This document shows positions 1 through 50,026 of a stretch of DNA of 50,026 nt, one piece after another. The stretch's first letter is position 1; every line of letters starts with the position of its first letter. The stretch covers positions 1 through 50,026 of the forward strand of contig JAHDIP010000013.1 in the NCBI GenBank assembly GCA_020630735.1, given 5' to 3'. A program made the translations under genes and the position numbers. Below the pieces are notes generated by a model. The model was given only the letters and a program-made list of their open reading frames with translations. It searched no databases and was not told where the DNA came from. The stretch is from Saprospiraceae bacterium. Lineage in GTDB: Bacteria > Bacteroidota > Bacteroidia > Chitinophagales > Saprospiraceae.

Positions 1-25
1 ATAAGTAGAAATAAAAATGAAAGTT

Positions 26-48
26 AAAATGAAAAATCTTTTCATTTT
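26..48. other. Perfect hairpin with 10-bp stem and 3-base loop
   Basis: AAAATGAAAA (26-35) and TTTTCATTTT (39-48) form a perfect stem around the loop ATC. It lies just outside the left end of the inverted-repeat element at 55-214. It could be the terminator of a gene beyond the left edge or of topB. The stem is entirely A/T except for one G:C pair, so its stability is low. Confidence 0.4.
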
Positions 49-54
49 CATTTT

Positions 55-214
55 AGTAACGAATAAAAAATAAGTCTGCCATTTGGAGATAGAGATTTTG
101 TCGAAAGCCAAGGCAAAAAACGTAGACGATGCAGGGCATCGACGAGGCTTTTTAACGCAAGCTTACGATAAAAGATTATCGGTGAAATGATGGAGTTATT
201 CTTTAGTCGTTACT
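55..214. mobile_element. MITE-like inverted-repeat element, copy 1
   Basis: The two ends are imperfect inverted repeats of about 30 bases. The left end starts AGTAACGAATAAA. The right end, read on the minus strand, starts AGTAACGACTAAA, and the likeness continues through a C-CATTT block, about 24 of 29 positions agreeing. The 160-bp interior has no ORF but holds two compact hairpins: CGATGC/GCATCG with loop AGG (127-141) and CGATAA/TTATCG with loop AAGA (166-181). A related copy sits at 18902-19084. The right end is only 3 bases from the topB stop codon, so it also occupies the topB 3' region. No target-site duplication is clear. The MITE reading (non-autonomous, mobilised in trans) is an inference. 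Confidence 0.6.
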
Positions 215-217
215 TAA

Positions 218-2599
218 CTACTTTCCTCTTAAGATAGCAGTGACCAGTTCTTTTGTCAAAGTTTTTCCATTTGCTTTTTTGCGAATTTCATCGAATGGAA
301 AACGGAAGGTACAGCCTGTTTGCCAAAAGCTACAACCATAAGCCGTTTTTCCTTTCACTACTTTTCCCAATCCACATTTTGGACAAGGGATACTATCTGC
401 CGCCTTCTTTTTCGTAGGAGCTGATTTAGCTGTAGCCACCTTAGCTTCTTTAGCTTTAAAGGTCAATTCAAATTCTTTTGTAAATTGCAACTGTCCATTT
501 ACCTTTTTAGTGCCTTCTTTAAATCCTTTTAGCTGAATGGTTGAGCCATATTTCATCAAGCGCTGAATTTGTTTTTCGGGTATTTTTTTGCCCATAAACT
601 TAAACGGTAAACGAAAAGTACAGCCTTCTTTCCAGCGACTACAACCATGTGCCGTTTTCCCTTTCACTACTTTTCCTTCTCTACATTTCGGACAAATAGC
701 ATCTGCTAATTTATCTTTAGGTGTTGACTTCCGTTTTTTAGCCACTACTTTACTTACAGGTTGGGCACTTGCAATGCGACCATGATTTTTTGCTAAACGA
801 ACCTCCGTTACCAAATCATCTACCATCGTTTTCATATTGGTGATAAATGTTTTAGCAGAGTATTCGCCTCCTTCAATTTGTCTCAACTGCTTTTCCCACT
901 GCCCAGTCAATTCTGCCGATTTCAACAAATCATTTTGAATGGTATCAATTAATTGAATACCCATTTCGGTAGGAACAATATTTTTCCGTTTTCGTTGTGC
1001 ATAGCGTCGACGAAAAAGTGTCTCGATGATATTCGCACGAGTAGACGGACGACCAATGCCGTTTTCTTTCATCAAATGACGAAGTTCTTCATCGTCCACT
1101 TTTTTACCTGCCGTTTCCATTGCTCGCAAAAGAGTAGCTTCTGTATATAATTTTGGAGGCTTCGTTTCTTTTTCGACCAAACTTGGAATATGCTCTCCTG
1201 TTTCTCCCTTTACAAAAGGTGGTAATATTTTTTCTTCTTGCTGTTTTTTATTCTCACTCTCCTCCCCTCCTTCGCTTGTCTTTGAACGACTAGAACTAGA
1301 GGTCGATTTCTTTTTAGGTTTAGGATACAACACTCTCCAACCTTCTTCCAAAATCTCTTTACCTGTTGCTTTAAATTTTATGCCATCTACTTCACCAATC
1401 ACTGTAGTATGTGCAACAATACAATCAGGATAAAAGGCTGCGATAAAACGCCGAGCAATAGCATCATATACATTTTGCTCATTCGCTTGCAAGTTTTTCT
1501 CAAAACCTGTCGGAATGATTGCGTGATGATCTGTTACTTTTTTATCATTAAAAACTTTAGCCGATTTTCGGATCTTTTTGCCTAATAATGCTTGCGTAAA
1601 TTGGCTATAGGAAGTCATTTTCCCTAAAATACCTGCCACTTTGGGATACACATCATTCGGCAGATAAGTCGTATCCACACGAGGATAAGTCACCACTTTT
1701 TGTTCGTAAAGTTTTTGGACTATTTTCAACGTCTGATCAGCTGTATAGGAAAAGCGCTTATTACAATGTACTTGTAAACTTGTCAAGTCAAAAAGGCGTG
1801 GCGGATACTCTTTACCTTTCTTTTTGGTGCTTGACAAAATTGTAAAAGGTTTTCCCTCTACTCGTTTTAATAATTCCTCACCATCTTCCTTTTTTTCGAA
1901 TTTTCCTTTTTCGTAAGCAAAATCTACATCCCGATAAATGGTATGCAATTCCCAATAAGTTTTGGGTACAAAGTTTAAAATCTCATAGTGCCGATCTACC
2001 AACATCGCTAAGGTAGGTGTTTGTACTCGGCCTATCGAAAGGACTTGTTTGTAACCTCCATATTTCAAGGTATACAAACGAGTAGCATTCATCCCCAACA
2101 ACCAATCACCTATCGCTCTAGAACTTCCTGCATAATACAAGTTATCAAATTGACTAGCATCTTTCAAATTTTGAAAACCATCTCGTATAGCCTCCGCTGT
2201 AAGTGACGAAATCCAAAGACGTAAGACCTTACCTTTATACTTTGCATGCTTAAGCACCCAACGCTGAATGAGTTCTCCCTCTTGTCCAGCATCACCGCAA
2301 TTAATCACCAACTCTGCCGTTTTGAGTAAAGATTTAATAATGCCAAATTGTTTTTTTACTCCTGAATTTTTGATGAGTTTAATGTCAAATTTTTCGGGAA
2401 CAATAGGTAAGGTATTCAAACTCCATTTTTTCCAATCTGCTTGATAATCGTCAGGTGTTTTTAGGGTACAGAAATGCCCAAAGGTCCAGGTTACTGCATA
2501 GCCGTTTCCTTCAAAGTAGCCATCTTTTCTGGTCTTTGCTCCGATGATGTAGGCGATTTCTTTCGCTACGCTAGGCTTTTCTGCAATGCACACCTTCAT
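218..2599 (-). CDS. topB: DNA topoisomerase III (type IA)
   Basis: Type IA topoisomerase, which cuts one DNA strand through a 5'-phosphotyrosine and passes another strand; the TopB subfamily mainly decatenates and resolves recombination or replication intermediates. The N-terminal Toprim domain opens MKVCIAEKPSVAKEI and carries the acidic motif DAGQEGE. The active-site Tyr is at about residue 305 in VTYPRVDTTYL. A second core motif, LMKENGIGRPSTRA, lies in the expected place. After a Ser/Lys/Glu-rich insert and the core come two C-terminal cysteine modules of the form CPKC-GKVVKGKTA-GCS-W--GC-FR-PF, near residues 640-690 and 745-790. The chosen ATG gives 793 aa and starts right at the Toprim strand; an upstream TTG (2623) would add only eight unconserved residues. 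The acidic motif has Gly where many relatives have a second Asp (DxD), a variant I believe also occurs in other Bacteroidota TopB. Confidence 0.95.
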   Translation of the reverse strand: MKVCIAEKPSVAKEIAYIIGAKTRKDGYFEGNGYAVTWTFGHFCTLKTPDDYQADWKKWSLNTLPIVPEKFDIKLIKNSGVKKQFGIIKSLLKTAELVINCGDAGQEGELIQRWVLKHAKYKGKVLRLWISSLTAEAIRDGFQNLKDASQFDNLYYAGSSRAIGDWLLGMNATRLYTLKYGGYKQVLSIGRVQTPTLAMLVDRHYEILNFVPKTYWELHTIYRDVDFAYEKGKFEKKEDGEELLKRVEGKPFTILSSTKKKGKEYPPRLFDLTSLQVHCNKRFSYTADQTLKIVQKLYEQKVVTYPRVDTTYLPNDVYPKVAGILGKMTSYSQFTQALLGKKIRKSAKVFNDKKVTDHHAIIPTGFEKNLQANEQNVYDAIARRFIAAFYPDCIVAHTTVIGEVDGIKFKATGKEILEEGWRVLYPKPKKKSTSSSSRSKTSEGGEESENKKQQEEKILPPFVKGETGEHIPSLVEKETKPPKLYTEATLLRAMETAGKKVDDEELRHLMKENGIGRPSTRANIIETLFRRRYAQRKRKNIVPTEMGIQLIDTIQNDLLKSAELTGQWEKQLRQIEGGEYSAKTFITNMKTMVDDLVTEVRLAKNHGRIASAQPVSKVVAKKRKSTPKDKLADAICPKCREGKVVKGKTAHGCSRWKEGCTFRLPFKFMGKKIPEKQIQRLMKYGSTIQLKGFKEGTKKVNGQLQFTKEFELTFKAKEAKVATAKSAPTKKKAADSIPCPKCGLGKVVKGKTAYGCSFWQTGCTFRFPFDEIRKKANGKTLTKELVTAILRGK

Positions 2600-2635
2600 G
2601 TGTTTAAAATTTAGTTCACTCAAAAAATAACCCTA

Positions 2636-2700
2636 CCTGCTAAGCGTAGTTTGCAACTACGCTTGATTATTTCGCTGTTTTTAACAGCATCGTTTGCAGG
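2636..2700. repeat. Palindromic hairpin array (REP-like)
   Basis: Two tight hairpins sit between outer pairing segments CCTGC (2636-2640) and GCAGG (2696-2700). The first has a 10-bp perfect stem AAGCGTAGTT/AACTACGCTT with loop TGC (2642-2664). The second has stem GCTGTT/AACAGC with loop TTT (2674-2688). Read on the minus strand, the segment from ATCCTGCAAA through the second hairpin is nearly the same as 12498-12530. The array lies between topB and the anti-sigma gene and encodes nothing visible. It could act as an mRNA 3' structure or be a REP/RAYT-type repeat; no transposase is in the window. Confidence 0.6.
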
Positions 2701-2861
2701 ATGTCAAAACCTAACCGAAGCAGATTTACTTTAGTATTTTAATCATTCCTTTGTGAATATAAAATTATTTTTCCCAAACTCAAATCATTCGAGATACTCA
2801 TAAAGTCACTTTTGAGTGAACCTATAAGACAGCTTCGATTGACCAAATCAATATAATCTAG

Positions 2862-3590
2862 CTACAGTGATTTTAATAATTTAGTTGCTTTCTCGAATAA
2901 GTTCTTTTCAGTGCTAGTGATTTTCGTTAATAAAGATTTAGCCTTTTCATTATCTCCTTTTTTCAAATAAGTAAGCGCTAAGTACCAAGTACCATATTCT
3001 TTCAATGCGGAATTGGAGTTTTGAATGGCAGAAAAAATAGAACTTGCTTCCTCTAGTTTATCCAACTCCAAGGCGCTAATTCCTAATGCTAATTTTGCTT
3101 TTTGATCATCTGGCTTTTGTTCAATATAAGTGGATAAACTTTTATAAGCTTCCTTATAATTTTTAGTATTAAACTCTTTTTCCGCTTTTGTACCAATGGC
3201 AGCAGTTGTACTTTTTTCGGTCAAAGAAATAGGTTGATGAATCGCATACTGATCGTATAAAGATGTTGCTTCAAATGGGTTCCAAATAATTAAAGCGAGT
3301 GCGATAGCCGCTGCAGCAGCTAAACCTATAAATATTCGATTTCGATAAATAGAAAAAGTAGTTTTCTTTTTTTCTTCTTCAAAAAACTCATCACCCAAAC
3401 GTTCCAAGCTCGATTCTAAGTTTGGTTGATTTCGTTCTTTCTCCAAAAAAATATCCATCCCTTTTCTCAAAGAATATTCTCCAGCAAATTCTTCATCATC
3501 TTTTAAGCGTTGTTTAAAAGAACGAACTTCTTCATTAGATAATTCACCTTGAAGATATCTATCTATAAGTATGTAATCGTTCGAATCCAT
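2862..3590 (-). CDS. Probable membrane anti-sigma factor with periplasmic TPR region
   Basis: 242 aa. The N-terminal ~80 residues are charged and resemble the cytosolic part of Bacteroidota anti-sigma proteins (DRYLQGELSNEEV, then KDDEEF). One transmembrane segment follows (about 86-105, IFIGLAAAAAIALALIIWNPF). The C-terminal ~120 residues are helical and TPR-like (AEKEFNTKNYKEAYKSLSTY, then KAKLALGISALELDKLEEA). The expected topology is N-terminus in the cytoplasm and TPR part in the periplasm. It starts 20 bases after the sigma gene stop on the same strand, the usual sigma/anti-sigma order. No zinc-binding anti-sigma motif (HxxxCxxC) is visible. The anti-sigma role rests on gene order and topology; a TPR membrane protein with another role remains possible. 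Confidence 0.7.
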   Translation of the reverse strand: MDSNDYILIDRYLQGELSNEEVRSFKQRLKDDEEFAGEYSLRKGMDIFLEKERNQPNLESSLERLGDEFFEEEKKKTTFSIYRNRIFIGLAAAAAIALALIIWNPFEATSLYDQYAIHQPISLTEKSTTAAIGTKAEKEFNTKNYKEAYKSLSTYIEQKPDDQKAKLALGISALELDKLEEASSIFSAIQNSNSALKEYGTWYLALTYLKKGDNEKAKSLLTKITSTEKNLFEKATKLLKSL

Positions 3591-3610
3591 ACGGTAAATT
3601 TAATACAACT

Positions 3611-4165
3611 TCACAATTTATATAATGCTCTCCATCGATCTACACAGGCACTTTTTCTTCGATATACAGTATTAGCGTCATTCATTTGTAATGCTACAGC
3701 AATATCTTTAGAAGCGATTCCTTCAGATACTAAACCAAGCAACTTTTGACAAAGTTCGCTTAATTGCTTAAAAGCAATATCCAGTTTTTTTTGACGTATT
3801 TCTTCCTCTTCAACCTGTTCTATCAATGGGGAGATGCTCTCTTCAGTAGTATATCTTTCTTTTTCTACTATTCTTACCTCCGATTCTTTTCTTTTTTTCC
3901 TGATTTGATCAATCCACTTGTTTTTACAAATCTGAAAAATTAATCCTCCAATAGGATAAGTCAAAACAAAATCAGGATCACAAGCTTTATTATAGAGCGC
4001 CAAGAGAGCTTCTTGAAAAACATCTTTAGCATCAGCCATACTACCATTATTGTTCATCACCCATCGGATGACTTGAGCGGAATGGTTAGCATACAATTCT
4101 CTAAGCGTTTCACTATGATTTTCTCTCAAGGCAATCAGATACCGATGATCTTCATGTTGATTCAT
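3611..4165 (-). CDS. ECF-type RNA polymerase sigma-70 factor
   Basis: 184 aa, the normal size for an ECF sigma factor. Region 2 is seen around residues 15-95 (VIRWVMNNNGSMADAKDVFQ, then IFQICKNKWIDQIRKKRKES). After a Glu-rich linker, region 4 occupies about 125-184 (FKQLSELCQKLLGLVSEGIA, then the helix-turn-helix SKDIAVALQMNDANTVYRRK). It should direct RNA polymerase to a dedicated promoter set and be held by the membrane protein encoded directly downstream. The gene is divergent from the S8 protease and CHAT genes, with about 360 bases between. A candidate target motif for this factor is in that gap (4207-4236) and near 12400. The family is clear; the target assignment is inference. Confidence 0.9.
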   Translation of the reverse strand: MNQHEDHRYLIALRENHSETLRELYANHSAQVIRWVMNNNGSMADAKDVFQEALLALYNKACDPDFVLTYPIGGLIFQICKNKWIDQIRKKRKESEVRIVEKERYTTEESISPLIEQVEEEEIRQKKLDIAFKQLSELCQKLLGLVSEGIASKDIAVALQMNDANTVYRRKSACVDRWRALYKL

Positions 4166-4206
4166 GGCAGCAAGATAAGAAATAATTAAAAAAATAATTG
4201 ACCTAT

Positions 4207-4236
4207 GGGTAAGATTTACATAACAGCTGCGATATA
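4207..4236 (+). promoter_or_regulatory. Candidate ECF promoter: GGGTAA - 17 - CGATATA
   Basis: GGGTAAGATTT starts at 4207 and CGATATA lies at 4230-4236, followed by GGAGTAAA. The same two blocks, 16 bases apart, occur on the minus strand at 12415-12387, followed by AGGGTAAA. The spacing fits -35/-10 elements. Here it points toward the protease/CHAT operon, leaving a leader of about 280 bases, but it also sits 42 bases upstream of the sigma gene and could act there in reverse. The rest of the gap (4245-4527) is AT-rich with no ORF, hairpin or TAnnTTTG box that I can see. Confidence 0.5.
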
Positions 4237-4527
4237 GGAGTAAAGTGACTCAAAACAAGTAGTGTAAATTTTATTATAAAATTTTATATAATTAATTATT
4301 TTTTAGTTAAATTGTAGAACACTCCTTTTTTAACAAGCAGATAAAACGCATAAACATATTGTTATAATGGTTTAGCGCATTTGAGTCCCAATCATTAACT
4401 GCTTTGACGATATTTTGATTACAACTTGGTTTCTGATTTCTAGAGAAACAATTCAGTAATAGACAATAATTCGCCCTATTGTTCTAACAGAATATTCGTG
4501 CATTTTTTAAAACTAAAATTACCTAAA

Positions 4528-6687
4528 ATGAAAACGCAACTCTTTATTATCTTATTTTTGCTCTCCTTTTGTTCCACCATACACTGCCAAAATCTTATCA
4601 ATTCTTTTTACTTTGATGCTGGCGAAGAAAGTTGGACTTCTCAAACTATTTCAAATAGTGCTTATTGGGAATGGAAGGGAAATGGTAAAGCAGATTATGG
4701 ACTTTACTGGAATAGTCGAGACTCTATACGTTCCAACTCTCTTGGTGGTGCAATGGTTTATGATGGAGATGGCATTATTTCAAGTGGTATTGGTAATCCA
4801 GATTCCATCTACTTTGCCACTCTTACATCTCCTCCATTAGACTTTTCTTCTGAAAGTTCAGTATTCTTAAAGTTTAATCAATACTATCGGAATTATGAAT
4901 CAACAACACGAGTGCAAGTATCTGTTGACTCAGGAGCCAATTGGAATACCGTATTTAACAATAATAATGTTAAACAAAATATTGAAACCTCATCTGCAGA
5001 TTATCAGGTAATAGATATTAGTATGGAGGCTGGCACAGAGCCCAATGTACTTGTACGATTTCTTTTTGAAGGAGACTATTATTTTTGGATAATAGATGAT
5101 GTTGAATTTTATGATTCTTATCCTTACCCTAGAACATTCCCCTCTTATGTAGGCGATAGTTTATCTACTTTTGGGATACCTTATTCCAAAGATGATGCGG
5201 ACTGGGTTTATGTACCTAACGAGATTGTGATACAATTCAAAGCAGGTACTACTGAAGCCGAAAAACAAGACCTACGTGATACTCTTGGCGCTACTAAAAT
5301 TGATTCTTGCGTATGCAATCAATTAGAGCTTTGGATATTAAACAATAGTATCTTAGGGGGAGATCAAAATCTTTCTCCATATGGGGGTACCATTGATATA
5401 AATGAACGAGTAAAAGGTGCTACTAGTTCATCAACAGTAGATGGCGTTGATCTGAATAAATACAATTATAATGAACTAAAAAATAATCCAACAATTCCTA
5501 ATGATCCTCTAGGTAGTATTCCTTCGGGAATTCAGACAAGTCCTACTGGAGCTACCCTTATAGCAATACTAGATACAGGGATTGATATTGACCACGATAG
5601 TTTAGTTAATTATATCTACCTCAATAATGATCAATTAAACAATAATAGTGATGATGATAGTAATTGCTATCCTGATGATCCTATTGGATGGAATTTTGTA
5701 GACGACAATAATAATCCTGATGATGACCATGGGCATGGAACTCATGTTGCTGGAATCATAAAACAAAATGCTGAACAATATGACAACTGTGATTTCAGAA
5801 TAATACCCTACAAAACACATGACTCATTTGGAGTGTCCAACTTGTTTGATGTAACCTGTGCCACCTATCAAGCATTAAAGGATAATGCTTCTGTCATCAA
5901 TGATAGTTGGGGGTTTTATGGCGACTCGAGTATTATATTGAGTAATGCCCTTGATACTGCGTTTCTTAATAATACCTTAGTTGTAACAGCTTCTGGAAAC
6001 GATACTTTTGATTTAGCAGTTACGCGTCAATATCCTGCTTGTTATGATATTTCCAATGTACTAACAGTAGGTGCTTTAGGCGTAATACCTAATGGAGACC
6101 TCACAGATACCATAAATCTAGCTTTTTCAAATTATGATCCTGTATGTGTAGATATTTTAGCACCTGGAAAAGATATCCTTAGCACGATACCTCCTCTGCC
6201 TCCTGGTAATGCTAATATGGGTAAAAAGTCAGGAACATCTATGGCTGCTCCAGCGGTATCTGCTGCTGCTGCAATAGCCTATTGTGCAGGATATTCGAAT
6301 GCAATTGATGTAAAGAATAATATACTTAACTGTGCAATTAAAAATTCTATTGATTTAGCTGATCAAGTTATGGATGGAAATATTCTAAATCTAGATTTTC
6401 CTTGTCTTACACCTATTGAAGAAGTAAGTCCTCTAAGTCCTTTAGATTTTCTTGCATATCCTAATCCTTTAAATGATTGGTTGTATGTTACTTTGCCTAA
6501 CGACGCAGAGGACATAAGTATTGAGCTGTTTAATATTTCAGGTCAATCGGTATTCCTAAAACATCTAGACAGATGGGGTGCTAATGTTCCTAAGCGTTTC
6601 AACCTTAAAGAGGTACCCTCAGGGATTTATTTTTTAATAATCAAACAAAAGTATTATATTGGGAGTCATAAACTCATTAAGTTTTAA
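4528..6687 (+). CDS. Secreted subtilisin-like (S8) serine protease with T9SS type A sorting domain
   Basis: 719 aa from the ATG at 4528; a GTG at 4498 is in frame but would put ten residues before the signal peptide (MKTQLFIILFLLSFCSTIHC). After a ~170-residue MAM/jelly-roll-like beta region comes an I9-propeptide-like segment (EIVIQFKAGTTEAEKQDLRD), then the S8 domain. The catalytic triad is intact: Asp349 in ILDTGID, His403 in HGHGTHVAGI, Ser571 in GTSMAAP, with the oxyanion Asn in TASGND. The C-terminal ~75 residues are a type A T9SS sorting domain (FLAYPNPLNDWLYV, ending GSHKLIKF), so the enzyme should be carried across the outer membrane and then released or anchored. The CHAT gene starts 11 bases downstream, so the two are probably co-transcribed. 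Substrate unknown. Confidence 0.92.
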   Translation: MKTQLFIILFLLSFCSTIHCQNLINSFYFDAGEESWTSQTISNSAYWEWKGNGKADYGLYWNSRDSIRSNSLGGAMVYDGDGIISSGIGNPDSIYFATLTSPPLDFSSESSVFLKFNQYYRNYESTTRVQVSVDSGANWNTVFNNNNVKQNIETSSADYQVIDISMEAGTEPNVLVRFLFEGDYYFWIIDDVEFYDSYPYPRTFPSYVGDSLSTFGIPYSKDDADWVYVPNEIVIQFKAGTTEAEKQDLRDTLGATKIDSCVCNQLELWILNNSILGGDQNLSPYGGTIDINERVKGATSSSTVDGVDLNKYNYNELKNNPTIPNDPLGSIPSGIQTSPTGATLIAILDTGIDIDHDSLVNYIYLNNDQLNNNSDDDSNCYPDDPIGWNFVDDNNNPDDDHGHGTHVAGIIKQNAEQYDNCDFRIIPYKTHDSFGVSNLFDVTCATYQALKDNASVINDSWGFYGDSSIILSNALDTAFLNNTLVVTASGNDTFDLAVTRQYPACYDISNVLTVGALGVIPNGDLTDTINLAFSNYDPVCVDILAPGKDILSTIPPLPPGNANMGKKSGTSMAAPAVSAAAAIAYCAGYSNAIDVKNNILNCAIKNSIDLADQVMDGNILNLDFPCLTPIEEVSPLSPLDFLAYPNPLNDWLYVTLPNDAEDISIELFNISGQSVFLKHLDRWGANVPKRFNLKEVPSGIYFLIIKQKYYIGSHKLIKF

Positions 6688-6698
6688 TACTCCTCTAA

Positions 6699-9464
6699 AT
6701 GAAAAACAATAAAAAAACAATAGGGATACTGATATGCATGTCAGTATCCTTTTTTTTATGGGCAGACTGTACACAAAACTTAAATATAACTTCTGTTTTA
6801 AAAACTAATAATGCTTCTGTTATAAAAGGCATCGCTAGGCAACTAAAACAATGTCCAAATAAAAAAAATTCTTTGGCAGACTGTTATCACAAATTAGGCA
6901 TCATTTATTATCATTACGAATCTAACATAGATTCCGCTATTTCATTTACCAATAAAGCACTCCTTATTCGCCAAGATCTTTACAAAGATAGCCTTGGTAT
7001 ATCCTTAGGAAAGTCTTATAATAACTTGGGTGTATTTTATGGCAAAAAAAATCTAAATAAACTCGCCAAAACACATTTTAAAAAAGCTATAGAAGTCTAT
7101 CGAACGTTGGATATTCCTTCTCGACTTGGTCGATGCTATAATGATTTGGGCATTATTCATCTGAATGAAGGTGAATACGAATTAGCAAGCAATCTTTTCA
7201 ATTATGCCATACTTGAAGCAAAAGAAATCAACGATGATCATATTTTTTCAAAGGCCTTATTGAATCTTGGAAATATTGCTAATGAAAAAAAAGATTTTCA
7301 TAAAGCTATTGATTATCTACAAAAAGCAGAACGCATTTTATCGGAATATAACTCTATAGATGAAGCTGTTTGTTACACTAACCTTGGAGTAGCTTATTAT
7401 CGTTTGAAAGACTATGACAAAGCAATAAATTATTATCAAAAAGGCATCAAGATTTATGAAGCATTAGACATTTGCAATGAGACAGCTAAAGCTTTTAATA
7501 ATTTGGGAATTGTTTATCAAAAAAACCAGCAATTACAAAAGGCGTTTAATGCTTTTCAAGAAGGAATAAAAATTGCAAAATCTTGTTCTTCTTCAGAAAT
7601 GATCGCTCAAAGCTTTGATCATCTGGGCGAATATTATCTAACAAAAAAGGAGCATCAAAAAGCTTTGGCTGCTTTCCAAAAAGCTATTCTAACATTAATT
7701 CCTTCGTTTACACCTGAAAATGATTTACAAAACCCTTCCGAAACAACACTAGAATTTGTCTCTTTCAAAATGGACTTGCTAACTTATTTTTCTGATAAGG
7801 CAAGAGTCCTCAAAGAAATAACTGCCAAAACCAACACTACTTCAAATCAATCAACTATAATAGAGCTTTATTATTTAGGAGATCAATTGATTGACCAAAT
7901 CAGGAAGGAGCACAAAGACGAAGACACTAAATTGTTTTGGAGAAAAGATGTACTCCCTTTTTATGAAGAAGCCATTGAAGTTTGCCACAAAACGAATCAA
8001 ATAGACAAGGCTTTTTTCTTTTTTGAAAAGAGTAAAGCCATTCTTCTATTAGAAGCCATGCAATCATCTGATGCATTAGCCATCGTTCCTGATAGTATTC
8101 AGCAAAAGATTATTTACTTGCAAAAAGCATTAATGCAAAATAAAAATAAGTTGTCTGATACTGATAAATCAACACAAGAAAATATTCACAAAGAGTTACT
8201 TAGTTTACAAGATCGTATTGATAAAACCTTAGATAATATCGAGCAAGCTTATCCGAAATATTTTCAAGTAAAATACAACTTAACCATCCCTACTTTAGCT
8301 GATTTTCAAAACACTTTTTTGAAAAACAACGGACAAACTGCCATTCATTATTTTTATGGTAACAAACACATTTATGCTTTTACAAGCAATCAGACTAAAT
8401 CAGCTATTTACAATTTAGGTGAAACAAAAGAGATCGAAAACGAAATTAGAACACTTCTCTCCTACTACCAAAAATCTTCTAGTATAGAAAATGCTCCTAA
8501 AGTTTTTTTGGCACAATCCAAAAAAGTATACGATCTTTTAATTAAACCTCTACCACTCGAAAATGCAACTGAATTAATTCTTTTTCCAGATGGTGCTTTG
8601 GCTTATTTACCATTTGAAGCATTAACAACATCAGAAGCAGATGATCTTAGCTCGGCTACTTATTTATTACAACAATTTAATGTCCGATATAGTTACTCGG
8701 CAACTATTTTGGCTAAACAACAAGAAGCTGATCAACAACAAACGAATACAGGTATTCTTGCCTTTGCTCCCTTTGCAAAAGCATCTTCAGATTATAAGTA
8801 TCCTACATTAAATTTCAGTACTGATGAACTGGGTCAAATCAGTGAAAAAATAGATGGTATTTTTCTTTTAAACGAAAAAGCAAGCAAAGACTATTTCATC
8901 AACAATCAAGATCAATTTTCTGTCATACATCTTTCTACGCATGCCTTTTCTTCTCCGACTGAACGCTCCCCTCATATCGTTTTTGCAGACACTGCTTTAT
9001 ACTTATCGGAGTTGTATAGTATGGATATTGATGCAAATTTGGTTGTACTAAGTGCTTGCCAAACGAATATCGGGAAGCTCTATCCAGGCGAAGGTGTTAT
9101 GAGTTTGGGGAGAGGTTTCACTTATGCAGGCACAAAGAGTTTAATCTCTAGTCTATGGAATGTAAATGCAACATCTACCTCTTTAATTTTATCTAACTTT
9201 TATGATAATCTACAAAATAATTTCTCGAAACATACCGCTTTGCATCAAGCAAAAAAAGCGTATTTAGAAAACGAAAACATACCTTCTTATGAACGTTCTC
9301 CTTATTATTGGGCAGGAATGGTTTACTATGGGAATGATGAACAACTTGTTTTGAATAATAAGATAAAAAATTCATTTTCCGTGAAACTACTATTGTGTAT
9401 TTCTTTATTATTTGCAGCCTTATTTTTTGTAAAAAAAACAAAATCATTTGCTTTCAAAGGCTAA
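6699..9464 (+). CDS. TPR-CHAT protein with signal peptide and C-terminal membrane anchor
   Basis: 921 aa. An N-terminal hydrophobic stretch looks like a signal peptide (MKNNKKTIGILICMSVSFFL, residues 1-22). At least seven TPR units of about 40 residues follow (about 60-340; e.g. YNDLGIIHLNEGEYELASNL, ALLNLGNIANEKKDFHKAID), then a helical linker, then a caspase-like CHAT domain (about 560-885). The CHAT His-Cys pair is present: His748 in LSTHAF and Cys787 in VLSACQTN. The usual late motifs are also present (GFTYAGTKSLISSLW, SPYYWAGMVYYG). A transmembrane helix near 895-912 precedes a short basic tail. The predicted layout is therefore a periplasmic TPR-CHAT peptidase tethered to the inner membrane, facing the same side as the TPR part of the anti-sigma protein. 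Other CHAT proteins act as activated proteases in conflict or cell-death systems; its role here is inferred. Confidence 0.88.
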   Translation: MKNNKKTIGILICMSVSFFLWADCTQNLNITSVLKTNNASVIKGIARQLKQCPNKKNSLADCYHKLGIIYYHYESNIDSAISFTNKALLIRQDLYKDSLGISLGKSYNNLGVFYGKKNLNKLAKTHFKKAIEVYRTLDIPSRLGRCYNDLGIIHLNEGEYELASNLFNYAILEAKEINDDHIFSKALLNLGNIANEKKDFHKAIDYLQKAERILSEYNSIDEAVCYTNLGVAYYRLKDYDKAINYYQKGIKIYEALDICNETAKAFNNLGIVYQKNQQLQKAFNAFQEGIKIAKSCSSSEMIAQSFDHLGEYYLTKKEHQKALAAFQKAILTLIPSFTPENDLQNPSETTLEFVSFKMDLLTYFSDKARVLKEITAKTNTTSNQSTIIELYYLGDQLIDQIRKEHKDEDTKLFWRKDVLPFYEEAIEVCHKTNQIDKAFFFFEKSKAILLLEAMQSSDALAIVPDSIQQKIIYLQKALMQNKNKLSDTDKSTQENIHKELLSLQDRIDKTLDNIEQAYPKYFQVKYNLTIPTLADFQNTFLKNNGQTAIHYFYGNKHIYAFTSNQTKSAIYNLGETKEIENEIRTLLSYYQKSSSIENAPKVFLAQSKKVYDLLIKPLPLENATELILFPDGALAYLPFEALTTSEADDLSSATYLLQQFNVRYSYSATILAKQQEADQQQTNTGILAFAPFAKASSDYKYPTLNFSTDELGQISEKIDGIFLLNEKASKDYFINNQDQFSVIHLSTHAFSSPTERSPHIVFADTALYLSELYSMDIDANLVVLSACQTNIGKLYPGEGVMSLGRGFTYAGTKSLISSLWNVNATSTSLILSNFYDNLQNNFSKHTALHQAKKAYLENENIPSYERSPYYWAGMVYYGNDEQLVLNNKIKNSFSVKLLLCISLLFAALFFVKKTKSFAFKG

Positions 9465-9469
9465 CTACT

Positions 9470-9588
9470 TCGGTCAAAGACCGATTAATATTTTAATGGA
9501 GTTGCAAACTCCACTAAACATTTTTTCATAAAAATATTGCTTGCTGTAGTCTACGACTACCGCATCGTATAAATCGGTCTCCGACCGA
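9470..9588. repeat. Array of four short hairpins with 3-base loops
   Basis: The hairpins are TCGGTC-AAA-GACCGA (9470-9484), TGGAGTT-GCA-AACTCCA (9497-9513), GTAGTC-TAC-GACTAC (9546-9560) and TCGGTC-TCC-GACCGA (9574-9588). The first and last have the same stem but different loops, so the outer arms could also pair across the array. On the minus strand a CGATGC block precedes the third hairpin, as it does in the 2636-2700 array. It lies directly after the CHAT stop codon. No coding capacity. Confidence 0.6.
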
Positions 9589-9626
9589 ACAAGCCTTAAG
9601 CAAGTGAAATCATTTTTCTCCCATAC

Positions 9627-9665
9627 AAAAAAGCGCAACGATAAAATACCATTGCACTTTTTTTT
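9627..9665. terminator. Bidirectional intrinsic terminator
   Basis: A-run, then GCGCAA (9633-9638), a short loop region, and TTGCAC followed by eight T (9652-9665). The stem has one mismatch and is flanked by A on the left and T on the right, so it can terminate both the plus-strand CHAT operon and the minus-strand FN3 operon that converge here. Confidence 0.65.
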
Positions 9666-9693
9666 AAGACATGTTGGGGAATCGGTAATTAGG

Positions 9694-10809
9694 TTAATCT
9701 GTTTTCACAAATTTATGTGTTTTTACTTCTCCATTTGTAAATGTCAAATGAACAAAATACATTCCTTCAACAAGCGATTTCACATCTAATTGTAAGGTAC
9801 TTGAAGTAGCTTGCACTTCTTTAATTTGCTTACCATCTAAACTTGTAATACTTAAGCGTTCTACATCATTTCCGAAAAGTTCTATAGTCAATATATCTTT
9901 TACAGGATTTGGAAAAATGTTGATCGCTTGAGCATCTGTATTTAATCGTGCAATAGGTTCTTCACTTTCAAAGGACTGATCTAAAATAATAAACTGATCT
10001 TTAGCATTCCAGTTCGTCCATCCTAATGGGCACTTTGCTTTTAGTTTGTATTTATAAACTACATTTAGAGTCAAATTATTTAAGGTCACCGATGCCGCAT
10101 TTATAGTCATTTCAATCCAATCATTACCAACCGTTTTGTACTTTATTTTGTATTTCGTAGCCGAAGGTATTGGTGCCCATGTTAAGGTAGCAGAATTTGC
10201 CATAGTCGTAACCGTTCCTGCACTCGGAATATCACACAAATTATTAGGTGTCGTAAAAGCATTTAAGGCAGACCAAACTGCATTCAGATTTGTACAAACG
10301 GTTTTGACATTAAACTCATATTTGGTTGCAGGTTGTAAGCCATCTAAGAACCGAACATTTGCAGGTGCATTTACTTCTGTCCAAGGGTTACCTGATCCTT
10401 GAATACGATAGCGCACTTTGTACTTCGTTGCTTCTGGTACAGCCACCCATTCTAGCTTTACTATTTTTCCACCTAGTGGGGTAGCTTTTATATTAAGCGG
10501 CACATCACAAACATCAGCTGTACAATCTTCTATCTTAGCCAATAAGGTAGCATTTTCATTTACGGTTAAACCATTCATCAATAAAATACCTTCACCCGAT
10601 TTCATGACAACCGTCGAACCACCTTGAATGGCATTGGAAGCTTCGATCTCTTGGGTCGTTTGGTAATTGGCATCTGTTTCTTGTAGATCATCGTCAGGCG
10701 AAACTAGTATGATCAGCTCTTCCTGACATTCTCCTGTTTGTGCCATCCCCATAAAAGGGACAGATAATAGCAGGAGAAAATTTAGAATTATATTATACTT
10801 TTTCATCAT
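9694..10809 (-). CDS. Secreted protein with two fibronectin III domains and T9SS type A sorting domain
   Basis: 371 aa. The signal peptide covers about residues 1-23 (MMKKYNIILNFLLLLSVPFM). A short N-terminal beta region follows (QGGSTVVMKSGEGILLMNGL, the style often seen before FN3 domains in Bacteroidota surface proteins). Two FN3 domains follow, near 102-190 (VKLEWVAVPEATKYKVRYRI, LQPATKYEFNVKTVC) and 192-275 (ATLTWAPIPSATKYKIKYKT). The C-terminal ~80 residues are a type A sorting domain (NIFPNPVKDILTIEL, GMYFVHLTF, ending KFVKTD). It begins 45 bases after the stop of the upstream gene on the same strand, so the two form an operon ending at the terminator near 9627-9665. No enzymatic domain; a matrix or adhesion role is inferred. 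Confidence 0.85.
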   Translation of the reverse strand: MMKKYNIILNFLLLLSVPFMGMAQTGECQEELIILVSPDDDLQETDANYQTTQEIEASNAIQGGSTVVMKSGEGILLMNGLTVNENATLLAKIEDCTADVCDVPLNIKATPLGGKIVKLEWVAVPEATKYKVRYRIQGSGNPWTEVNAPANVRFLDGLQPATKYEFNVKTVCTNLNAVWSALNAFTTPNNLCDIPSAGTVTTMANSATLTWAPIPSATKYKIKYKTVGNDWIEMTINAASVTLNNLTLNVVYKYKLKAKCPLGWTNWNAKDQFIILDQSFESEEPIARLNTDAQAINIFPNPVKDILTIELFGNDVERLSITSLDGKQIKEVQATSSTLQLDVKSLVEGMYFVHLTFTNGEVKTHKFVKTD

Positions 10810-10854
10810 TTATTTTTTAAAGCTTTAAAGAATTTTTTCAAGACTAAACGTCTA

Positions 10855-12294
10855 TTATTTACCTTGAATTAACTTACTTTTCAATTCAGCATTTTCTGCT
10901 TTCAAGGATTTTACTTCTTTATTAAGCTCAATAAGATGTAAGTATATTTCTTCTATTTTCTCTTGTTGGTTACGCGTCATTTCGCCCAATTCAATTCCGC
11001 CAGCTTCTTCGATAGTAACTGCTGAAGGTGTATTGTGTAAGTGTCCTTTTTCTTGAATATGCGTTTCCACTTCTTCTAAAGAAGTCAGTGTATAATCTTC
11101 TTCAAAAACATAATCGCACCAAGCCGTATTATTGATAAATAATTCTTTACCTAAAATACCTCCATCAACAATTAGACGATAAGTAGTTGTCGTTGGAATA
11201 ATAGCAGGAGCTAAGTTAGAACAACCAATACCTACTCTATCCGTTACGTTTACATCTCCTACAAAATAACCAGCCCATTGACCATTGAATAAAGCAGATG
11301 GAGAAGTTATAGCATCTGTACTACCAAAGACTGCAGCACCTCTATTCGAGCCTGTCAAATTTCCATAAACAGCATAATTAATATCTGCATTTCCGGCAAT
11401 ACCTGATACACCATATGCTCTACCATCCGAAGAAGGCGTAGCTGTAGTAGCACTACCTCGTACACCATATGCATAACCATAACCCGATTCAGTCACACCT
11501 TGTACACCTGTAGAGCTTCCTCCAAAATTAGTAGGTATAGCAGACTCACCTAATACTGCTGCATTTCCACTAGTAGTTCCATCTGTATAAGCATAAACTG
11601 TATGTATACTATTTCCATCTCCATTGACACTTAGAAGCGATTGAGGATTGGTAGTCGCAATACCAACGTTTTGACTAAAATGTCCTCGTCCATCAAAGTG
11701 ACCAGCCCAAGTATCTGTTCCTTTAATTTCATCAACACCTACTACAGCCGACACGACTCCATTGGTTGGATAGTTTGTAATGTTTCCTCTTAACGAACTA
11801 TAAGAACCTGCTATCGTATAAGTACCTGTTGTAGGATTGACTAAAGGATCAAGAATATTAACTGAAAAACTTCCTCCTATTGCTGATGAAGCGGTTGTAT
11901 TATCGAAGACATTTAATAAACTAATACTATCGGCTTGTCCTACTACTCCATAAAAACCACTACCTGCATTGTATTTAGAAAGGTAACTTAAAGATCCTCT
12001 TGTAAGACCAATACCAGTTGCTGGACCACCGCCACCATCGGCAGTACTTGTTGCTGTAACAGCTGTTGAGTTACCGTAGTCTACATTTTGGCTATTTACT
12101 TCTAATTCATTCCATGCATTTAGTGTATTTCGAGTGAGGTTACTATTATCTATAATGATGTTATTGTCAACGCCTGTCTGATTTAAAACACCTGAAGTAG
12201 CATTAGGTACTTGGATTTGTGCTTGTGTAAAATTTATTGCACCAATTGTTAATAAACAAAGAAAAAGAGCTTTAAGACTTTTTGAAAAATTCAT
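10855..12294 (-). CDS. Secreted TMF/tail-fibre-like protein with C-terminal coiled coil
   Basis: 479 aa with signal peptide (about 1-25, SLKALFLCLLTIGAINFTQA). The long central part is Gly/Ser/Ala-rich with repeated pieces such as AVLGES, GVQGVTESG, YGVRGSATT, YAVYGNLTG and AAVFGST, as in trimeric fibre or 'TMF family' proteins of Bacteroidota. The C-terminal ~105 residues hold a conserved block (CDYVFEEDYTLTSLEEVETH, GHLHNTPSA, GIELGEM) followed by a heptad coiled coil (IEEIYLHLIELNKEVKSLKA). I see no T9SS sorting domain, so export beyond the periplasm is not explained. It is first in a two-gene operon with the FN3 protein. A promoter-like motif matching the one beside the sigma gene lies about 95 bases upstream. 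Confidence 0.75.
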   Translation of the reverse strand: MNFSKSLKALFLCLLTIGAINFTQAQIQVPNATSGVLNQTGVDNNIIIDNSNLTRNTLNAWNELEVNSQNVDYGNSTAVTATSTADGGGGPATGIGLTRGSLSYLSKYNAGSGFYGVVGQADSISLLNVFDNTTASSAIGGSFSVNILDPLVNPTTGTYTIAGSYSSLRGNITNYPTNGVVSAVVGVDEIKGTDTWAGHFDGRGHFSQNVGIATTNPQSLLSVNGDGNSIHTVYAYTDGTTSGNAAVLGESAIPTNFGGSSTGVQGVTESGYGYAYGVRGSATTATPSSDGRAYGVSGIAGNADINYAVYGNLTGSNRGAAVFGSTDAITSPSALFNGQWAGYFVGDVNVTDRVGIGCSNLAPAIIPTTTTYRLIVDGGILGKELFINNTAWCDYVFEEDYTLTSLEEVETHIQEKGHLHNTPSAVTIEEAGGIELGEMTRNQQEKIEEIYLHLIELNKEVKSLKAENAELKSKLIQGK

Positions 12295-12386
12295 AATTTT
12301 TGATTTAATGGTAAATGTTAGCTTACTCTGTTTTAGATATTATCTAAGGCTTTTCAGTAACCGCCTGTTATGTGCACATTTACCCT

Positions 12387-12415
12387 TATATCGGAGTGAA
12401 ATAAAAATCTTACCC
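12387..12415 (-). promoter_or_regulatory. Candidate ECF promoter for the TMF/FN3 operon
   Basis: On the minus strand GGGTAAGATTT (12415-12405) is followed after a 16-base spacer by CGATATA (12393-12387) and then AGGGTAAA. It matches the 4207-4236 motif in both blocks and nearly in spacing. It points toward the gene starting at 12294, giving a leader of about 85 bases. Just downstream is ACATAACAG; the same nine bases appear inside the spacer of the other copy, which suggests overlapping half-sites. Confidence 0.5.
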
Positions 12416-12441
12416 TCTGCTTACTTTTTTTTCAAAAAAAA

Positions 12442-12652
12442 GGATTCTTTGACAGTTTTTGCATTTTAGATAAGGCATCTACTTTTTAGCGTTTAGTATC
12501 CTGCAAAAGATGCCGTTAAAAACGGCGCAAATATTGGGTCATTGGCTTAAGCTTGTGCCTGTGGCACAAAGAGTGCTGTTTTTAAAACTACGACCAGCGA
12601 CTTTATCTTTTGGGTTGGATTTTTCTTTTTTTGCAAAAATTGTCAAAGAACC
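12442..12652. mobile_element. 211-bp inverted-repeat element with internal hairpins
   Basis: The left end starts GGATTCTTTGACAG (12442) and continues to TTTTTGCA (12463). The right end, read from 12652 on the minus strand, is GGTTCTTTGACAA and continues to TTTTTGCA (12632). The ends agree except for one inserted base and one substitution over about 21 bases. The interior holds GCCGTT-AAA-AACGGC (12512-12526) and TTGTGCC-TGT-GGCACAA (12553-12569). The segment 12498-12530 is closely related to the minus strand of the 2636-2700 array. No credible gene lies inside. With its flanks it fills the 517-base gap between 12294 and 12812. Confidence 0.5.
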
Positions 12653-12687
12653 AAAAAAAAGTTCTGCACGCCGAAGCGTACAGAACT
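12653..12687 (-). terminator. Intrinsic terminator with UUCG loop
   Basis: On the minus strand AGTTCTG-T-ACGC, loop TTCG, GCGT-G-CAGAACT, then eight T. The stem is 11 pairs with one internal mismatch and a stable tetraloop. It lies about 125 bases after the stop of the 2006-aa gene and should end its transcript. Confidence 0.85.
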
Positions 12688-12811
12688 CAAGTATCTCAAA
12701 AACTAAAAGCGTCCGAATTAAAGGGAAGTATGAATTCAATAGCTACAAACGTTTTCTTCGTTTCATACTTCCGATTTTTTGTGATAAACTGGATAAGTTA
12801 CATCTAATGAA

Positions 12812-15800
12812 TTACCTATTTACAATCATCTTTTTGGATGCTACAAAATCCAGCGTTTTCACTTGGTAAAAATAGATGCCTGCCGAAGGCAAATCTGCCA
12901 TTCGAATCTCGACTCTATTTATTCCTTGGTTATAATTTTTTTCTTGTCGATAAACTTCTTTTCCTGATACATCAAAAATACTAATGATAGCTTTTTGCTG
13001 TTGAGGCAATGAAAAATTTATCGTCGTTATTTCTGTAAAAGGATTTGGTGTATTTTGAAATAACTCAAAGTCCATTTCTTCTAATTGATCTATACTAACT
13101 GTTGAATTTCTAAACGCTAATTTTACATCTAGTGTTTGATTAAACTTATGCGCTTCAGTTTGTATACGGTTGGCACCTAAGCTTAACACCTCACTTAGTA
13201 GGTTGCCACTTACTAATGTTTCAAAACGGAAACTAAATAATACGGCATCATCTTCTACGCTCAAACCTTCGTTTATTCCACTCGGATTTATCCAAAGTGT
13301 AGGAAGTGTTCCTTTTTCTAAAAAGTTGAAGCCAAAATTATTTTCCGATAGGCTTGGTAATACACCAGGAATTACTTCGACTAAATCAAGTATCGTTTCA
13401 TCAAAATGAAGTTCGAGTTGGTAACCCATGATGTTTTGAAAATCACTTGCTCTAAAATCAACGACCATTTCTTCGCCTTCAATTAGCGTTTGATCTGCTA
13501 CAATTAGTTCAAGTTCTTCTGTATTAGCAGGTCGGAAGTTAACATCAGCATTGAGATTGATATCACCTATTTTTATTCCAATAAAATCTTGATTAATGAC
13601 ACTTACATTTAAAGAATTATAAGTAATCGTTTCAGGAAACGGCTCTGCAAAAGGATCAGATGGATCAGGAAAATCATGCGCCGCAGGAACGAATCGCCAA
13701 GAGTCATTATTCGGAAAAGTATCTACACGACCAAGAACTAAATCTTGAATTTTCACTAAATCAAATGTCGTTACTGTTTCAGAATGATTGACATCCGCCG
13801 CAATAATTTTATAAGGAGAATCTAAAGGCGTAATCAATAAAATATGTTGTTGAATAGCTAAAATATCTGTTACAGAAATACCATTTGCATAGATACCATC
13901 ACTACTTGGATCAAGTGTATAATCAGCACCTGCTGCCATATCATTCAAGGCATAACTACCATCTGTTATCGTATTAACTGTTGGCATATTTGTACATTCA
14001 ACATTGACATTCGGAATGGCAACATCATTTTCTTTGTATACCGATCCCGAAGCACCAACTGTTGCATTTGCCTGAATTAGACAAACCGTTCCAACATTTA
14101 AGGTAGCAGGTACTTCTTCTTCTGTACCGTCGATTTCTTGTACCACACTAACAGGGGTAGGTGTTCCATCAATTGTAATCGTCGTACAATCGCCAGGATT
14201 TCCGTTGAGCTGTAGTTGTAAATTAAACAATACTGTTCCATCAGCAAGATCTACACCTGCTACACTATTATCAATCCATGCTACTGTTGTTACATCGTCA
14301 TTTATAAAAAAATTGCCCGCTGCTAAATCAGAAATAGCAAAGTCACTAACTCCAAGAATCGTTGCTACAGTAGGATCATCAACATGAATCGAATAAGCAA
14401 AACCAAGTACATCTGTAAAGTTTGCAACCGTCACTGGCAATAAAATCGTTTCTCCCCCCACACCATCTAAACTTTCGACATTAAAGGTAATTTGAAAAGC
14501 ACTAAGATCTATTACGGTGATGGATTCGCAATGTGTATCAGAACCACAAGTGTTATTTACGGTCAGGCAAACTTCAAACGTACCTTCCTCGCTATAGGTA
14601 TAAGAAGGGTTAGGTGTAGGCATCGTATTACCATCTCCAAAATCCCAACTGTATGTTGAGCCACCGATAGACATATTAGAAAAACTTACGTTTAATCCAT
14701 CAACGTCGTAGGCATAAATTGCCTCTGGCAATCCACCACTATTCTCAATCGCTACAGCTACTGTTGCTGTACAATTATTACTATCTGTTACCGTCACCGT
14801 ATATTCTCCAGAAGTCAAGTTGATAAAGGTAGGATTGGCATTTGGACCATCTCCAATATCATAAGTATAAGGTGCTGCACCATCTATTGCTTCTACAGTA
14901 ACGGTACCATTATTTTGACCACAAGTAGCATCGTTTATATTCGTTACACTTAAACTTGGACTAGGTGTTCCTTCTATTGCTATACTTTCTATTGCAGTAC
15001 AATCATTAGCATCTGTTACTGTTACAACATAATTTCCTACATCAAGATTTGAAAACAATCCTGAACTGACACTGCCATTTCCGATATCGTAACTATAAGG
15101 TGTTTGTCCTCCTGAAGCTATTACTTCAAACGAACCATTCATTTGATCGCAGCCCACTTCAGTAATAGTTGAAACACTAAGTGATACTCCTCCTGTAGCA
15201 TTGATAATGATTTCTTCTGTATTCGTACAAGCATTTCCATCTCTTACCGTTACAGTGTAGGTTCCTGCTGATAAGTTATCAAAGGTTGTATTAGAGGTAG
15301 GACCGTTGCCTATGTCAAAAGTATAAGGAACTAACCCTCCTGTTGCACTCACCGTAAATGATCCATTCGCCACTCCACAAGTAGCATCATTTTCAGAAAT
15401 GATAACAAGTGAAGGACCAGAGCTAAAAACCAAGGTGATTGATTCTGTTGATGTACAATTATTAGCATCTGTTACGATTATTTCATATACACCACCAATC
15501 AAATTGTCGAAAGTCGTATTCGATACAGGACCATTTCCGATATCAAAAGTATAAGGCGCAAGACCTCCTATTGCACCCACCGTAAACGAACCATTCGCAT
15601 CTCCACAAGTAGGCTCCATGACATTTGTAATAGAAACAGAGAAAGCACCTTCATCTGTTATCGTTATGATTTCACTTGATGAACAATCATTTGCATCTGT
15701 AACGGTAAGGTTGTAGACACCTGCACTTAAGTCAGAAAAAGAAGGATTAGTTGTTGCTCCATTTCCAATATCATAAGCATAAGGACTAGCTCCACCAGTA

Positions 15801-18800
15801 ACAGTTACATCAAACGAACCGTTTCCATTTCCGCAAGTTTCATTGACGACAGTACTAACGACAATACTTGGACCTTGACCATTATCACTAATGACGACTT
15901 GTTGTTCATTTGTACAAGCATTTGCATCTGTTACTACAATAGTATACACTCCTGCTAATAAATTAGAAAAACTAGGCGTTGAAGTAGGACCATTGCCAAT
16001 GTTAAAGGTATAAGGAGCTGAACCGCCAGATACTAAAAGCGAAAAACCACCATTTGCTTGTCCACAAGTTGTATTGCTAATGTTAAAAACACCGACTGTA
16101 GGACCAGTATTACTATTTAAGCCAAGTGATAAAGCTGCTGTACATGCATTAGCATCGGTTACGGTTACACTATAAGCCCCTGCCGTAAGATTTGAAAATG
16201 TAGAGGAAGCTGTTGGTCCATTTCCAATATCATATGAATAAGGAGCCTCGCCTCCAGTAGCATTGATCATAAATGAGCCTGTACCAGACTGGTTACAATC
16301 ATCATTAAAAAGAGTACCAACAGTAAGTGTAATACTCGACGTTGATCCAATTATAAAGTCTTCTGTCGTAGTACAGTTATTCCCATCAGTTACTGTTACA
16401 GTATAATTTCCTGCACTTAAGTTTGTTAAAATCGGATTGTTCAATATGCCATTTCCATAGTCAAAAGAGTATGGGAAATTTCCACCAGTAGTACTAATCG
16501 TCGCACTACCATTTGATTGGCCACAAGTCGCATTAGTAACAGTACTGTTTGCTAAAAAGTTATCACAACTCGCTGGGATCAAAGCACAGTTTGAAAAAGG
16601 TGAAGTATTATTAAATACATCTGTTACCGTTGCACTAATCGATTCACCACCCGTTAATAAAATACCATTTGCAAAAGGAGCATTTAATATCCAGGTGCCA
16701 CCACTTACTGTAGCAGTACCTAGAAATGTTTTTCCTTGGCAAGGTGCTGTTGTACATGTAGATGCATCGTTTACAAAAACTTCTACAATGATACCTGAAT
16801 TAGCTTGCCCACTTATGCTACTTGTTGTAGCAGCTCCAATCAACGGTGCTACAATATTACTATTGGCATCTGACAATAATTCTATGGGTAGTAAGGAATT
16901 ACAATAGATAGAGTTTTGTTGGATACGGCAACCACTTGAGCTACTACCAATACTGATTGCTTCTTCATTATAGGCAATGATATTTGCTTCGCCTGCTGCT
17001 GCACCACCAATCAAATTATTATCTCCACCATTTCGAACTAAGACCCCACTTGATTCATTACCCGCAGTACTTGTTTGACTATAATTAGTTCCAATATAAT
17101 TTCCTTGAACAACACAATTAGCAGAGCCAGACTTTAAGACTACTGCGCAGCCATTCCAAGGTCCTGTATCTGGTGCATCTGGAAAATAATCTTGTTCAGC
17201 ACCATTATTATAAATTACATTTCCTTTATTAGGAGCACCAATAATTCCATAATCGGCATTGGTAAAATCTATTCCATCATCTGGAAAATTTACAATTTCC
17301 AAGCCATAGACTTCACAATAGTCTGCACGAACCCAAAGTGCATTATTAGGAGCCGTCCAGTTTTTATACTGACCATCCAATATGATTTGAGGACTAAAAT
17401 TTCCTCCATTACCAAAACCTGGTTGAGTAGTAGCATCAATAATCGTATACGCATCATCTACTGATGGCAAGGCTAAATCAGTAATAGACCCTACATTGAT
17501 TTGATGAGGTGAGACACCAGAAATATCAAATTTAATGGTATTCGGTCCAACAGTATTATTAGCACATTTGATGGCATCACGCAATGAGCCAACACCGTCA
17601 TCATTTGTATTGGTTACCCATATAGTGCCATCTGTATCTGCACAAGAAGTTGGATCAACAACGATTGTACAGATAGCGAAATCCGATGTATTATTGCTCG
17701 CATCGATTGCTAGAGCAGTGATCAACTCACCACCTGAAAGCGGAATAGCACTCGTAGTCGGATCAAATGTCCAAGCACCAGCATTTACAGAAGCAGTTCC
17801 TAAATAAAATTTTCCTTGGCAAGGAGCATTTACACAACCACTGTCATTATTTAAGTATAGTTCGACACTAGTTGCATTTGTAGCTTGACCATTTATATCT
17901 GAAAGGAGAGCAGTAGAAATAGTTGGTGCTTGTAGACTACTATTTGCAGCATTGAGCAACACAACTCCAGCAATCGAATTGCAGTAAATTGTATTTTGTT
18001 GAATCAAACAAGAATAAGAATTATCAACCCGTACACCTGTTTCGTTGAACGCAAGAATATTTGCTTCACCTGGAAGTGCACCTCCTACTTCATTAAAATT
18101 ACTACCTGTACGAACAAGTACTCCTGCCGATTCATTACCATCACTATTACTAAAAGAATAATTAGTGCCTACTATGTTTCCCTTTACTTGACAATAACTT
18201 GAGCCATTTCTTAAAACAATCGCACAACCATTCCAAGAATTACCATTCGTCGGGTCATCAGGAAAAGAATCCTGAACCCACCCATTATTATATAAAACAT
18301 TTCCTTTCCCAATATCTCCAATAATGGCGTAGTCTCCACCACGCACATCAATTCCATCATCTGGAAAATTTGTAATTTCTAAACCATAAACCTCACAATT
18401 ATCTGCACGAATAAAAATTGCATTTATCGGTTCTGTCCAATTATGAAACTGACCATCTAAAATAATTTGAGGATTAAAACCATTGACTCCAAAACCTGCT
18501 TGTGTAGTTCCGTCTATAATAGTTTCGGCATCAAGAATAGTAGGCAAGGGATCGCCGCTTTGGCTTCCCACAGGAATAGTATGAGGTCCTGTACCAGAAA
18601 TATTAAATTTGATCGTATTGAGACCAACAGTTGTATTCGCACAATCTATAGCATCACGAAGCGAACCCGCTCCTATATCATTGGTATTAGTGACCCATAT
18701 GGTGCCATCCGTTGCTGCACAGTTTTGACCGTATGTTACTACTTGGGTAAATAGCAAACATATGACTATAAGCAATTGGTGAGTAGCTTTTATCATGTTT

Positions 18801-18832
18801 TTGAGCATTGACGCCGAATGAATTGTATTCAT
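12812..18832 (-). CDS. Giant surface protein: two beta-helix regions, eight SprB repeats, PKD, cohesin, dockerin, T9SS type A
   Basis: 2006 aa; in-frame ATGs at residues 9 and 13 also fit, the latter putting the signal peptide (IKATHQLLIVICLLF) at the very start. Two related ~360-residue parallel beta-helix regions follow (about 40-755), each opening IWVTNTND and GSLRDAI-CAN and containing GLEI-NFPDDGID. Eight SprB-type repeats of ~67 residues follow (about 758-1371; TCG--NGSF, APYTFDIGNG, TVTDANNCT), then a PKD domain (about 1380-1455, YSWDFGDGNT). A cohesin-like domain spans about 1459-1590, a regulatory beta-sandwich about 1600-1650, and a dockerin-like EF-hand pair about 1650-1690 (GISVTDILAIQQHIL; DVNHSETVTTFD). 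Next come the SWRFV linker, a second cohesin-like domain (about 1778-1882) and a type A sorting domain (NTPNPF, ending KKMIVNR). Adhesin or matrix role inferred. Confidence 0.85.
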   Translation of the reverse strand: MNTIHSASMLKNMIKATHQLLIVICLLFTQVVTYGQNCAATDGTIWVTNTNDIGAGSLRDAIDCANTTVGLNTIKFNISGTGPHTIPVGSQSGDPLPTILDAETIIDGTTQAGFGVNGFNPQIILDGQFHNWTEPINAIFIRADNCEVYGLEITNFPDDGIDVRGGDYAIIGDIGKGNVLYNNGWVQDSFPDDPTNGNSWNGCAIVLRNGSSYCQVKGNIVGTNYSFSNSDGNESAGVLVRTGSNFNEVGGALPGEANILAFNETGVRVDNSYSCLIQQNTIYCNSIAGVVLLNAANSSLQAPTISTALLSDINGQATNATSVELYLNNDSGCVNAPCQGKFYLGTASVNAGAWTFDPTTSAIPLSGGELITALAIDASNNTSDFAICTIVVDPTSCADTDGTIWVTNTNDDGVGSLRDAIKCANNTVGPNTIKFDISGVSPHQINVGSITDLALPSVDDAYTIIDATTQPGFGNGGNFSPQIILDGQYKNWTAPNNALWVRADYCEVYGLEIVNFPDDGIDFTNADYGIIGAPNKGNVIYNNGAEQDYFPDAPDTGPWNGCAVVLKSGSANCVVQGNYIGTNYSQTSTAGNESSGVLVRNGGDNNLIGGAAAGEANIIAYNEEAISIGSSSSGCRIQQNSIYCNSLLPIELLSDANSNIVAPLIGAATTSSISGQANSGIIVEVFVNDASTCTTAPCQGKTFLGTATVSGGTWILNAPFANGILLTGGESISATVTDVFNNTSPFSNCALIPASCDNFLANSTVTNATCGQSNGSATISTTGGNFPYSFDYGNGILNNPILTNLSAGNYTVTVTDGNNCTTTEDFIIGSTSSITLTVGTLFNDDCNQSGTGSFMINATGGEAPYSYDIGNGPTASSTFSNLTAGAYSVTVTDANACTAALSLGLNSNTGPTVGVFNISNTTCGQANGGFSLLVSGGSAPYTFNIGNGPTSTPSFSNLLAGVYTIVVTDANACTNEQQVVISDNGQGPSIVVSTVVNETCGNGNGSFDVTVTGGASPYAYDIGNGATTNPSFSDLSAGVYNLTVTDANDCSSSEIITITDEGAFSVSITNVMEPTCGDANGSFTVGAIGGLAPYTFDIGNGPVSNTTFDNLIGGVYEIIVTDANNCTSTESITLVFSSGPSLVIISENDATCGVANGSFTVSATGGLVPYTFDIGNGPTSNTTFDNLSAGTYTVTVRDGNACTNTEEIIINATGGVSLSVSTITEVGCDQMNGSFEVIASGGQTPYSYDIGNGSVSSGLFSNLDVGNYVVTVTDANDCTAIESIAIEGTPSPSLSVTNINDATCGQNNGTVTVEAIDGAAPYTYDIGDGPNANPTFINLTSGEYTVTVTDSNNCTATVAVAIENSGGLPEAIYAYDVDGLNVSFSNMSIGGSTYSWDFGDGNTMPTPNPSYTYSEEGTFEVCLTVNNTCGSDTHCESITVIDLSAFQITFNVESLDGVGGETILLPVTVANFTDVLGFAYSIHVDDPTVATILGVSDFAISDLAAGNFFINDDVTTVAWIDNSVAGVDLADGTVLFNLQLQLNGNPGDCTTITIDGTPTPVSVVQEIDGTEEEVPATLNVGTVCLIQANATVGASGSVYKENDVAIPNVNVECTNMPTVNTITDGSYALNDMAAGADYTLDPSSDGIYANGISVTDILAIQQHILLITPLDSPYKIIAADVNHSETVTTFDLVKIQDLVLGRVDTFPNNDSWRFVPAAHDFPDPSDPFAEPFPETITYNSLNVSVINQDFIGIKIGDINLNADVNFRPANTEELELIVADQTLIEGEEMVVDFRASDFQNIMGYQLELHFDETILDLVEVIPGVLPSLSENNFGFNFLEKGTLPTLWINPSGINEGLSVEDDAVLFSFRFETLVSGNLLSEVLSLGANRIQTEAHKFNQTLDVKLAFRNSTVSIDQLEEMDFELFQNTPNPFTEITTINFSLPQQQKAIISIFDVSGKEVYRQEKNYNQGINRVEIRMADLPSAGIYFYQVKTLDFVASKKMIVNR

Positions 18833-18901
18833 CCGTTTATACTTTATTCTGTCAAGAATAAGTATAATATGTTCTGAATTAAAATGGAATTAACATCAAT
18901 A

Positions 18902-19084
18902 AGTAACGGATAAATAAGTCCATCATTTTGAAATAGAGATGATATTTCTAGACGATTCAAAAAATGCAATTAGCAATGGCTTGTACCAATAGGATACAAG
19001 AGCATGGTTTTCAAGGCTTTTTTGAAGTAGTATAGAAACATAAAAGCATAAGCAAAATGTGGTAGTTATTATTTGATCGTTACT
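18902..19084. mobile_element. MITE-like inverted-repeat element, copy 2
   Basis: 183 bp, with ends AGTAACGGATAAATAAG (from 18902) and, on the minus strand from 19084, AGTAACGATCAAATAATAA. Each continues to a CATTTTG block. The left ~37 bases match the left end of the 55-214 element at about 31 aligned positions, with a 3-base gap. The interiors also share CAAAAAA and AAGGCTTTTT blocks and carry a compact stem (here CTTGTA/TACAAG). It lies about 70 bases upstream of the 2006-aa gene and so probably within its leader or promoter region. Confidence 0.6.
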
Positions 19085-19878
19085 AATAATCAATTGATAA
19101 ATCCAAAGGGATTTTCGCTTTTACATCGAAAAAATATTGTCGGAATACACAGTAGGTGAGTATCGGTTTTGTCATGGAATTATATGTTAATCAATCGGTT
19201 CGAAAAAGTAGTACATATAAGTTAGATAAACATCTAATCTTATAAGCATCATCAGTATGCCGTTGTATGTGGACTGCTAAGTGAACGGAGGAATACTGAA
19301 GGAGAAAAAAGAAAGTAAAACGTTTTTCTAGTTTTTCGTCCTATGCAAAAATAACGATAAAAAACTTTAAAATGCGGCTAATTCATATAGTATTTTTTAT
19401 TTCTTTTACTCGTTCATCCTAAATATTTTATACATTTCTATAAAAACAATACAACAAGATAAAAAATATATAAATATCAAAAAACTCATTAAGCACTGAT
19501 TATCAATACTTTTAATTTATAACCCTAATAAGTTAATTCTTAAATATTCCTTTTAGCTATATCAAATTAATTATTTTTTTAACAAAAAAATTTAACAGTA
19601 ACTACTTTACTTTCAGCATTACATGTCAAATAATTTACATTTTTTACTGGTAGTATTCGGCAAAAGAACGTATATTTGTATTTCCATACTCATTTATACA
19701 CCCCGTATAATTTATTCCAACAAGCCTTAATTGGCAGTTTATAGAATCTCGAAAGCTGGCTGAACCTTGAAAAGCAGTATCTGCACTATTGCAGCGGCTT
19801 AGTATTTGCCACGTTCATGCTAGTAAACAGCCGCATTTGAACAAAAAACAACATCAGAGTAATCTCTGCTGTAAAGTT
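19085..19878. other. Intergenic region between divergent adhesin genes
   Basis: About 790 bases of AT-rich sequence with no credible ORF. A TATATTTG box at 19671-19678 is listed separately. On the minus strand TATTTTTG (19353-19346) is a weak candidate for the 2006-aa gene, which would then have a leader of about 500 bases including the inverted-repeat element. Nothing else is recognised. Confidence 0.5.
19671..19678 (+). promoter_or_regulatory. Bacteroidota -7 box (TAnnTTTG)
   Basis: TATATTTG matches the TAnnTTTG consensus of the housekeeping sigma factor of this phylum. No good TTTG is seen about 20 bases upstream, so it rests on one element. It would give the LRR/type-B gene a leader of roughly 190 bases. 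Confidence 0.45.
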
Positions 19879-22800
19879 ATGCCCATGAGACAAGGATTAT
19901 TACTACTATTTGTTACAACTTCTTTATTCTTATCCGATCTACCGATTTTTCAATCCACTATAGATTGGTATCTTTCGTATACCGCCCAGTCAGAAGTTAA
20001 AGAGGTAATATACAAACACGAAGATGTAACTTGCTCGGAAGAAGCTCCGCTAGTTGCTAATGTTTGTGCATATACCGATTCTTTGGCACTCGTTGCTATA
20101 TATAATGCGACAAATGGTCCTGGCTGGTCAAATAGTTGGAATTTAGGTGACCCCATGAGCACTTGGTTTGGGTTAACCTTAAATGCTCAAGGTTGTGTAG
20201 AAGAATTAAAATTAAACACCAACAATCTAAACGGATCATTACCTGCAGACATTGGCAATTTGTCTAGTATAGAGTTACTTCATCTAGATAATAACAACCT
20301 TTCTGGTTCTATTCCTCCAGAGATTGGTTTTCTTAGTAATCTTCAGGTTTTATTTTTGGATGATTGTAATTTTTCAGGAAGTATACCTGAAGAAATGGGT
20401 ATGATGTCTAGCATGCATACTTTCTTTTTAGATAATAATAATATTTCAGGTGATGTACCAATGACTTTTCAGAATCTTGGAAATTTACAAAACTTTGAAT
20501 TCTTTAATAATGAGGTAGAATTTTTACCAGACCTTTCTGCCCTACCATTGCAATTTAAAAAATTAAAAACTCAAAATAATCGCCTAACATTCGATGATCT
20601 CTTACCTAATGTTGGTAATGCCCTTTGGGATTATTATGTGCCACAAGACTCAGTTTATCGAGAAGAAACAATTGCTATCAATGCAGGTACTTACTACGAA
20701 ATAGATTTAGAAATTGATGCAGCTATAACAACTAGTACTTACACTTGGTATAAAAACGGTGCTTTTTTTAGAACAACTACTGATAATAAATTAGTCTTCG
20801 ATTATATTGGACCTGCCGATAGTGGTGTATATACTTGCGACATTACAAACCCAATGGCTCCTCTACTAACCTTACATAGTCGACCAGTTACTTTAGTTGT
20901 CTCTTGTGTGACTCTGGTAGGTCAAGTAACAGACGAAATCTGTTCTGGTGAAAGTGTAACTTATGGTGGTCAAACCTTTAATGAAGCAAATCCTATTGGC
21001 TCTGTTCCATTTCCAGGAGGCAGTGTATTGACTTGTGATTCTTTGTTAGAAGTAACTGTAACTGTAATTCCTGAAGTGGTCGAATTTTTAGATACTGTTC
21101 TTTGCCAAGGAGAAAGTATCATTGTTAATGGTACAACTTATGATGCTTCCTTCTCTAACGGAAGTGAAGTAATGACAGGACCAAATACTTGTGATTCGAC
21201 TATTATTGTTTCACTAAGTTTTCTTAGTACACCTGTTGGAACCTTTGAAGAAGTATACTGTCCAGGTCAATCTGTTACTATAAATGGAACTCTTTATAAT
21301 GAAACTAATCTTACTGGTTCAGAAACATTTGATAACGGGAGTTATCTAGGATGCGACTCCATTCTTAATGTCAATATAAGTTATAACCCAGTTGCTACTG
21401 GAACCTACATGGCCACTTTATGCCAAGATGAAACGGTTACAATAGGAACAAGTATTTATGGGTTTAGTACTCCTAATGGAGTAGAAACATTGCAAACAGC
21501 AGAAGGCTGCGATTCAACTGTTACCGTTAGTTTAAGTTTCCACCCTACCCCACTAGGTTCCTTTAATCCAACATTATGTGATGGTGAAAGTATTACTTAT
21601 AACGGTGTTGTTTATAACCAAGCCAATCCTACTGGCCAAACCATCATACCAGATGCAAGCCCTGAAGGTTGCGACTCAACTATTAATGTAAGTGTAAATT
21701 TCTTAGCACCTGTTACTGGATTAGAAAATAGTACACTTTGTGAAGGTCAAAGTATAACTATAAATGGTAACATTTACAATCAAGCCAATCCTACTGGCGT
21801 AGAAGTATTACCTAATGCAAGTGCATTAGGTTGCGACTCTACCGTTACGATAGATCTATCTTTTTCATCAGCTGTCATCAATCCAATTAGTGATACTTTT
21901 TGTGCTGGTGGTTCTGTAACTATCAATGGAATAATGTATGATGAAACGAATCCTACAGACACTCTATTTTTTGCTAGTGGTTCGGTATCAGGTTGCGATT
22001 CATTTATCTATATCAATTTATCATTTAATGCGCCTGCTATTGGTTCACTTACACAGACACTTTGTGAAGATGAAAGCGTAACAATAGGAAGTAGTGTTTT
22101 TGATATTAATAATCCAACAGGAACAGCTACGCTTAATAATGCTACTCCTGCGGGTTGTGACTCTACGGTCAATGTCAATCTTAGTTTTCATCCAACTGCT
22201 ATCGGAACATATACGCCCACAATTTGTGAAGGAGATACTGTGTTTGTAGGAACAACTGCTTTCCACCAAAATAGTCCAAGTGGTACAGTCATTTTAGCAA
22301 ATGAAAGTCTCTACTCTTGCGACTCTACAGTCAATGTAAATGTGTCATTTTATACTCCTGCGGAAAGTAACGAGATGATAACTCTTTGTCAAAGAGATAG
22401 TTTTATTTATGATGGTATAATTTACACTGAAGAAAATACTGGAGGATCTACAACAATTGGTGTCGTATTAGAAAATGCGAATTATAATGGCTGTGATTCT
22501 ATCGTTTACACTCAACTTGAATTTGCACCTCCTATTGAATATGATCTTAACCAAATGCTTTGTACCAATGGTAGTATTGTTATTAATGGAACAGTGTATG
22601 ATGAAAATAATATGACGGGAACCGAAATTCTTGAAAACGCAAGTGCACTAGGATGCGACTCTATTGTCAACGTAAGTTTAACATTCGCGTCTGTCGTTAT
22701 CAACAATGTGAATCCTACTTTATGTGAAGGTGAAAGTTTGATGATTGAAGGAATTGTTTATGATGTCAATAATCCTACGGATACAATTTCTTTACCTAAT

Positions 22801-25305
22801 GCCGCTGCTTCTGGTTGCGACTCAAGTATTTACATCAACCTAAGTTATGAACTCCCTGCTTCAGGAAATTATACAGATGTTTTATGTGTAGGAGAAAGTG
22901 TTATGATCAATGGTGTTCTTTATGATGAAGGTAATTCAAGTGGTGTAGAGACTTTAGCAAATGCTACGCCGAATGGATGTGATTCTACACTGACTATTAG
23001 CCTTAGTTTTTATGAAGCAACTGGAGAGCTTACTCCTACCTTATGTAGTGGAGAAAGTTTAACGATAGAAGGAGTAGTTATCGACGAAGATAATCCTACC
23101 GAGACGATCCTAATTCCGAATGCTGGTTTATATGGTTGTGATTCTACCTTAGTTGTTAGTGCCAACTTCCAAGATGCAATAGAAGGTGCTTTCGAACCGA
23201 CACTTTGTATCGGAGATAATATAATTGTCAACGGAACAATTTATGATCAAGATAATCCTACTGGACAAGAAACACTTACGAATGGAAGTGTGAATGGTTG
23301 TGATTCTATTGTCAATGTTAGTTTATCGTTTTCGACTTCTGTTATGGCATTACTCAATCCTATTGTGTGTGAAGGTGAAAGCATTGACATTAATGGCGTT
23401 ACCTTTGATGAAAATAATTTGACAGATACCTTAATGATTGCTGGTGGTTCTGCTTCAGGATGTGATTCTACTGTTTTCGTATCGCTTAGTTTTTATACTC
23501 CTCCTACCGGAAACTATAGCGAAACTATTTGTGAAGGAGATAGCATAGTCATCAATGGAACAACATACGATGAAACAAATACTACTGGAACTGAAGTATT
23601 ACCAAATGCAAGTTTAGTCAACGGCTGCGATTCTATTCTAAATATAAGTATTAACTTTTTCGCTCCAGCAGTAGGAACGTATACTAATACGATTTGCGAA
23701 GGAGAAAGCGAAATCATCAATGGAACAACTTATGATGCGAATAATACAAATGGAACTGAAATTTTAGAGAATGCAAGTTTAGTCAATGGCTGTGATTCGA
23801 TACTCAATGTAAGTATCAGCTTTTTTGCTCCTATTGAAGAAAACTATAATGAAACACTTTGTCCTGGAGAAAGTGTCGTCATCAATGGAATAACCTATGA
23901 TGAGAATAATAGTACGGGTACAGAAGTATTTGAGAATGTAACTATAAATGGTTGTGACTCTACCTTAAATATAACTATCGACTACTATCCTCCTGCAACA
24001 GGAAATTATATTGAGACCATTTGTGATGATGAAACGATCATCATTAACGGTACAGAATATGGTGCAAACAATCCTAGTGGTACAGAAATTTTCACCAATG
24101 CATCTCTCAATGGTTGCGATTCTACGTTGATGATCAAGCTAAACTTTTTCGCACCTTCCGAAGGAATGCTAGAAGGCGATTACTGTCTCGATCAGTCTGT
24201 AACTATCAATGGTACAATCTACGATAAAGATAATCCAAGTGGTTCAGAAGTATTTCCCAATGCTTCTGCCAATGGTTGTGATTCTACCTTAATGATCAAT
24301 CTAAACTTCATGGAAAATGTAACGGGTACACTTGAAGCTTCTATCTGTGAAGGAGAAAGTTACACGCTCAATAATTCAACTTACTCCACGAGTGGAACTT
24401 ATGATGAAACTATCGTTGGTGGTAGTGTGATGGGCTGTGATAGTATCGTTACTTTATTTCTAACGGTTGAAAGTCCAACTACAATTGGTTTAGCGGAAGC
24501 AGGAGAAGATACAGAGGAATGTAATACAACAACTAGTCTTTCTGGAAATCTTCCACCTAATACCACAGGTGTTTGGACAACAGCTTCTACTGGTTTTATT
24601 TTTGATAATACAGATGCCAATAGTCAGGTGAGTGGTTTGTCTGAAGGTAATAATACATTTGTATGGACTCTCTCTACGGAGTTATGTTCCAACTACGATT
24701 CGGATACCGTAACGCTTGTTATGCTCAACTTGCCTGATGCTATTGATGACAATATTAGTTTGACGTACCAAGAATTGAGTGAACCGTTCTCTGTTTTTGA
24801 AAATGATGATTTGAACGAAGTCGAAGATTGGAGTTTAAATATTACGGCTCAACCTGATGCAGGCGGAAGCTTACAAGAACAGAACATTGGTGAATTTATT
24901 TACACACCTATTCAAGGGTTTTCTGGACCGATGGTTTTCCAATATAATTTGTGTAATGAACTTTGTGCGTCTCTTTGTGATACAGCAAATGTCTTTGTCG
25001 ATGTACCAGATAATGTTGATGATAGCGTTGATATTCCAAATGGTATCACACCAAATGGTGATGGCGTAAATGATGCTTTTGTAATTTCTCAATTAGTAGA
25101 AAATCCAGACCTATACCCTGATAACGAATTAGTAATTTTCAATCGTTGGGGTGATGTCGTTTACTCTGCCAAACCTTATAACAATGATTGGGAAGGGAAA
25201 AACGATAATGGAAGTAATCTACCGCTTGGTACTTACTACTTCGTCCTACGATTAGATATTGCTGAAGGGATCATCCATAGAGGCGATATTACTATTTTGA
25301 AATAG
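19879..25305 (+). CDS. LRR surface protein with 22 two-cysteine repeats and T9SS type B (gliding-associated) C-terminus
   Basis: 1808 aa from the ATG at 19879. The open frame extends back to a TTG at 19789, but the signal peptide (MRQGLLLLFVTTSLFLS) supports the later start; ATG 19885 is equally possible. Plant-type LRRs occupy about residues 111-228 (NNLSGSIPPEIGFLSNLQVL), and an Ig-like domain about 273-343 (SGVYTCDITNPM). Then come 22 tandem repeats of ~54 residues (about 345-1534), each with LC-GESV-INGT-YD--NPTG near its start and GCDST--V-LSF at its end. A ~180-residue beta region precedes the C-terminal CHU_C/type B domain (GITPNGDGVNDAFVI, IFNRWGDVVY, W-GK--NG--LP-GTYYFVL). Type B proteins generally depend on a PorP/SprF-type partner; one lies at 27765. 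The methyltransferase gene begins 7 bases after the stop. Adhesion or gliding role inferred. Confidence 0.88.
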   Translation: MPMRQGLLLLFVTTSLFLSDLPIFQSTIDWYLSYTAQSEVKEVIYKHEDVTCSEEAPLVANVCAYTDSLALVAIYNATNGPGWSNSWNLGDPMSTWFGLTLNAQGCVEELKLNTNNLNGSLPADIGNLSSIELLHLDNNNLSGSIPPEIGFLSNLQVLFLDDCNFSGSIPEEMGMMSSMHTFFLDNNNISGDVPMTFQNLGNLQNFEFFNNEVEFLPDLSALPLQFKKLKTQNNRLTFDDLLPNVGNALWDYYVPQDSVYREETIAINAGTYYEIDLEIDAAITTSTYTWYKNGAFFRTTTDNKLVFDYIGPADSGVYTCDITNPMAPLLTLHSRPVTLVVSCVTLVGQVTDEICSGESVTYGGQTFNEANPIGSVPFPGGSVLTCDSLLEVTVTVIPEVVEFLDTVLCQGESIIVNGTTYDASFSNGSEVMTGPNTCDSTIIVSLSFLSTPVGTFEEVYCPGQSVTINGTLYNETNLTGSETFDNGSYLGCDSILNVNISYNPVATGTYMATLCQDETVTIGTSIYGFSTPNGVETLQTAEGCDSTVTVSLSFHPTPLGSFNPTLCDGESITYNGVVYNQANPTGQTIIPDASPEGCDSTINVSVNFLAPVTGLENSTLCEGQSITINGNIYNQANPTGVEVLPNASALGCDSTVTIDLSFSSAVINPISDTFCAGGSVTINGIMYDETNPTDTLFFASGSVSGCDSFIYINLSFNAPAIGSLTQTLCEDESVTIGSSVFDINNPTGTATLNNATPAGCDSTVNVNLSFHPTAIGTYTPTICEGDTVFVGTTAFHQNSPSGTVILANESLYSCDSTVNVNVSFYTPAESNEMITLCQRDSFIYDGIIYTEENTGGSTTIGVVLENANYNGCDSIVYTQLEFAPPIEYDLNQMLCTNGSIVINGTVYDENNMTGTEILENASALGCDSIVNVSLTFASVVINNVNPTLCEGESLMIEGIVYDVNNPTDTISLPNAAASGCDSSIYINLSYELPASGNYTDVLCVGESVMINGVLYDEGNSSGVETLANATPNGCDSTLTISLSFYEATGELTPTLCSGESLTIEGVVIDEDNPTETILIPNAGLYGCDSTLVVSANFQDAIEGAFEPTLCIGDNIIVNGTIYDQDNPTGQETLTNGSVNGCDSIVNVSLSFSTSVMALLNPIVCEGESIDINGVTFDENNLTDTLMIAGGSASGCDSTVFVSLSFYTPPTGNYSETICEGDSIVINGTTYDETNTTGTEVLPNASLVNGCDSILNISINFFAPAVGTYTNTICEGESEIINGTTYDANNTNGTEILENASLVNGCDSILNVSISFFAPIEENYNETLCPGESVVINGITYDENNSTGTEVFENVTINGCDSTLNITIDYYPPATGNYIETICDDETIIINGTEYGANNPSGTEIFTNASLNGCDSTLMIKLNFFAPSEGMLEGDYCLDQSVTINGTIYDKDNPSGSEVFPNASANGCDSTLMINLNFMENVTGTLEASICEGESYTLNNSTYSTSGTYDETIVGGSVMGCDSIVTLFLTVESPTTIGLAEAGEDTEECNTTTSLSGNLPPNTTGVWTTASTGFIFDNTDANSQVSGLSEGNNTFVWTLSTELCSNYDSDTVTLVMLNLPDAIDDNISLTYQELSEPFSVFENDDLNEVEDWSLNITAQPDAGGSLQEQNIGEFIYTPIQGFSGPMVFQYNLCNELCASLCDTANVFVDVPDNVDDSVDIPNGITPNGDGVNDAFVISQLVENPDLYPDNELVIFNRWGDVVYSAKPYNNDWEGKNDNGSNLPLGTYYFVLRLDIAEGIIHRGDITILK

Positions 25306-25312
25306 GTCAGCT

Positions 25313-25969
25313 ATGGAAAAACAACATATGCCATCTCGCTTTATTGGAAAAACAACAGAAGAGACCTTTACCGAAATATATCAAACGAACCATTGGACAG
25401 GTGAGGAAAGTATTTCTGGTCCAGGCTCTGCCTTAGCACAAACGAAAACAATCATACAGGAGCTAAACCTCTTACTTAAAACATTAGATATTTCTACCAT
25501 GCTCGATCTTCCGTGCGGAGATTTCAATTGGATGCAACGAGTCAAGCTATCAAGTATAGAATATATTGGTGCAGATATTGTAGATGCTTTAATTGAAACG
25601 AATGTTAGCGAATATTCAAATGCTCATATTTCCTTTATAAAAAAGGATTTGATTACTGATTCTCTTCCTAAAGTTGATCTTATTTTGGTACGTGATTGTT
25701 TGGTACACTTTTCTTATACAGACATTAGAGCTGCCTTAAAAAACATTAAAGCTTCTGGGGCTAAATATTTGTTGACAACAACTTTTACAAATCGGAAAGG
25801 TAATCGAAATATTGTGACGGGCGAATGGCGACCAATTAATTTACAAATGGCTCCTTTTCATTTTCCTCAACCTATTTTGGTAATCAACGAAAATTGTACC
25901 GAAGGCAATGGTTATTTTAAAGATAAGTCGCTTGGTCTGTGGACTATTGAAGAACTTAGTACATTATAA
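25313..25969 (+). CDS. Class I SAM-dependent methyltransferase
   Basis: 218 aa. The glycine motif of a Rossmann methyltransferase is at about residues 63-73 (MLDLPCGDFNW), followed by an acidic strand end (YIGADIVDALIE), then DLILVRDCLVHF as motif IV and a beta-strand block KYLLTTTF. No signal peptide, so cytoplasmic. It starts 7 bases after the stop of the LRR/type-B surface protein and is surely co-transcribed with it. The acceptor cannot be read from the sequence; a sugar or small molecule is as likely as a protein. The coupling to a surface protein gene is unexplained. Confidence 0.8.
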   Translation: MEKQHMPSRFIGKTTEETFTEIYQTNHWTGEESISGPGSALAQTKTIIQELNLLLKTLDISTMLDLPCGDFNWMQRVKLSSIEYIGADIVDALIETNVSEYSNAHISFIKKDLITDSLPKVDLILVRDCLVHFSYTDIRAALKNIKASGAKYLLTTTFTNRKGNRNIVTGEWRPINLQMAPFHFPQPILVINENCTEGNGYFKDKSLGLWTIEELSTL

Positions 25970-26094
25970 ACTGATTTAGCAAAACTGTTTCCCTCCTGAC
26001 ATTTACAATTCTTAATGCTAACTCGATCCAACTATTATGAATAGTATTCGTTAAAGTCCTGTATACCTCATTTATAAAACTGAATTGTCGAAGA

Positions 26095-27672
26095 ATGACC
26101 AACTTATTTTATCATAGAAGTAGAATTACTCTTTTTTTAATTGTTGCCTTTGCTACTTTCTCTTCAGCACAGGTACAAGACTTTATTGAGCAAACCGATC
26201 AATTTTTACAACAGTACGTAAAAGATGGTCAAGTCGATTACAAAAAAATAAAAGAAAATCCTTCGCAACTAGATCAACTGACAGCAACACTAAAAAATAG
26301 TTCCCTTTCAAAGGAAACCGTTACAAGCAAAAAAGCATTTTGGATAAATGCCTACAATATTAGTGTCATTCAATCCGTCATTCAAGACTACCCTATTCGT
26401 TCACCCAAAGAAATTAATGGTTTTTTCGATCAAGCAAAACACGCTATTGCTGGTTTCGAACTGACCTTAAACGAGCTGGAGCAAAAACAATTACTCGACA
26501 TCGACCAAGATGCTCGCTTACATTTTGTATTAGTTTGTGCTGCCAAAGATTGTCCACTTTTACAAAACCGAGCTTACCAAGTTTCGACATTGGAGCAACA
26601 GATAGAGACGCAAGTAAAAAATACCTTAAATGATCCGAACTTTATTCGCATAGATAATTCTAAAAACATCGTCTATCTTTCTGAAATTTTTAACTGGTAT
26701 GAAAAGGATTTTAAATCAGCAGGTGGTGTTCTAGCTTTCATCAACAAATATCGAACGACCAAAATACCAGCTCACTACAAAGCAAAACAATACACCTATA
26801 ATTGGTTGCTGAATGAGCAAAGTGAACAAACAGCTCAATTTACATTTGAGCATTATCAAGCGTCAAAGTTATTGATCAAAAAACAAGTCGAAATAAAGTT
26901 ATTCAATGCACTCTACACACAGCGTAGTTTAGACGGCTTTGATCGACCAAACTCTCGTAGCTCTTATTTTTCATCTTTCTATCAATATTTGTATGGCTAT
27001 AATGCCAAACTCAATGTAGGTTTTGATGTTGTTTTCAAATCGAATTTAGTGAATGACCTCGACGAGCGTTCGCCCTTTAATGTTTTGCGTTTTCAGTCCA
27101 ATAGCCATTTTCAGTTACAAGCTTGCACGGAGTCGCACAACATTAGTGAACATTCTGATTGTGCTACCAATATAACAACTGCACAAGATACACTACGACG
27201 TGCAACTGGAGAGCCTTTGCAAACAACTAGTGCCATTGGTTTGTCACACGTTGGTCCAAAGATAAAGTTTATTCCATTCAAGCGTTGGAAAGATATTTCA
27301 TTACAGCAAACACTTTATATTCCTATTCAAAAAAGAGTGGACGGTCAATTGATTTCTTTTACACAGTTTTTTTACGATCGACCTGTTGGAAAAAGCTCGC
27401 AATTTTTTATCGAAGCAAGCCTTTGGATGCCTATTCGACCGCAGTTAAGACCTCAGCCTTTTTTCAAATTTTTCTATAGCTACTTTCCTGTAAAAAATTG
27501 GACGCTGTATGGAATGTATTCTTTGCCTCATGAGTTTGGAATTGGTACCAAATATATGTTGACCAAAAATTTAGAAATAGAATTTTTGTATACTTACTTT
27601 TTACCAATCAAAACCTTCGTTGGAGAAAATTTACCTACTACATTTAACCTTGGTTTTCGATATAGTCGTTAA
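26095..27672 (+). CDS. DUF547 domain fused to a probable outer-membrane beta-barrel
   Basis: 525 aa with a signal peptide (about 1-25, SRITLFLIVAFATFSSAQV). Residues ~28-240 are a DUF547 domain with its conserved blocks KKAFWINAYNISVI, LNELEQ, FVLVCAAKDCPLLQNRAY, LSEIFNWYEKDF and INKYR. DUF547 proteins are normally about 240-280 aa. Here ~270 more residues follow that look like amphipathic strands: aromatic ends, basic turns, YLYGYNAKLNVGFDVVFKSN, FFKFFYSYFPVKNWTLYGMY and a final FNLGFRYSR ending in an aromatic-X-Arg as barrels often do. So the DUF547 part would sit in the periplasm, tethered by a barrel. The gene stands alone, with no promoter box recognised. Function unknown. Confidence 0.75.
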   Translation: MTNLFYHRSRITLFLIVAFATFSSAQVQDFIEQTDQFLQQYVKDGQVDYKKIKENPSQLDQLTATLKNSSLSKETVTSKKAFWINAYNISVIQSVIQDYPIRSPKEINGFFDQAKHAIAGFELTLNELEQKQLLDIDQDARLHFVLVCAAKDCPLLQNRAYQVSTLEQQIETQVKNTLNDPNFIRIDNSKNIVYLSEIFNWYEKDFKSAGGVLAFINKYRTTKIPAHYKAKQYTYNWLLNEQSEQTAQFTFEHYQASKLLIKKQVEIKLFNALYTQRSLDGFDRPNSRSSYFSSFYQYLYGYNAKLNVGFDVVFKSNLVNDLDERSPFNVLRFQSNSHFQLQACTESHNISEHSDCATNITTAQDTLRRATGEPLQTTSAIGLSHVGPKIKFIPFKRWKDISLQQTLYIPIQKRVDGQLISFTQFFYDRPVGKSSQFFIEASLWMPIRPQLRPQPFFKFFYSYFPVKNWTLYGMYSLPHEFGIGTKYMLTKNLEIEFLYTYFLPIKTFVGENLPTTFNLGFRYSR

Positions 27673-27764
27673 ATTTTATTGGCAACTTACACCACAATAT
27701 ATTACTTTTAAAACATATACATCATTTTTTATTACTTATCTAATTGGGTATAGCAATAAAAGGT

Positions 27765-28721
27765 CTATCGCTCAAAGGTATACGATACATTAATTTCATG
27801 TGTACTTCCTAAAGCTGGACCAATTGATGTAATCGAATAATCGAAATTATAACCAACTTTGAAATTATGATCTAAACCGATATTCTCGCCTACAATCACA
27901 CCAGCTTCGACATGAAAGCTTCCACTAGTTGCCAAACCTGTACCTATCCAAAATTTATTATTCATCAAATAGCGTAAGGTAAAATCTAGATTCATTGGTG
28001 CATTAGGTGCATACTTAAACCAAACTGATGATTCTAAAAAATGACCATTACTTAGTTCATTATACATTCCTGCTAAAGCATAAATATGTTGAACACGCTT
28101 TGTATAAAACGCTCCTGTATTATCTTCAAAGGTCAAATCTAAACCAAGTAGTTGAGGAATAGATACGCCACCATATATTCGGCTGCCACTCAAAAAACCA
28201 CCTTGCAAAACTTGATAATAAAAAACACCTAAACCAGCATCTGGATATACTTTAGATTGATCTGCATCTGTCAATACATCTCCAAATTCACGTAAGCGAA
28301 TTTCGGTAACATCTACTCGATATTGGACAGCTCCAAAACTCAACCCCACTGATAAACCATTGTAGTAAGGATCATTTGAAAACAATCCAGCAACACGACC
28401 ATAAGCTCCTGTAAATCCCGTTGGCCCTGTTTGGTCATTCATCACATATAAGCCGCTTACAATGCCAACATTGCTGATGCCATCATAGATGTATTCTCCA
28501 AATAAGGTTTGAGTACTCGGCGCAGATTTTAATCCAATCCATTGACGGCGATAAGAAGCACCAAAAGAAACATTGTATTCATACAACATGTAATCCTCAC
28601 TGACAGCAGCAGGGTTAATAATGGTTGCATTTTGGCGATACTGAGTAAATAAGGGAAGTTGTTGGGCATCTATCTGACTACAAAAAAGCAGACACATGAG
28701 GCTTAGTAATAATCTATTCAT
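27765..28721 (-). CDS. PorP/SprF-family type IX secretion outer-membrane protein
   Basis: 318 aa from the ATG at 28721, which begins a clean signal peptide (MNRLLLSLMCLLFCSQIDAQ). An ATG at 28793 would add 24 charged residues before it and is less likely. The family signature follows directly: LPLFTQYRQNATIINPAAV, then YRRQWIGLKSAPSTQTL, and later IYGGVSIPQLLGL, with the C-terminal strand EINVSYTFER typical of barrel proteins. Family members work with T9SS in delivering or anchoring type B cargo such as SprB. It lies downstream of the 2432-aa adhesin on the same strand, but that adhesin has a type A domain. The only type B protein in the window is the LRR protein ending at 25305. Confidence 0.85.
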   Translation of the reverse strand: MNRLLLSLMCLLFCSQIDAQQLPLFTQYRQNATIINPAAVSEDYMLYEYNVSFGASYRRQWIGLKSAPSTQTLFGEYIYDGISNVGIVSGLYVMNDQTGPTGFTGAYGRVAGLFSNDPYYNGLSVGLSFGAVQYRVDVTEIRLREFGDVLTDADQSKVYPDAGLGVFYYQVLQGGFLSGSRIYGGVSIPQLLGLDLTFEDNTGAFYTKRVQHIYALAGMYNELSNGHFLESSVWFKYAPNAPMNLDFTLRYLMNNKFWIGTGLATSGSFHVEAGVIVGENIGLDHNFKVGYNFDYSITSIGPALGSTHEINVSYTFER

Positions 28722-28840
28722 GGGACAATCGGTTTGTTCATTGTTAAGCTCATCAAAAATACGAATATCTCGTGCAGTAATCAATTTTTCCATTGAATTA
28801 TTTTCTTGGTGTAGGTAATTTCTTTTCGGCTCATTAAAGT

Positions 28841-28860
28841 ACTACCCTATTTCGGGTAGT
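28841..28860. other. Hairpin upstream of PorP/SprF gene
   Basis: ACTACCC (28841-28847) pairs with GGGTAGT (28854-28860) around TATTTC. AAGTACT just outside on the left and AGTACTT on the right extend the symmetry. It lies about 120 bases upstream of the PorP/SprF start and could be an operator or a leader structure. Confidence 0.35.
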
Positions 28861-28944
28861 AAGTACTTAAATAAGATAAACGTCTCTTTTTAAACAAGGA
28901 TATTTTCAAATCGAATTTGTGTTCAAGTACTTAACAAACACAAA

Positions 28945-28968
28945 CCCCTCTCTACAAGTAGAGAGGGG
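28945..28968 (-). terminator. Terminator of the 2432-aa adhesin gene
   Basis: CCCCTCTCTAC (28945-28955) and GTAGAGAGGGG (28958-28968) make a perfect 11-bp stem with almost no loop. On the minus strand it is followed by TTTGTGTTTGTT. It begins about 50 bases after the adhesin stop and separates that gene from PorP/SprF. Confidence 0.75.
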
Positions 28969-29016
28969 CGTATTTTTAATAAACAGGTTCGAAATATTTC
29001 AAATAGAAATTTTCGT

Positions 29017-32000
29017 TTATTTCAACAAGATCATCTTCTTAGTAGAAGTATAATCTCTCGTTTCAAGTCTGTAGTAAAGTAAGCCTGATCCTGCTAATTC
29101 GTCACGGTCAATATTGATTTCATTATAACCTTGTGCGTAGCTGCTATTTACTTGTTTTAATACTTTTCCAGATACATCATAAACAGTAAGCATTGCTTTA
29201 CTAGCTTCTGGTAATGTAAACCCAATTGTTGTTTGACCAGCAAATGGATTCGGACGGTTTTGATACAATTCAAATTCGCCACCCACTACGACAGCACCAG
29301 CTTCTGTATTAAACTCAAATGCAACATCCATAAAGTTAACACCATCTTTTGTTTCGGTGTATGCTTCAGCAGCAGTATAGCGAGAGTTTATATTTAAAGC
29401 ATTGCTCAATTGAACATCAGTTGTAGCTTTGAAGGTAAGGCTAAATACAAGCTCATCATCTTTCATAGTTACAGCATCCATATTGTGCCAGCTTGAAGTA
29501 ATTACACCCTCGTTTAATAAAGATAAACCAAAGTTGTCTGTATCACCTTTTGCAACATCAACAAACTCTAATTGATCTTCGTCAAAATCAAGTGTGAATT
29601 GGTAACCAACCATCTCATTAAAGTCTTTAGCTTTAAACTCAACAGTAACTTCTTCACCAGCTTTTACTTTTTGATCTTCGATACTGAATACTAAATTACC
29701 ATTCTTCTGACGATTCTCCGTACCTAATAAATTAGATGCGTTGTGAGAGTTATCAACATCACCAATTTTCACCCCAACAAAATCAACATTCAATTCATTA
29801 TCTTGTAAATCATTAAATGAGATTACCTCAGGGAATGGGAATGCAAATGGATCAGTTGGCATTGGGAAGTTGTAATTAGCATCCACAAATCTCCAAGAGT
29901 CGTTATTAGAAAATTCAACATCAATGTGTAAGATCAACTTACGTAACTGTACATTATCAAATGCTGTTACAGAACCAGATTGGTTAACATCAGCAGCAAT
30001 TATCTTGTATGGTGAATCAAGTGTTGAAAGACCTAAAATGTGTTTTGTAATCAAAACAATATCATAAGTACTTACACCATTTAATGGATTTACATCTTTA
30101 AATGGATCAACCGTATAGTTTGCATTAGTTGGTGCATCGATTGTATATTCACCATTACCATCTGTAAATGTAGTAGGTAATTCCAATCCACCATCAATCA
30201 TGATTTCAACATCTTTAACACCTTCATCTTCTTCGTTAAAAATACGACCTGCAATTTCTATTGTTGGGTCTGGATCACCTCCACATATACTCATCGGATC
30301 TTGAACTACAATGTATGTTCTACAGTGATCAGCATTTCCTGCTTCATCAATTACCCACATATCTACCCATTGTTGTCCTATCTCTGTGCCATCAAAAGTG
30401 ACACTTGTTTCACTAGGACCTGGAACCGTATTATTAGGAGCATCAAACTGACCTACTTTTCTAATTCTAAATTCTAAATCTTCAAAAGCAGTACAGTTAT
30501 CAAAACTACTACCATCAGCTTCGAAATCATTTGCCCAAATAGTTAATTGACAAGATGAAGGCATAAGAGCAGAAGCAATGAATTGACAAACAGGCGTTGG
30601 TTCTTTACCGTCTAATACGGTAACCGTCATTTCATCTGTAGAAACATTTCCGCAAGCATCTTCTGCTGTAAAGACAACTGTCGTTGTACCATATGAGTAA
30701 GTACCACTTGCATCAGCACCACCACCGTTGTAATTGTTAGTGATCGTTACATTAGCATCACAATTATCAGAAGCAATTGCAAGATCAAGTGTAACTGGTC
30801 CAGAAGAACAATTATCTTCAGTACTCATTATTGTAATATCAGCAGGTGCTGTTACAATTGGAGCACTTTCATCTAATACTTTGATTACTTGTACGTGTTC
30901 CCAACGACCTGTAGAATTTGCAATATTTGGCTCGTATTGACACCAATCAATAACGACCCATGTACGTAAAATTTTGTAGCAGAACGGATACTCGATTGGT
31001 AATTCTAAATCATCGTAACCTACAAATACATTATCACAATGATCTGTATTTATACCTGGTTCACCAGTAGCATCTGTATCAATTCCTTGGCTACAATCTG
31101 CATCTTTATCTGATGGCCAGCTAATATCATTTTGATCAAATGGATCGAAATTTTGGATTGTAATACGTTGAACACAAGTAGCTGTACGACCTCCTGGGTC
31201 TGTTGCTGTAAATGCTCTTGTTATTAATCCATTTCCACATTCTACAGTAATATTTGATGTTTCTGTAACAACCACATCACAGTTATCTGCACCGTATCCA
31301 TCTAATCCCCAGTTATAAGGTTGAGGAACAGTATTATTTCCTGGATCATTAATGATGATGGATTCTCTATCACTTTGATCAGTAACTACTGAACCAAAAA
31401 TAGATAAGTCATTTTCATCGAAAACATAATCACAGCTAATTGTAATGTCAGGAGGACAGGTAATATGTGGATCTAATTTATCTTCCACTTCTACCTCAAC
31501 CATACAATCATTATAACGACCATATAAACTACCACCTTCATTATGACGATTATCAACAATCGGTCCTGGTCCTGGGTCTACATCATAAACACGCATGATT
31601 ACCATTATTGGTCCATCAGTAATATCATCACAACAGAAGTCAGCATAATCATCAAACCATTCTTGGTAAGGCGCATTAGCAGGATTATCATCACCATTTA
31701 ATTGGCTACATTCGCCAATATTCATTCTACGAACTTTGAAGTATACATCTCCACAGTTATCGTGGCTACCATCATCAAATGTTTCTGCATAAACTCTAGC
31801 AGTACCATTTGCGCCAAGTGCAACTGAAGTAAACTCGTCACAAACAGGAATTGGCGGGCTTAAATCTTTTACCCAAATAAAGATAGAACACTCTGAAGTA
31901 TTACCACAACCATCTTCAGCTGTATATGTAACAGTATAATCACCTAATGGTAACTGAGTAATTAACCAGTTCGTTCCACCATAATGGTTGACAACACCAC

Positions 32001-35000
32001 CAGTTGAAGAAACCGTATAGGTAACCTCTGAACCTTCACAACCATCATCTAATAAAGTAGGTTGAGGCACAGAAAGTGTAGCAAAACAATCGTTACCTAC
32101 ACCAACGCTAACGTGATCAGGACAAGTAATAATTGGAGCTTCTGTATCTAGTATTTTTATAATTTGAACATCCGTTTCTGTTTCACCAGTACACCAATCA
32201 GCAGTTGTCCATGTACGAAGTATTTTTCTACTACCTGCACACACTTCTACCATTTGATCAACATAAGTAGCAGCTAAGTTACAATTCAACTCTGCTAAAT
32301 CATTGCCATCTACATTAGGGTAATCTTCGTCGTATGTTCCACCAGTAATAATGCCAGTTAGATCAGTTGGATCATAAGCATCACCACATTCTAAGGTAAC
32401 ATCATCTGGATATTCAATATCACTTAAAGAAGGTCGAGTTCTGATAATAATTTGATCGCAAGTAGCTTGCATTCCATTACAACCAGTCACTGTCCAAGAT
32501 CTCAAGATAACGCCTTCACAATCATCGTCCATTGCAACACCATTCGCTACAGTATATTGGAAGTTAGAAATCGTAACATTACCAATAGGAGTGATACCAT
32601 CAGTAGAAATAGCTGCAAAAATTAAGGTATTACCTGCTTCAATTGCAAATGATTCGGAACCAGTACCTGGATCTTCTTCTTCTACAACAGTAGTTGCATT
32701 ACCATTATCATCAATGATTGTAACAAAAATTTCAAATCCAGCATCTGTATGTTCAAATAACCAGTCGAAAGCAACAGTACCATCTATTGGTGCTTCTATT
32801 GCTAATACTGTATTTTCTTGTTCAAAAGAAAAATCATTTGGATTAGGAGAAACTAAAGTTACAGCTGAACCGTCTGAACTAAAGGTAATAGTACCTGTAG
32901 GATCAGTAACTTGTTGAATCCAATTTTGAGGAGCAAAAATACCTGTAAATCCAGTAGCAGTAGAACCACCTGCAGGACCATCAGTATAACTGAAGTTATC
33001 CGCATTTAGATCACAGCAACTTACAGAAGCCGTTGGGTAATCATCAGGGAAAACTGGAGTGGTTGATGTAGTACAGAAAATACCTGTTGCATCTGGACAT
33101 TCTAACTCAGGCGTATTTTTATTTTCAATATTGATTTCACCCCAGCACATAATACCTGTTTCTAAATTGGTAACAGTAGCGATTAATGTTTGGTCAACGT
33201 ATTCACCAGTTACTTGAGGACTACCATCAATTGGAGATTCAGATAAGTGATCGCTCTCAAAAACTTCTACTAAGAAATCATCAGAACAACCATAAGATCC
33301 TTCTAAGATCATATCTGGTGTAATAAGTGCTTCACATTCGCTATTCAATGAAACATTAATTAAATCATTACAAGCCATTGCGTTTTGAGTAACTTGGTAT
33401 TCTACTACCACTACATCAAAAGAACAAGTAGCAGTATTACCACTTGCATCTGCAATTTCGTATGAGATTGTTGTAGTTCCAATTGGGAAGTTATCACCTG
33501 ATGTCAATCCAGAAGCATCTGTTTGAACAGGATCACCCAAGTTATCATCACAATCATCAGTAGCCGTAATATTGTACATTACCCAAGCATCACACTCTCC
33601 TGCACCTAATGCAAAAGAAATAATTCCTGGGCAATCTAAAACAGGAGGAGTTGTATCATTACCATCTGGTACATTAACGCTTGCAGTTGTTGTACAACCA
33701 TTCGCATCTGTTACCACAACATCATAATCTCCAGTAGTCAAACCACTAATATCTTCTGTAATTTCAGCATTGTTCCAAAGGAAGGTATAACCGCCTGCAT
33801 CTCCTGTAACGGTAAGATCAATAGAGCCATCAGCTCCACCTGCACAATTAACCGCAGTAGCAACAGCAGAAGCAGATAAGGTTGTTCTTGTAACAGCAAT
33901 AGAGTTTGATAAACTGTAACAACCAACTAAATCAGTTGTCGCATTATTACCAACTGCAGCACCTGTTAATCCATCTTCATAAGCTAAGTTCCAGATTAAA
34001 CAAACACCAGCGCCAGCACCATCCAAATTAAATGGAGGTCCAGCAGGTAAATCCAATATATTTCCATCTTCATCTGTGATTACCCAAGCTTGATTTGCTC
34101 CAGTAGCATCAGCAACTGAAACATTGATTGGATCGGCAACACCGTCGCCAGCACAAATTGTCGTATTATCTAAAGTAGAGATTGTTCCTCCATCAGGAGC
34201 TAAACGATCAACAGTAATTGGATTTGATAACGCAAAGCAACCACCTAAATCGGTATTGGCATTATTACCAACTACAGCACCTGTGATTCCATCTTCGTAA
34301 GATAATGACCAGATTAAACACTGACCACCGCCAGCACCATCTAAGTCGAAAGTAGGACCAACCGGTAAATCTAATATTTCACCGTTTGCATCTGTAATAA
34401 CCCAAGCTTGGTTTGTTCCAACCTCTCCAGTTAATGCAACGGTAATAGGATCAGCAACACCATCGCCTGCACAAATTGTAGTAGCATCTGTTGTAGAGAT
34501 TGTTCCTCCAATTGCAGGACAACATTCTTCACGAACCACAGCAATTGAATTTGATAATGCAAAACAACCAACTAAGTCAGTAGTAGCATTATTACCAATA
34601 GCAGCACCTGTTAATCCATCATCAAAACTTAATGCCCAAATAAGGCATGTACCAACATCAGCACCATCCAAATCAAATGGAGGTCCAACAGGTAAATCTA
34701 ATATATTTCCTAAATCATCCGTGATTACCCATTGAAGATTCATTCCAGCTTCACCAGTTAATGCTACATCGATTGGATCAGCAACACCGTCTCCAACACA
34801 GATTGTCGTTTCGTCTGTAGTAGTGATTGTTCCTCCAACTGCCGAACAACAATTTGGCACATTAATTTGGAATGCTTGTTCACAACCACCAGCATCAGAT
34901 ATAATGATGTCATAAGTACCTTCTGCTAAATCAGAAAAAGTAACTGAACCCGCAGAAGTAATACCATTTAAGTCACCTGTTACATCGTAACCACCAGCAA

Positions 35001-36315
35001 CTGGATTATTTGTATCGCCATTAGCACCACCACTTACTAGAAGTGTAATACCTCCTGCACCACATTCGTAATTACCAGCTGCAGTAATTTCAGGACGGTA
35101 ATCGATTACAAAAGGAGTTCCTACTGCAAAACAGTTAGGATCTGAAATCGAAGGAGAACTACTTACATCTATAAATGTTTTAGGTACTAATGTAATAAAA
35201 TCACAGTTTGTTCCTTCACCATCTGTTCCATTTGACTGACCAGGGAAGTAAGTATATGCATCACTTACTACAAAACCTGTAGCATTAGGATCATCACTAG
35301 GATCAGGAAAGTTTACACTATCCCAAGCTCCACAAATTTCGACAAATAATACACCTGCATTAGCAGAAGCATTTGGTCCTGCATCAAATGAATTAATTAC
35401 GATACCAGCATCTGTTCCGATTACACCAGGTGCATCACCAAAACAATAAGCAACATCATTTGAAGTTGCATCAATTGTAGGAGCACAACCAGCTAATAAA
35501 TCTCCGAAAGAAATTACAGTACCTGGATCCATACAATCTGCATTGTCCCAAGCACCAGTAGAACCATCACCCTGTGAGTAAAAAGTAATATCACCAGGAA
35601 CATTTGCATTACAATCACCAGCACAATCCATTTCTACCGTATAGCAGAAAGTCCAGCGAGTAGCTGGGATACCTCTAGGGCGGAAAAATACTGGAGGATC
35701 TGGATCTCCACATGCCCACATAGAAGCAGCATCTGAAGATGGTAAACCAAAGTTATTGTGACCATCACCATCAAATGGTTGATTTGTGTTTAAGAATTCG
35801 TCATTTTCTTCACCACATTCACTGATACAGTCACCATTGATAATACCACCACAATCACGATCAATCATTTCATCCACATACCAACCAAAATCTTGATTGG
35901 GAATACCAGCCATGCCTGTTATAGCATTGTCTGGATTTTCGTATAACCATATATAAGTAGCAATACCATCATAATCAGGTCCGCCACCAAAAAGAGGTGC
36001 TTCATATACATCTGCTTGTTCAGCAGGAGGTGCTTGAGTAGGTGTAACCGTTGTAAGGTCGAACCCATTATCAGGCATATCTACCTGTACACCATGAAAC
36101 CAATCAAAGTTAGGACCTGCATCCCAGCCATTGACTACGTAGCAAATTTCTACGGTTGTTCCATCATCAGGAATGTCATCGTCATCTAAATCTGTAATAG
36201 AAGAAGGGAGTATATAGGCTTCTGCACTATTATAGCATTGAGCGAGTACTGTATTGGGTACCGATAGCCCTATTGCGAATAGTAAAAAAGGAATAATTTT
36301 GTAAATGTTTTTCAT
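29017..36315 (-). CDS. Giant HYR-type adhesin with dockerin/cohesin cassette and T9SS type A sorting domain
   Basis: 2432 aa. Signal peptide about 1-25 (IIPFLLFAIGLSVPNTVLAQ). Residues ~27-290 are a Cys/Asp-rich N-terminal region I do not recognise. Three near-identical ~106-residue repeats span about 489-806 (TTICAGDGVADP, VITD--G-ILDLP-GP, CLIW-L-YEDG-TGA-VGNN), followed by one SprB-type repeat (about 808-885). About 1,100 residues of HYR-like and Cys-rich modules follow (CPGIISFALG, CPDHVSVGVG, CPPDITISC, each with DNC or CGN--EC). The C-terminal cassette is a regulatory beta-sandwich, EF-hand loops DVNPLNGVSTYD and DVNQSGSVTAFD (about 2075-2120), SWRFVDANYNFP, FVGVKIGDV, a cohesin-like domain (about 2210-2330) and the sorting domain (FELYQNRPNPF, ending KKMILLK). 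It is a paralogue of the 2104-aa protein over its C-terminal half. Surface adhesin by inference. Confidence 0.88.
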   Translation of the reverse strand: MKNIYKIIPFLLFAIGLSVPNTVLAQCYNSAEAYILPSSITDLDDDDIPDDGTTVEICYVVNGWDAGPNFDWFHGVQVDMPDNGFDLTTVTPTQAPPAEQADVYEAPLFGGGPDYDGIATYIWLYENPDNAITGMAGIPNQDFGWYVDEMIDRDCGGIINGDCISECGEENDEFLNTNQPFDGDGHNNFGLPSSDAASMWACGDPDPPVFFRPRGIPATRWTFCYTVEMDCAGDCNANVPGDITFYSQGDGSTGAWDNADCMDPGTVISFGDLLAGCAPTIDATSNDVAYCFGDAPGVIGTDAGIVINSFDAGPNASANAGVLFVEICGAWDSVNFPDPSDDPNATGFVVSDAYTYFPGQSNGTDGEGTNCDFITLVPKTFIDVSSSPSISDPNCFAVGTPFVIDYRPEITAAGNYECGAGGITLLVSGGANGDTNNPVAGGYDVTGDLNGITSAGSVTFSDLAEGTYDIIISDAGGCEQAFQINVPNCCSAVGGTITTTDETTICVGDGVADPIDVALTGEAGMNLQWVITDDLGNILDLPVGPPFDLDGADVGTCLIWALSFDDGLTGAAIGNNATTDLVGCFALSNSIAVVREECCPAIGGTISTTDATTICAGDGVADPITVALTGEVGTNQAWVITDANGEILDLPVGPTFDLDGAGGGQCLIWSLSYEDGITGAVVGNNANTDLGGCFALSNPITVDRLAPDGGTISTLDNTTICAGDGVADPINVSVADATGANQAWVITDEDGNILDLPAGPPFNLDGAGAGVCLIWNLAYEDGLTGAAVGNNATTDLVGCYSLSNSIAVTRTTLSASAVATAVNCAGGADGSIDLTVTGDAGGYTFLWNNAEITEDISGLTTGDYDVVVTDANGCTTTASVNVPDGNDTTPPVLDCPGIISFALGAGECDAWVMYNITATDDCDDNLGDPVQTDASGLTSGDNFPIGTTTISYEIADASGNTATCSFDVVVVEYQVTQNAMACNDLINVSLNSECEALITPDMILEGSYGCSDDFLVEVFESDHLSESPIDGSPQVTGEYVDQTLIATVTNLETGIMCWGEINIENKNTPELECPDATGIFCTTSTTPVFPDDYPTASVSCCDLNADNFSYTDGPAGGSTATGFTGIFAPQNWIQQVTDPTGTITFSSDGSAVTLVSPNPNDFSFEQENTVLAIEAPIDGTVAFDWLFEHTDAGFEIFVTIIDDNGNATTVVEEEDPGTGSESFAIEAGNTLIFAAISTDGITPIGNVTISNFQYTVANGVAMDDDCEGVILRSWTVTGCNGMQATCDQIIIRTRPSLSDIEYPDDVTLECGDAYDPTDLTGIITGGTYDEDYPNVDGNDLAELNCNLAATYVDQMVEVCAGSRKILRTWTTADWCTGETETDVQIIKILDTEAPIITCPDHVSVGVGNDCFATLSVPQPTLLDDGCEGSEVTYTVSSTGGVVNHYGGTNWLITQLPLGDYTVTYTAEDGCGNTSECSIFIWVKDLSPPIPVCDEFTSVALGANGTARVYAETFDDGSHDNCGDVYFKVRRMNIGECSQLNGDDNPANAPYQEWFDDYADFCCDDITDGPIMVIMRVYDVDPGPGPIVDNRHNEGGSLYGRYNDCMVEVEVEDKLDPHITCPPDITISCDYVFDENDLSIFGSVVTDQSDRESIIINDPGNNTVPQPYNWGLDGYGADNCDVVVTETSNITVECGNGLITRAFTATDPGGRTATCVQRITIQNFDPFDQNDISWPSDKDADCSQGIDTDATGEPGINTDHCDNVFVGYDDLELPIEYPFCYKILRTWVVIDWCQYEPNIANSTGRWEHVQVIKVLDESAPIVTAPADITIMSTEDNCSSGPVTLDLAIASDNCDANVTITNNYNGGGADASGTYSYGTTTVVFTAEDACGNVSTDEMTVTVLDGKEPTPVCQFIASALMPSSCQLTIWANDFEADGSSFDNCTAFEDLEFRIRKVGQFDAPNNTVPGPSETSVTFDGTEIGQQWVDMWVIDEAGNADHCRTYIVVQDPMSICGGDPDPTIEIAGRIFNEEDEGVKDVEIMIDGGLELPTTFTDGNGEYTIDAPTNANYTVDPFKDVNPLNGVSTYDIVLITKHILGLSTLDSPYKIIAADVNQSGSVTAFDNVQLRKLILHIDVEFSNNDSWRFVDANYNFPMPTDPFAFPFPEVISFNDLQDNELNVDFVGVKIGDVDNSHNASNLLGTENRQKNGNLVFSIEDQKVKAGEEVTVEFKAKDFNEMVGYQFTLDFDEDQLEFVDVAKGDTDNFGLSLLNEGVITSSWHNMDAVTMKDDELVFSLTFKATTDVQLSNALNINSRYTAAEAYTETKDGVNFMDVAFEFNTEAGAVVVGGEFELYQNRPNPFAGQTTIGFTLPEASKAMLTVYDVSGKVLKQVNSSYAQGYNEINIDRDELAGSGLLYYRLETRDYTSTKKMILLK

Positions 36316-36377
36316 GAGTTTAATTGTATGTTCATGTTTACGAAATAAGTTAAGTTTGCTTTTTCCAAATAAGAAGA

Positions 36378-36713
36378 TTACTCTTCTTCAGAAGTTGTAA
36401 CTATAGGTTTCTTAGCTACTTTTTTCTTGGTAGAAATAGTAGTAGGCACATAAGGCTTATCTCCAACTCTTTTCGTTTTGGAGTAATACTTAGGCGCATC
36501 GACTGACCTAACTTTATTTTTAGAGGATTGGGTGTTCTTTTGATTTGCGAGTACTTTCTGCTGAACAGCATTATAGACAGGCTTTATAGTGTATTCTTTT
36601 TGTTCTTCTGCAACATCAGTAGCTTGTTGTGACTGCTGTGCAACTGCAATAGTGGCACAAGAGAAGCACACAAAAAGCGCAACTGCCATTTTTAGGGAGT
36701 AAAGTAATTTCAT
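36378..36713 (-). CDS. Small secreted protein upstream of adhesin 1
   Basis: 111 aa. A signal peptide is clear (KMAVALFVCFSCATIAVAQ, about 8-26). The mature part is Lys/Gln/Thr/Ser-rich with no predicted fold: EQKEYTIKPVYNAVQQKVLA, then KNKVRSVDAPKYYSKTKRVG, ending in SEEE. It is not recognised. It lies 62 bases upstream of the 2432-aa adhesin on the same strand and is probably co-transcribed. The paralogous adhesin also has a small secreted gene upstream, although the two small proteins are not visibly similar. Confidence 0.7.
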   Translation of the reverse strand: MKLLYSLKMAVALFVCFSCATIAVAQQSQQATDVAEEQKEYTIKPVYNAVQQKVLANQKNTQSSKNKVRSVDAPKYYSKTKRVGDKPYVPTTISTKKKVAKKPIVTTSEEE

Positions 36714-37032
36714 GAGATATAAATTTGTTATTAATTAATTCAATTGAATTTTCTGTTAAACAGCACAACAAATAACTAGATATACCTCTATATTCAACAA
36801 TTATATAAACAGCTAATAATGAAGCTATTATAAATCAATAGAAATAGGTATAAACTTGTTATTCAGTCTATTAAGAGAAAATAATTAAATCGGTAGAATG
36901 GGAATAGTTATTAATAACGGTTGTCGGGAGGGTTTAAAGGATATTCTTTTTTTAGTTGTATAGTGTGCAGATAATTAGTATAAATATGCTTGTTTTTTAC
37001 AAAACATACAACATTTTCTTCATACTTATTGA

Positions 37033-37040
37033 CAAAAGTA
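37033..37040 (-). promoter_or_regulatory. TAnnTTTG box for the adhesin 1 operon
   Basis: Minus-strand TACTTTTG, identical to the typA box on the other strand. The leader to the ATG at 36713 would be about 310 bases. There is no clear upstream TTTG. The rest of the 36714-37262 gap shows no ORF or strong hairpin. Confidence 0.4.
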
Positions 37041-37223
37041 CGATAAAAAAAAAGACTGGTGATACCTATTTTGGTGTATTTTATAAATTTAACATATTCA
37101 AACTACATACTGATTTGGGTCAATAACGAGGCTTTTTCCCTATTCTTATGGTAAGAATGTCAAATAATAGAGAAATCTATATAAGTATAATCTCATTTTC
37201 GTGCATAAGTCTTATATTATAAG

Positions 37224-37231
37224 TACTTTTG
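37224..37231 (+). promoter_or_regulatory. TAnnTTTG box for typA
   Basis: TACTTTTG, 31 bases before the typA ATG, which suits a short leader. The -33 TTTG element is not evident. Confidence 0.55.
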
Positions 37232-37262
37232 CGGCTCAAAAAAATAAAAATCAATTATTGAT

Positions 37263-39068
37263 ATGATTAAAAACATCGCTATTATAGCACACGTTGACCA
37301 CGGTAAGACTACTTTAGTTGACAAAATTTTGTTTCATTGCCAACTTTTCAGAGATAATGAAGAGAAAGGGGAGTTGATTTTGGATAACAATGACTTGGAA
37401 CGTGAACGAGGTATCACGATTGTTTCCAAAAATGTATCTGTAAAGTACAAAGATGTCAAAATCAACATTATTGATACTCCTGGTCACGCCGATTTCGGTG
37501 GTGAAGTAGAGCGAGTATTAAATATGGCTGATGGTGTATTATTGTTAGTAGATGCTTTTGAAGGACCAATGCCTCAAACACGTTATGTACTTAGCAAAGC
37601 TCTTTCGTTAGGGCTCAAGCCTATCGTCGTTATCAATAAGGTAGATAAAGAGAACTGTACGCCTGAAATCGTACACGAATCTGTATTCGAATTAATGTTT
37701 AACCTTGATGCGACTGAAGAACAACTTGATTTCCCTGTTGTTTATGGTTCGGCTAAACATGGCTGGATGGCTGAAGATTGGAAAAAACCGGCTGAGGATA
37801 TTTCTTATCTTTTAGATCAAGTTGTCGAGCACATTCCTTCTCCTAAAGTAGTTGAGGGAACTACTCAAATGCAAATTACTTCTATTGATTTTTCTAGTTA
37901 TATTGGTCGTATCGCTATCGGTCGTATCGCTAGAGGTTCTGTAAAAGTCAATCAACAAATTGCTTTAGTGAAAAGAGATGGAAGTTCAGTTAAGACTAAA
38001 ATCAAAGAACTTTATACTTTTTCTGGTTTAGGAAAAGAAAAGATCGATGAAATGCACTGTGGTGATCTTTGTGCAATTAGTGGTATTGATAATTTTGATA
38101 TTGGTGATACTATTGCCGATGTAGAAAATCCTGAAGCACTCCCTCCTATCTCTATCGACGAACCAACGATGAGTATGTTATTTGTTGTTAATAATTCTCC
38201 CTTCTTTGGTAAGGAAGGAAAATTTGTAACATCTAGACACCTTCGTGATCGCCTGTTTAAAGAAATGGAAAAGAACTTAGCTCTTCGTGTTGAAGAAACA
38301 GGTTCTGCTGATTCTTTCAATGTCTTTGGTCGTGGTGTGATGCACTTATCTGTTTTGATTGAAACGATGAGACGTGAAGGCTATGAATTACAAGTGGGTA
38401 AACCGCAAGTAATTATCAAAGAAATAGATGGCCGAAAATCTGAACCAATCGAATTATTAAGTATTGACGTTCCTGAGTCAAGTTCTGGTAAAGTTATCGA
38501 ACTCGTAACACAGCGCAAAGGTGATATGTCTATAATGGAACCGAAGGGAGATGTGATGCACCTTGAATTCCAAATTCCTTCTAGAGGTATTATTGGTTTA
38601 CGTTCAATGATTATTACAGCAACTGCTGGAGAGGCAACAATATCGCACCGTTTCATTAAATACGAACCTTGGAAAGGAGATATTCCTTCTCGTAATAAAG
38701 GAGTGCTTATTGTTCACGAATCTGGTACAACGATACCTTTCTCTATGTTTAAACTACAGGAAAGAGGTAAATTCTTCTTACCTCCTGGTATGCCTGTTTA
38801 CGAAGGCCAAGTTATTGGTGAAAATACACGTGATAATGACCTTGTGGTTAATGTCGTAAAAACGAAAAAGTTGACAAATATGCGTTCATCGGGTGCTGAT
38901 GATAAAGTAAAACTTGCTCCACCTGTAGAAATGACACTAGAACAAGCAATGGAATATATTGCTGAAGATGAATATGTAGAAGTAACGCCTGAAAATATCC
39001 GTTTACGTAAAATCTATCTAAAAGAGCATGAACGTAAACGCGCAGGAAATCCTAAATTAACTGTTTAA
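37263..39068 (+). CDS. typA: Ribosome-associated translational GTPase TypA/BipA
   Basis: 601 aa, full length for the family. The G domain has all motifs: AHVDHGKTT (P-loop, residues 8-16), RERGITI (switch I), DTPGHADFGGE (switch II), NKVD, and the GSAKHG loop. EF-Tu-like domain II, EF-G-like domain III and the BipA-specific C-terminus follow, with the characteristic PSRGIIGLRS, FKLQERGKFFLPPGMPVYEG, GENTRDNDLVVNV and KKLTNMRSSGADDK. It binds the 70S ribosome near the A site and in other bacteria aids large-subunit assembly and growth under cold or other stress. It has its own promoter box and a strong terminator, so it is monocistronic and unrelated to the adhesins on either side. Confidence 0.97.
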   Translation: MIKNIAIIAHVDHGKTTLVDKILFHCQLFRDNEEKGELILDNNDLERERGITIVSKNVSVKYKDVKINIIDTPGHADFGGEVERVLNMADGVLLLVDAFEGPMPQTRYVLSKALSLGLKPIVVINKVDKENCTPEIVHESVFELMFNLDATEEQLDFPVVYGSAKHGWMAEDWKKPAEDISYLLDQVVEHIPSPKVVEGTTQMQITSIDFSSYIGRIAIGRIARGSVKVNQQIALVKRDGSSVKTKIKELYTFSGLGKEKIDEMHCGDLCAISGIDNFDIGDTIADVENPEALPPISIDEPTMSMLFVVNNSPFFGKEGKFVTSRHLRDRLFKEMEKNLALRVEETGSADSFNVFGRGVMHLSVLIETMRREGYELQVGKPQVIIKEIDGRKSEPIELLSIDVPESSSGKVIELVTQRKGDMSIMEPKGDVMHLEFQIPSRGIIGLRSMIITATAGEATISHRFIKYEPWKGDIPSRNKGVLIVHESGTTIPFSMFKLQERGKFFLPPGMPVYEGQVIGENTRDNDLVVNVVKTKKLTNMRSSGADDKVKLAPPVEMTLEQAMEYIAEDEYVEVTPENIRLRKIYLKEHERKRAGNPKLTV

Positions 39069-39110
39069 GTAGTAGGTAATAATAAGTCTACAACTTAAAT
39101 CATAAACAAT

Positions 39111-39145
39111 AAAAAGCCACTTTGATCTTGTTCAAAGTGGCTTTC
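39111..39145 (+). terminator. typA terminator
   Basis: AAAAA, then GCCACTTTGA (39116-39125), a 6-base loop and TCAAAGTGGC (39132-39141), followed by TTTCTTT. Perfect 10-bp stem; the A-run before it lets it work on both strands. Confidence 0.9.
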
Positions 39146-39200
39146 TTTATGCAATTTTGACAGAAATTTCTAGTATGTAAATGGATGTATTAGTAGACAT

Positions 39201-39233
39201 AAAAAAGAAACCTGCCCAATTCGAACAGGTTTC
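39201..39233 (-). terminator. Minus-strand terminator, distal to adhesin 2
   Basis: On the minus strand GAAACCTG pairs with CAGGTTTC and is followed by a run of T (the AAAAAA at 39201-39206 on the plus strand). It may back up the terminator at 39477-39505. The open frame across it (39190-39387) is not a gene. Confidence 0.65.
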
Positions 39234-39476
39234 TTATTATCTTAGGGTTTTTCAAGAGCGGATTTAAAAGATAGGTAAGAAGGAAGATGAAAAACCCTAT
39301 TACTTTGTAGTAAACGTAATTTGAATGAACAAAATATTTGTTTGAGCTTATTACTAACAAAGGTAAGCTTGTATGTATACTAATCAAAGGATAAAAACAT
39401 TAGCGGTATGAATTTCCGTTAAACGGTAAGTTTCTTTTTCAATAATTGGTGATAATATTGCAAATAACACTGAATT

Positions 39477-39505
39477 AAAAAAAAAGACGACTCTTTTGAG
39501 TCGCC
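39477..39505 (-). terminator. Main terminator of adhesin 2
   Basis: On the minus strand GGCGACTC, loop AAAA, GAGTCGTC, then nine T. One G-U pair in an 8-bp stem. It lies about 180 bases after the adhesin stop. Confidence 0.8.
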
Positions 39506-39601
39506 TTTAAGCTCTTAATTATAAAAAAATATCTAAAACTCATGAAAAAAAATACTTGTAAAAGTAGAACATACAGTCATTTGGGAATAAAGGAGGGGGG
39601 A

Positions 39602-39631
39602 GTCAACCTACCGAATATTCAGTAGGTTGAC
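39602..39631. other. Perfect 10-bp hairpin just after adhesin 2
   Basis: GTCAACCTAC and GTAGGTTGAC around a 10-base loop, 52 bases after the stop codon of the 2104-aa gene. On the minus strand it is followed by a C-rich tract (CCCCCCTCCTTT), not a clean T-run, so it may protect the mRNA 3' end more than terminate. The rest of 39069-39682 has the three terminators listed and nothing else I recognise. Confidence 0.55.
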
Positions 39632-39682
39632 AGAAAAAGTATATTCTTCAAGTACTAAATAATACTTGATCAACGATTAATA

Positions 39683-42600
39683 TTACTTGATCAGTAACAT
39701 TTTCTTCGTTGCAGTATCATTTGCCGTGTCTAACTGGTAGTATAATATACCAGCAGATGGCAAGTCTTCTTTCTGAATTGTTAATTCATTGTATCCTTTA
39801 GCAAAATCGCCATTGTATTGCTTCAATACTTTACCAGACATATCAATGATTGATAACGTAGCTGAACCAGCTTCAACTAAATTGAAACTTACAACAGTTG
39901 ATTGCTTAAATGGATTTGGTGCATTTTGGTACAACTCAAACTGAGCAGCAGCAACTTGACCATTGAATGCTAAAGCAACATCCAATACATCTGCATCAGC
40001 ATTGTATGCTTCAGCAGTTGTGTAGCTAGAGTTTACAGTCAAGGCTTCACTTAAGGTTACATCAGCTAACGCTCTAAACGTAAGACTAAATGTAGACTTA
40101 GTAGCAGTTGTATTGTTCCAACTTGTAGTAATTACACCTCTATCAAGTAATGACAATCCTACATTTTCAGTATTAGAAGCATTAACAAACTCTAAGTTCT
40201 TGCCAAATGCTAATGTGAACTGATAACCTAAAATTGCATCTTCTGAAGTAAATTCAATGGTATATTCTTCGCCAGCTTTCAATTGCTTGTCAGCCGCATT
40301 GAATACTAATTGACCTACTGTCGTACGCTCATTGATTCCTAATATAGAGTTAGGGATCGCTGTATCGTTTACGTCACCAATCTTCACACCAACGAAGTTA
40401 GCTTCTAATTCATCTTGAGATAAATCATTGATAGAAATAACTTCTGGGAATGTAGTAGCAAATGGATTTGCAGGGTTTGCAAATACAAAGTTTTTATCTA
40501 CAAATCTCCATGATGTATTACTTGGGAAGTCTGTATTAATGTGTAAGATTAATTTACGTAACTCTACCATATCTAAAGCAGTGATAGAACCTGATTTGTT
40601 TACATCAGCAGCAATCATTTTGTATGGAGAACCTAAAGCTTGAACTCCTAAGATATGTTTGCTCATTAATACAAGGTCATAAGTTGTCACACCGTTTAAG
40701 TGGTTGATGTCCTTCTCAGGAGTAACCGTATAGTTATTATGCATTGGTACATTAGTAAAGTCGTAGTTGCCATCAATACCTGTTACGAAAGGAGTAAATC
40801 CGTTTGCACCAGCTATTTCAACATTTACATCTTCGACTTCTTCGTCACCTTCATTGGTAACAGTACCAGCAATACGTGCCATTTCTGCACCACCACAAAC
40901 ACCATTAGGATCTTGCACTACTACATAAGTACGACAGTGATCCCAGTTATTGCTTAAGTCACCAACCCAAAGGTCAACCCACTGTGTTCCTAATTCGTCA
41001 CAACCAAATGTAACTGAAGTAGAGTTTGCAGAAGGTACATTATTATTAGGTGCATCAAACTGTCCAACTTTTCTTATTCTGAAACGTAAGTCTTCGTAAT
41101 CATCGCAGTTATCAAAAGAAGAACCTGCTTCGAAATCTGAAGCCCAAATTTCGATCTCACCTGTTGAAGGCATTACTGAAGTAGAAATGACTTGGCAAAC
41201 AGGAGTAGGTAATTTACAGTCAACAATTTCGAATAAGTATGTACACTCAGAAGTATTTCCACAACCATCCGTTGCGTAGAATGTGATACTGTGCTCACCC
41301 ATTGGGTAATCACCAGAAGCATCATTTCCAGAACCTTGGATATCGGCAGTACCATCATTGAATGCATCAATTTCGTAGTAGTAAGTCATGTTGTCACCGC
41401 TACAGTTATCTTCTGCTTCAGCAGTTAACTCGATGTAACCAGGACCACAATCTTCAGCATAGCTACAACCTGGATCAGGAGATTCACAAGATGTAAATAC
41501 AGGCGCTTCGTTATCTGTAACTTTAATTACTTGGTTAAATTCCCAACGTCCGTTTCCGTTGTTGCTGTTAGGAACATATTGACACCAGTCAACGATTACC
41601 CAAGTACGTACAATCTTAAAGCAGTAAGGATCATCAATTGGTAAGTATAAATCTTCGTGTCCGATAAATACATTATCACAGTTATCCAGGTCAACAGTAG
41701 GACCAGGAACAGAATCAGCATCAATACCTTGAGCACAATCACGCTCTACTTCTTCTTGTGGCCAGTTGATGTCACTTTCATCAAATGGATCGAAGTTTTG
41801 AACTCTAATACGTTGTACACAAGAAGCAGTTAAACCACTAGGGTCAGTAGCTGTAAATACACGTGTAATTAGACCAGCTCCACATTCATCAACATTTGAG
41901 TTTGAGTTTTCAGTAATGGTCAAATCACAGTTATCGTAAGCTAGTCCGTCTAATCCCCAGTTTGTAGTACCTAATCCATCAGGATCAACAGTTATTACAT
42001 CACCTTGATCAGCAGGATTTGTTACAACAGTACCAAATGTAGCAGCTAAATCATCTGCATCAAATTCGAAGTGGCAACTAATGGTAATGTCTGGAGGACA
42101 AGTCATCGTTGGAGCCAATTTGTCTTCAACTGTTGCTTCAACCATACAGTCGTTATAACGTCCGTAAAGATCACCACCTTCTTCGTGACGGCTATCCGCT
42201 ACAGGTCCTTCACCTGGATCAACATCATAAACTCTGAAGATGATCATGTGAGGACTAGGATCGATATCTGCACAACAGAAATCAGCATAGTCATCGAAAT
42301 ATTCTTGGTAACCAGCTAATGCATCATCATCATCACCATTATAATTTTCGCAAGCACCTGTTACCATTCTTCTAACTTTGAAGTAAACACTTCCACAGTT
42401 ATCGTAAGAACCATCATCAAATGTTTCAGCGAAAACTCTTCCGTATCCTTCAGAACCTACAGAAACATCTGTGTGCTCATCGCAAATTGCTAATGGCTCT
42501 ACTTGATCTTCAACCGTAATATCGTAAGAGCAAGAACGCTCATTTCCACATTCGTCAGAAGCAGTTACTTCAATCGTATGAGTACCTAATGGTAAACCAG

Positions 42601-45600
42601 TAACTGTGTAGTTACCTCCAGATTGAGAAACAGTACCGTCTGTTGAAGTAACAGATACGATAGAAGGTGTAGAACAGTTATCATTTAATTCTGGTAAAGG
42701 TAATGTAAGAGATGCATCACAAGAGTAGTAACCAGTACTTACTGTGAAATCATCTGGACAAGATAAAGTCGGAGCAGTAGTATCTAATACTTTGATGATT
42801 TGGTTGTGACGAATTACTTCGTTTGTACACCAGTCAATCAATACCCACTCTCTTAAAATTTTGTATGAACCTGGGCAAATATCTACTTCTTGGTCAGTAT
42901 ATGTCATACCAATTTGGCAAGTTTCTCCATCAATATTGTTACCATCTAATTGTGGGTAGCCAGTTGAAGAAGGATTAGTATTTGCGTTAGAACAGTTTAG
43001 TGCATTTGCGTCAACATTGTCTCTGTTAGGTGGGAAAACGATAGTAGAAAGGTCTGGTCTTTCAACCAAAATAGTTTGCTCACAAGTGCTTGAGTTACCC
43101 CAAGTATCTGTAGCCGTCCAAGTACGAGTAATGATGATAAAGCTATCGTCATTAGCACAACCTGGCTCATCAATATCGTCTTCATATTCTAGTTCGTAAT
43201 CGCCACAATTTTCATCAACACTTGGGAAACCAATTTCCTCAGGTGTAAGATCGTCTGCAAGTGTACAGCTAACTGTAATTTCAGGACAATCTAAAATTGG
43301 AGCCATTTTATCTTCTAATGTAATTGTCCCCCAACAAGTATCATCCGTATCAGGATCGGTGATCGAAACAATTAATGTTTGACCATAGTATGCACTTGTT
43401 ATTAATGGACTTGTAGGAATCGTTGTTGTATTAGGGTGTGTACCTTCTTGTACATCGATGATATAATCATCGTAGCAACCATAAGGACCACCTTCTAAAA
43501 TGATATCAGCTGTTACTAAGAACGAACAGTTTTCATCTACAGAAATATTTAAGTGGTCATTGCAAACTATATTTCCTGCAACGCCAGCAAATTCTATAAT
43601 TGTAATATTAAAAGAACAAGATCCTGTATTACCACCATTATCCGTTACTTCGTAAGAAACAGTGTAATCTCCATATCCTAATGTTTCACCAGAAGTAGGA
43701 CCAGCAGTTTGAACAACTGTAAAATCACAGTTATCAGAAGCAACAGGATCAGCGAAGATTACTTCAGCATCACAAGCTCCAGCAGCAAGATTAATAACAA
43801 TATCATCTTGACAAGTAATAGTTGGTAAAATATTATCTTCGATAGTTACTACAGCAATACAGTTCTCTACATTACCGTCTACATCTGTAACCGTTAATGT
43901 AACATCATTAGCTCCTACATTTGTACAATCAAATGCAGTTGGAGTAGCAGTGATACTTGCAATACCACACTCATCAGAACTACCATTATCAATATCAGCA
44001 GCTGTAATAGCCGCTTGACCAGCAGCGTCCAATTCTATTGTAAGGTTAGCACAAACTACATCTGGAGCAATCACATCTTCTACTGTTACAATTGTAGAAT
44101 TACAAGTAGATACATTACCATTAACATCTGTTACAGTAAGTATAACTACATTATCTCCTAAGTTTGAACAATCAAATGAAGTTGGAGTGATAGAAAGAGA
44201 TGCGATTCCACATTCATCAGAACTACCATTGTCAATATCAGCAGCAGTTATAGTTACAGCACCTAAAATATCTAATTCTACTGTAATATCTTGAGTAGCA
44301 CAAACTGGAGGAGTAACATCTACACCACCTCCTACTACAGCTACATCAGCAACAGTACAAGTGAAGTTGTTTACTTCTTCTACTACAACATTGTAAGAAC
44401 CATTCATTAAAGCACTAAATACATTTGATGATTGGAATGTAGCACCACCATCAATAGAGTATTGGAATGGAGCCATTCCGCCAACTGCATCAATAGTAAT
44501 AGAACCATCTAATGAACCTGGGCAACCTTCATCGCCAATAGTTAAAGTAACGCCTGTTAAATCACAAACACAAGCCTCAGAAGCACAATCAGCAGCAACG
44601 TTATAAGCAAGAGGTCCATAACAACCTGCACCTTGTGGGTCAGCTTGTGTATATGTACCAGTTAAAGGTTCAGAGTTAGTCGTTGTACCAGCAACAGGTG
44701 TACAAGCAGGTATAGCAGGTACATTTCCTGTAATCGTTTCGCATACAGTACCATCAGCAGCAGTTACTTCTACAGATGCAGCAGCACCACATCCACCTGG
44801 AATTTCAGTTAAAGTGAAAGGAGCTGGGTTAATCACTACATCATAACGTAATACTTCACATGTAGGCTCATATTCAGAGTTTAAATCTCCATCCGTGTCA
44901 AGACTCCAGTTAAAAACAGCTAAGAAATAAGTTACTGTAAAAGGAGCACAAGTTTCATTAATGAAACCAGCAGCAGTAGGTGGAGCACCACAAAGAAAAT
45001 CAAATCCTTGAACTAATAAATTAGGATCTTTTACATCAATAGATTCAGGAAATCCACCTCCAGCAGTGTGTGTAGGAGAAGAAACATCAATAGTTGTTTC
45101 GTAACCAGCAGGAGCTTCACCAGCTGCACCAGCAGGAGCATATACGAATAAATCAACAACGATACCACCATCTTGAGTAGCAGGACCATCAATACCAGAA
45201 CATGTTGGTCCAGCAGTCCAGTTTATAGCACCACCACTACATGCAGAAGCAGGCGCACTAAAGTCTGCAGTAACAGTACACATTGGCGCGAATTCACAAG
45301 CACCACTATCGATATTTGCAGTAGGATCATAGTTGGTAGCTGCAGGATCTGTACAACCACATACAGCAGCAGTTGGCGTATTCAAACTAATGTTTGCTGC
45401 AGAACCTGCATCCATTCCTGCATGGTCTGTGATACAAATCTGCATCGTGACATCACCAGGAGGGCAAGCAGCACAAAGATCGGCAAAGGTGTTGATACCT
45501 GCAGTTTGGATACCACAATCATCAGTTGATGTTACGCCATAAGCACCACCTGTACCAGCGATTCCATTTTCTGGATCAGCAGTATTGGCGTCATCAAAAT

Positions 45601-45997
45601 CAACATTTACTAATGCGATATTTGGTGGTGTACCTATGTCATCAGCAAGACCAAAACCAGCACCAAATAAACCGCCATCATCAGCACCACATTCTGTAGT
45701 ACCAGGACGTTGCATAACATTTAGTGTATTACCACAAGCATTAACGACAAGACTTAAATCGCCCTGATAGTCGTGTGCAAGGTCCATATTGATACCAGTA
45801 GCACAGCCGAGTATGGCAGGGTCGTAGGTTAGCTGAACGCAATAGGCGTTAGCTGTGTTGCCATCAACTGGAAACCCGTTGTCGGGCAAGTCGATAGCAG
45901 CAGTAGTACATTGTGCTGATAGTTGTGTAGTGGAGAACAGCGTGAGCGCTCCCATTACAAACAATAGCACAACACTTTTTAAAGTACAAATTTTCAT
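39683..45997 (-). CDS. Giant HYR-type adhesin, paralogue of adhesin 1, T9SS type A
   Basis: 2104 aa. Signal peptide about 1-28 (VVLLFVMGALTLFSTTQLSA). An N-terminal beta region resembles a P-domain-like jelly roll (MDLAHDYQGDLSLVVNACGN, ending MQICITDHAGMDAGSAANIS). A Cys/Asn motif GCTDPAATNYDPTANIDSGA follows. One ~309-residue unit (about 248-556) matches the tandem units of the third paralogue (CSGGAINWTAG, INPAPFTLTE, GSITIDAVGGMAPFQYSIDG). Two HYR-like repeats (SSDECGIASL, SSDECGIASI) and further HYR and Cys-rich modules match adhesin 1 in order (YFKVRRM, YGRYNDCMVE, WVIVDWCQY, FRIRKVGQFDAPNN). The C-terminal cassette has EF-hand loops near 1765-1805 (DVNKSGSITALD), SWRFVDKNFVF, FVGVKIGDV, a cohesin-like domain and the sorting domain from about 2023 (FELYQNAPNPF, ending KKMLLIK). 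Surface adhesin by inference. Confidence 0.88.
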   Translation of the reverse strand: MKICTLKSVVLLFVMGALTLFSTTQLSAQCTTAAIDLPDNGFPVDGNTANAYCVQLTYDPAILGCATGINMDLAHDYQGDLSLVVNACGNTLNVMQRPGTTECGADDGGLFGAGFGLADDIGTPPNIALVNVDFDDANTADPENGIAGTGGAYGVTSTDDCGIQTAGINTFADLCAACPPGDVTMQICITDHAGMDAGSAANISLNTPTAAVCGCTDPAATNYDPTANIDSGACEFAPMCTVTADFSAPASACSGGAINWTAGPTCSGIDGPATQDGGIVVDLFVYAPAGAAGEAPAGYETTIDVSSPTHTAGGGFPESIDVKDPNLLVQGFDFLCGAPPTAAGFINETCAPFTVTYFLAVFNWSLDTDGDLNSEYEPTCEVLRYDVVINPAPFTLTEIPGGCGAAASVEVTAADGTVCETITGNVPAIPACTPVAGTTTNSEPLTGTYTQADPQGAGCYGPLAYNVAADCASEACVCDLTGVTLTIGDEGCPGSLDGSITIDAVGGMAPFQYSIDGGATFQSSNVFSALMNGSYNVVVEEVNNFTCTVADVAVVGGGVDVTPPVCATQDITVELDILGAVTITAADIDNGSSDECGIASLSITPTSFDCSNLGDNVVILTVTDVNGNVSTCNSTIVTVEDVIAPDVVCANLTIELDAAGQAAITAADIDNGSSDECGIASITATPTAFDCTNVGANDVTLTVTDVDGNVENCIAVVTIEDNILPTITCQDDIVINLAAGACDAEVIFADPVASDNCDFTVVQTAGPTSGETLGYGDYTVSYEVTDNGGNTGSCSFNITIIEFAGVAGNIVCNDHLNISVDENCSFLVTADIILEGGPYGCYDDYIIDVQEGTHPNTTTIPTSPLITSAYYGQTLIVSITDPDTDDTCWGTITLEDKMAPILDCPEITVSCTLADDLTPEEIGFPSVDENCGDYELEYEDDIDEPGCANDDSFIIITRTWTATDTWGNSSTCEQTILVERPDLSTIVFPPNRDNVDANALNCSNANTNPSSTGYPQLDGNNIDGETCQIGMTYTDQEVDICPGSYKILREWVLIDWCTNEVIRHNQIIKVLDTTAPTLSCPDDFTVSTGYYSCDASLTLPLPELNDNCSTPSIVSVTSTDGTVSQSGGNYTVTGLPLGTHTIEVTASDECGNERSCSYDITVEDQVEPLAICDEHTDVSVGSEGYGRVFAETFDDGSYDNCGSVYFKVRRMVTGACENYNGDDDDALAGYQEYFDDYADFCCADIDPSPHMIIFRVYDVDPGEGPVADSRHEEGGDLYGRYNDCMVEATVEDKLAPTMTCPPDITISCHFEFDADDLAATFGTVVTNPADQGDVITVDPDGLGTTNWGLDGLAYDNCDLTITENSNSNVDECGAGLITRVFTATDPSGLTASCVQRIRVQNFDPFDESDINWPQEEVERDCAQGIDADSVPGPTVDLDNCDNVFIGHEDLYLPIDDPYCFKIVRTWVIVDWCQYVPNSNNGNGRWEFNQVIKVTDNEAPVFTSCESPDPGCSYAEDCGPGYIELTAEAEDNCSGDNMTYYYEIDAFNDGTADIQGSGNDASGDYPMGEHSITFYATDGCGNTSECTYLFEIVDCKLPTPVCQVISTSVMPSTGEIEIWASDFEAGSSFDNCDDYEDLRFRIRKVGQFDAPNNNVPSANSTSVTFGCDELGTQWVDLWVGDLSNNWDHCRTYVVVQDPNGVCGGAEMARIAGTVTNEGDEEVEDVNVEIAGANGFTPFVTGIDGNYDFTNVPMHNNYTVTPEKDINHLNGVTTYDLVLMSKHILGVQALGSPYKMIAADVNKSGSITALDMVELRKLILHINTDFPSNTSWRFVDKNFVFANPANPFATTFPEVISINDLSQDELEANFVGVKIGDVNDTAIPNSILGINERTTVGQLVFNAADKQLKAGEEYTIEFTSEDAILGYQFTLAFGKNLEFVNASNTENVGLSLLDRGVITTSWNNTTATKSTFSLTFRALADVTLSEALTVNSSYTTAEAYNADADVLDVALAFNGQVAAAQFELYQNAPNPFKQSTVVSFNLVEAGSATLSIIDMSGKVLKQYNGDFAKGYNELTIQKEDLPSAGILYYQLDTANDTATKKMLLIK

Positions 45998-46023
45998 GGG
46001 ATTTAGTGTTTTTATTGCTTTAA

Positions 46024-46380
46024 TTAATTAAGTTTCTGATTCATCGTTGTTACAATATTTTGAACGACAGTAAGGTCTTTTGATGGATCGTTTGCGAAAG
46101 TAGTAAGTACTGTTTGCCACTCCATCAGAGTAACTTGCTTCGATCCACACTTTTCTCTGAATTGACTTTCAGAAAGTGTAACACCATAAGCTTGTTCGTA
46201 AAGATCTTTAGCATTTAATTCATCAATAGACAGCATTGATTTTTTTCTGTTGGGAGTTGTAGGTACTACCGAACTAACCTGATCAATCGGAATAGCGTTT
46301 TGCCCGAAAGAAGGTAAGGCGAAGAGCACCATAAATCCAAAAAGCAGAAGAGTGCTAAAAATTTTCGCTTTCTTTTTCAT
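46024..46380 (-). CDS. Small secreted protein upstream of adhesin 2
   Basis: 118 aa with a strong signal peptide (IFSTLLLFGFMVLFALPSFG, about 7-26). The mature ~92 residues appear largely helical: SIDELNAKDLYEQAYGVTLS, then REKCGSKQVTLMEWQTVLTT, ending NIVTTMNQKLN. It has one cysteine. Not recognised. The stop is 26 bases from the adhesin ATG on the same strand, so the two are almost certainly one transcript. It could be a chaperone, an anchor or a regulator of the adhesin; nothing in the sequence decides this. Confidence 0.75.
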   Translation of the reverse strand: MKKKAKIFSTLLLFGFMVLFALPSFGQNAIPIDQVSSVVPTTPNRKKSMLSIDELNAKDLYEQAYGVTLSESQFREKCGSKQVTLMEWQTVLTTFANDPSKDLTVVQNIVTTMNQKLN

Positions 46381-47325
46381 GGGAATTCTTTTTTTAAAAG
46401 GTTAATAAATAAATGTTTATGATTAAAAAATATTAAAACGCTATCTGTGTAAGTGCTTCGACAGGAATAAGCTATAATCATTAATGTGTACGTTATTTTA
46501 GTCTAAACACTATAGTTGATATACCTATCTAGCCTTTAAGTGAAAACAAATCACTAAAGGTGCATTGAATAGGATAAGTCTAAATCTATGTTTGATATAG
46601 ATTTATTAATTCGTTATTATTTTTTGAAAGAAGTTAAAAGCTTTACACTGCTTTACTGCCAAAATTGAAGAGGTAATACGTATTGAGTAATTGACAGTAC
46701 CCTTTATAACTAAACAAATCGTTTGGTCATAAATCGCTACTTTACAATATGACTACCTTTGAGACAGTCATTAAGTGCTTGGACTAAAATAACTTAGACT
46801 TTTTTGACCGAGCACTTACTTTACAGACTCTTTGTAAAACTTTTAGATTGTATGTTATAATGAAATAGTAAATTTTGTCATGTACATATGACAATAAGGG
46901 GGGAACAATAAATTGTGCGAGAAACTACTCTTTGATATAAAATGCTATCGGTAGTTTGGAAAAGAAAAGTAAATCTAGTGAAAAGATCAAAATAACTTAA
47001 TGATTTTTCCTTGGTATTTTTTGGTTAATACTTCGTCGGAAATTCATAATTTATTTTTCACTCATTATGTATTTATTCAGGCTAAAGAGTTTCTCTTGAG
47101 TGTTTTTTTGTGTTTAAATGTTTTTTTTGGATTAAAAAAATAATTCTAATTTAATAGAACATTGTCTTCCTTTCAAAGATACAAATTATATCCTAACAAT
47201 TCATTACCATATCTATGGTAATTATTGTATAAGTTATTTTATTGATAACCATGATATTAATGCTCTAAATTAAGGAAATAGAATATACTTTATCAATCCC
47301 CTTAATTTAGAGCACTATTCATTGC
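46381..47325. other. Intergenic region, ~945 bases, no gene seen
   Basis: AT-rich, with stops in all frames at short intervals. TAnnTTTG boxes occur at 46754-46761 (plus, no gene follows) and on the minus strand at 47181-47174, which would leave about 790 bases of leader before 46380. A perfect inverted repeat at 47261-47314 is listed separately. I found no leftover of the missing C-terminus of the gene to the right. Confidence 0.5.
47261..47314. repeat. Perfect 15-bp inverted repeat after the short adhesin gene
   Basis: TGCTCTAAATTAAGG (47261-47275) and CCTTAATTTAGAGCA (47300-47314), 24 bases apart, ending 11 bases from the stop codon at 47326. On the minus strand it is not followed by a T-run. 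It may be an unusual terminator or 3' structure, or a scar or end of a rearrangement. Confidence 0.6.
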
Positions 47326-50026
47326 TTAATTACTCCATGTACAAATTGTACCATCTGCCGCACGTACTTCTACACTACCATCAGGCATAGGTGTTAACGT
47401 ATGCGGTTCAGGATTGATAATTACATCATAGCGTGCAATAGAACAATCTGGTTTATATTCCGGATTCGTATCAGAGTCACTATCAAGATTCGAGTCATAA
47501 ACAACAAGGAAAAAAGTAAGTGTATAAGGTTGACAAGTTTGATTAGTGTAGTTTCCAAAAATGGATGCACTTGCACAAGTAAAACCAGTATTCAAACTTA
47601 ATAGTTCAGGATTTTTTGTTACGATACCTTCTGTACCACTAACCTCTGTCGGAGCCGAAACATCAATTGTATATCCAGCAGGAGCTTCTGCCTCCGTTCC
47701 TCCTGGTGCATAAACAAATAAATCCGCAGCAAGACCACCTATTCCAGATATACCATTTATACCAGAACAGTCAGAACCTGGCGTACAGTTGATAGCATCA
47801 CCACTACACACAGAAGTAGCTACCATAAAGTCTAGTGTACCACCTCCTACAATAGCAACTTCAGAAGTTCTACAAGCAAAGTTGTTGACTTCTTCAATAA
47901 CTACAACATAAGAACCATTCGTTAAACCTGTGAATACGTTGGAAGCCTGATAAGTAGTTCCACCATCAATAGAATATTGCAATGGCGCCATTCCTCCAGT
48001 AGCCGTAATGGTAATCGAACCACTCATATCACTAGGGCAACCATCATCTACTACTGCAAGCGTCATTCCTGTTAAGTCACAAGGGCAAGCTTCAGATGCA
48101 CAATTAGCAGCAACATTATATGTTTGATCTGTATAGCAACCTGTACTTTGAGGATCAGGTTGGGTATATGTTCCTGTCAGAGGTTCAGAAACGGTTGTCG
48201 AACCAGCAATAGGTGTACAAGCAGTTGTCGGAACATTACCAGTGATTGTAGTACAAAGTGTATTGTCTGCAGAACGTACTTCTACCGTTGCAGCAGTACC
48301 ACAGCTACCAGGCACTTCAGTTAACGTAAATGGTGCTGGATTAATAAGTACATCGTATCGTAAGATAGAACAGTTCGGTTGATATTCTGCATTGGTATCA
48401 CTATCTGAATCTCGACTATTATCAAATACGATTAAGAAAAAAGTAACCGTAAACGCATCACAAGTTTGATTTGTGTAACCTGTAAACGAAGGTGGACTTG
48501 CACAAGTAAAATTATTACCTATATTGGATAGGTCGGGGTTTTTCACATCAATAGCTTCTGTACCAGTTGTTTCTGTTGGAGCAGAAACATCAATTGTACT
48601 TTCATAACCTGCGGCAGCTTGTGCCGGAGCACCTCCTGATTCGTAAACAAATAAATTCACTACTTGACCGTCTGTACCGCCATCTATACCAGCGCAAGTA
48701 GCTCCAGCAGTCCAGTTAATTGCTCCACCACTACACACAGAAGTTGGTGCCGTAAAGTCTGGCGTACCACCTCCTACTACAGCTACATCTGTAGCTGTAC
48801 ATAAAGGATTACCAACTTCTTGTACTACAATATCGTATGAACCATACTGTAATCCTGAAAATACATTTGAAGCTTGGTAAGAAGTTCCTCCATCATTAGA
48901 ATATTGTAATGTTCCAATACCGCCTGTAGCATTTATCGTAATAGAACCACTCGATGCACTTGGACAACCATCTTCTACAATCGTCAAGGTCATATCCAAA
49001 TTACAAGGACAAGCCAATGAGGCACAATTAGCAGCAACATCATATGTTTGATCTGTATAACAACCTGTACTTTGAGGATCAGGTTGGGTATAAGTACCTG
49101 TTAATGGTTCAGAGTTTGTTGTTGTACCAGCAGTAGGTGTACAAGCAGGAGTAGCAGGAACATTACCAGTGATTGTAGTACAAAGTGTATTATCAGCAGA
49201 ACGTACTTCTACCGTTGCTGCTGTACCACAGCTACCGGGCACTTCTGTTAACGTAAATGGTGCTGGATTGATGATTACATCATATCGTAATACAGAACAA
49301 TTGGGTTCATATTCTAGTGTAGTATCCCCATCAAAATCACGGCTATAATCAAAAACCACTAGGAATAAAGTAACTGTAAATGGGTCACAAGTATTATTGG
49401 TAAAACCTCCAAATGAAGGTGGGTTCGCACAGGTAAAATCAAAACCTATAGTTGATAAATTCGGATTTTTAGTTTCAATACTTTCTGCACCAGCAGTTTC
49501 TGTTGGAGCAGAAATATCTATTGTGCTTTCAAAGCCAGCAGGAGCTTCTCCAGCCATACCACCTGGGGCATAGACGAATATATCCATAACAAGACCTGTT
49601 CCAACAGGACCATTAATATCGCAAGTAGCACCTGAGGTCCAATCAATTGCTCCACCACTACAAACGGCAGTAGGAGCCGTAAAGTCTGGCGTACCACTAC
49701 AAGGAGCAGGAAAAACACAACTTCCGTCATCAATATTTGCAGCAGCATTATAGTTTGTTGCTGTATTATCAGTACAACCACATACGGCAGCAGTAGGTGT
49801 ATTGATACCGATATTAGCAGCAGCACCTGCGTCAGTAGCAGAGTGATCTGTAATACAGATTTGCATCGTGATTTCCCCAGGAGGACAAGCTGCACAAAGG
49901 GCAGCAAACGATGCGACATCGCCAATACCACAAGCATCATCAGCCGTTACACCATAAGCACCACCACCATTAGCAATTCCGCCTTCAGGATCAGTTGCGT
50001 TTCCATCATCAAAGTCAACATTTACT
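47326..50026 (-). CDS. Third adhesin paralogue, 5' end outside window, no sorting domain at the C-terminus
   Basis: About 900 codons are visible; the frame stays open to the right edge (VNVDFDDGN..., matching residues from about 84 of the 2104-aa protein), so the start lies beyond the window. The first part matches that paralogue through MQICITDHSATDAG and the GCTDNTATNYNAA motif. Then come two full and one partial ~309-residue units, each starting DF-A-TSVCSGG and ending VAVVGGG. The third unit is more diverged and breaks off mid-unit at VEVRAADGTICTWSN. No HYR region, dockerin/cohesin cassette or T9SS domain follows. Either it is a 3'-truncated gene or donor copy, or a short secreted variant. 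I could not find a simple frameshift restoring the missing part. Confidence 0.8.
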   Translation of the reverse strand, partial: VNVDFDDGNATDPEGGIANGGGAYGVTADDACGIGDVASFAALCAACPPGEITMQICITDHSATDAGAAANIGINTPTAAVCGCTDNTATNYNAAANIDDGSCVFPAPCSGTPDFTAPTAVCSGGAIDWTSGATCDINGPVGTGLVMDIFVYAPGGMAGEAPAGFESTIDISAPTETAGAESIETKNPNLSTIGFDFTCANPPSFGGFTNNTCDPFTVTLFLVVFDYSRDFDGDTTLEYEPNCSVLRYDVIINPAPFTLTEVPGSCGTAATVEVRSADNTLCTTITGNVPATPACTPTAGTTTNSEPLTGTYTQPDPQSTGCYTDQTYDVAANCASLACPCNLDMTLTIVEDGCPSASSGSITINATGGIGTLQYSNDGGTSYQASNVFSGLQYGSYDIVVQEVGNPLCTATDVAVVGGGTPDFTAPTSVCSGGAINWTAGATCAGIDGGTDGQVVNLFVYESGGAPAQAAAGYESTIDVSAPTETTGTEAIDVKNPDLSNIGNNFTCASPPSFTGYTNQTCDAFTVTFFLIVFDNSRDSDSDTNAEYQPNCSILRYDVLINPAPFTLTEVPGSCGTAATVEVRSADNTLCTTITGNVPTTACTPIAGSTTVSEPLTGTYTQPDPQSTGCYTDQTYNVAANCASEACPCDLTGMTLAVVDDGCPSDMSGSITITATGGMAPLQYSIDGGTTYQASNVFTGLTNGSYVVVIEEVNNFACRTSEVAIVGGGTLDFMVATSVCSGDAINCTPGSDCSGINGISGIGGLAADLFVYAPGGTEAEAPAGYTIDVSAPTEVSGTEGIVTKNPELLSLNTGFTCASASIFGNYTNQTCQPYTLTFFLVVYDSNLDSDSDTNPEYKPDCSIARYDVIINPEPHTLTPMPDGSVEVRAADGTICTWSN
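47338..49700 (-). repeat. Tandem ~930-bp coding repeat, about 2.6 units
   Basis: Units begin near 49690, 48765 and 47835. The first two are nearly identical over long stretches at DNA level, for example the block encoding EVPGSCGTAATVEVRSADNT and the one encoding GTYTQPDPQSTGCYTDQTY. The 2104-aa paralogue has a single unit at about 45255-44330. Such repeats favour unequal recombination. Confidence 0.75.

Follow-up and report, generated by a model that had tools for sequence, protein, structure and literature searches.

What could a sigma factor and a membrane protein be doing beside two proteases that carry signals for leaving the cytoplasm? The question is raised by four intact genes spanning positions 2862-9464 of the window, that is, the whole stretch of 50,026 nucleotides of Saprospiraceae DNA that was analysed. 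ORF calls, strands and Pfam/NCBIfam matches (Table 1) agree with an earlier note on this DNA, which had described a sigma/anti-sigma pair divergent from an S8 protease and a TPR-CHAT protein and had named the domains of each; the intact S8 triad with a T9SS domain stands as well, and alignment and inspection of the sequence place the catalytic residues of the CHAT domain where it had put them, at H748 (nt 8940-8942) and C787 (nt 9057-9059). The locus probably encodes a signalling switch not described so far, akin to an arm of the CRISPR defence system Craspase. That it works as a switch of two membrane proteins, in which CHAT would act on the anti-sigma and the sigma factor would feed back, has in our judgement about an even chance. 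The locus is not marked as a catalogued defence system, because PADLOC gives only generic TPR and subtilase matches above noise, the others being weak, and a known anti-phage system was rejected as its identity.

Table 1. Features of the locus and of its promoter pattern in the window.
Feature	Position	Strand	Evidence
Membrane anti-sigma-like protein, 242 aa	2862..3590	-	TPR_19 1e-08 (Pfam); antisigma 0.0041 (weak, NCBIfam); AF2 mean pLDDT 87.4
ECF-type sigma factor, 184 aa	3611..4165	-	TIGR02937 6.9e-16; Sigma70_r2 1.7e-06
Candidate ECF promoter GGTAAG-N16-CGATA	4208..4234	+	Pattern taken from the window and ortholog locus L124
S8 (subtilisin-like) zymogen, 729 aa from GTG	4498..6687	+	Peptidase_S8 (PF00082) 6.2e-36; Por_Secre_tail (PF18962) 1.4e-09; triad D359/H413/S581
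S8 prodomain-like segment, residues 239-281, with CxC and ELW	5212..5340	+	hhalign against slot lipoproteins
TPR-CHAT protein, 921 aa	6699..9464	+	PF12770 3.6e-53; AF2 pLDDT 87.6, pTM 0.82
Second intergenic promoter-pattern copy (GGTAAGATTT..CGATA)	12389..12414	-	Pattern search of the window

The sigma gene lies 20 bp upstream of the gene for the membrane protein, on the same strand. Judged from its sequence, its product fits the ECF sigma factor family by its small size and its sigma70 regions 2 and 4: TIGR02937 (sigma70-ECF) covers residues 20-171 of 184, and Pfam reports region 2 only. In the AF2 model of its neighbour, four N-terminal helices are followed by a transmembrane segment (about 83-104; model helix 83-103) and a C-terminal TPR domain, the single strongly hydrophobic segment of the protein starting at residue 86. 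None of the curated anti-sigma models of Pfam and NCBIfam reaches its cut-off on this protein (Table 1 gives a weak match), and Foldseek gave no match under E 0.001; the N-terminal domain draws no structural support from known anti-sigma factors, since the best Foldseek matches are TPR folds (0.0057). Of 95 anti-sigma-type proteins in the loci examined, 89 have a sigma gene immediately upstream in the same orientation, and in 87 the membrane segment has positive charge on its N side. With an N-terminal helical domain, one transmembrane segment, the N-terminus inside and an adjoining sigma gene, the protein is predicted to be a transmembrane anti-sigma factor, its helical domain cytoplasmic and its TPR domain periplasmic.

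The TPR-CHAT protein consists of a signal peptide, a TPR array (also matched by Pfam), a CHAT protease domain and a C-terminal transmembrane segment (891-920). The catalytic His is found in 79 of 83 CHATs and the Cys in 80 of 83, the remainder being gaps except for one Phe in a truncated copy, and all 36 CHATs of alignment A2 keep both residues. When the model was compared with PDB structures, it matched Csx29 (Z 29.0) and DdvA (Z 22.0), the latter aligning over model residues 69-878 with an rmsd of 12.9. A PDB sequence search with the single CHAT domain returned no credible relative; DdvA was reached only with a CHAT-domain profile, as the best sequence match, with a marginal E of 0.0013 and with His and Cys kept. 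By its His, its Cys, its TPR array and this fold match, the protein is classed here as a member of the CHAT (caspase-like) proteases with TPRs.

The N-terminus of this protein is hydrophobic, and its C-terminal helix has a hydrophobic part followed by lysines. Both ends are hydrophobic in 125 of 151 unique CHATs of at least 850 aa and in 59 of 719 ORFs used as a control. In the column where signal peptidase is predicted to leave its +1 residue, the 36 aligned CHATs show Gln 33 times, Asn twice and Asp in the window protein, which agrees with export, because the Bacteroidetes Q-rule expects Gln at this position. The protein is thus predicted to be exported and to stay tethered to the inner membrane by its C-terminal anchor, both its TPRs and its protease domain lying in the periplasm. 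The signal peptide and C-terminal membrane helix of the earlier note are upheld by prediction, which speaks against a cytoplasmic CHAT protein, and its view that both TPR regions face the periplasm agrees, as a prediction, with the Q-rule column, the hydrophobic ends and the charge bias.

The third partner is more variable. The S8 protein of the window, which by eye more likely starts at the in-frame ATG of codon 11 (nt 4528) than at the GTG, runs from a signal peptide through an N-terminal region, a prodomain-like segment (sub-threshold Fervidolysin_NPro-like match in Pfam, 0.0019) and the catalytic domain to a T9SS type A tail. Its relatives have no substitution in the triad columns, with some gaps in partial segments and one at the Ser in locus L201, and S8 proteins bear secretion or lipoprotein signals. 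Among 80 named Bacteroidota loci, picked by CHAT similarity, 41 have an S8 gene in the same orientation as CHAT among the three ORFs that precede it, and in a separate set the S8 gene lies directly upstream of 12 of 83 CHATs. In 19 of the 80, sigma, anti-sigma and CHAT occur without S8 detected in the three upstream ORFs (a profile-based count, with L137 doubtful), so S8 is held unlikely to be an obligate CHAT substrate. Some S8-less cassettes have in this exchangeable slot a small lipoprotein that looks like an S8 prodomain on its own (hhalign Prob 95.2, E 2.4e-08, with the prodomain-like segment), and in many others the slot holds neither S8 nor a recognisable prodomain; the slot genes of Emticicia matched neither. 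A surface-export signal in the slot lipoproteins was considered and set aside, acidic residues after the lipid Cys not being enriched (2.16 vs 1.80, p 0.12).

Conserved co-location of the four families in Bacteroidota, which the earlier note had made the touchstone of its proposal, is borne out. In five genomes, an anti-sigma match lies within 6 kb of 45 of 94 CHAT matches, versus 2.6 expected under uniform placement (binomial P 5e-44), with 7 to 13 such CHAT genes per genome. Counted in reverse, a CHAT lies within 6 kb of 46 of 75 anti-sigma matches (75 of 77 rows, two being left out as second fragments of frames that were in the list already). The other 49 CHATs and 29 anti-sigmas have no such neighbour, and contig ends may lie behind part of them. 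All four families stand together in 26 of the 80 loci, with complete sets, for example, in Aquimarina amphilecti (L148), Kordia zhangzhouensis (L141), Tenacibaculum agarivorans (L186) and Chitinophaga solisilvae (L201), and cassettes were found in Flavobacteriaceae, Saprospiraceae, Chitinophaga and Cytophagales loci. Linkage is kept while gene order differs (divergent, convergent, or on one strand as in L201); 17 of 42 linked CHATs are convergent relative to the sigma pair and share no promoter region with it. Within genomes, the distances between partners correlate (sigma-anti-sigma 0.74, sigma-CHAT 0.65, anti-sigma-CHAT 0.80; 36 cassettes, 64 pairs; 0 of 2000 permutations for each pairing). 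Co-diversification is seen among the partners of paralogous cassettes, and block duplication of the linked genes could by itself be a source of it.

The candidate promoter of Table 1 lies between the two divergent gene pairs, 264 bp ahead of the S8 GTG; the pattern was derived from the window and L124, and the site at 4208 is therefore no independent match. There are three sites in the window versus 0.02 expected, two of them intergenic: the second lies 95 bp upstream of ORF 10855-12294(-), a possible further sigma target, and the third, at 41640, is inside ORF 39683-45997. Among 49 divergent intergenic regions, GGTAAC is found toward S8/CHAT in 29 (3.6 expected) and GGGTAAC in 19 (0.9 expected), and the ECF-like motif stands 28-147 bp before slot genes; it was obtained from single k-mers, a 5-mer dyad search being drowned by A/T runs. 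The candidate motif takes the form GGGTAAC-N15-GAAC in Flavobacteriaceae and GGTAAG-N15/16-CGATA in the clade of the window. A genome-wide regulon read from the motif was set aside as weak, with five flavobacterial genomes giving 36 sites versus 18 when the pattern is reversed (2 vs 3 and 3 vs 3 in two of them) and no clear enrichment of the promoter pattern in the own genome (13 vs 8 for a control pattern). Several of the flavobacterial sites, judged by eye, are inside sigma genes.

By analogy, we read the locus as a membrane-bound counterpart of Craspase's TPR-CHAT/inhibitor/sigma switch, with positive feedback. The cytoplasmic domain of the anti-sigma would hold the ECF sigma at the inner membrane, and the exported, inner-membrane-anchored TPR-CHAT would meet its TPR domain in the periplasm. 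A periplasmic or surface cue, possibly via the S8/prodomain protein, would activate CHAT, which would clip or displace the part of the anti-sigma that lies in the periplasm; general proteases of the RseP type (M50), of which the genome has one, would complete its removal, and the free sigma would transcribe the S8-CHAT operon and its neighbours, closing a positive feedback loop. We infer the cleavage of the anti-sigma by CHAT, the substrate, the cue, the reading of the motif by the sigma factor and the order of these steps. The switch is favoured because linkage exceeds expectation and is kept despite varied gene order, because the partners co-diversify and the catalytic His and Cys are conserved, and because DdvA offers a precedent of fusion and Csx29/Csx30/CASP-sigma one of mechanism; feedback is proposed because of the frequency of GGTAAC and GGGTAAC toward S8/CHAT.

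The motif before S8/CHAT suits an output role equally as well as feedback, and it is possible, if doubtful, that both proteases are outputs only, the sigma/anti-sigma pair sensing an envelope cue alone and inducing them against foreign or damaged proteins or against the cell's own envelope. The motif ahead of the S8/CHAT operon and slot genes, the anti-sigma matches without CHAT and the export signals on S8 would all fit, but DdvA unites anti-sigma and TPR-CHAT in one chain, CHAT and anti-sigma are both predicted to be anchored in the inner membrane, the convergent CHATs have no promoter region in common with the sigma pair, and a sigma inhibitor is the target of Csx29 in the accessible text of PMC10028731. 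Rather unlikely, too, is a slot protein as the substrate: CHAT would clip the prodomain of S8, or else the lipoprotein that resembles it, and so either activate S8 or release a fragment that binds the anti-sigma TPR. The S8 genes upstream of CHAT and the prodomain-like lipoproteins of some S8-less cassettes speak for it, but many cassettes have neither, and subtilases usually process themselves.

It is quite improbable that CHAT does not cut at all, its TPR array binding the anti-sigma as a co-receptor and its fold serving as a conformational relay; TPRs occur in both proteins, but the His and Cys are conserved in nearly all members. Chance, or a purely local neighbourhood without common function, has a negligible probability: the own genome is rich in both families (17 CHAT and 65 ECF matches), but the linkage count refutes this reading and the cassettes recur across the groups named above.

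Under the switch reading, the abundance of paralogous cassettes per genome, together with a slot gene that can be exchanged, suggests that varied external cues are recognised; a concrete candidate for what is recognised is offered by the prodomain-like lipoproteins. Tentatively, and with a confidence well short of even, the locus could represent a family, spread throughout the Bacteroidota, of caspase-like switches that are anchored in the membrane and act in the periplasm, with many copies per genome, each having its own sigma/anti-sigma pair and an interchangeable surface or lipoprotein “bait” in which a subtilase prodomain recurs; Craspase would then be an offshoot of this older sigma-control module, captured by CRISPR and cytoplasmic. 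If the switch reading is right, caspase-fold proteases would steer transcription from outside the cytoplasm across a large bacterial phylum, and the Craspase sigma arm would gain a non-CRISPR, membrane-bound counterpart open to study in cultured strains.

The earlier note had known of no described system with this gene set and topology. This stands for the exact set, as the literature, so far as searchable, holds no description of the four genes together, and it gives way for close contexts, namely Csx29/Csx30/CASP-sigma, DdvA and ECF54. Regulated proteolysis of the RseA/RsiW type also has an anti-sigma with one transmembrane segment and a domain outside, whereas the outside domain here is a TPR; we know of no CHAT among the known site-1 proteases of this type. 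EACC2/caspase neighbourhoods likewise join a caspase domain, an ECF sigma and a TPR protein, with proteolytic activation proposed, but they have EACC2, TRADD-N and DUF1822 domains, and “CHAT” is absent from the main text of that source (PMC8195603). CHAT and subtilase genes occur near ECF54 sigma factors (model sigma from Geodermatophilus), for which the accessible part of a review proposes proteolytic control and which it describes as lacking an anti-sigma (PMC8999054), whereas here, comparing gene context, an anti-sigma-like gene stands by the sigma in 89/95.

DdvS/DdvA of Myxococcus xanthus (PDB 8ROT, 8RW5) shares with our locus an ECF sigma, a transmembrane anti-sigma (as DdvA is titled in PDB), a TPR-CHAT region and the His and Cys. 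The CHAT of DdvA is periplasmic, and DdvA controls a CRISPR-Cas system. Its anti-sigma domain, transmembrane segment and TPR-CHAT form one chain, whereas the Bacteroidota sets are two proteins (a search for the anti-sigma domain found 0 of 168 CHATs fused) and have a variable secreted or lipoprotein partner. A CRISPR link in the own genome (95.96% complete) was rejected, RAMP (PF03787, the Cas7-11 partner) having no match there, with a control positive in 4 of 14. In the Craspase arm of type III-E CRISPR, as given in the accessible text of PMC10028731, Csx29 cuts Csx30, an inhibitor of the ECF factor CASP-sigma, whose motifs occur in its own locus; a TPR-CHAT with a His/Cys dyad, a sigma inhibitor, an ECF sigma and sigma motifs in the locus are thus common to both, together with the overall fold of Csx29. 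Craspase is RNA-guided and cytoplasmic, whereas the CHAT of the window is predicted to be exported and membrane anchored, its inhibitor-like partner is a TPR protein with one transmembrane segment, and an S8/prodomain gene is added to the set.

The four genes lie intact where the earlier note had placed them, according to an ORF check, and domain searches identified an ECF sigma factor, a T9SS-tailed S8 peptidase, a TPR and CHAT protein, and a 242-aa putative anti-sigma factor in which TPR repeats were detected. The CHAT dyad is His748 and Cys787, as had been stated, and the S8 triad, also described as intact, comprises D359, H413 and S581. The S8 frame opens with GTG at 4498; judged by eye, translation more probably begins at the ATG at 4528.

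Because CHAT, S8 and ECF matches are numerous in this genome (17, 20 and 65, respectively), chance neighbourhood had to be tested. A first set joined the 15 contigs of the same genome bearing the other CHATs with 60 regions surrounding CHATs that scored high in relatives, picked by that score and not at random. There, as judged with profiles derived from those same loci, a same-family sigma factor lies within 5 kb of 42 of the 83 CHAT proteins, an anti-sigma likewise within 5 kb of 43, and S8 is directly upstream on the same strand in 12. To lessen this bias, the CHAT and anti-sigma matches listed for five genomes were compared over a 6-kb distance (150 of 158 to 223 anti-sigma candidates scored in four of the five; two rows omitted as second fragments of listed frames). 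An anti-sigma match accompanies 45/94 CHAT matches, against 2.6 expected under uniform placement (P = 5e-44), and a CHAT accompanies 46/75 anti-sigma matches, in line with the conserved co-location that the earlier note proposed to look for. This leaves 49 CHATs and 29 anti-sigmas without the other nearby; among 15 of these anti-sigmas that were inspected, sigma adjoins 13 and is absent beside two (L215, L216), and none of the 15 fetched stretches holds a CHAT. Within genomes, the distances between cassettes measured on sigma, on anti-sigma and on CHAT correlate with one another (0.65-0.80; 0/2000 permutations each) over 36 cassettes from the window's genome and related ones; the partners travel together, a pattern that block duplication alone could also produce. 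We consider it highly probable that these three proteins form one functional unit. Some loci carry additional copies: two sigma/anti-sigma pairs flank CHAT in L072 and L081; in L202, CHAT has another anti-sigma on its far side.

A CHAT-profile scan of named genomes confirmed at least 560 loci, the best 80 of which, five apparently on contigs of the first set, come from Saprospiraceae, Flavobacteriaceae, Cytophagales, Chitinophaga and unclassified Bacteroidota. Among these 80, S8 lies on the same strand within three ORFs upstream of CHAT in 41, and sigma within 6 kb in 51; all four families occur together in 26, the three without S8 in 19 (L137 being doubtful), and S8 without the sigma/anti-sigma pair in 15, several at contig ends. 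The order seen here, with the sigma pair upstream on the opposite strand, recurs in 20 of the 26 complete loci (e.g., L131, L139, L174, and L124, where two genes intervene), while the pair lies beyond CHAT in four (L133, L138, L163, L185) and every gene shares one strand in two (L143 and L201, from Chitinophaga solisilvae). Nearest to the window CHAT among these loci are L123 and L124 (52% identity), which both have S8 directly upstream; L124 carries all four families, and L123 begins at a contig end. On an Emticicia oligotrophica plasmid, anti-sigma (profile score 9e-30; a hypothetical protein in its database record) and sigma diverge from CHAT and three other genes.

The slot upstream of CHAT is variable. 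By a simple rule, 37/76 slot genes are lipoprotein-like and another 12/76 have a T9SS-like tail; such tails terminate several Saprospiraceae S8s, and most Flavobacteriaceae S8s read as lipoproteins. No substitution was found at the three triad columns in relatives, only D, H, S or gaps, the latter located in partial segments plus the Ser column in L201. A short prodomain-like segment (NQ-x-VV ... K..LR ... CxC ... ELW) precedes the catalytic domain; CxC occurs in 44/55 of these upstream regions (43 unique), and is a selection criterion of the prodomain set, since segments were gathered through it. When 1989 non-S8 proteins were searched with the prodomain profile, both copies of a split S8 (L063, L127) ranked first, followed by the slot lipoproteins of L187 (E = 1.2e-4) and L165 (5.9e-3). 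Of the six members of one slot family, all but L183 came within the top 15, with unrelated proteins also in the weaker ranks. A profile-profile comparison of eleven slot proteins, the six plus five added by hand, matched the prodomain over 41 columns (probability 95.2, E = 2.4e-8). From these profile matches, the S8 prodomain seems to recur without its protease in some cassettes, small lipoproteins often filling the slot in S8-less flavobacterial ones; in other cassettes the slot is taken by unrelated secreted or T9SS proteins.

Among 49 divergent intergenic regions, 29 have GGTAAC toward S8/CHAT (3.6 expected) and eight have it toward sigma (1.3 expected); 19 have GGGTAAC toward S8/CHAT (0.9 expected). 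GAAC-like boxes follow after about 15 bases, and such sites lie 28-147 bp upstream of slot genes, as well as upstream of anti-sigma (L152, L177, L189) and of a gene behind CHAT (L158, L165, L168). GGTAAC is absent from the window's intergenic region, which shares GGTAAG-N15/16-CGATA with L124. Genome-wide enrichment is weak. We infer that these sites are recognised by the sigma of the same cassette; a second promoter-like copy makes the ORF at 10855-12294 a possible further target. Some motif-bearing genes behind CHAT encode VKOR-thioredoxin proteins, a family linked to disulphide formation, and slot lipoproteins alongside them contain several cysteines.

Features of the cassette, its surroundings and related loci
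Feature	Location	Strand	Remarks
Promoter-like copy GGTAAGATTT..CGATA	12389-12414	-	95 bp before ORF 10855-12294
ORF	10855-12294	-	479 aa; signal-peptide-like start
T9SS fn3 protein	9694-10809		follows the ORF
VKOR-thioredoxin genes	L165:12458-14077; L170:17565-19169		flavobacterial; motif-bearing, behind CHAT
Shorter relative of L165 VKOR-thioredoxin	L168:12569-12946		motif-bearing, behind CHAT
Split S8 slot gene	L063:5032-7682; L127:7011-9661		ORFs of 405 and 457 aa, the first with prodomain-like segment; broken gene or natural split; probably one contig
Two sigma-like ORFs	L029:937-2043		224 and 134 aa; before S8, own-genome paralogous cassette
Emticicia plasmid cassette	pEMTOL03 (L261):15958-22501		recombinase and Fic protein adjoin

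The earlier note had both TPR regions facing the periplasm and CHAT exported, in agreement with the topology that hydropathy and charge predict: an anti-sigma domain inside with its TPRs outside, and an exported, C-terminally anchored CHAT. A membrane segment is present in 87/95 anti-sigmas (mean charge +2.7 before, -1.05 after), and among 151 unique CHATs no shorter than 850 aa, 125 have two hydrophobic ends, versus 59/719 control ORFs. The residue after the predicted cut is Gln in 33/36 aligned CHATs, Asn in two and Asp in the window, Gln being the residue expected under the signal peptidase I Q-rule of Bacteroidetes (PMC5837995).

The best reading, by analogy with the DdvA fusion and the Craspase precedent, is that CHAT would control the anti-sigma; the promoter motif suggests that sigma may in turn drive S8-CHAT, and we give the whole chain an even chance. 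The same motif, lying toward S8/CHAT, fits equally a rival in which both are outputs only. Another rival makes the slot protein the substrate of CHAT, and a third takes CHAT as non-catalytic.

Pairing 'CHAT domain' with 'sigma factor' in literature mostly outside subscription papers and preprints returned only Craspase papers as pertinent by title or abstract, and pairing it with 'Saprospir' returned none. Such a cassette was absent among the top matches of broader searches; subscription papers or preprints may describe one, e.g., with DdvA structures. Related neighbourhoods are on record: ECF54 sigma factors, which lack an anti-sigma, have CHAT and subtilase nearby (review PMC8999054), and caspase (EACC2) loci contain ECF sigma and TPR genes (PMC8195603).

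The model of the window CHAT (pLDDT 87.6, pTM 0.82) resembles Csx29 of Craspase (Foldseek 6.9e-15; Z 29.0, 614 residues, rmsd 8.7), separases (5fby_A: Z 26.0, rmsd 3.4 over 315 residues) and DdvA (8rw5: Z 22.0, 593 residues, 69-878 of the model against 292-991 of the chain), the rmsd of 12.9 for the last indicating a different domain arrangement. In the PDB, the CHAT-domain profile matches best DdvA (E = 0.0013), titled a transmembrane anti-sigma factor and retaining the His and Cys, and then the Craspase TPR-CHAT (E = 0.013). In Craspase, Csx30 inhibits CASP-sigma and is cleaved by Csx29, the Craspase locus itself holding CASP-sigma motifs (PMC10028731), and inactivation of DdvA leaves its ECF partner DdvS active, with the signal given as unknown (PMC4374960). 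Anti-sigma and CHAT are fused in DdvA, whereas in the window they are separate genes.
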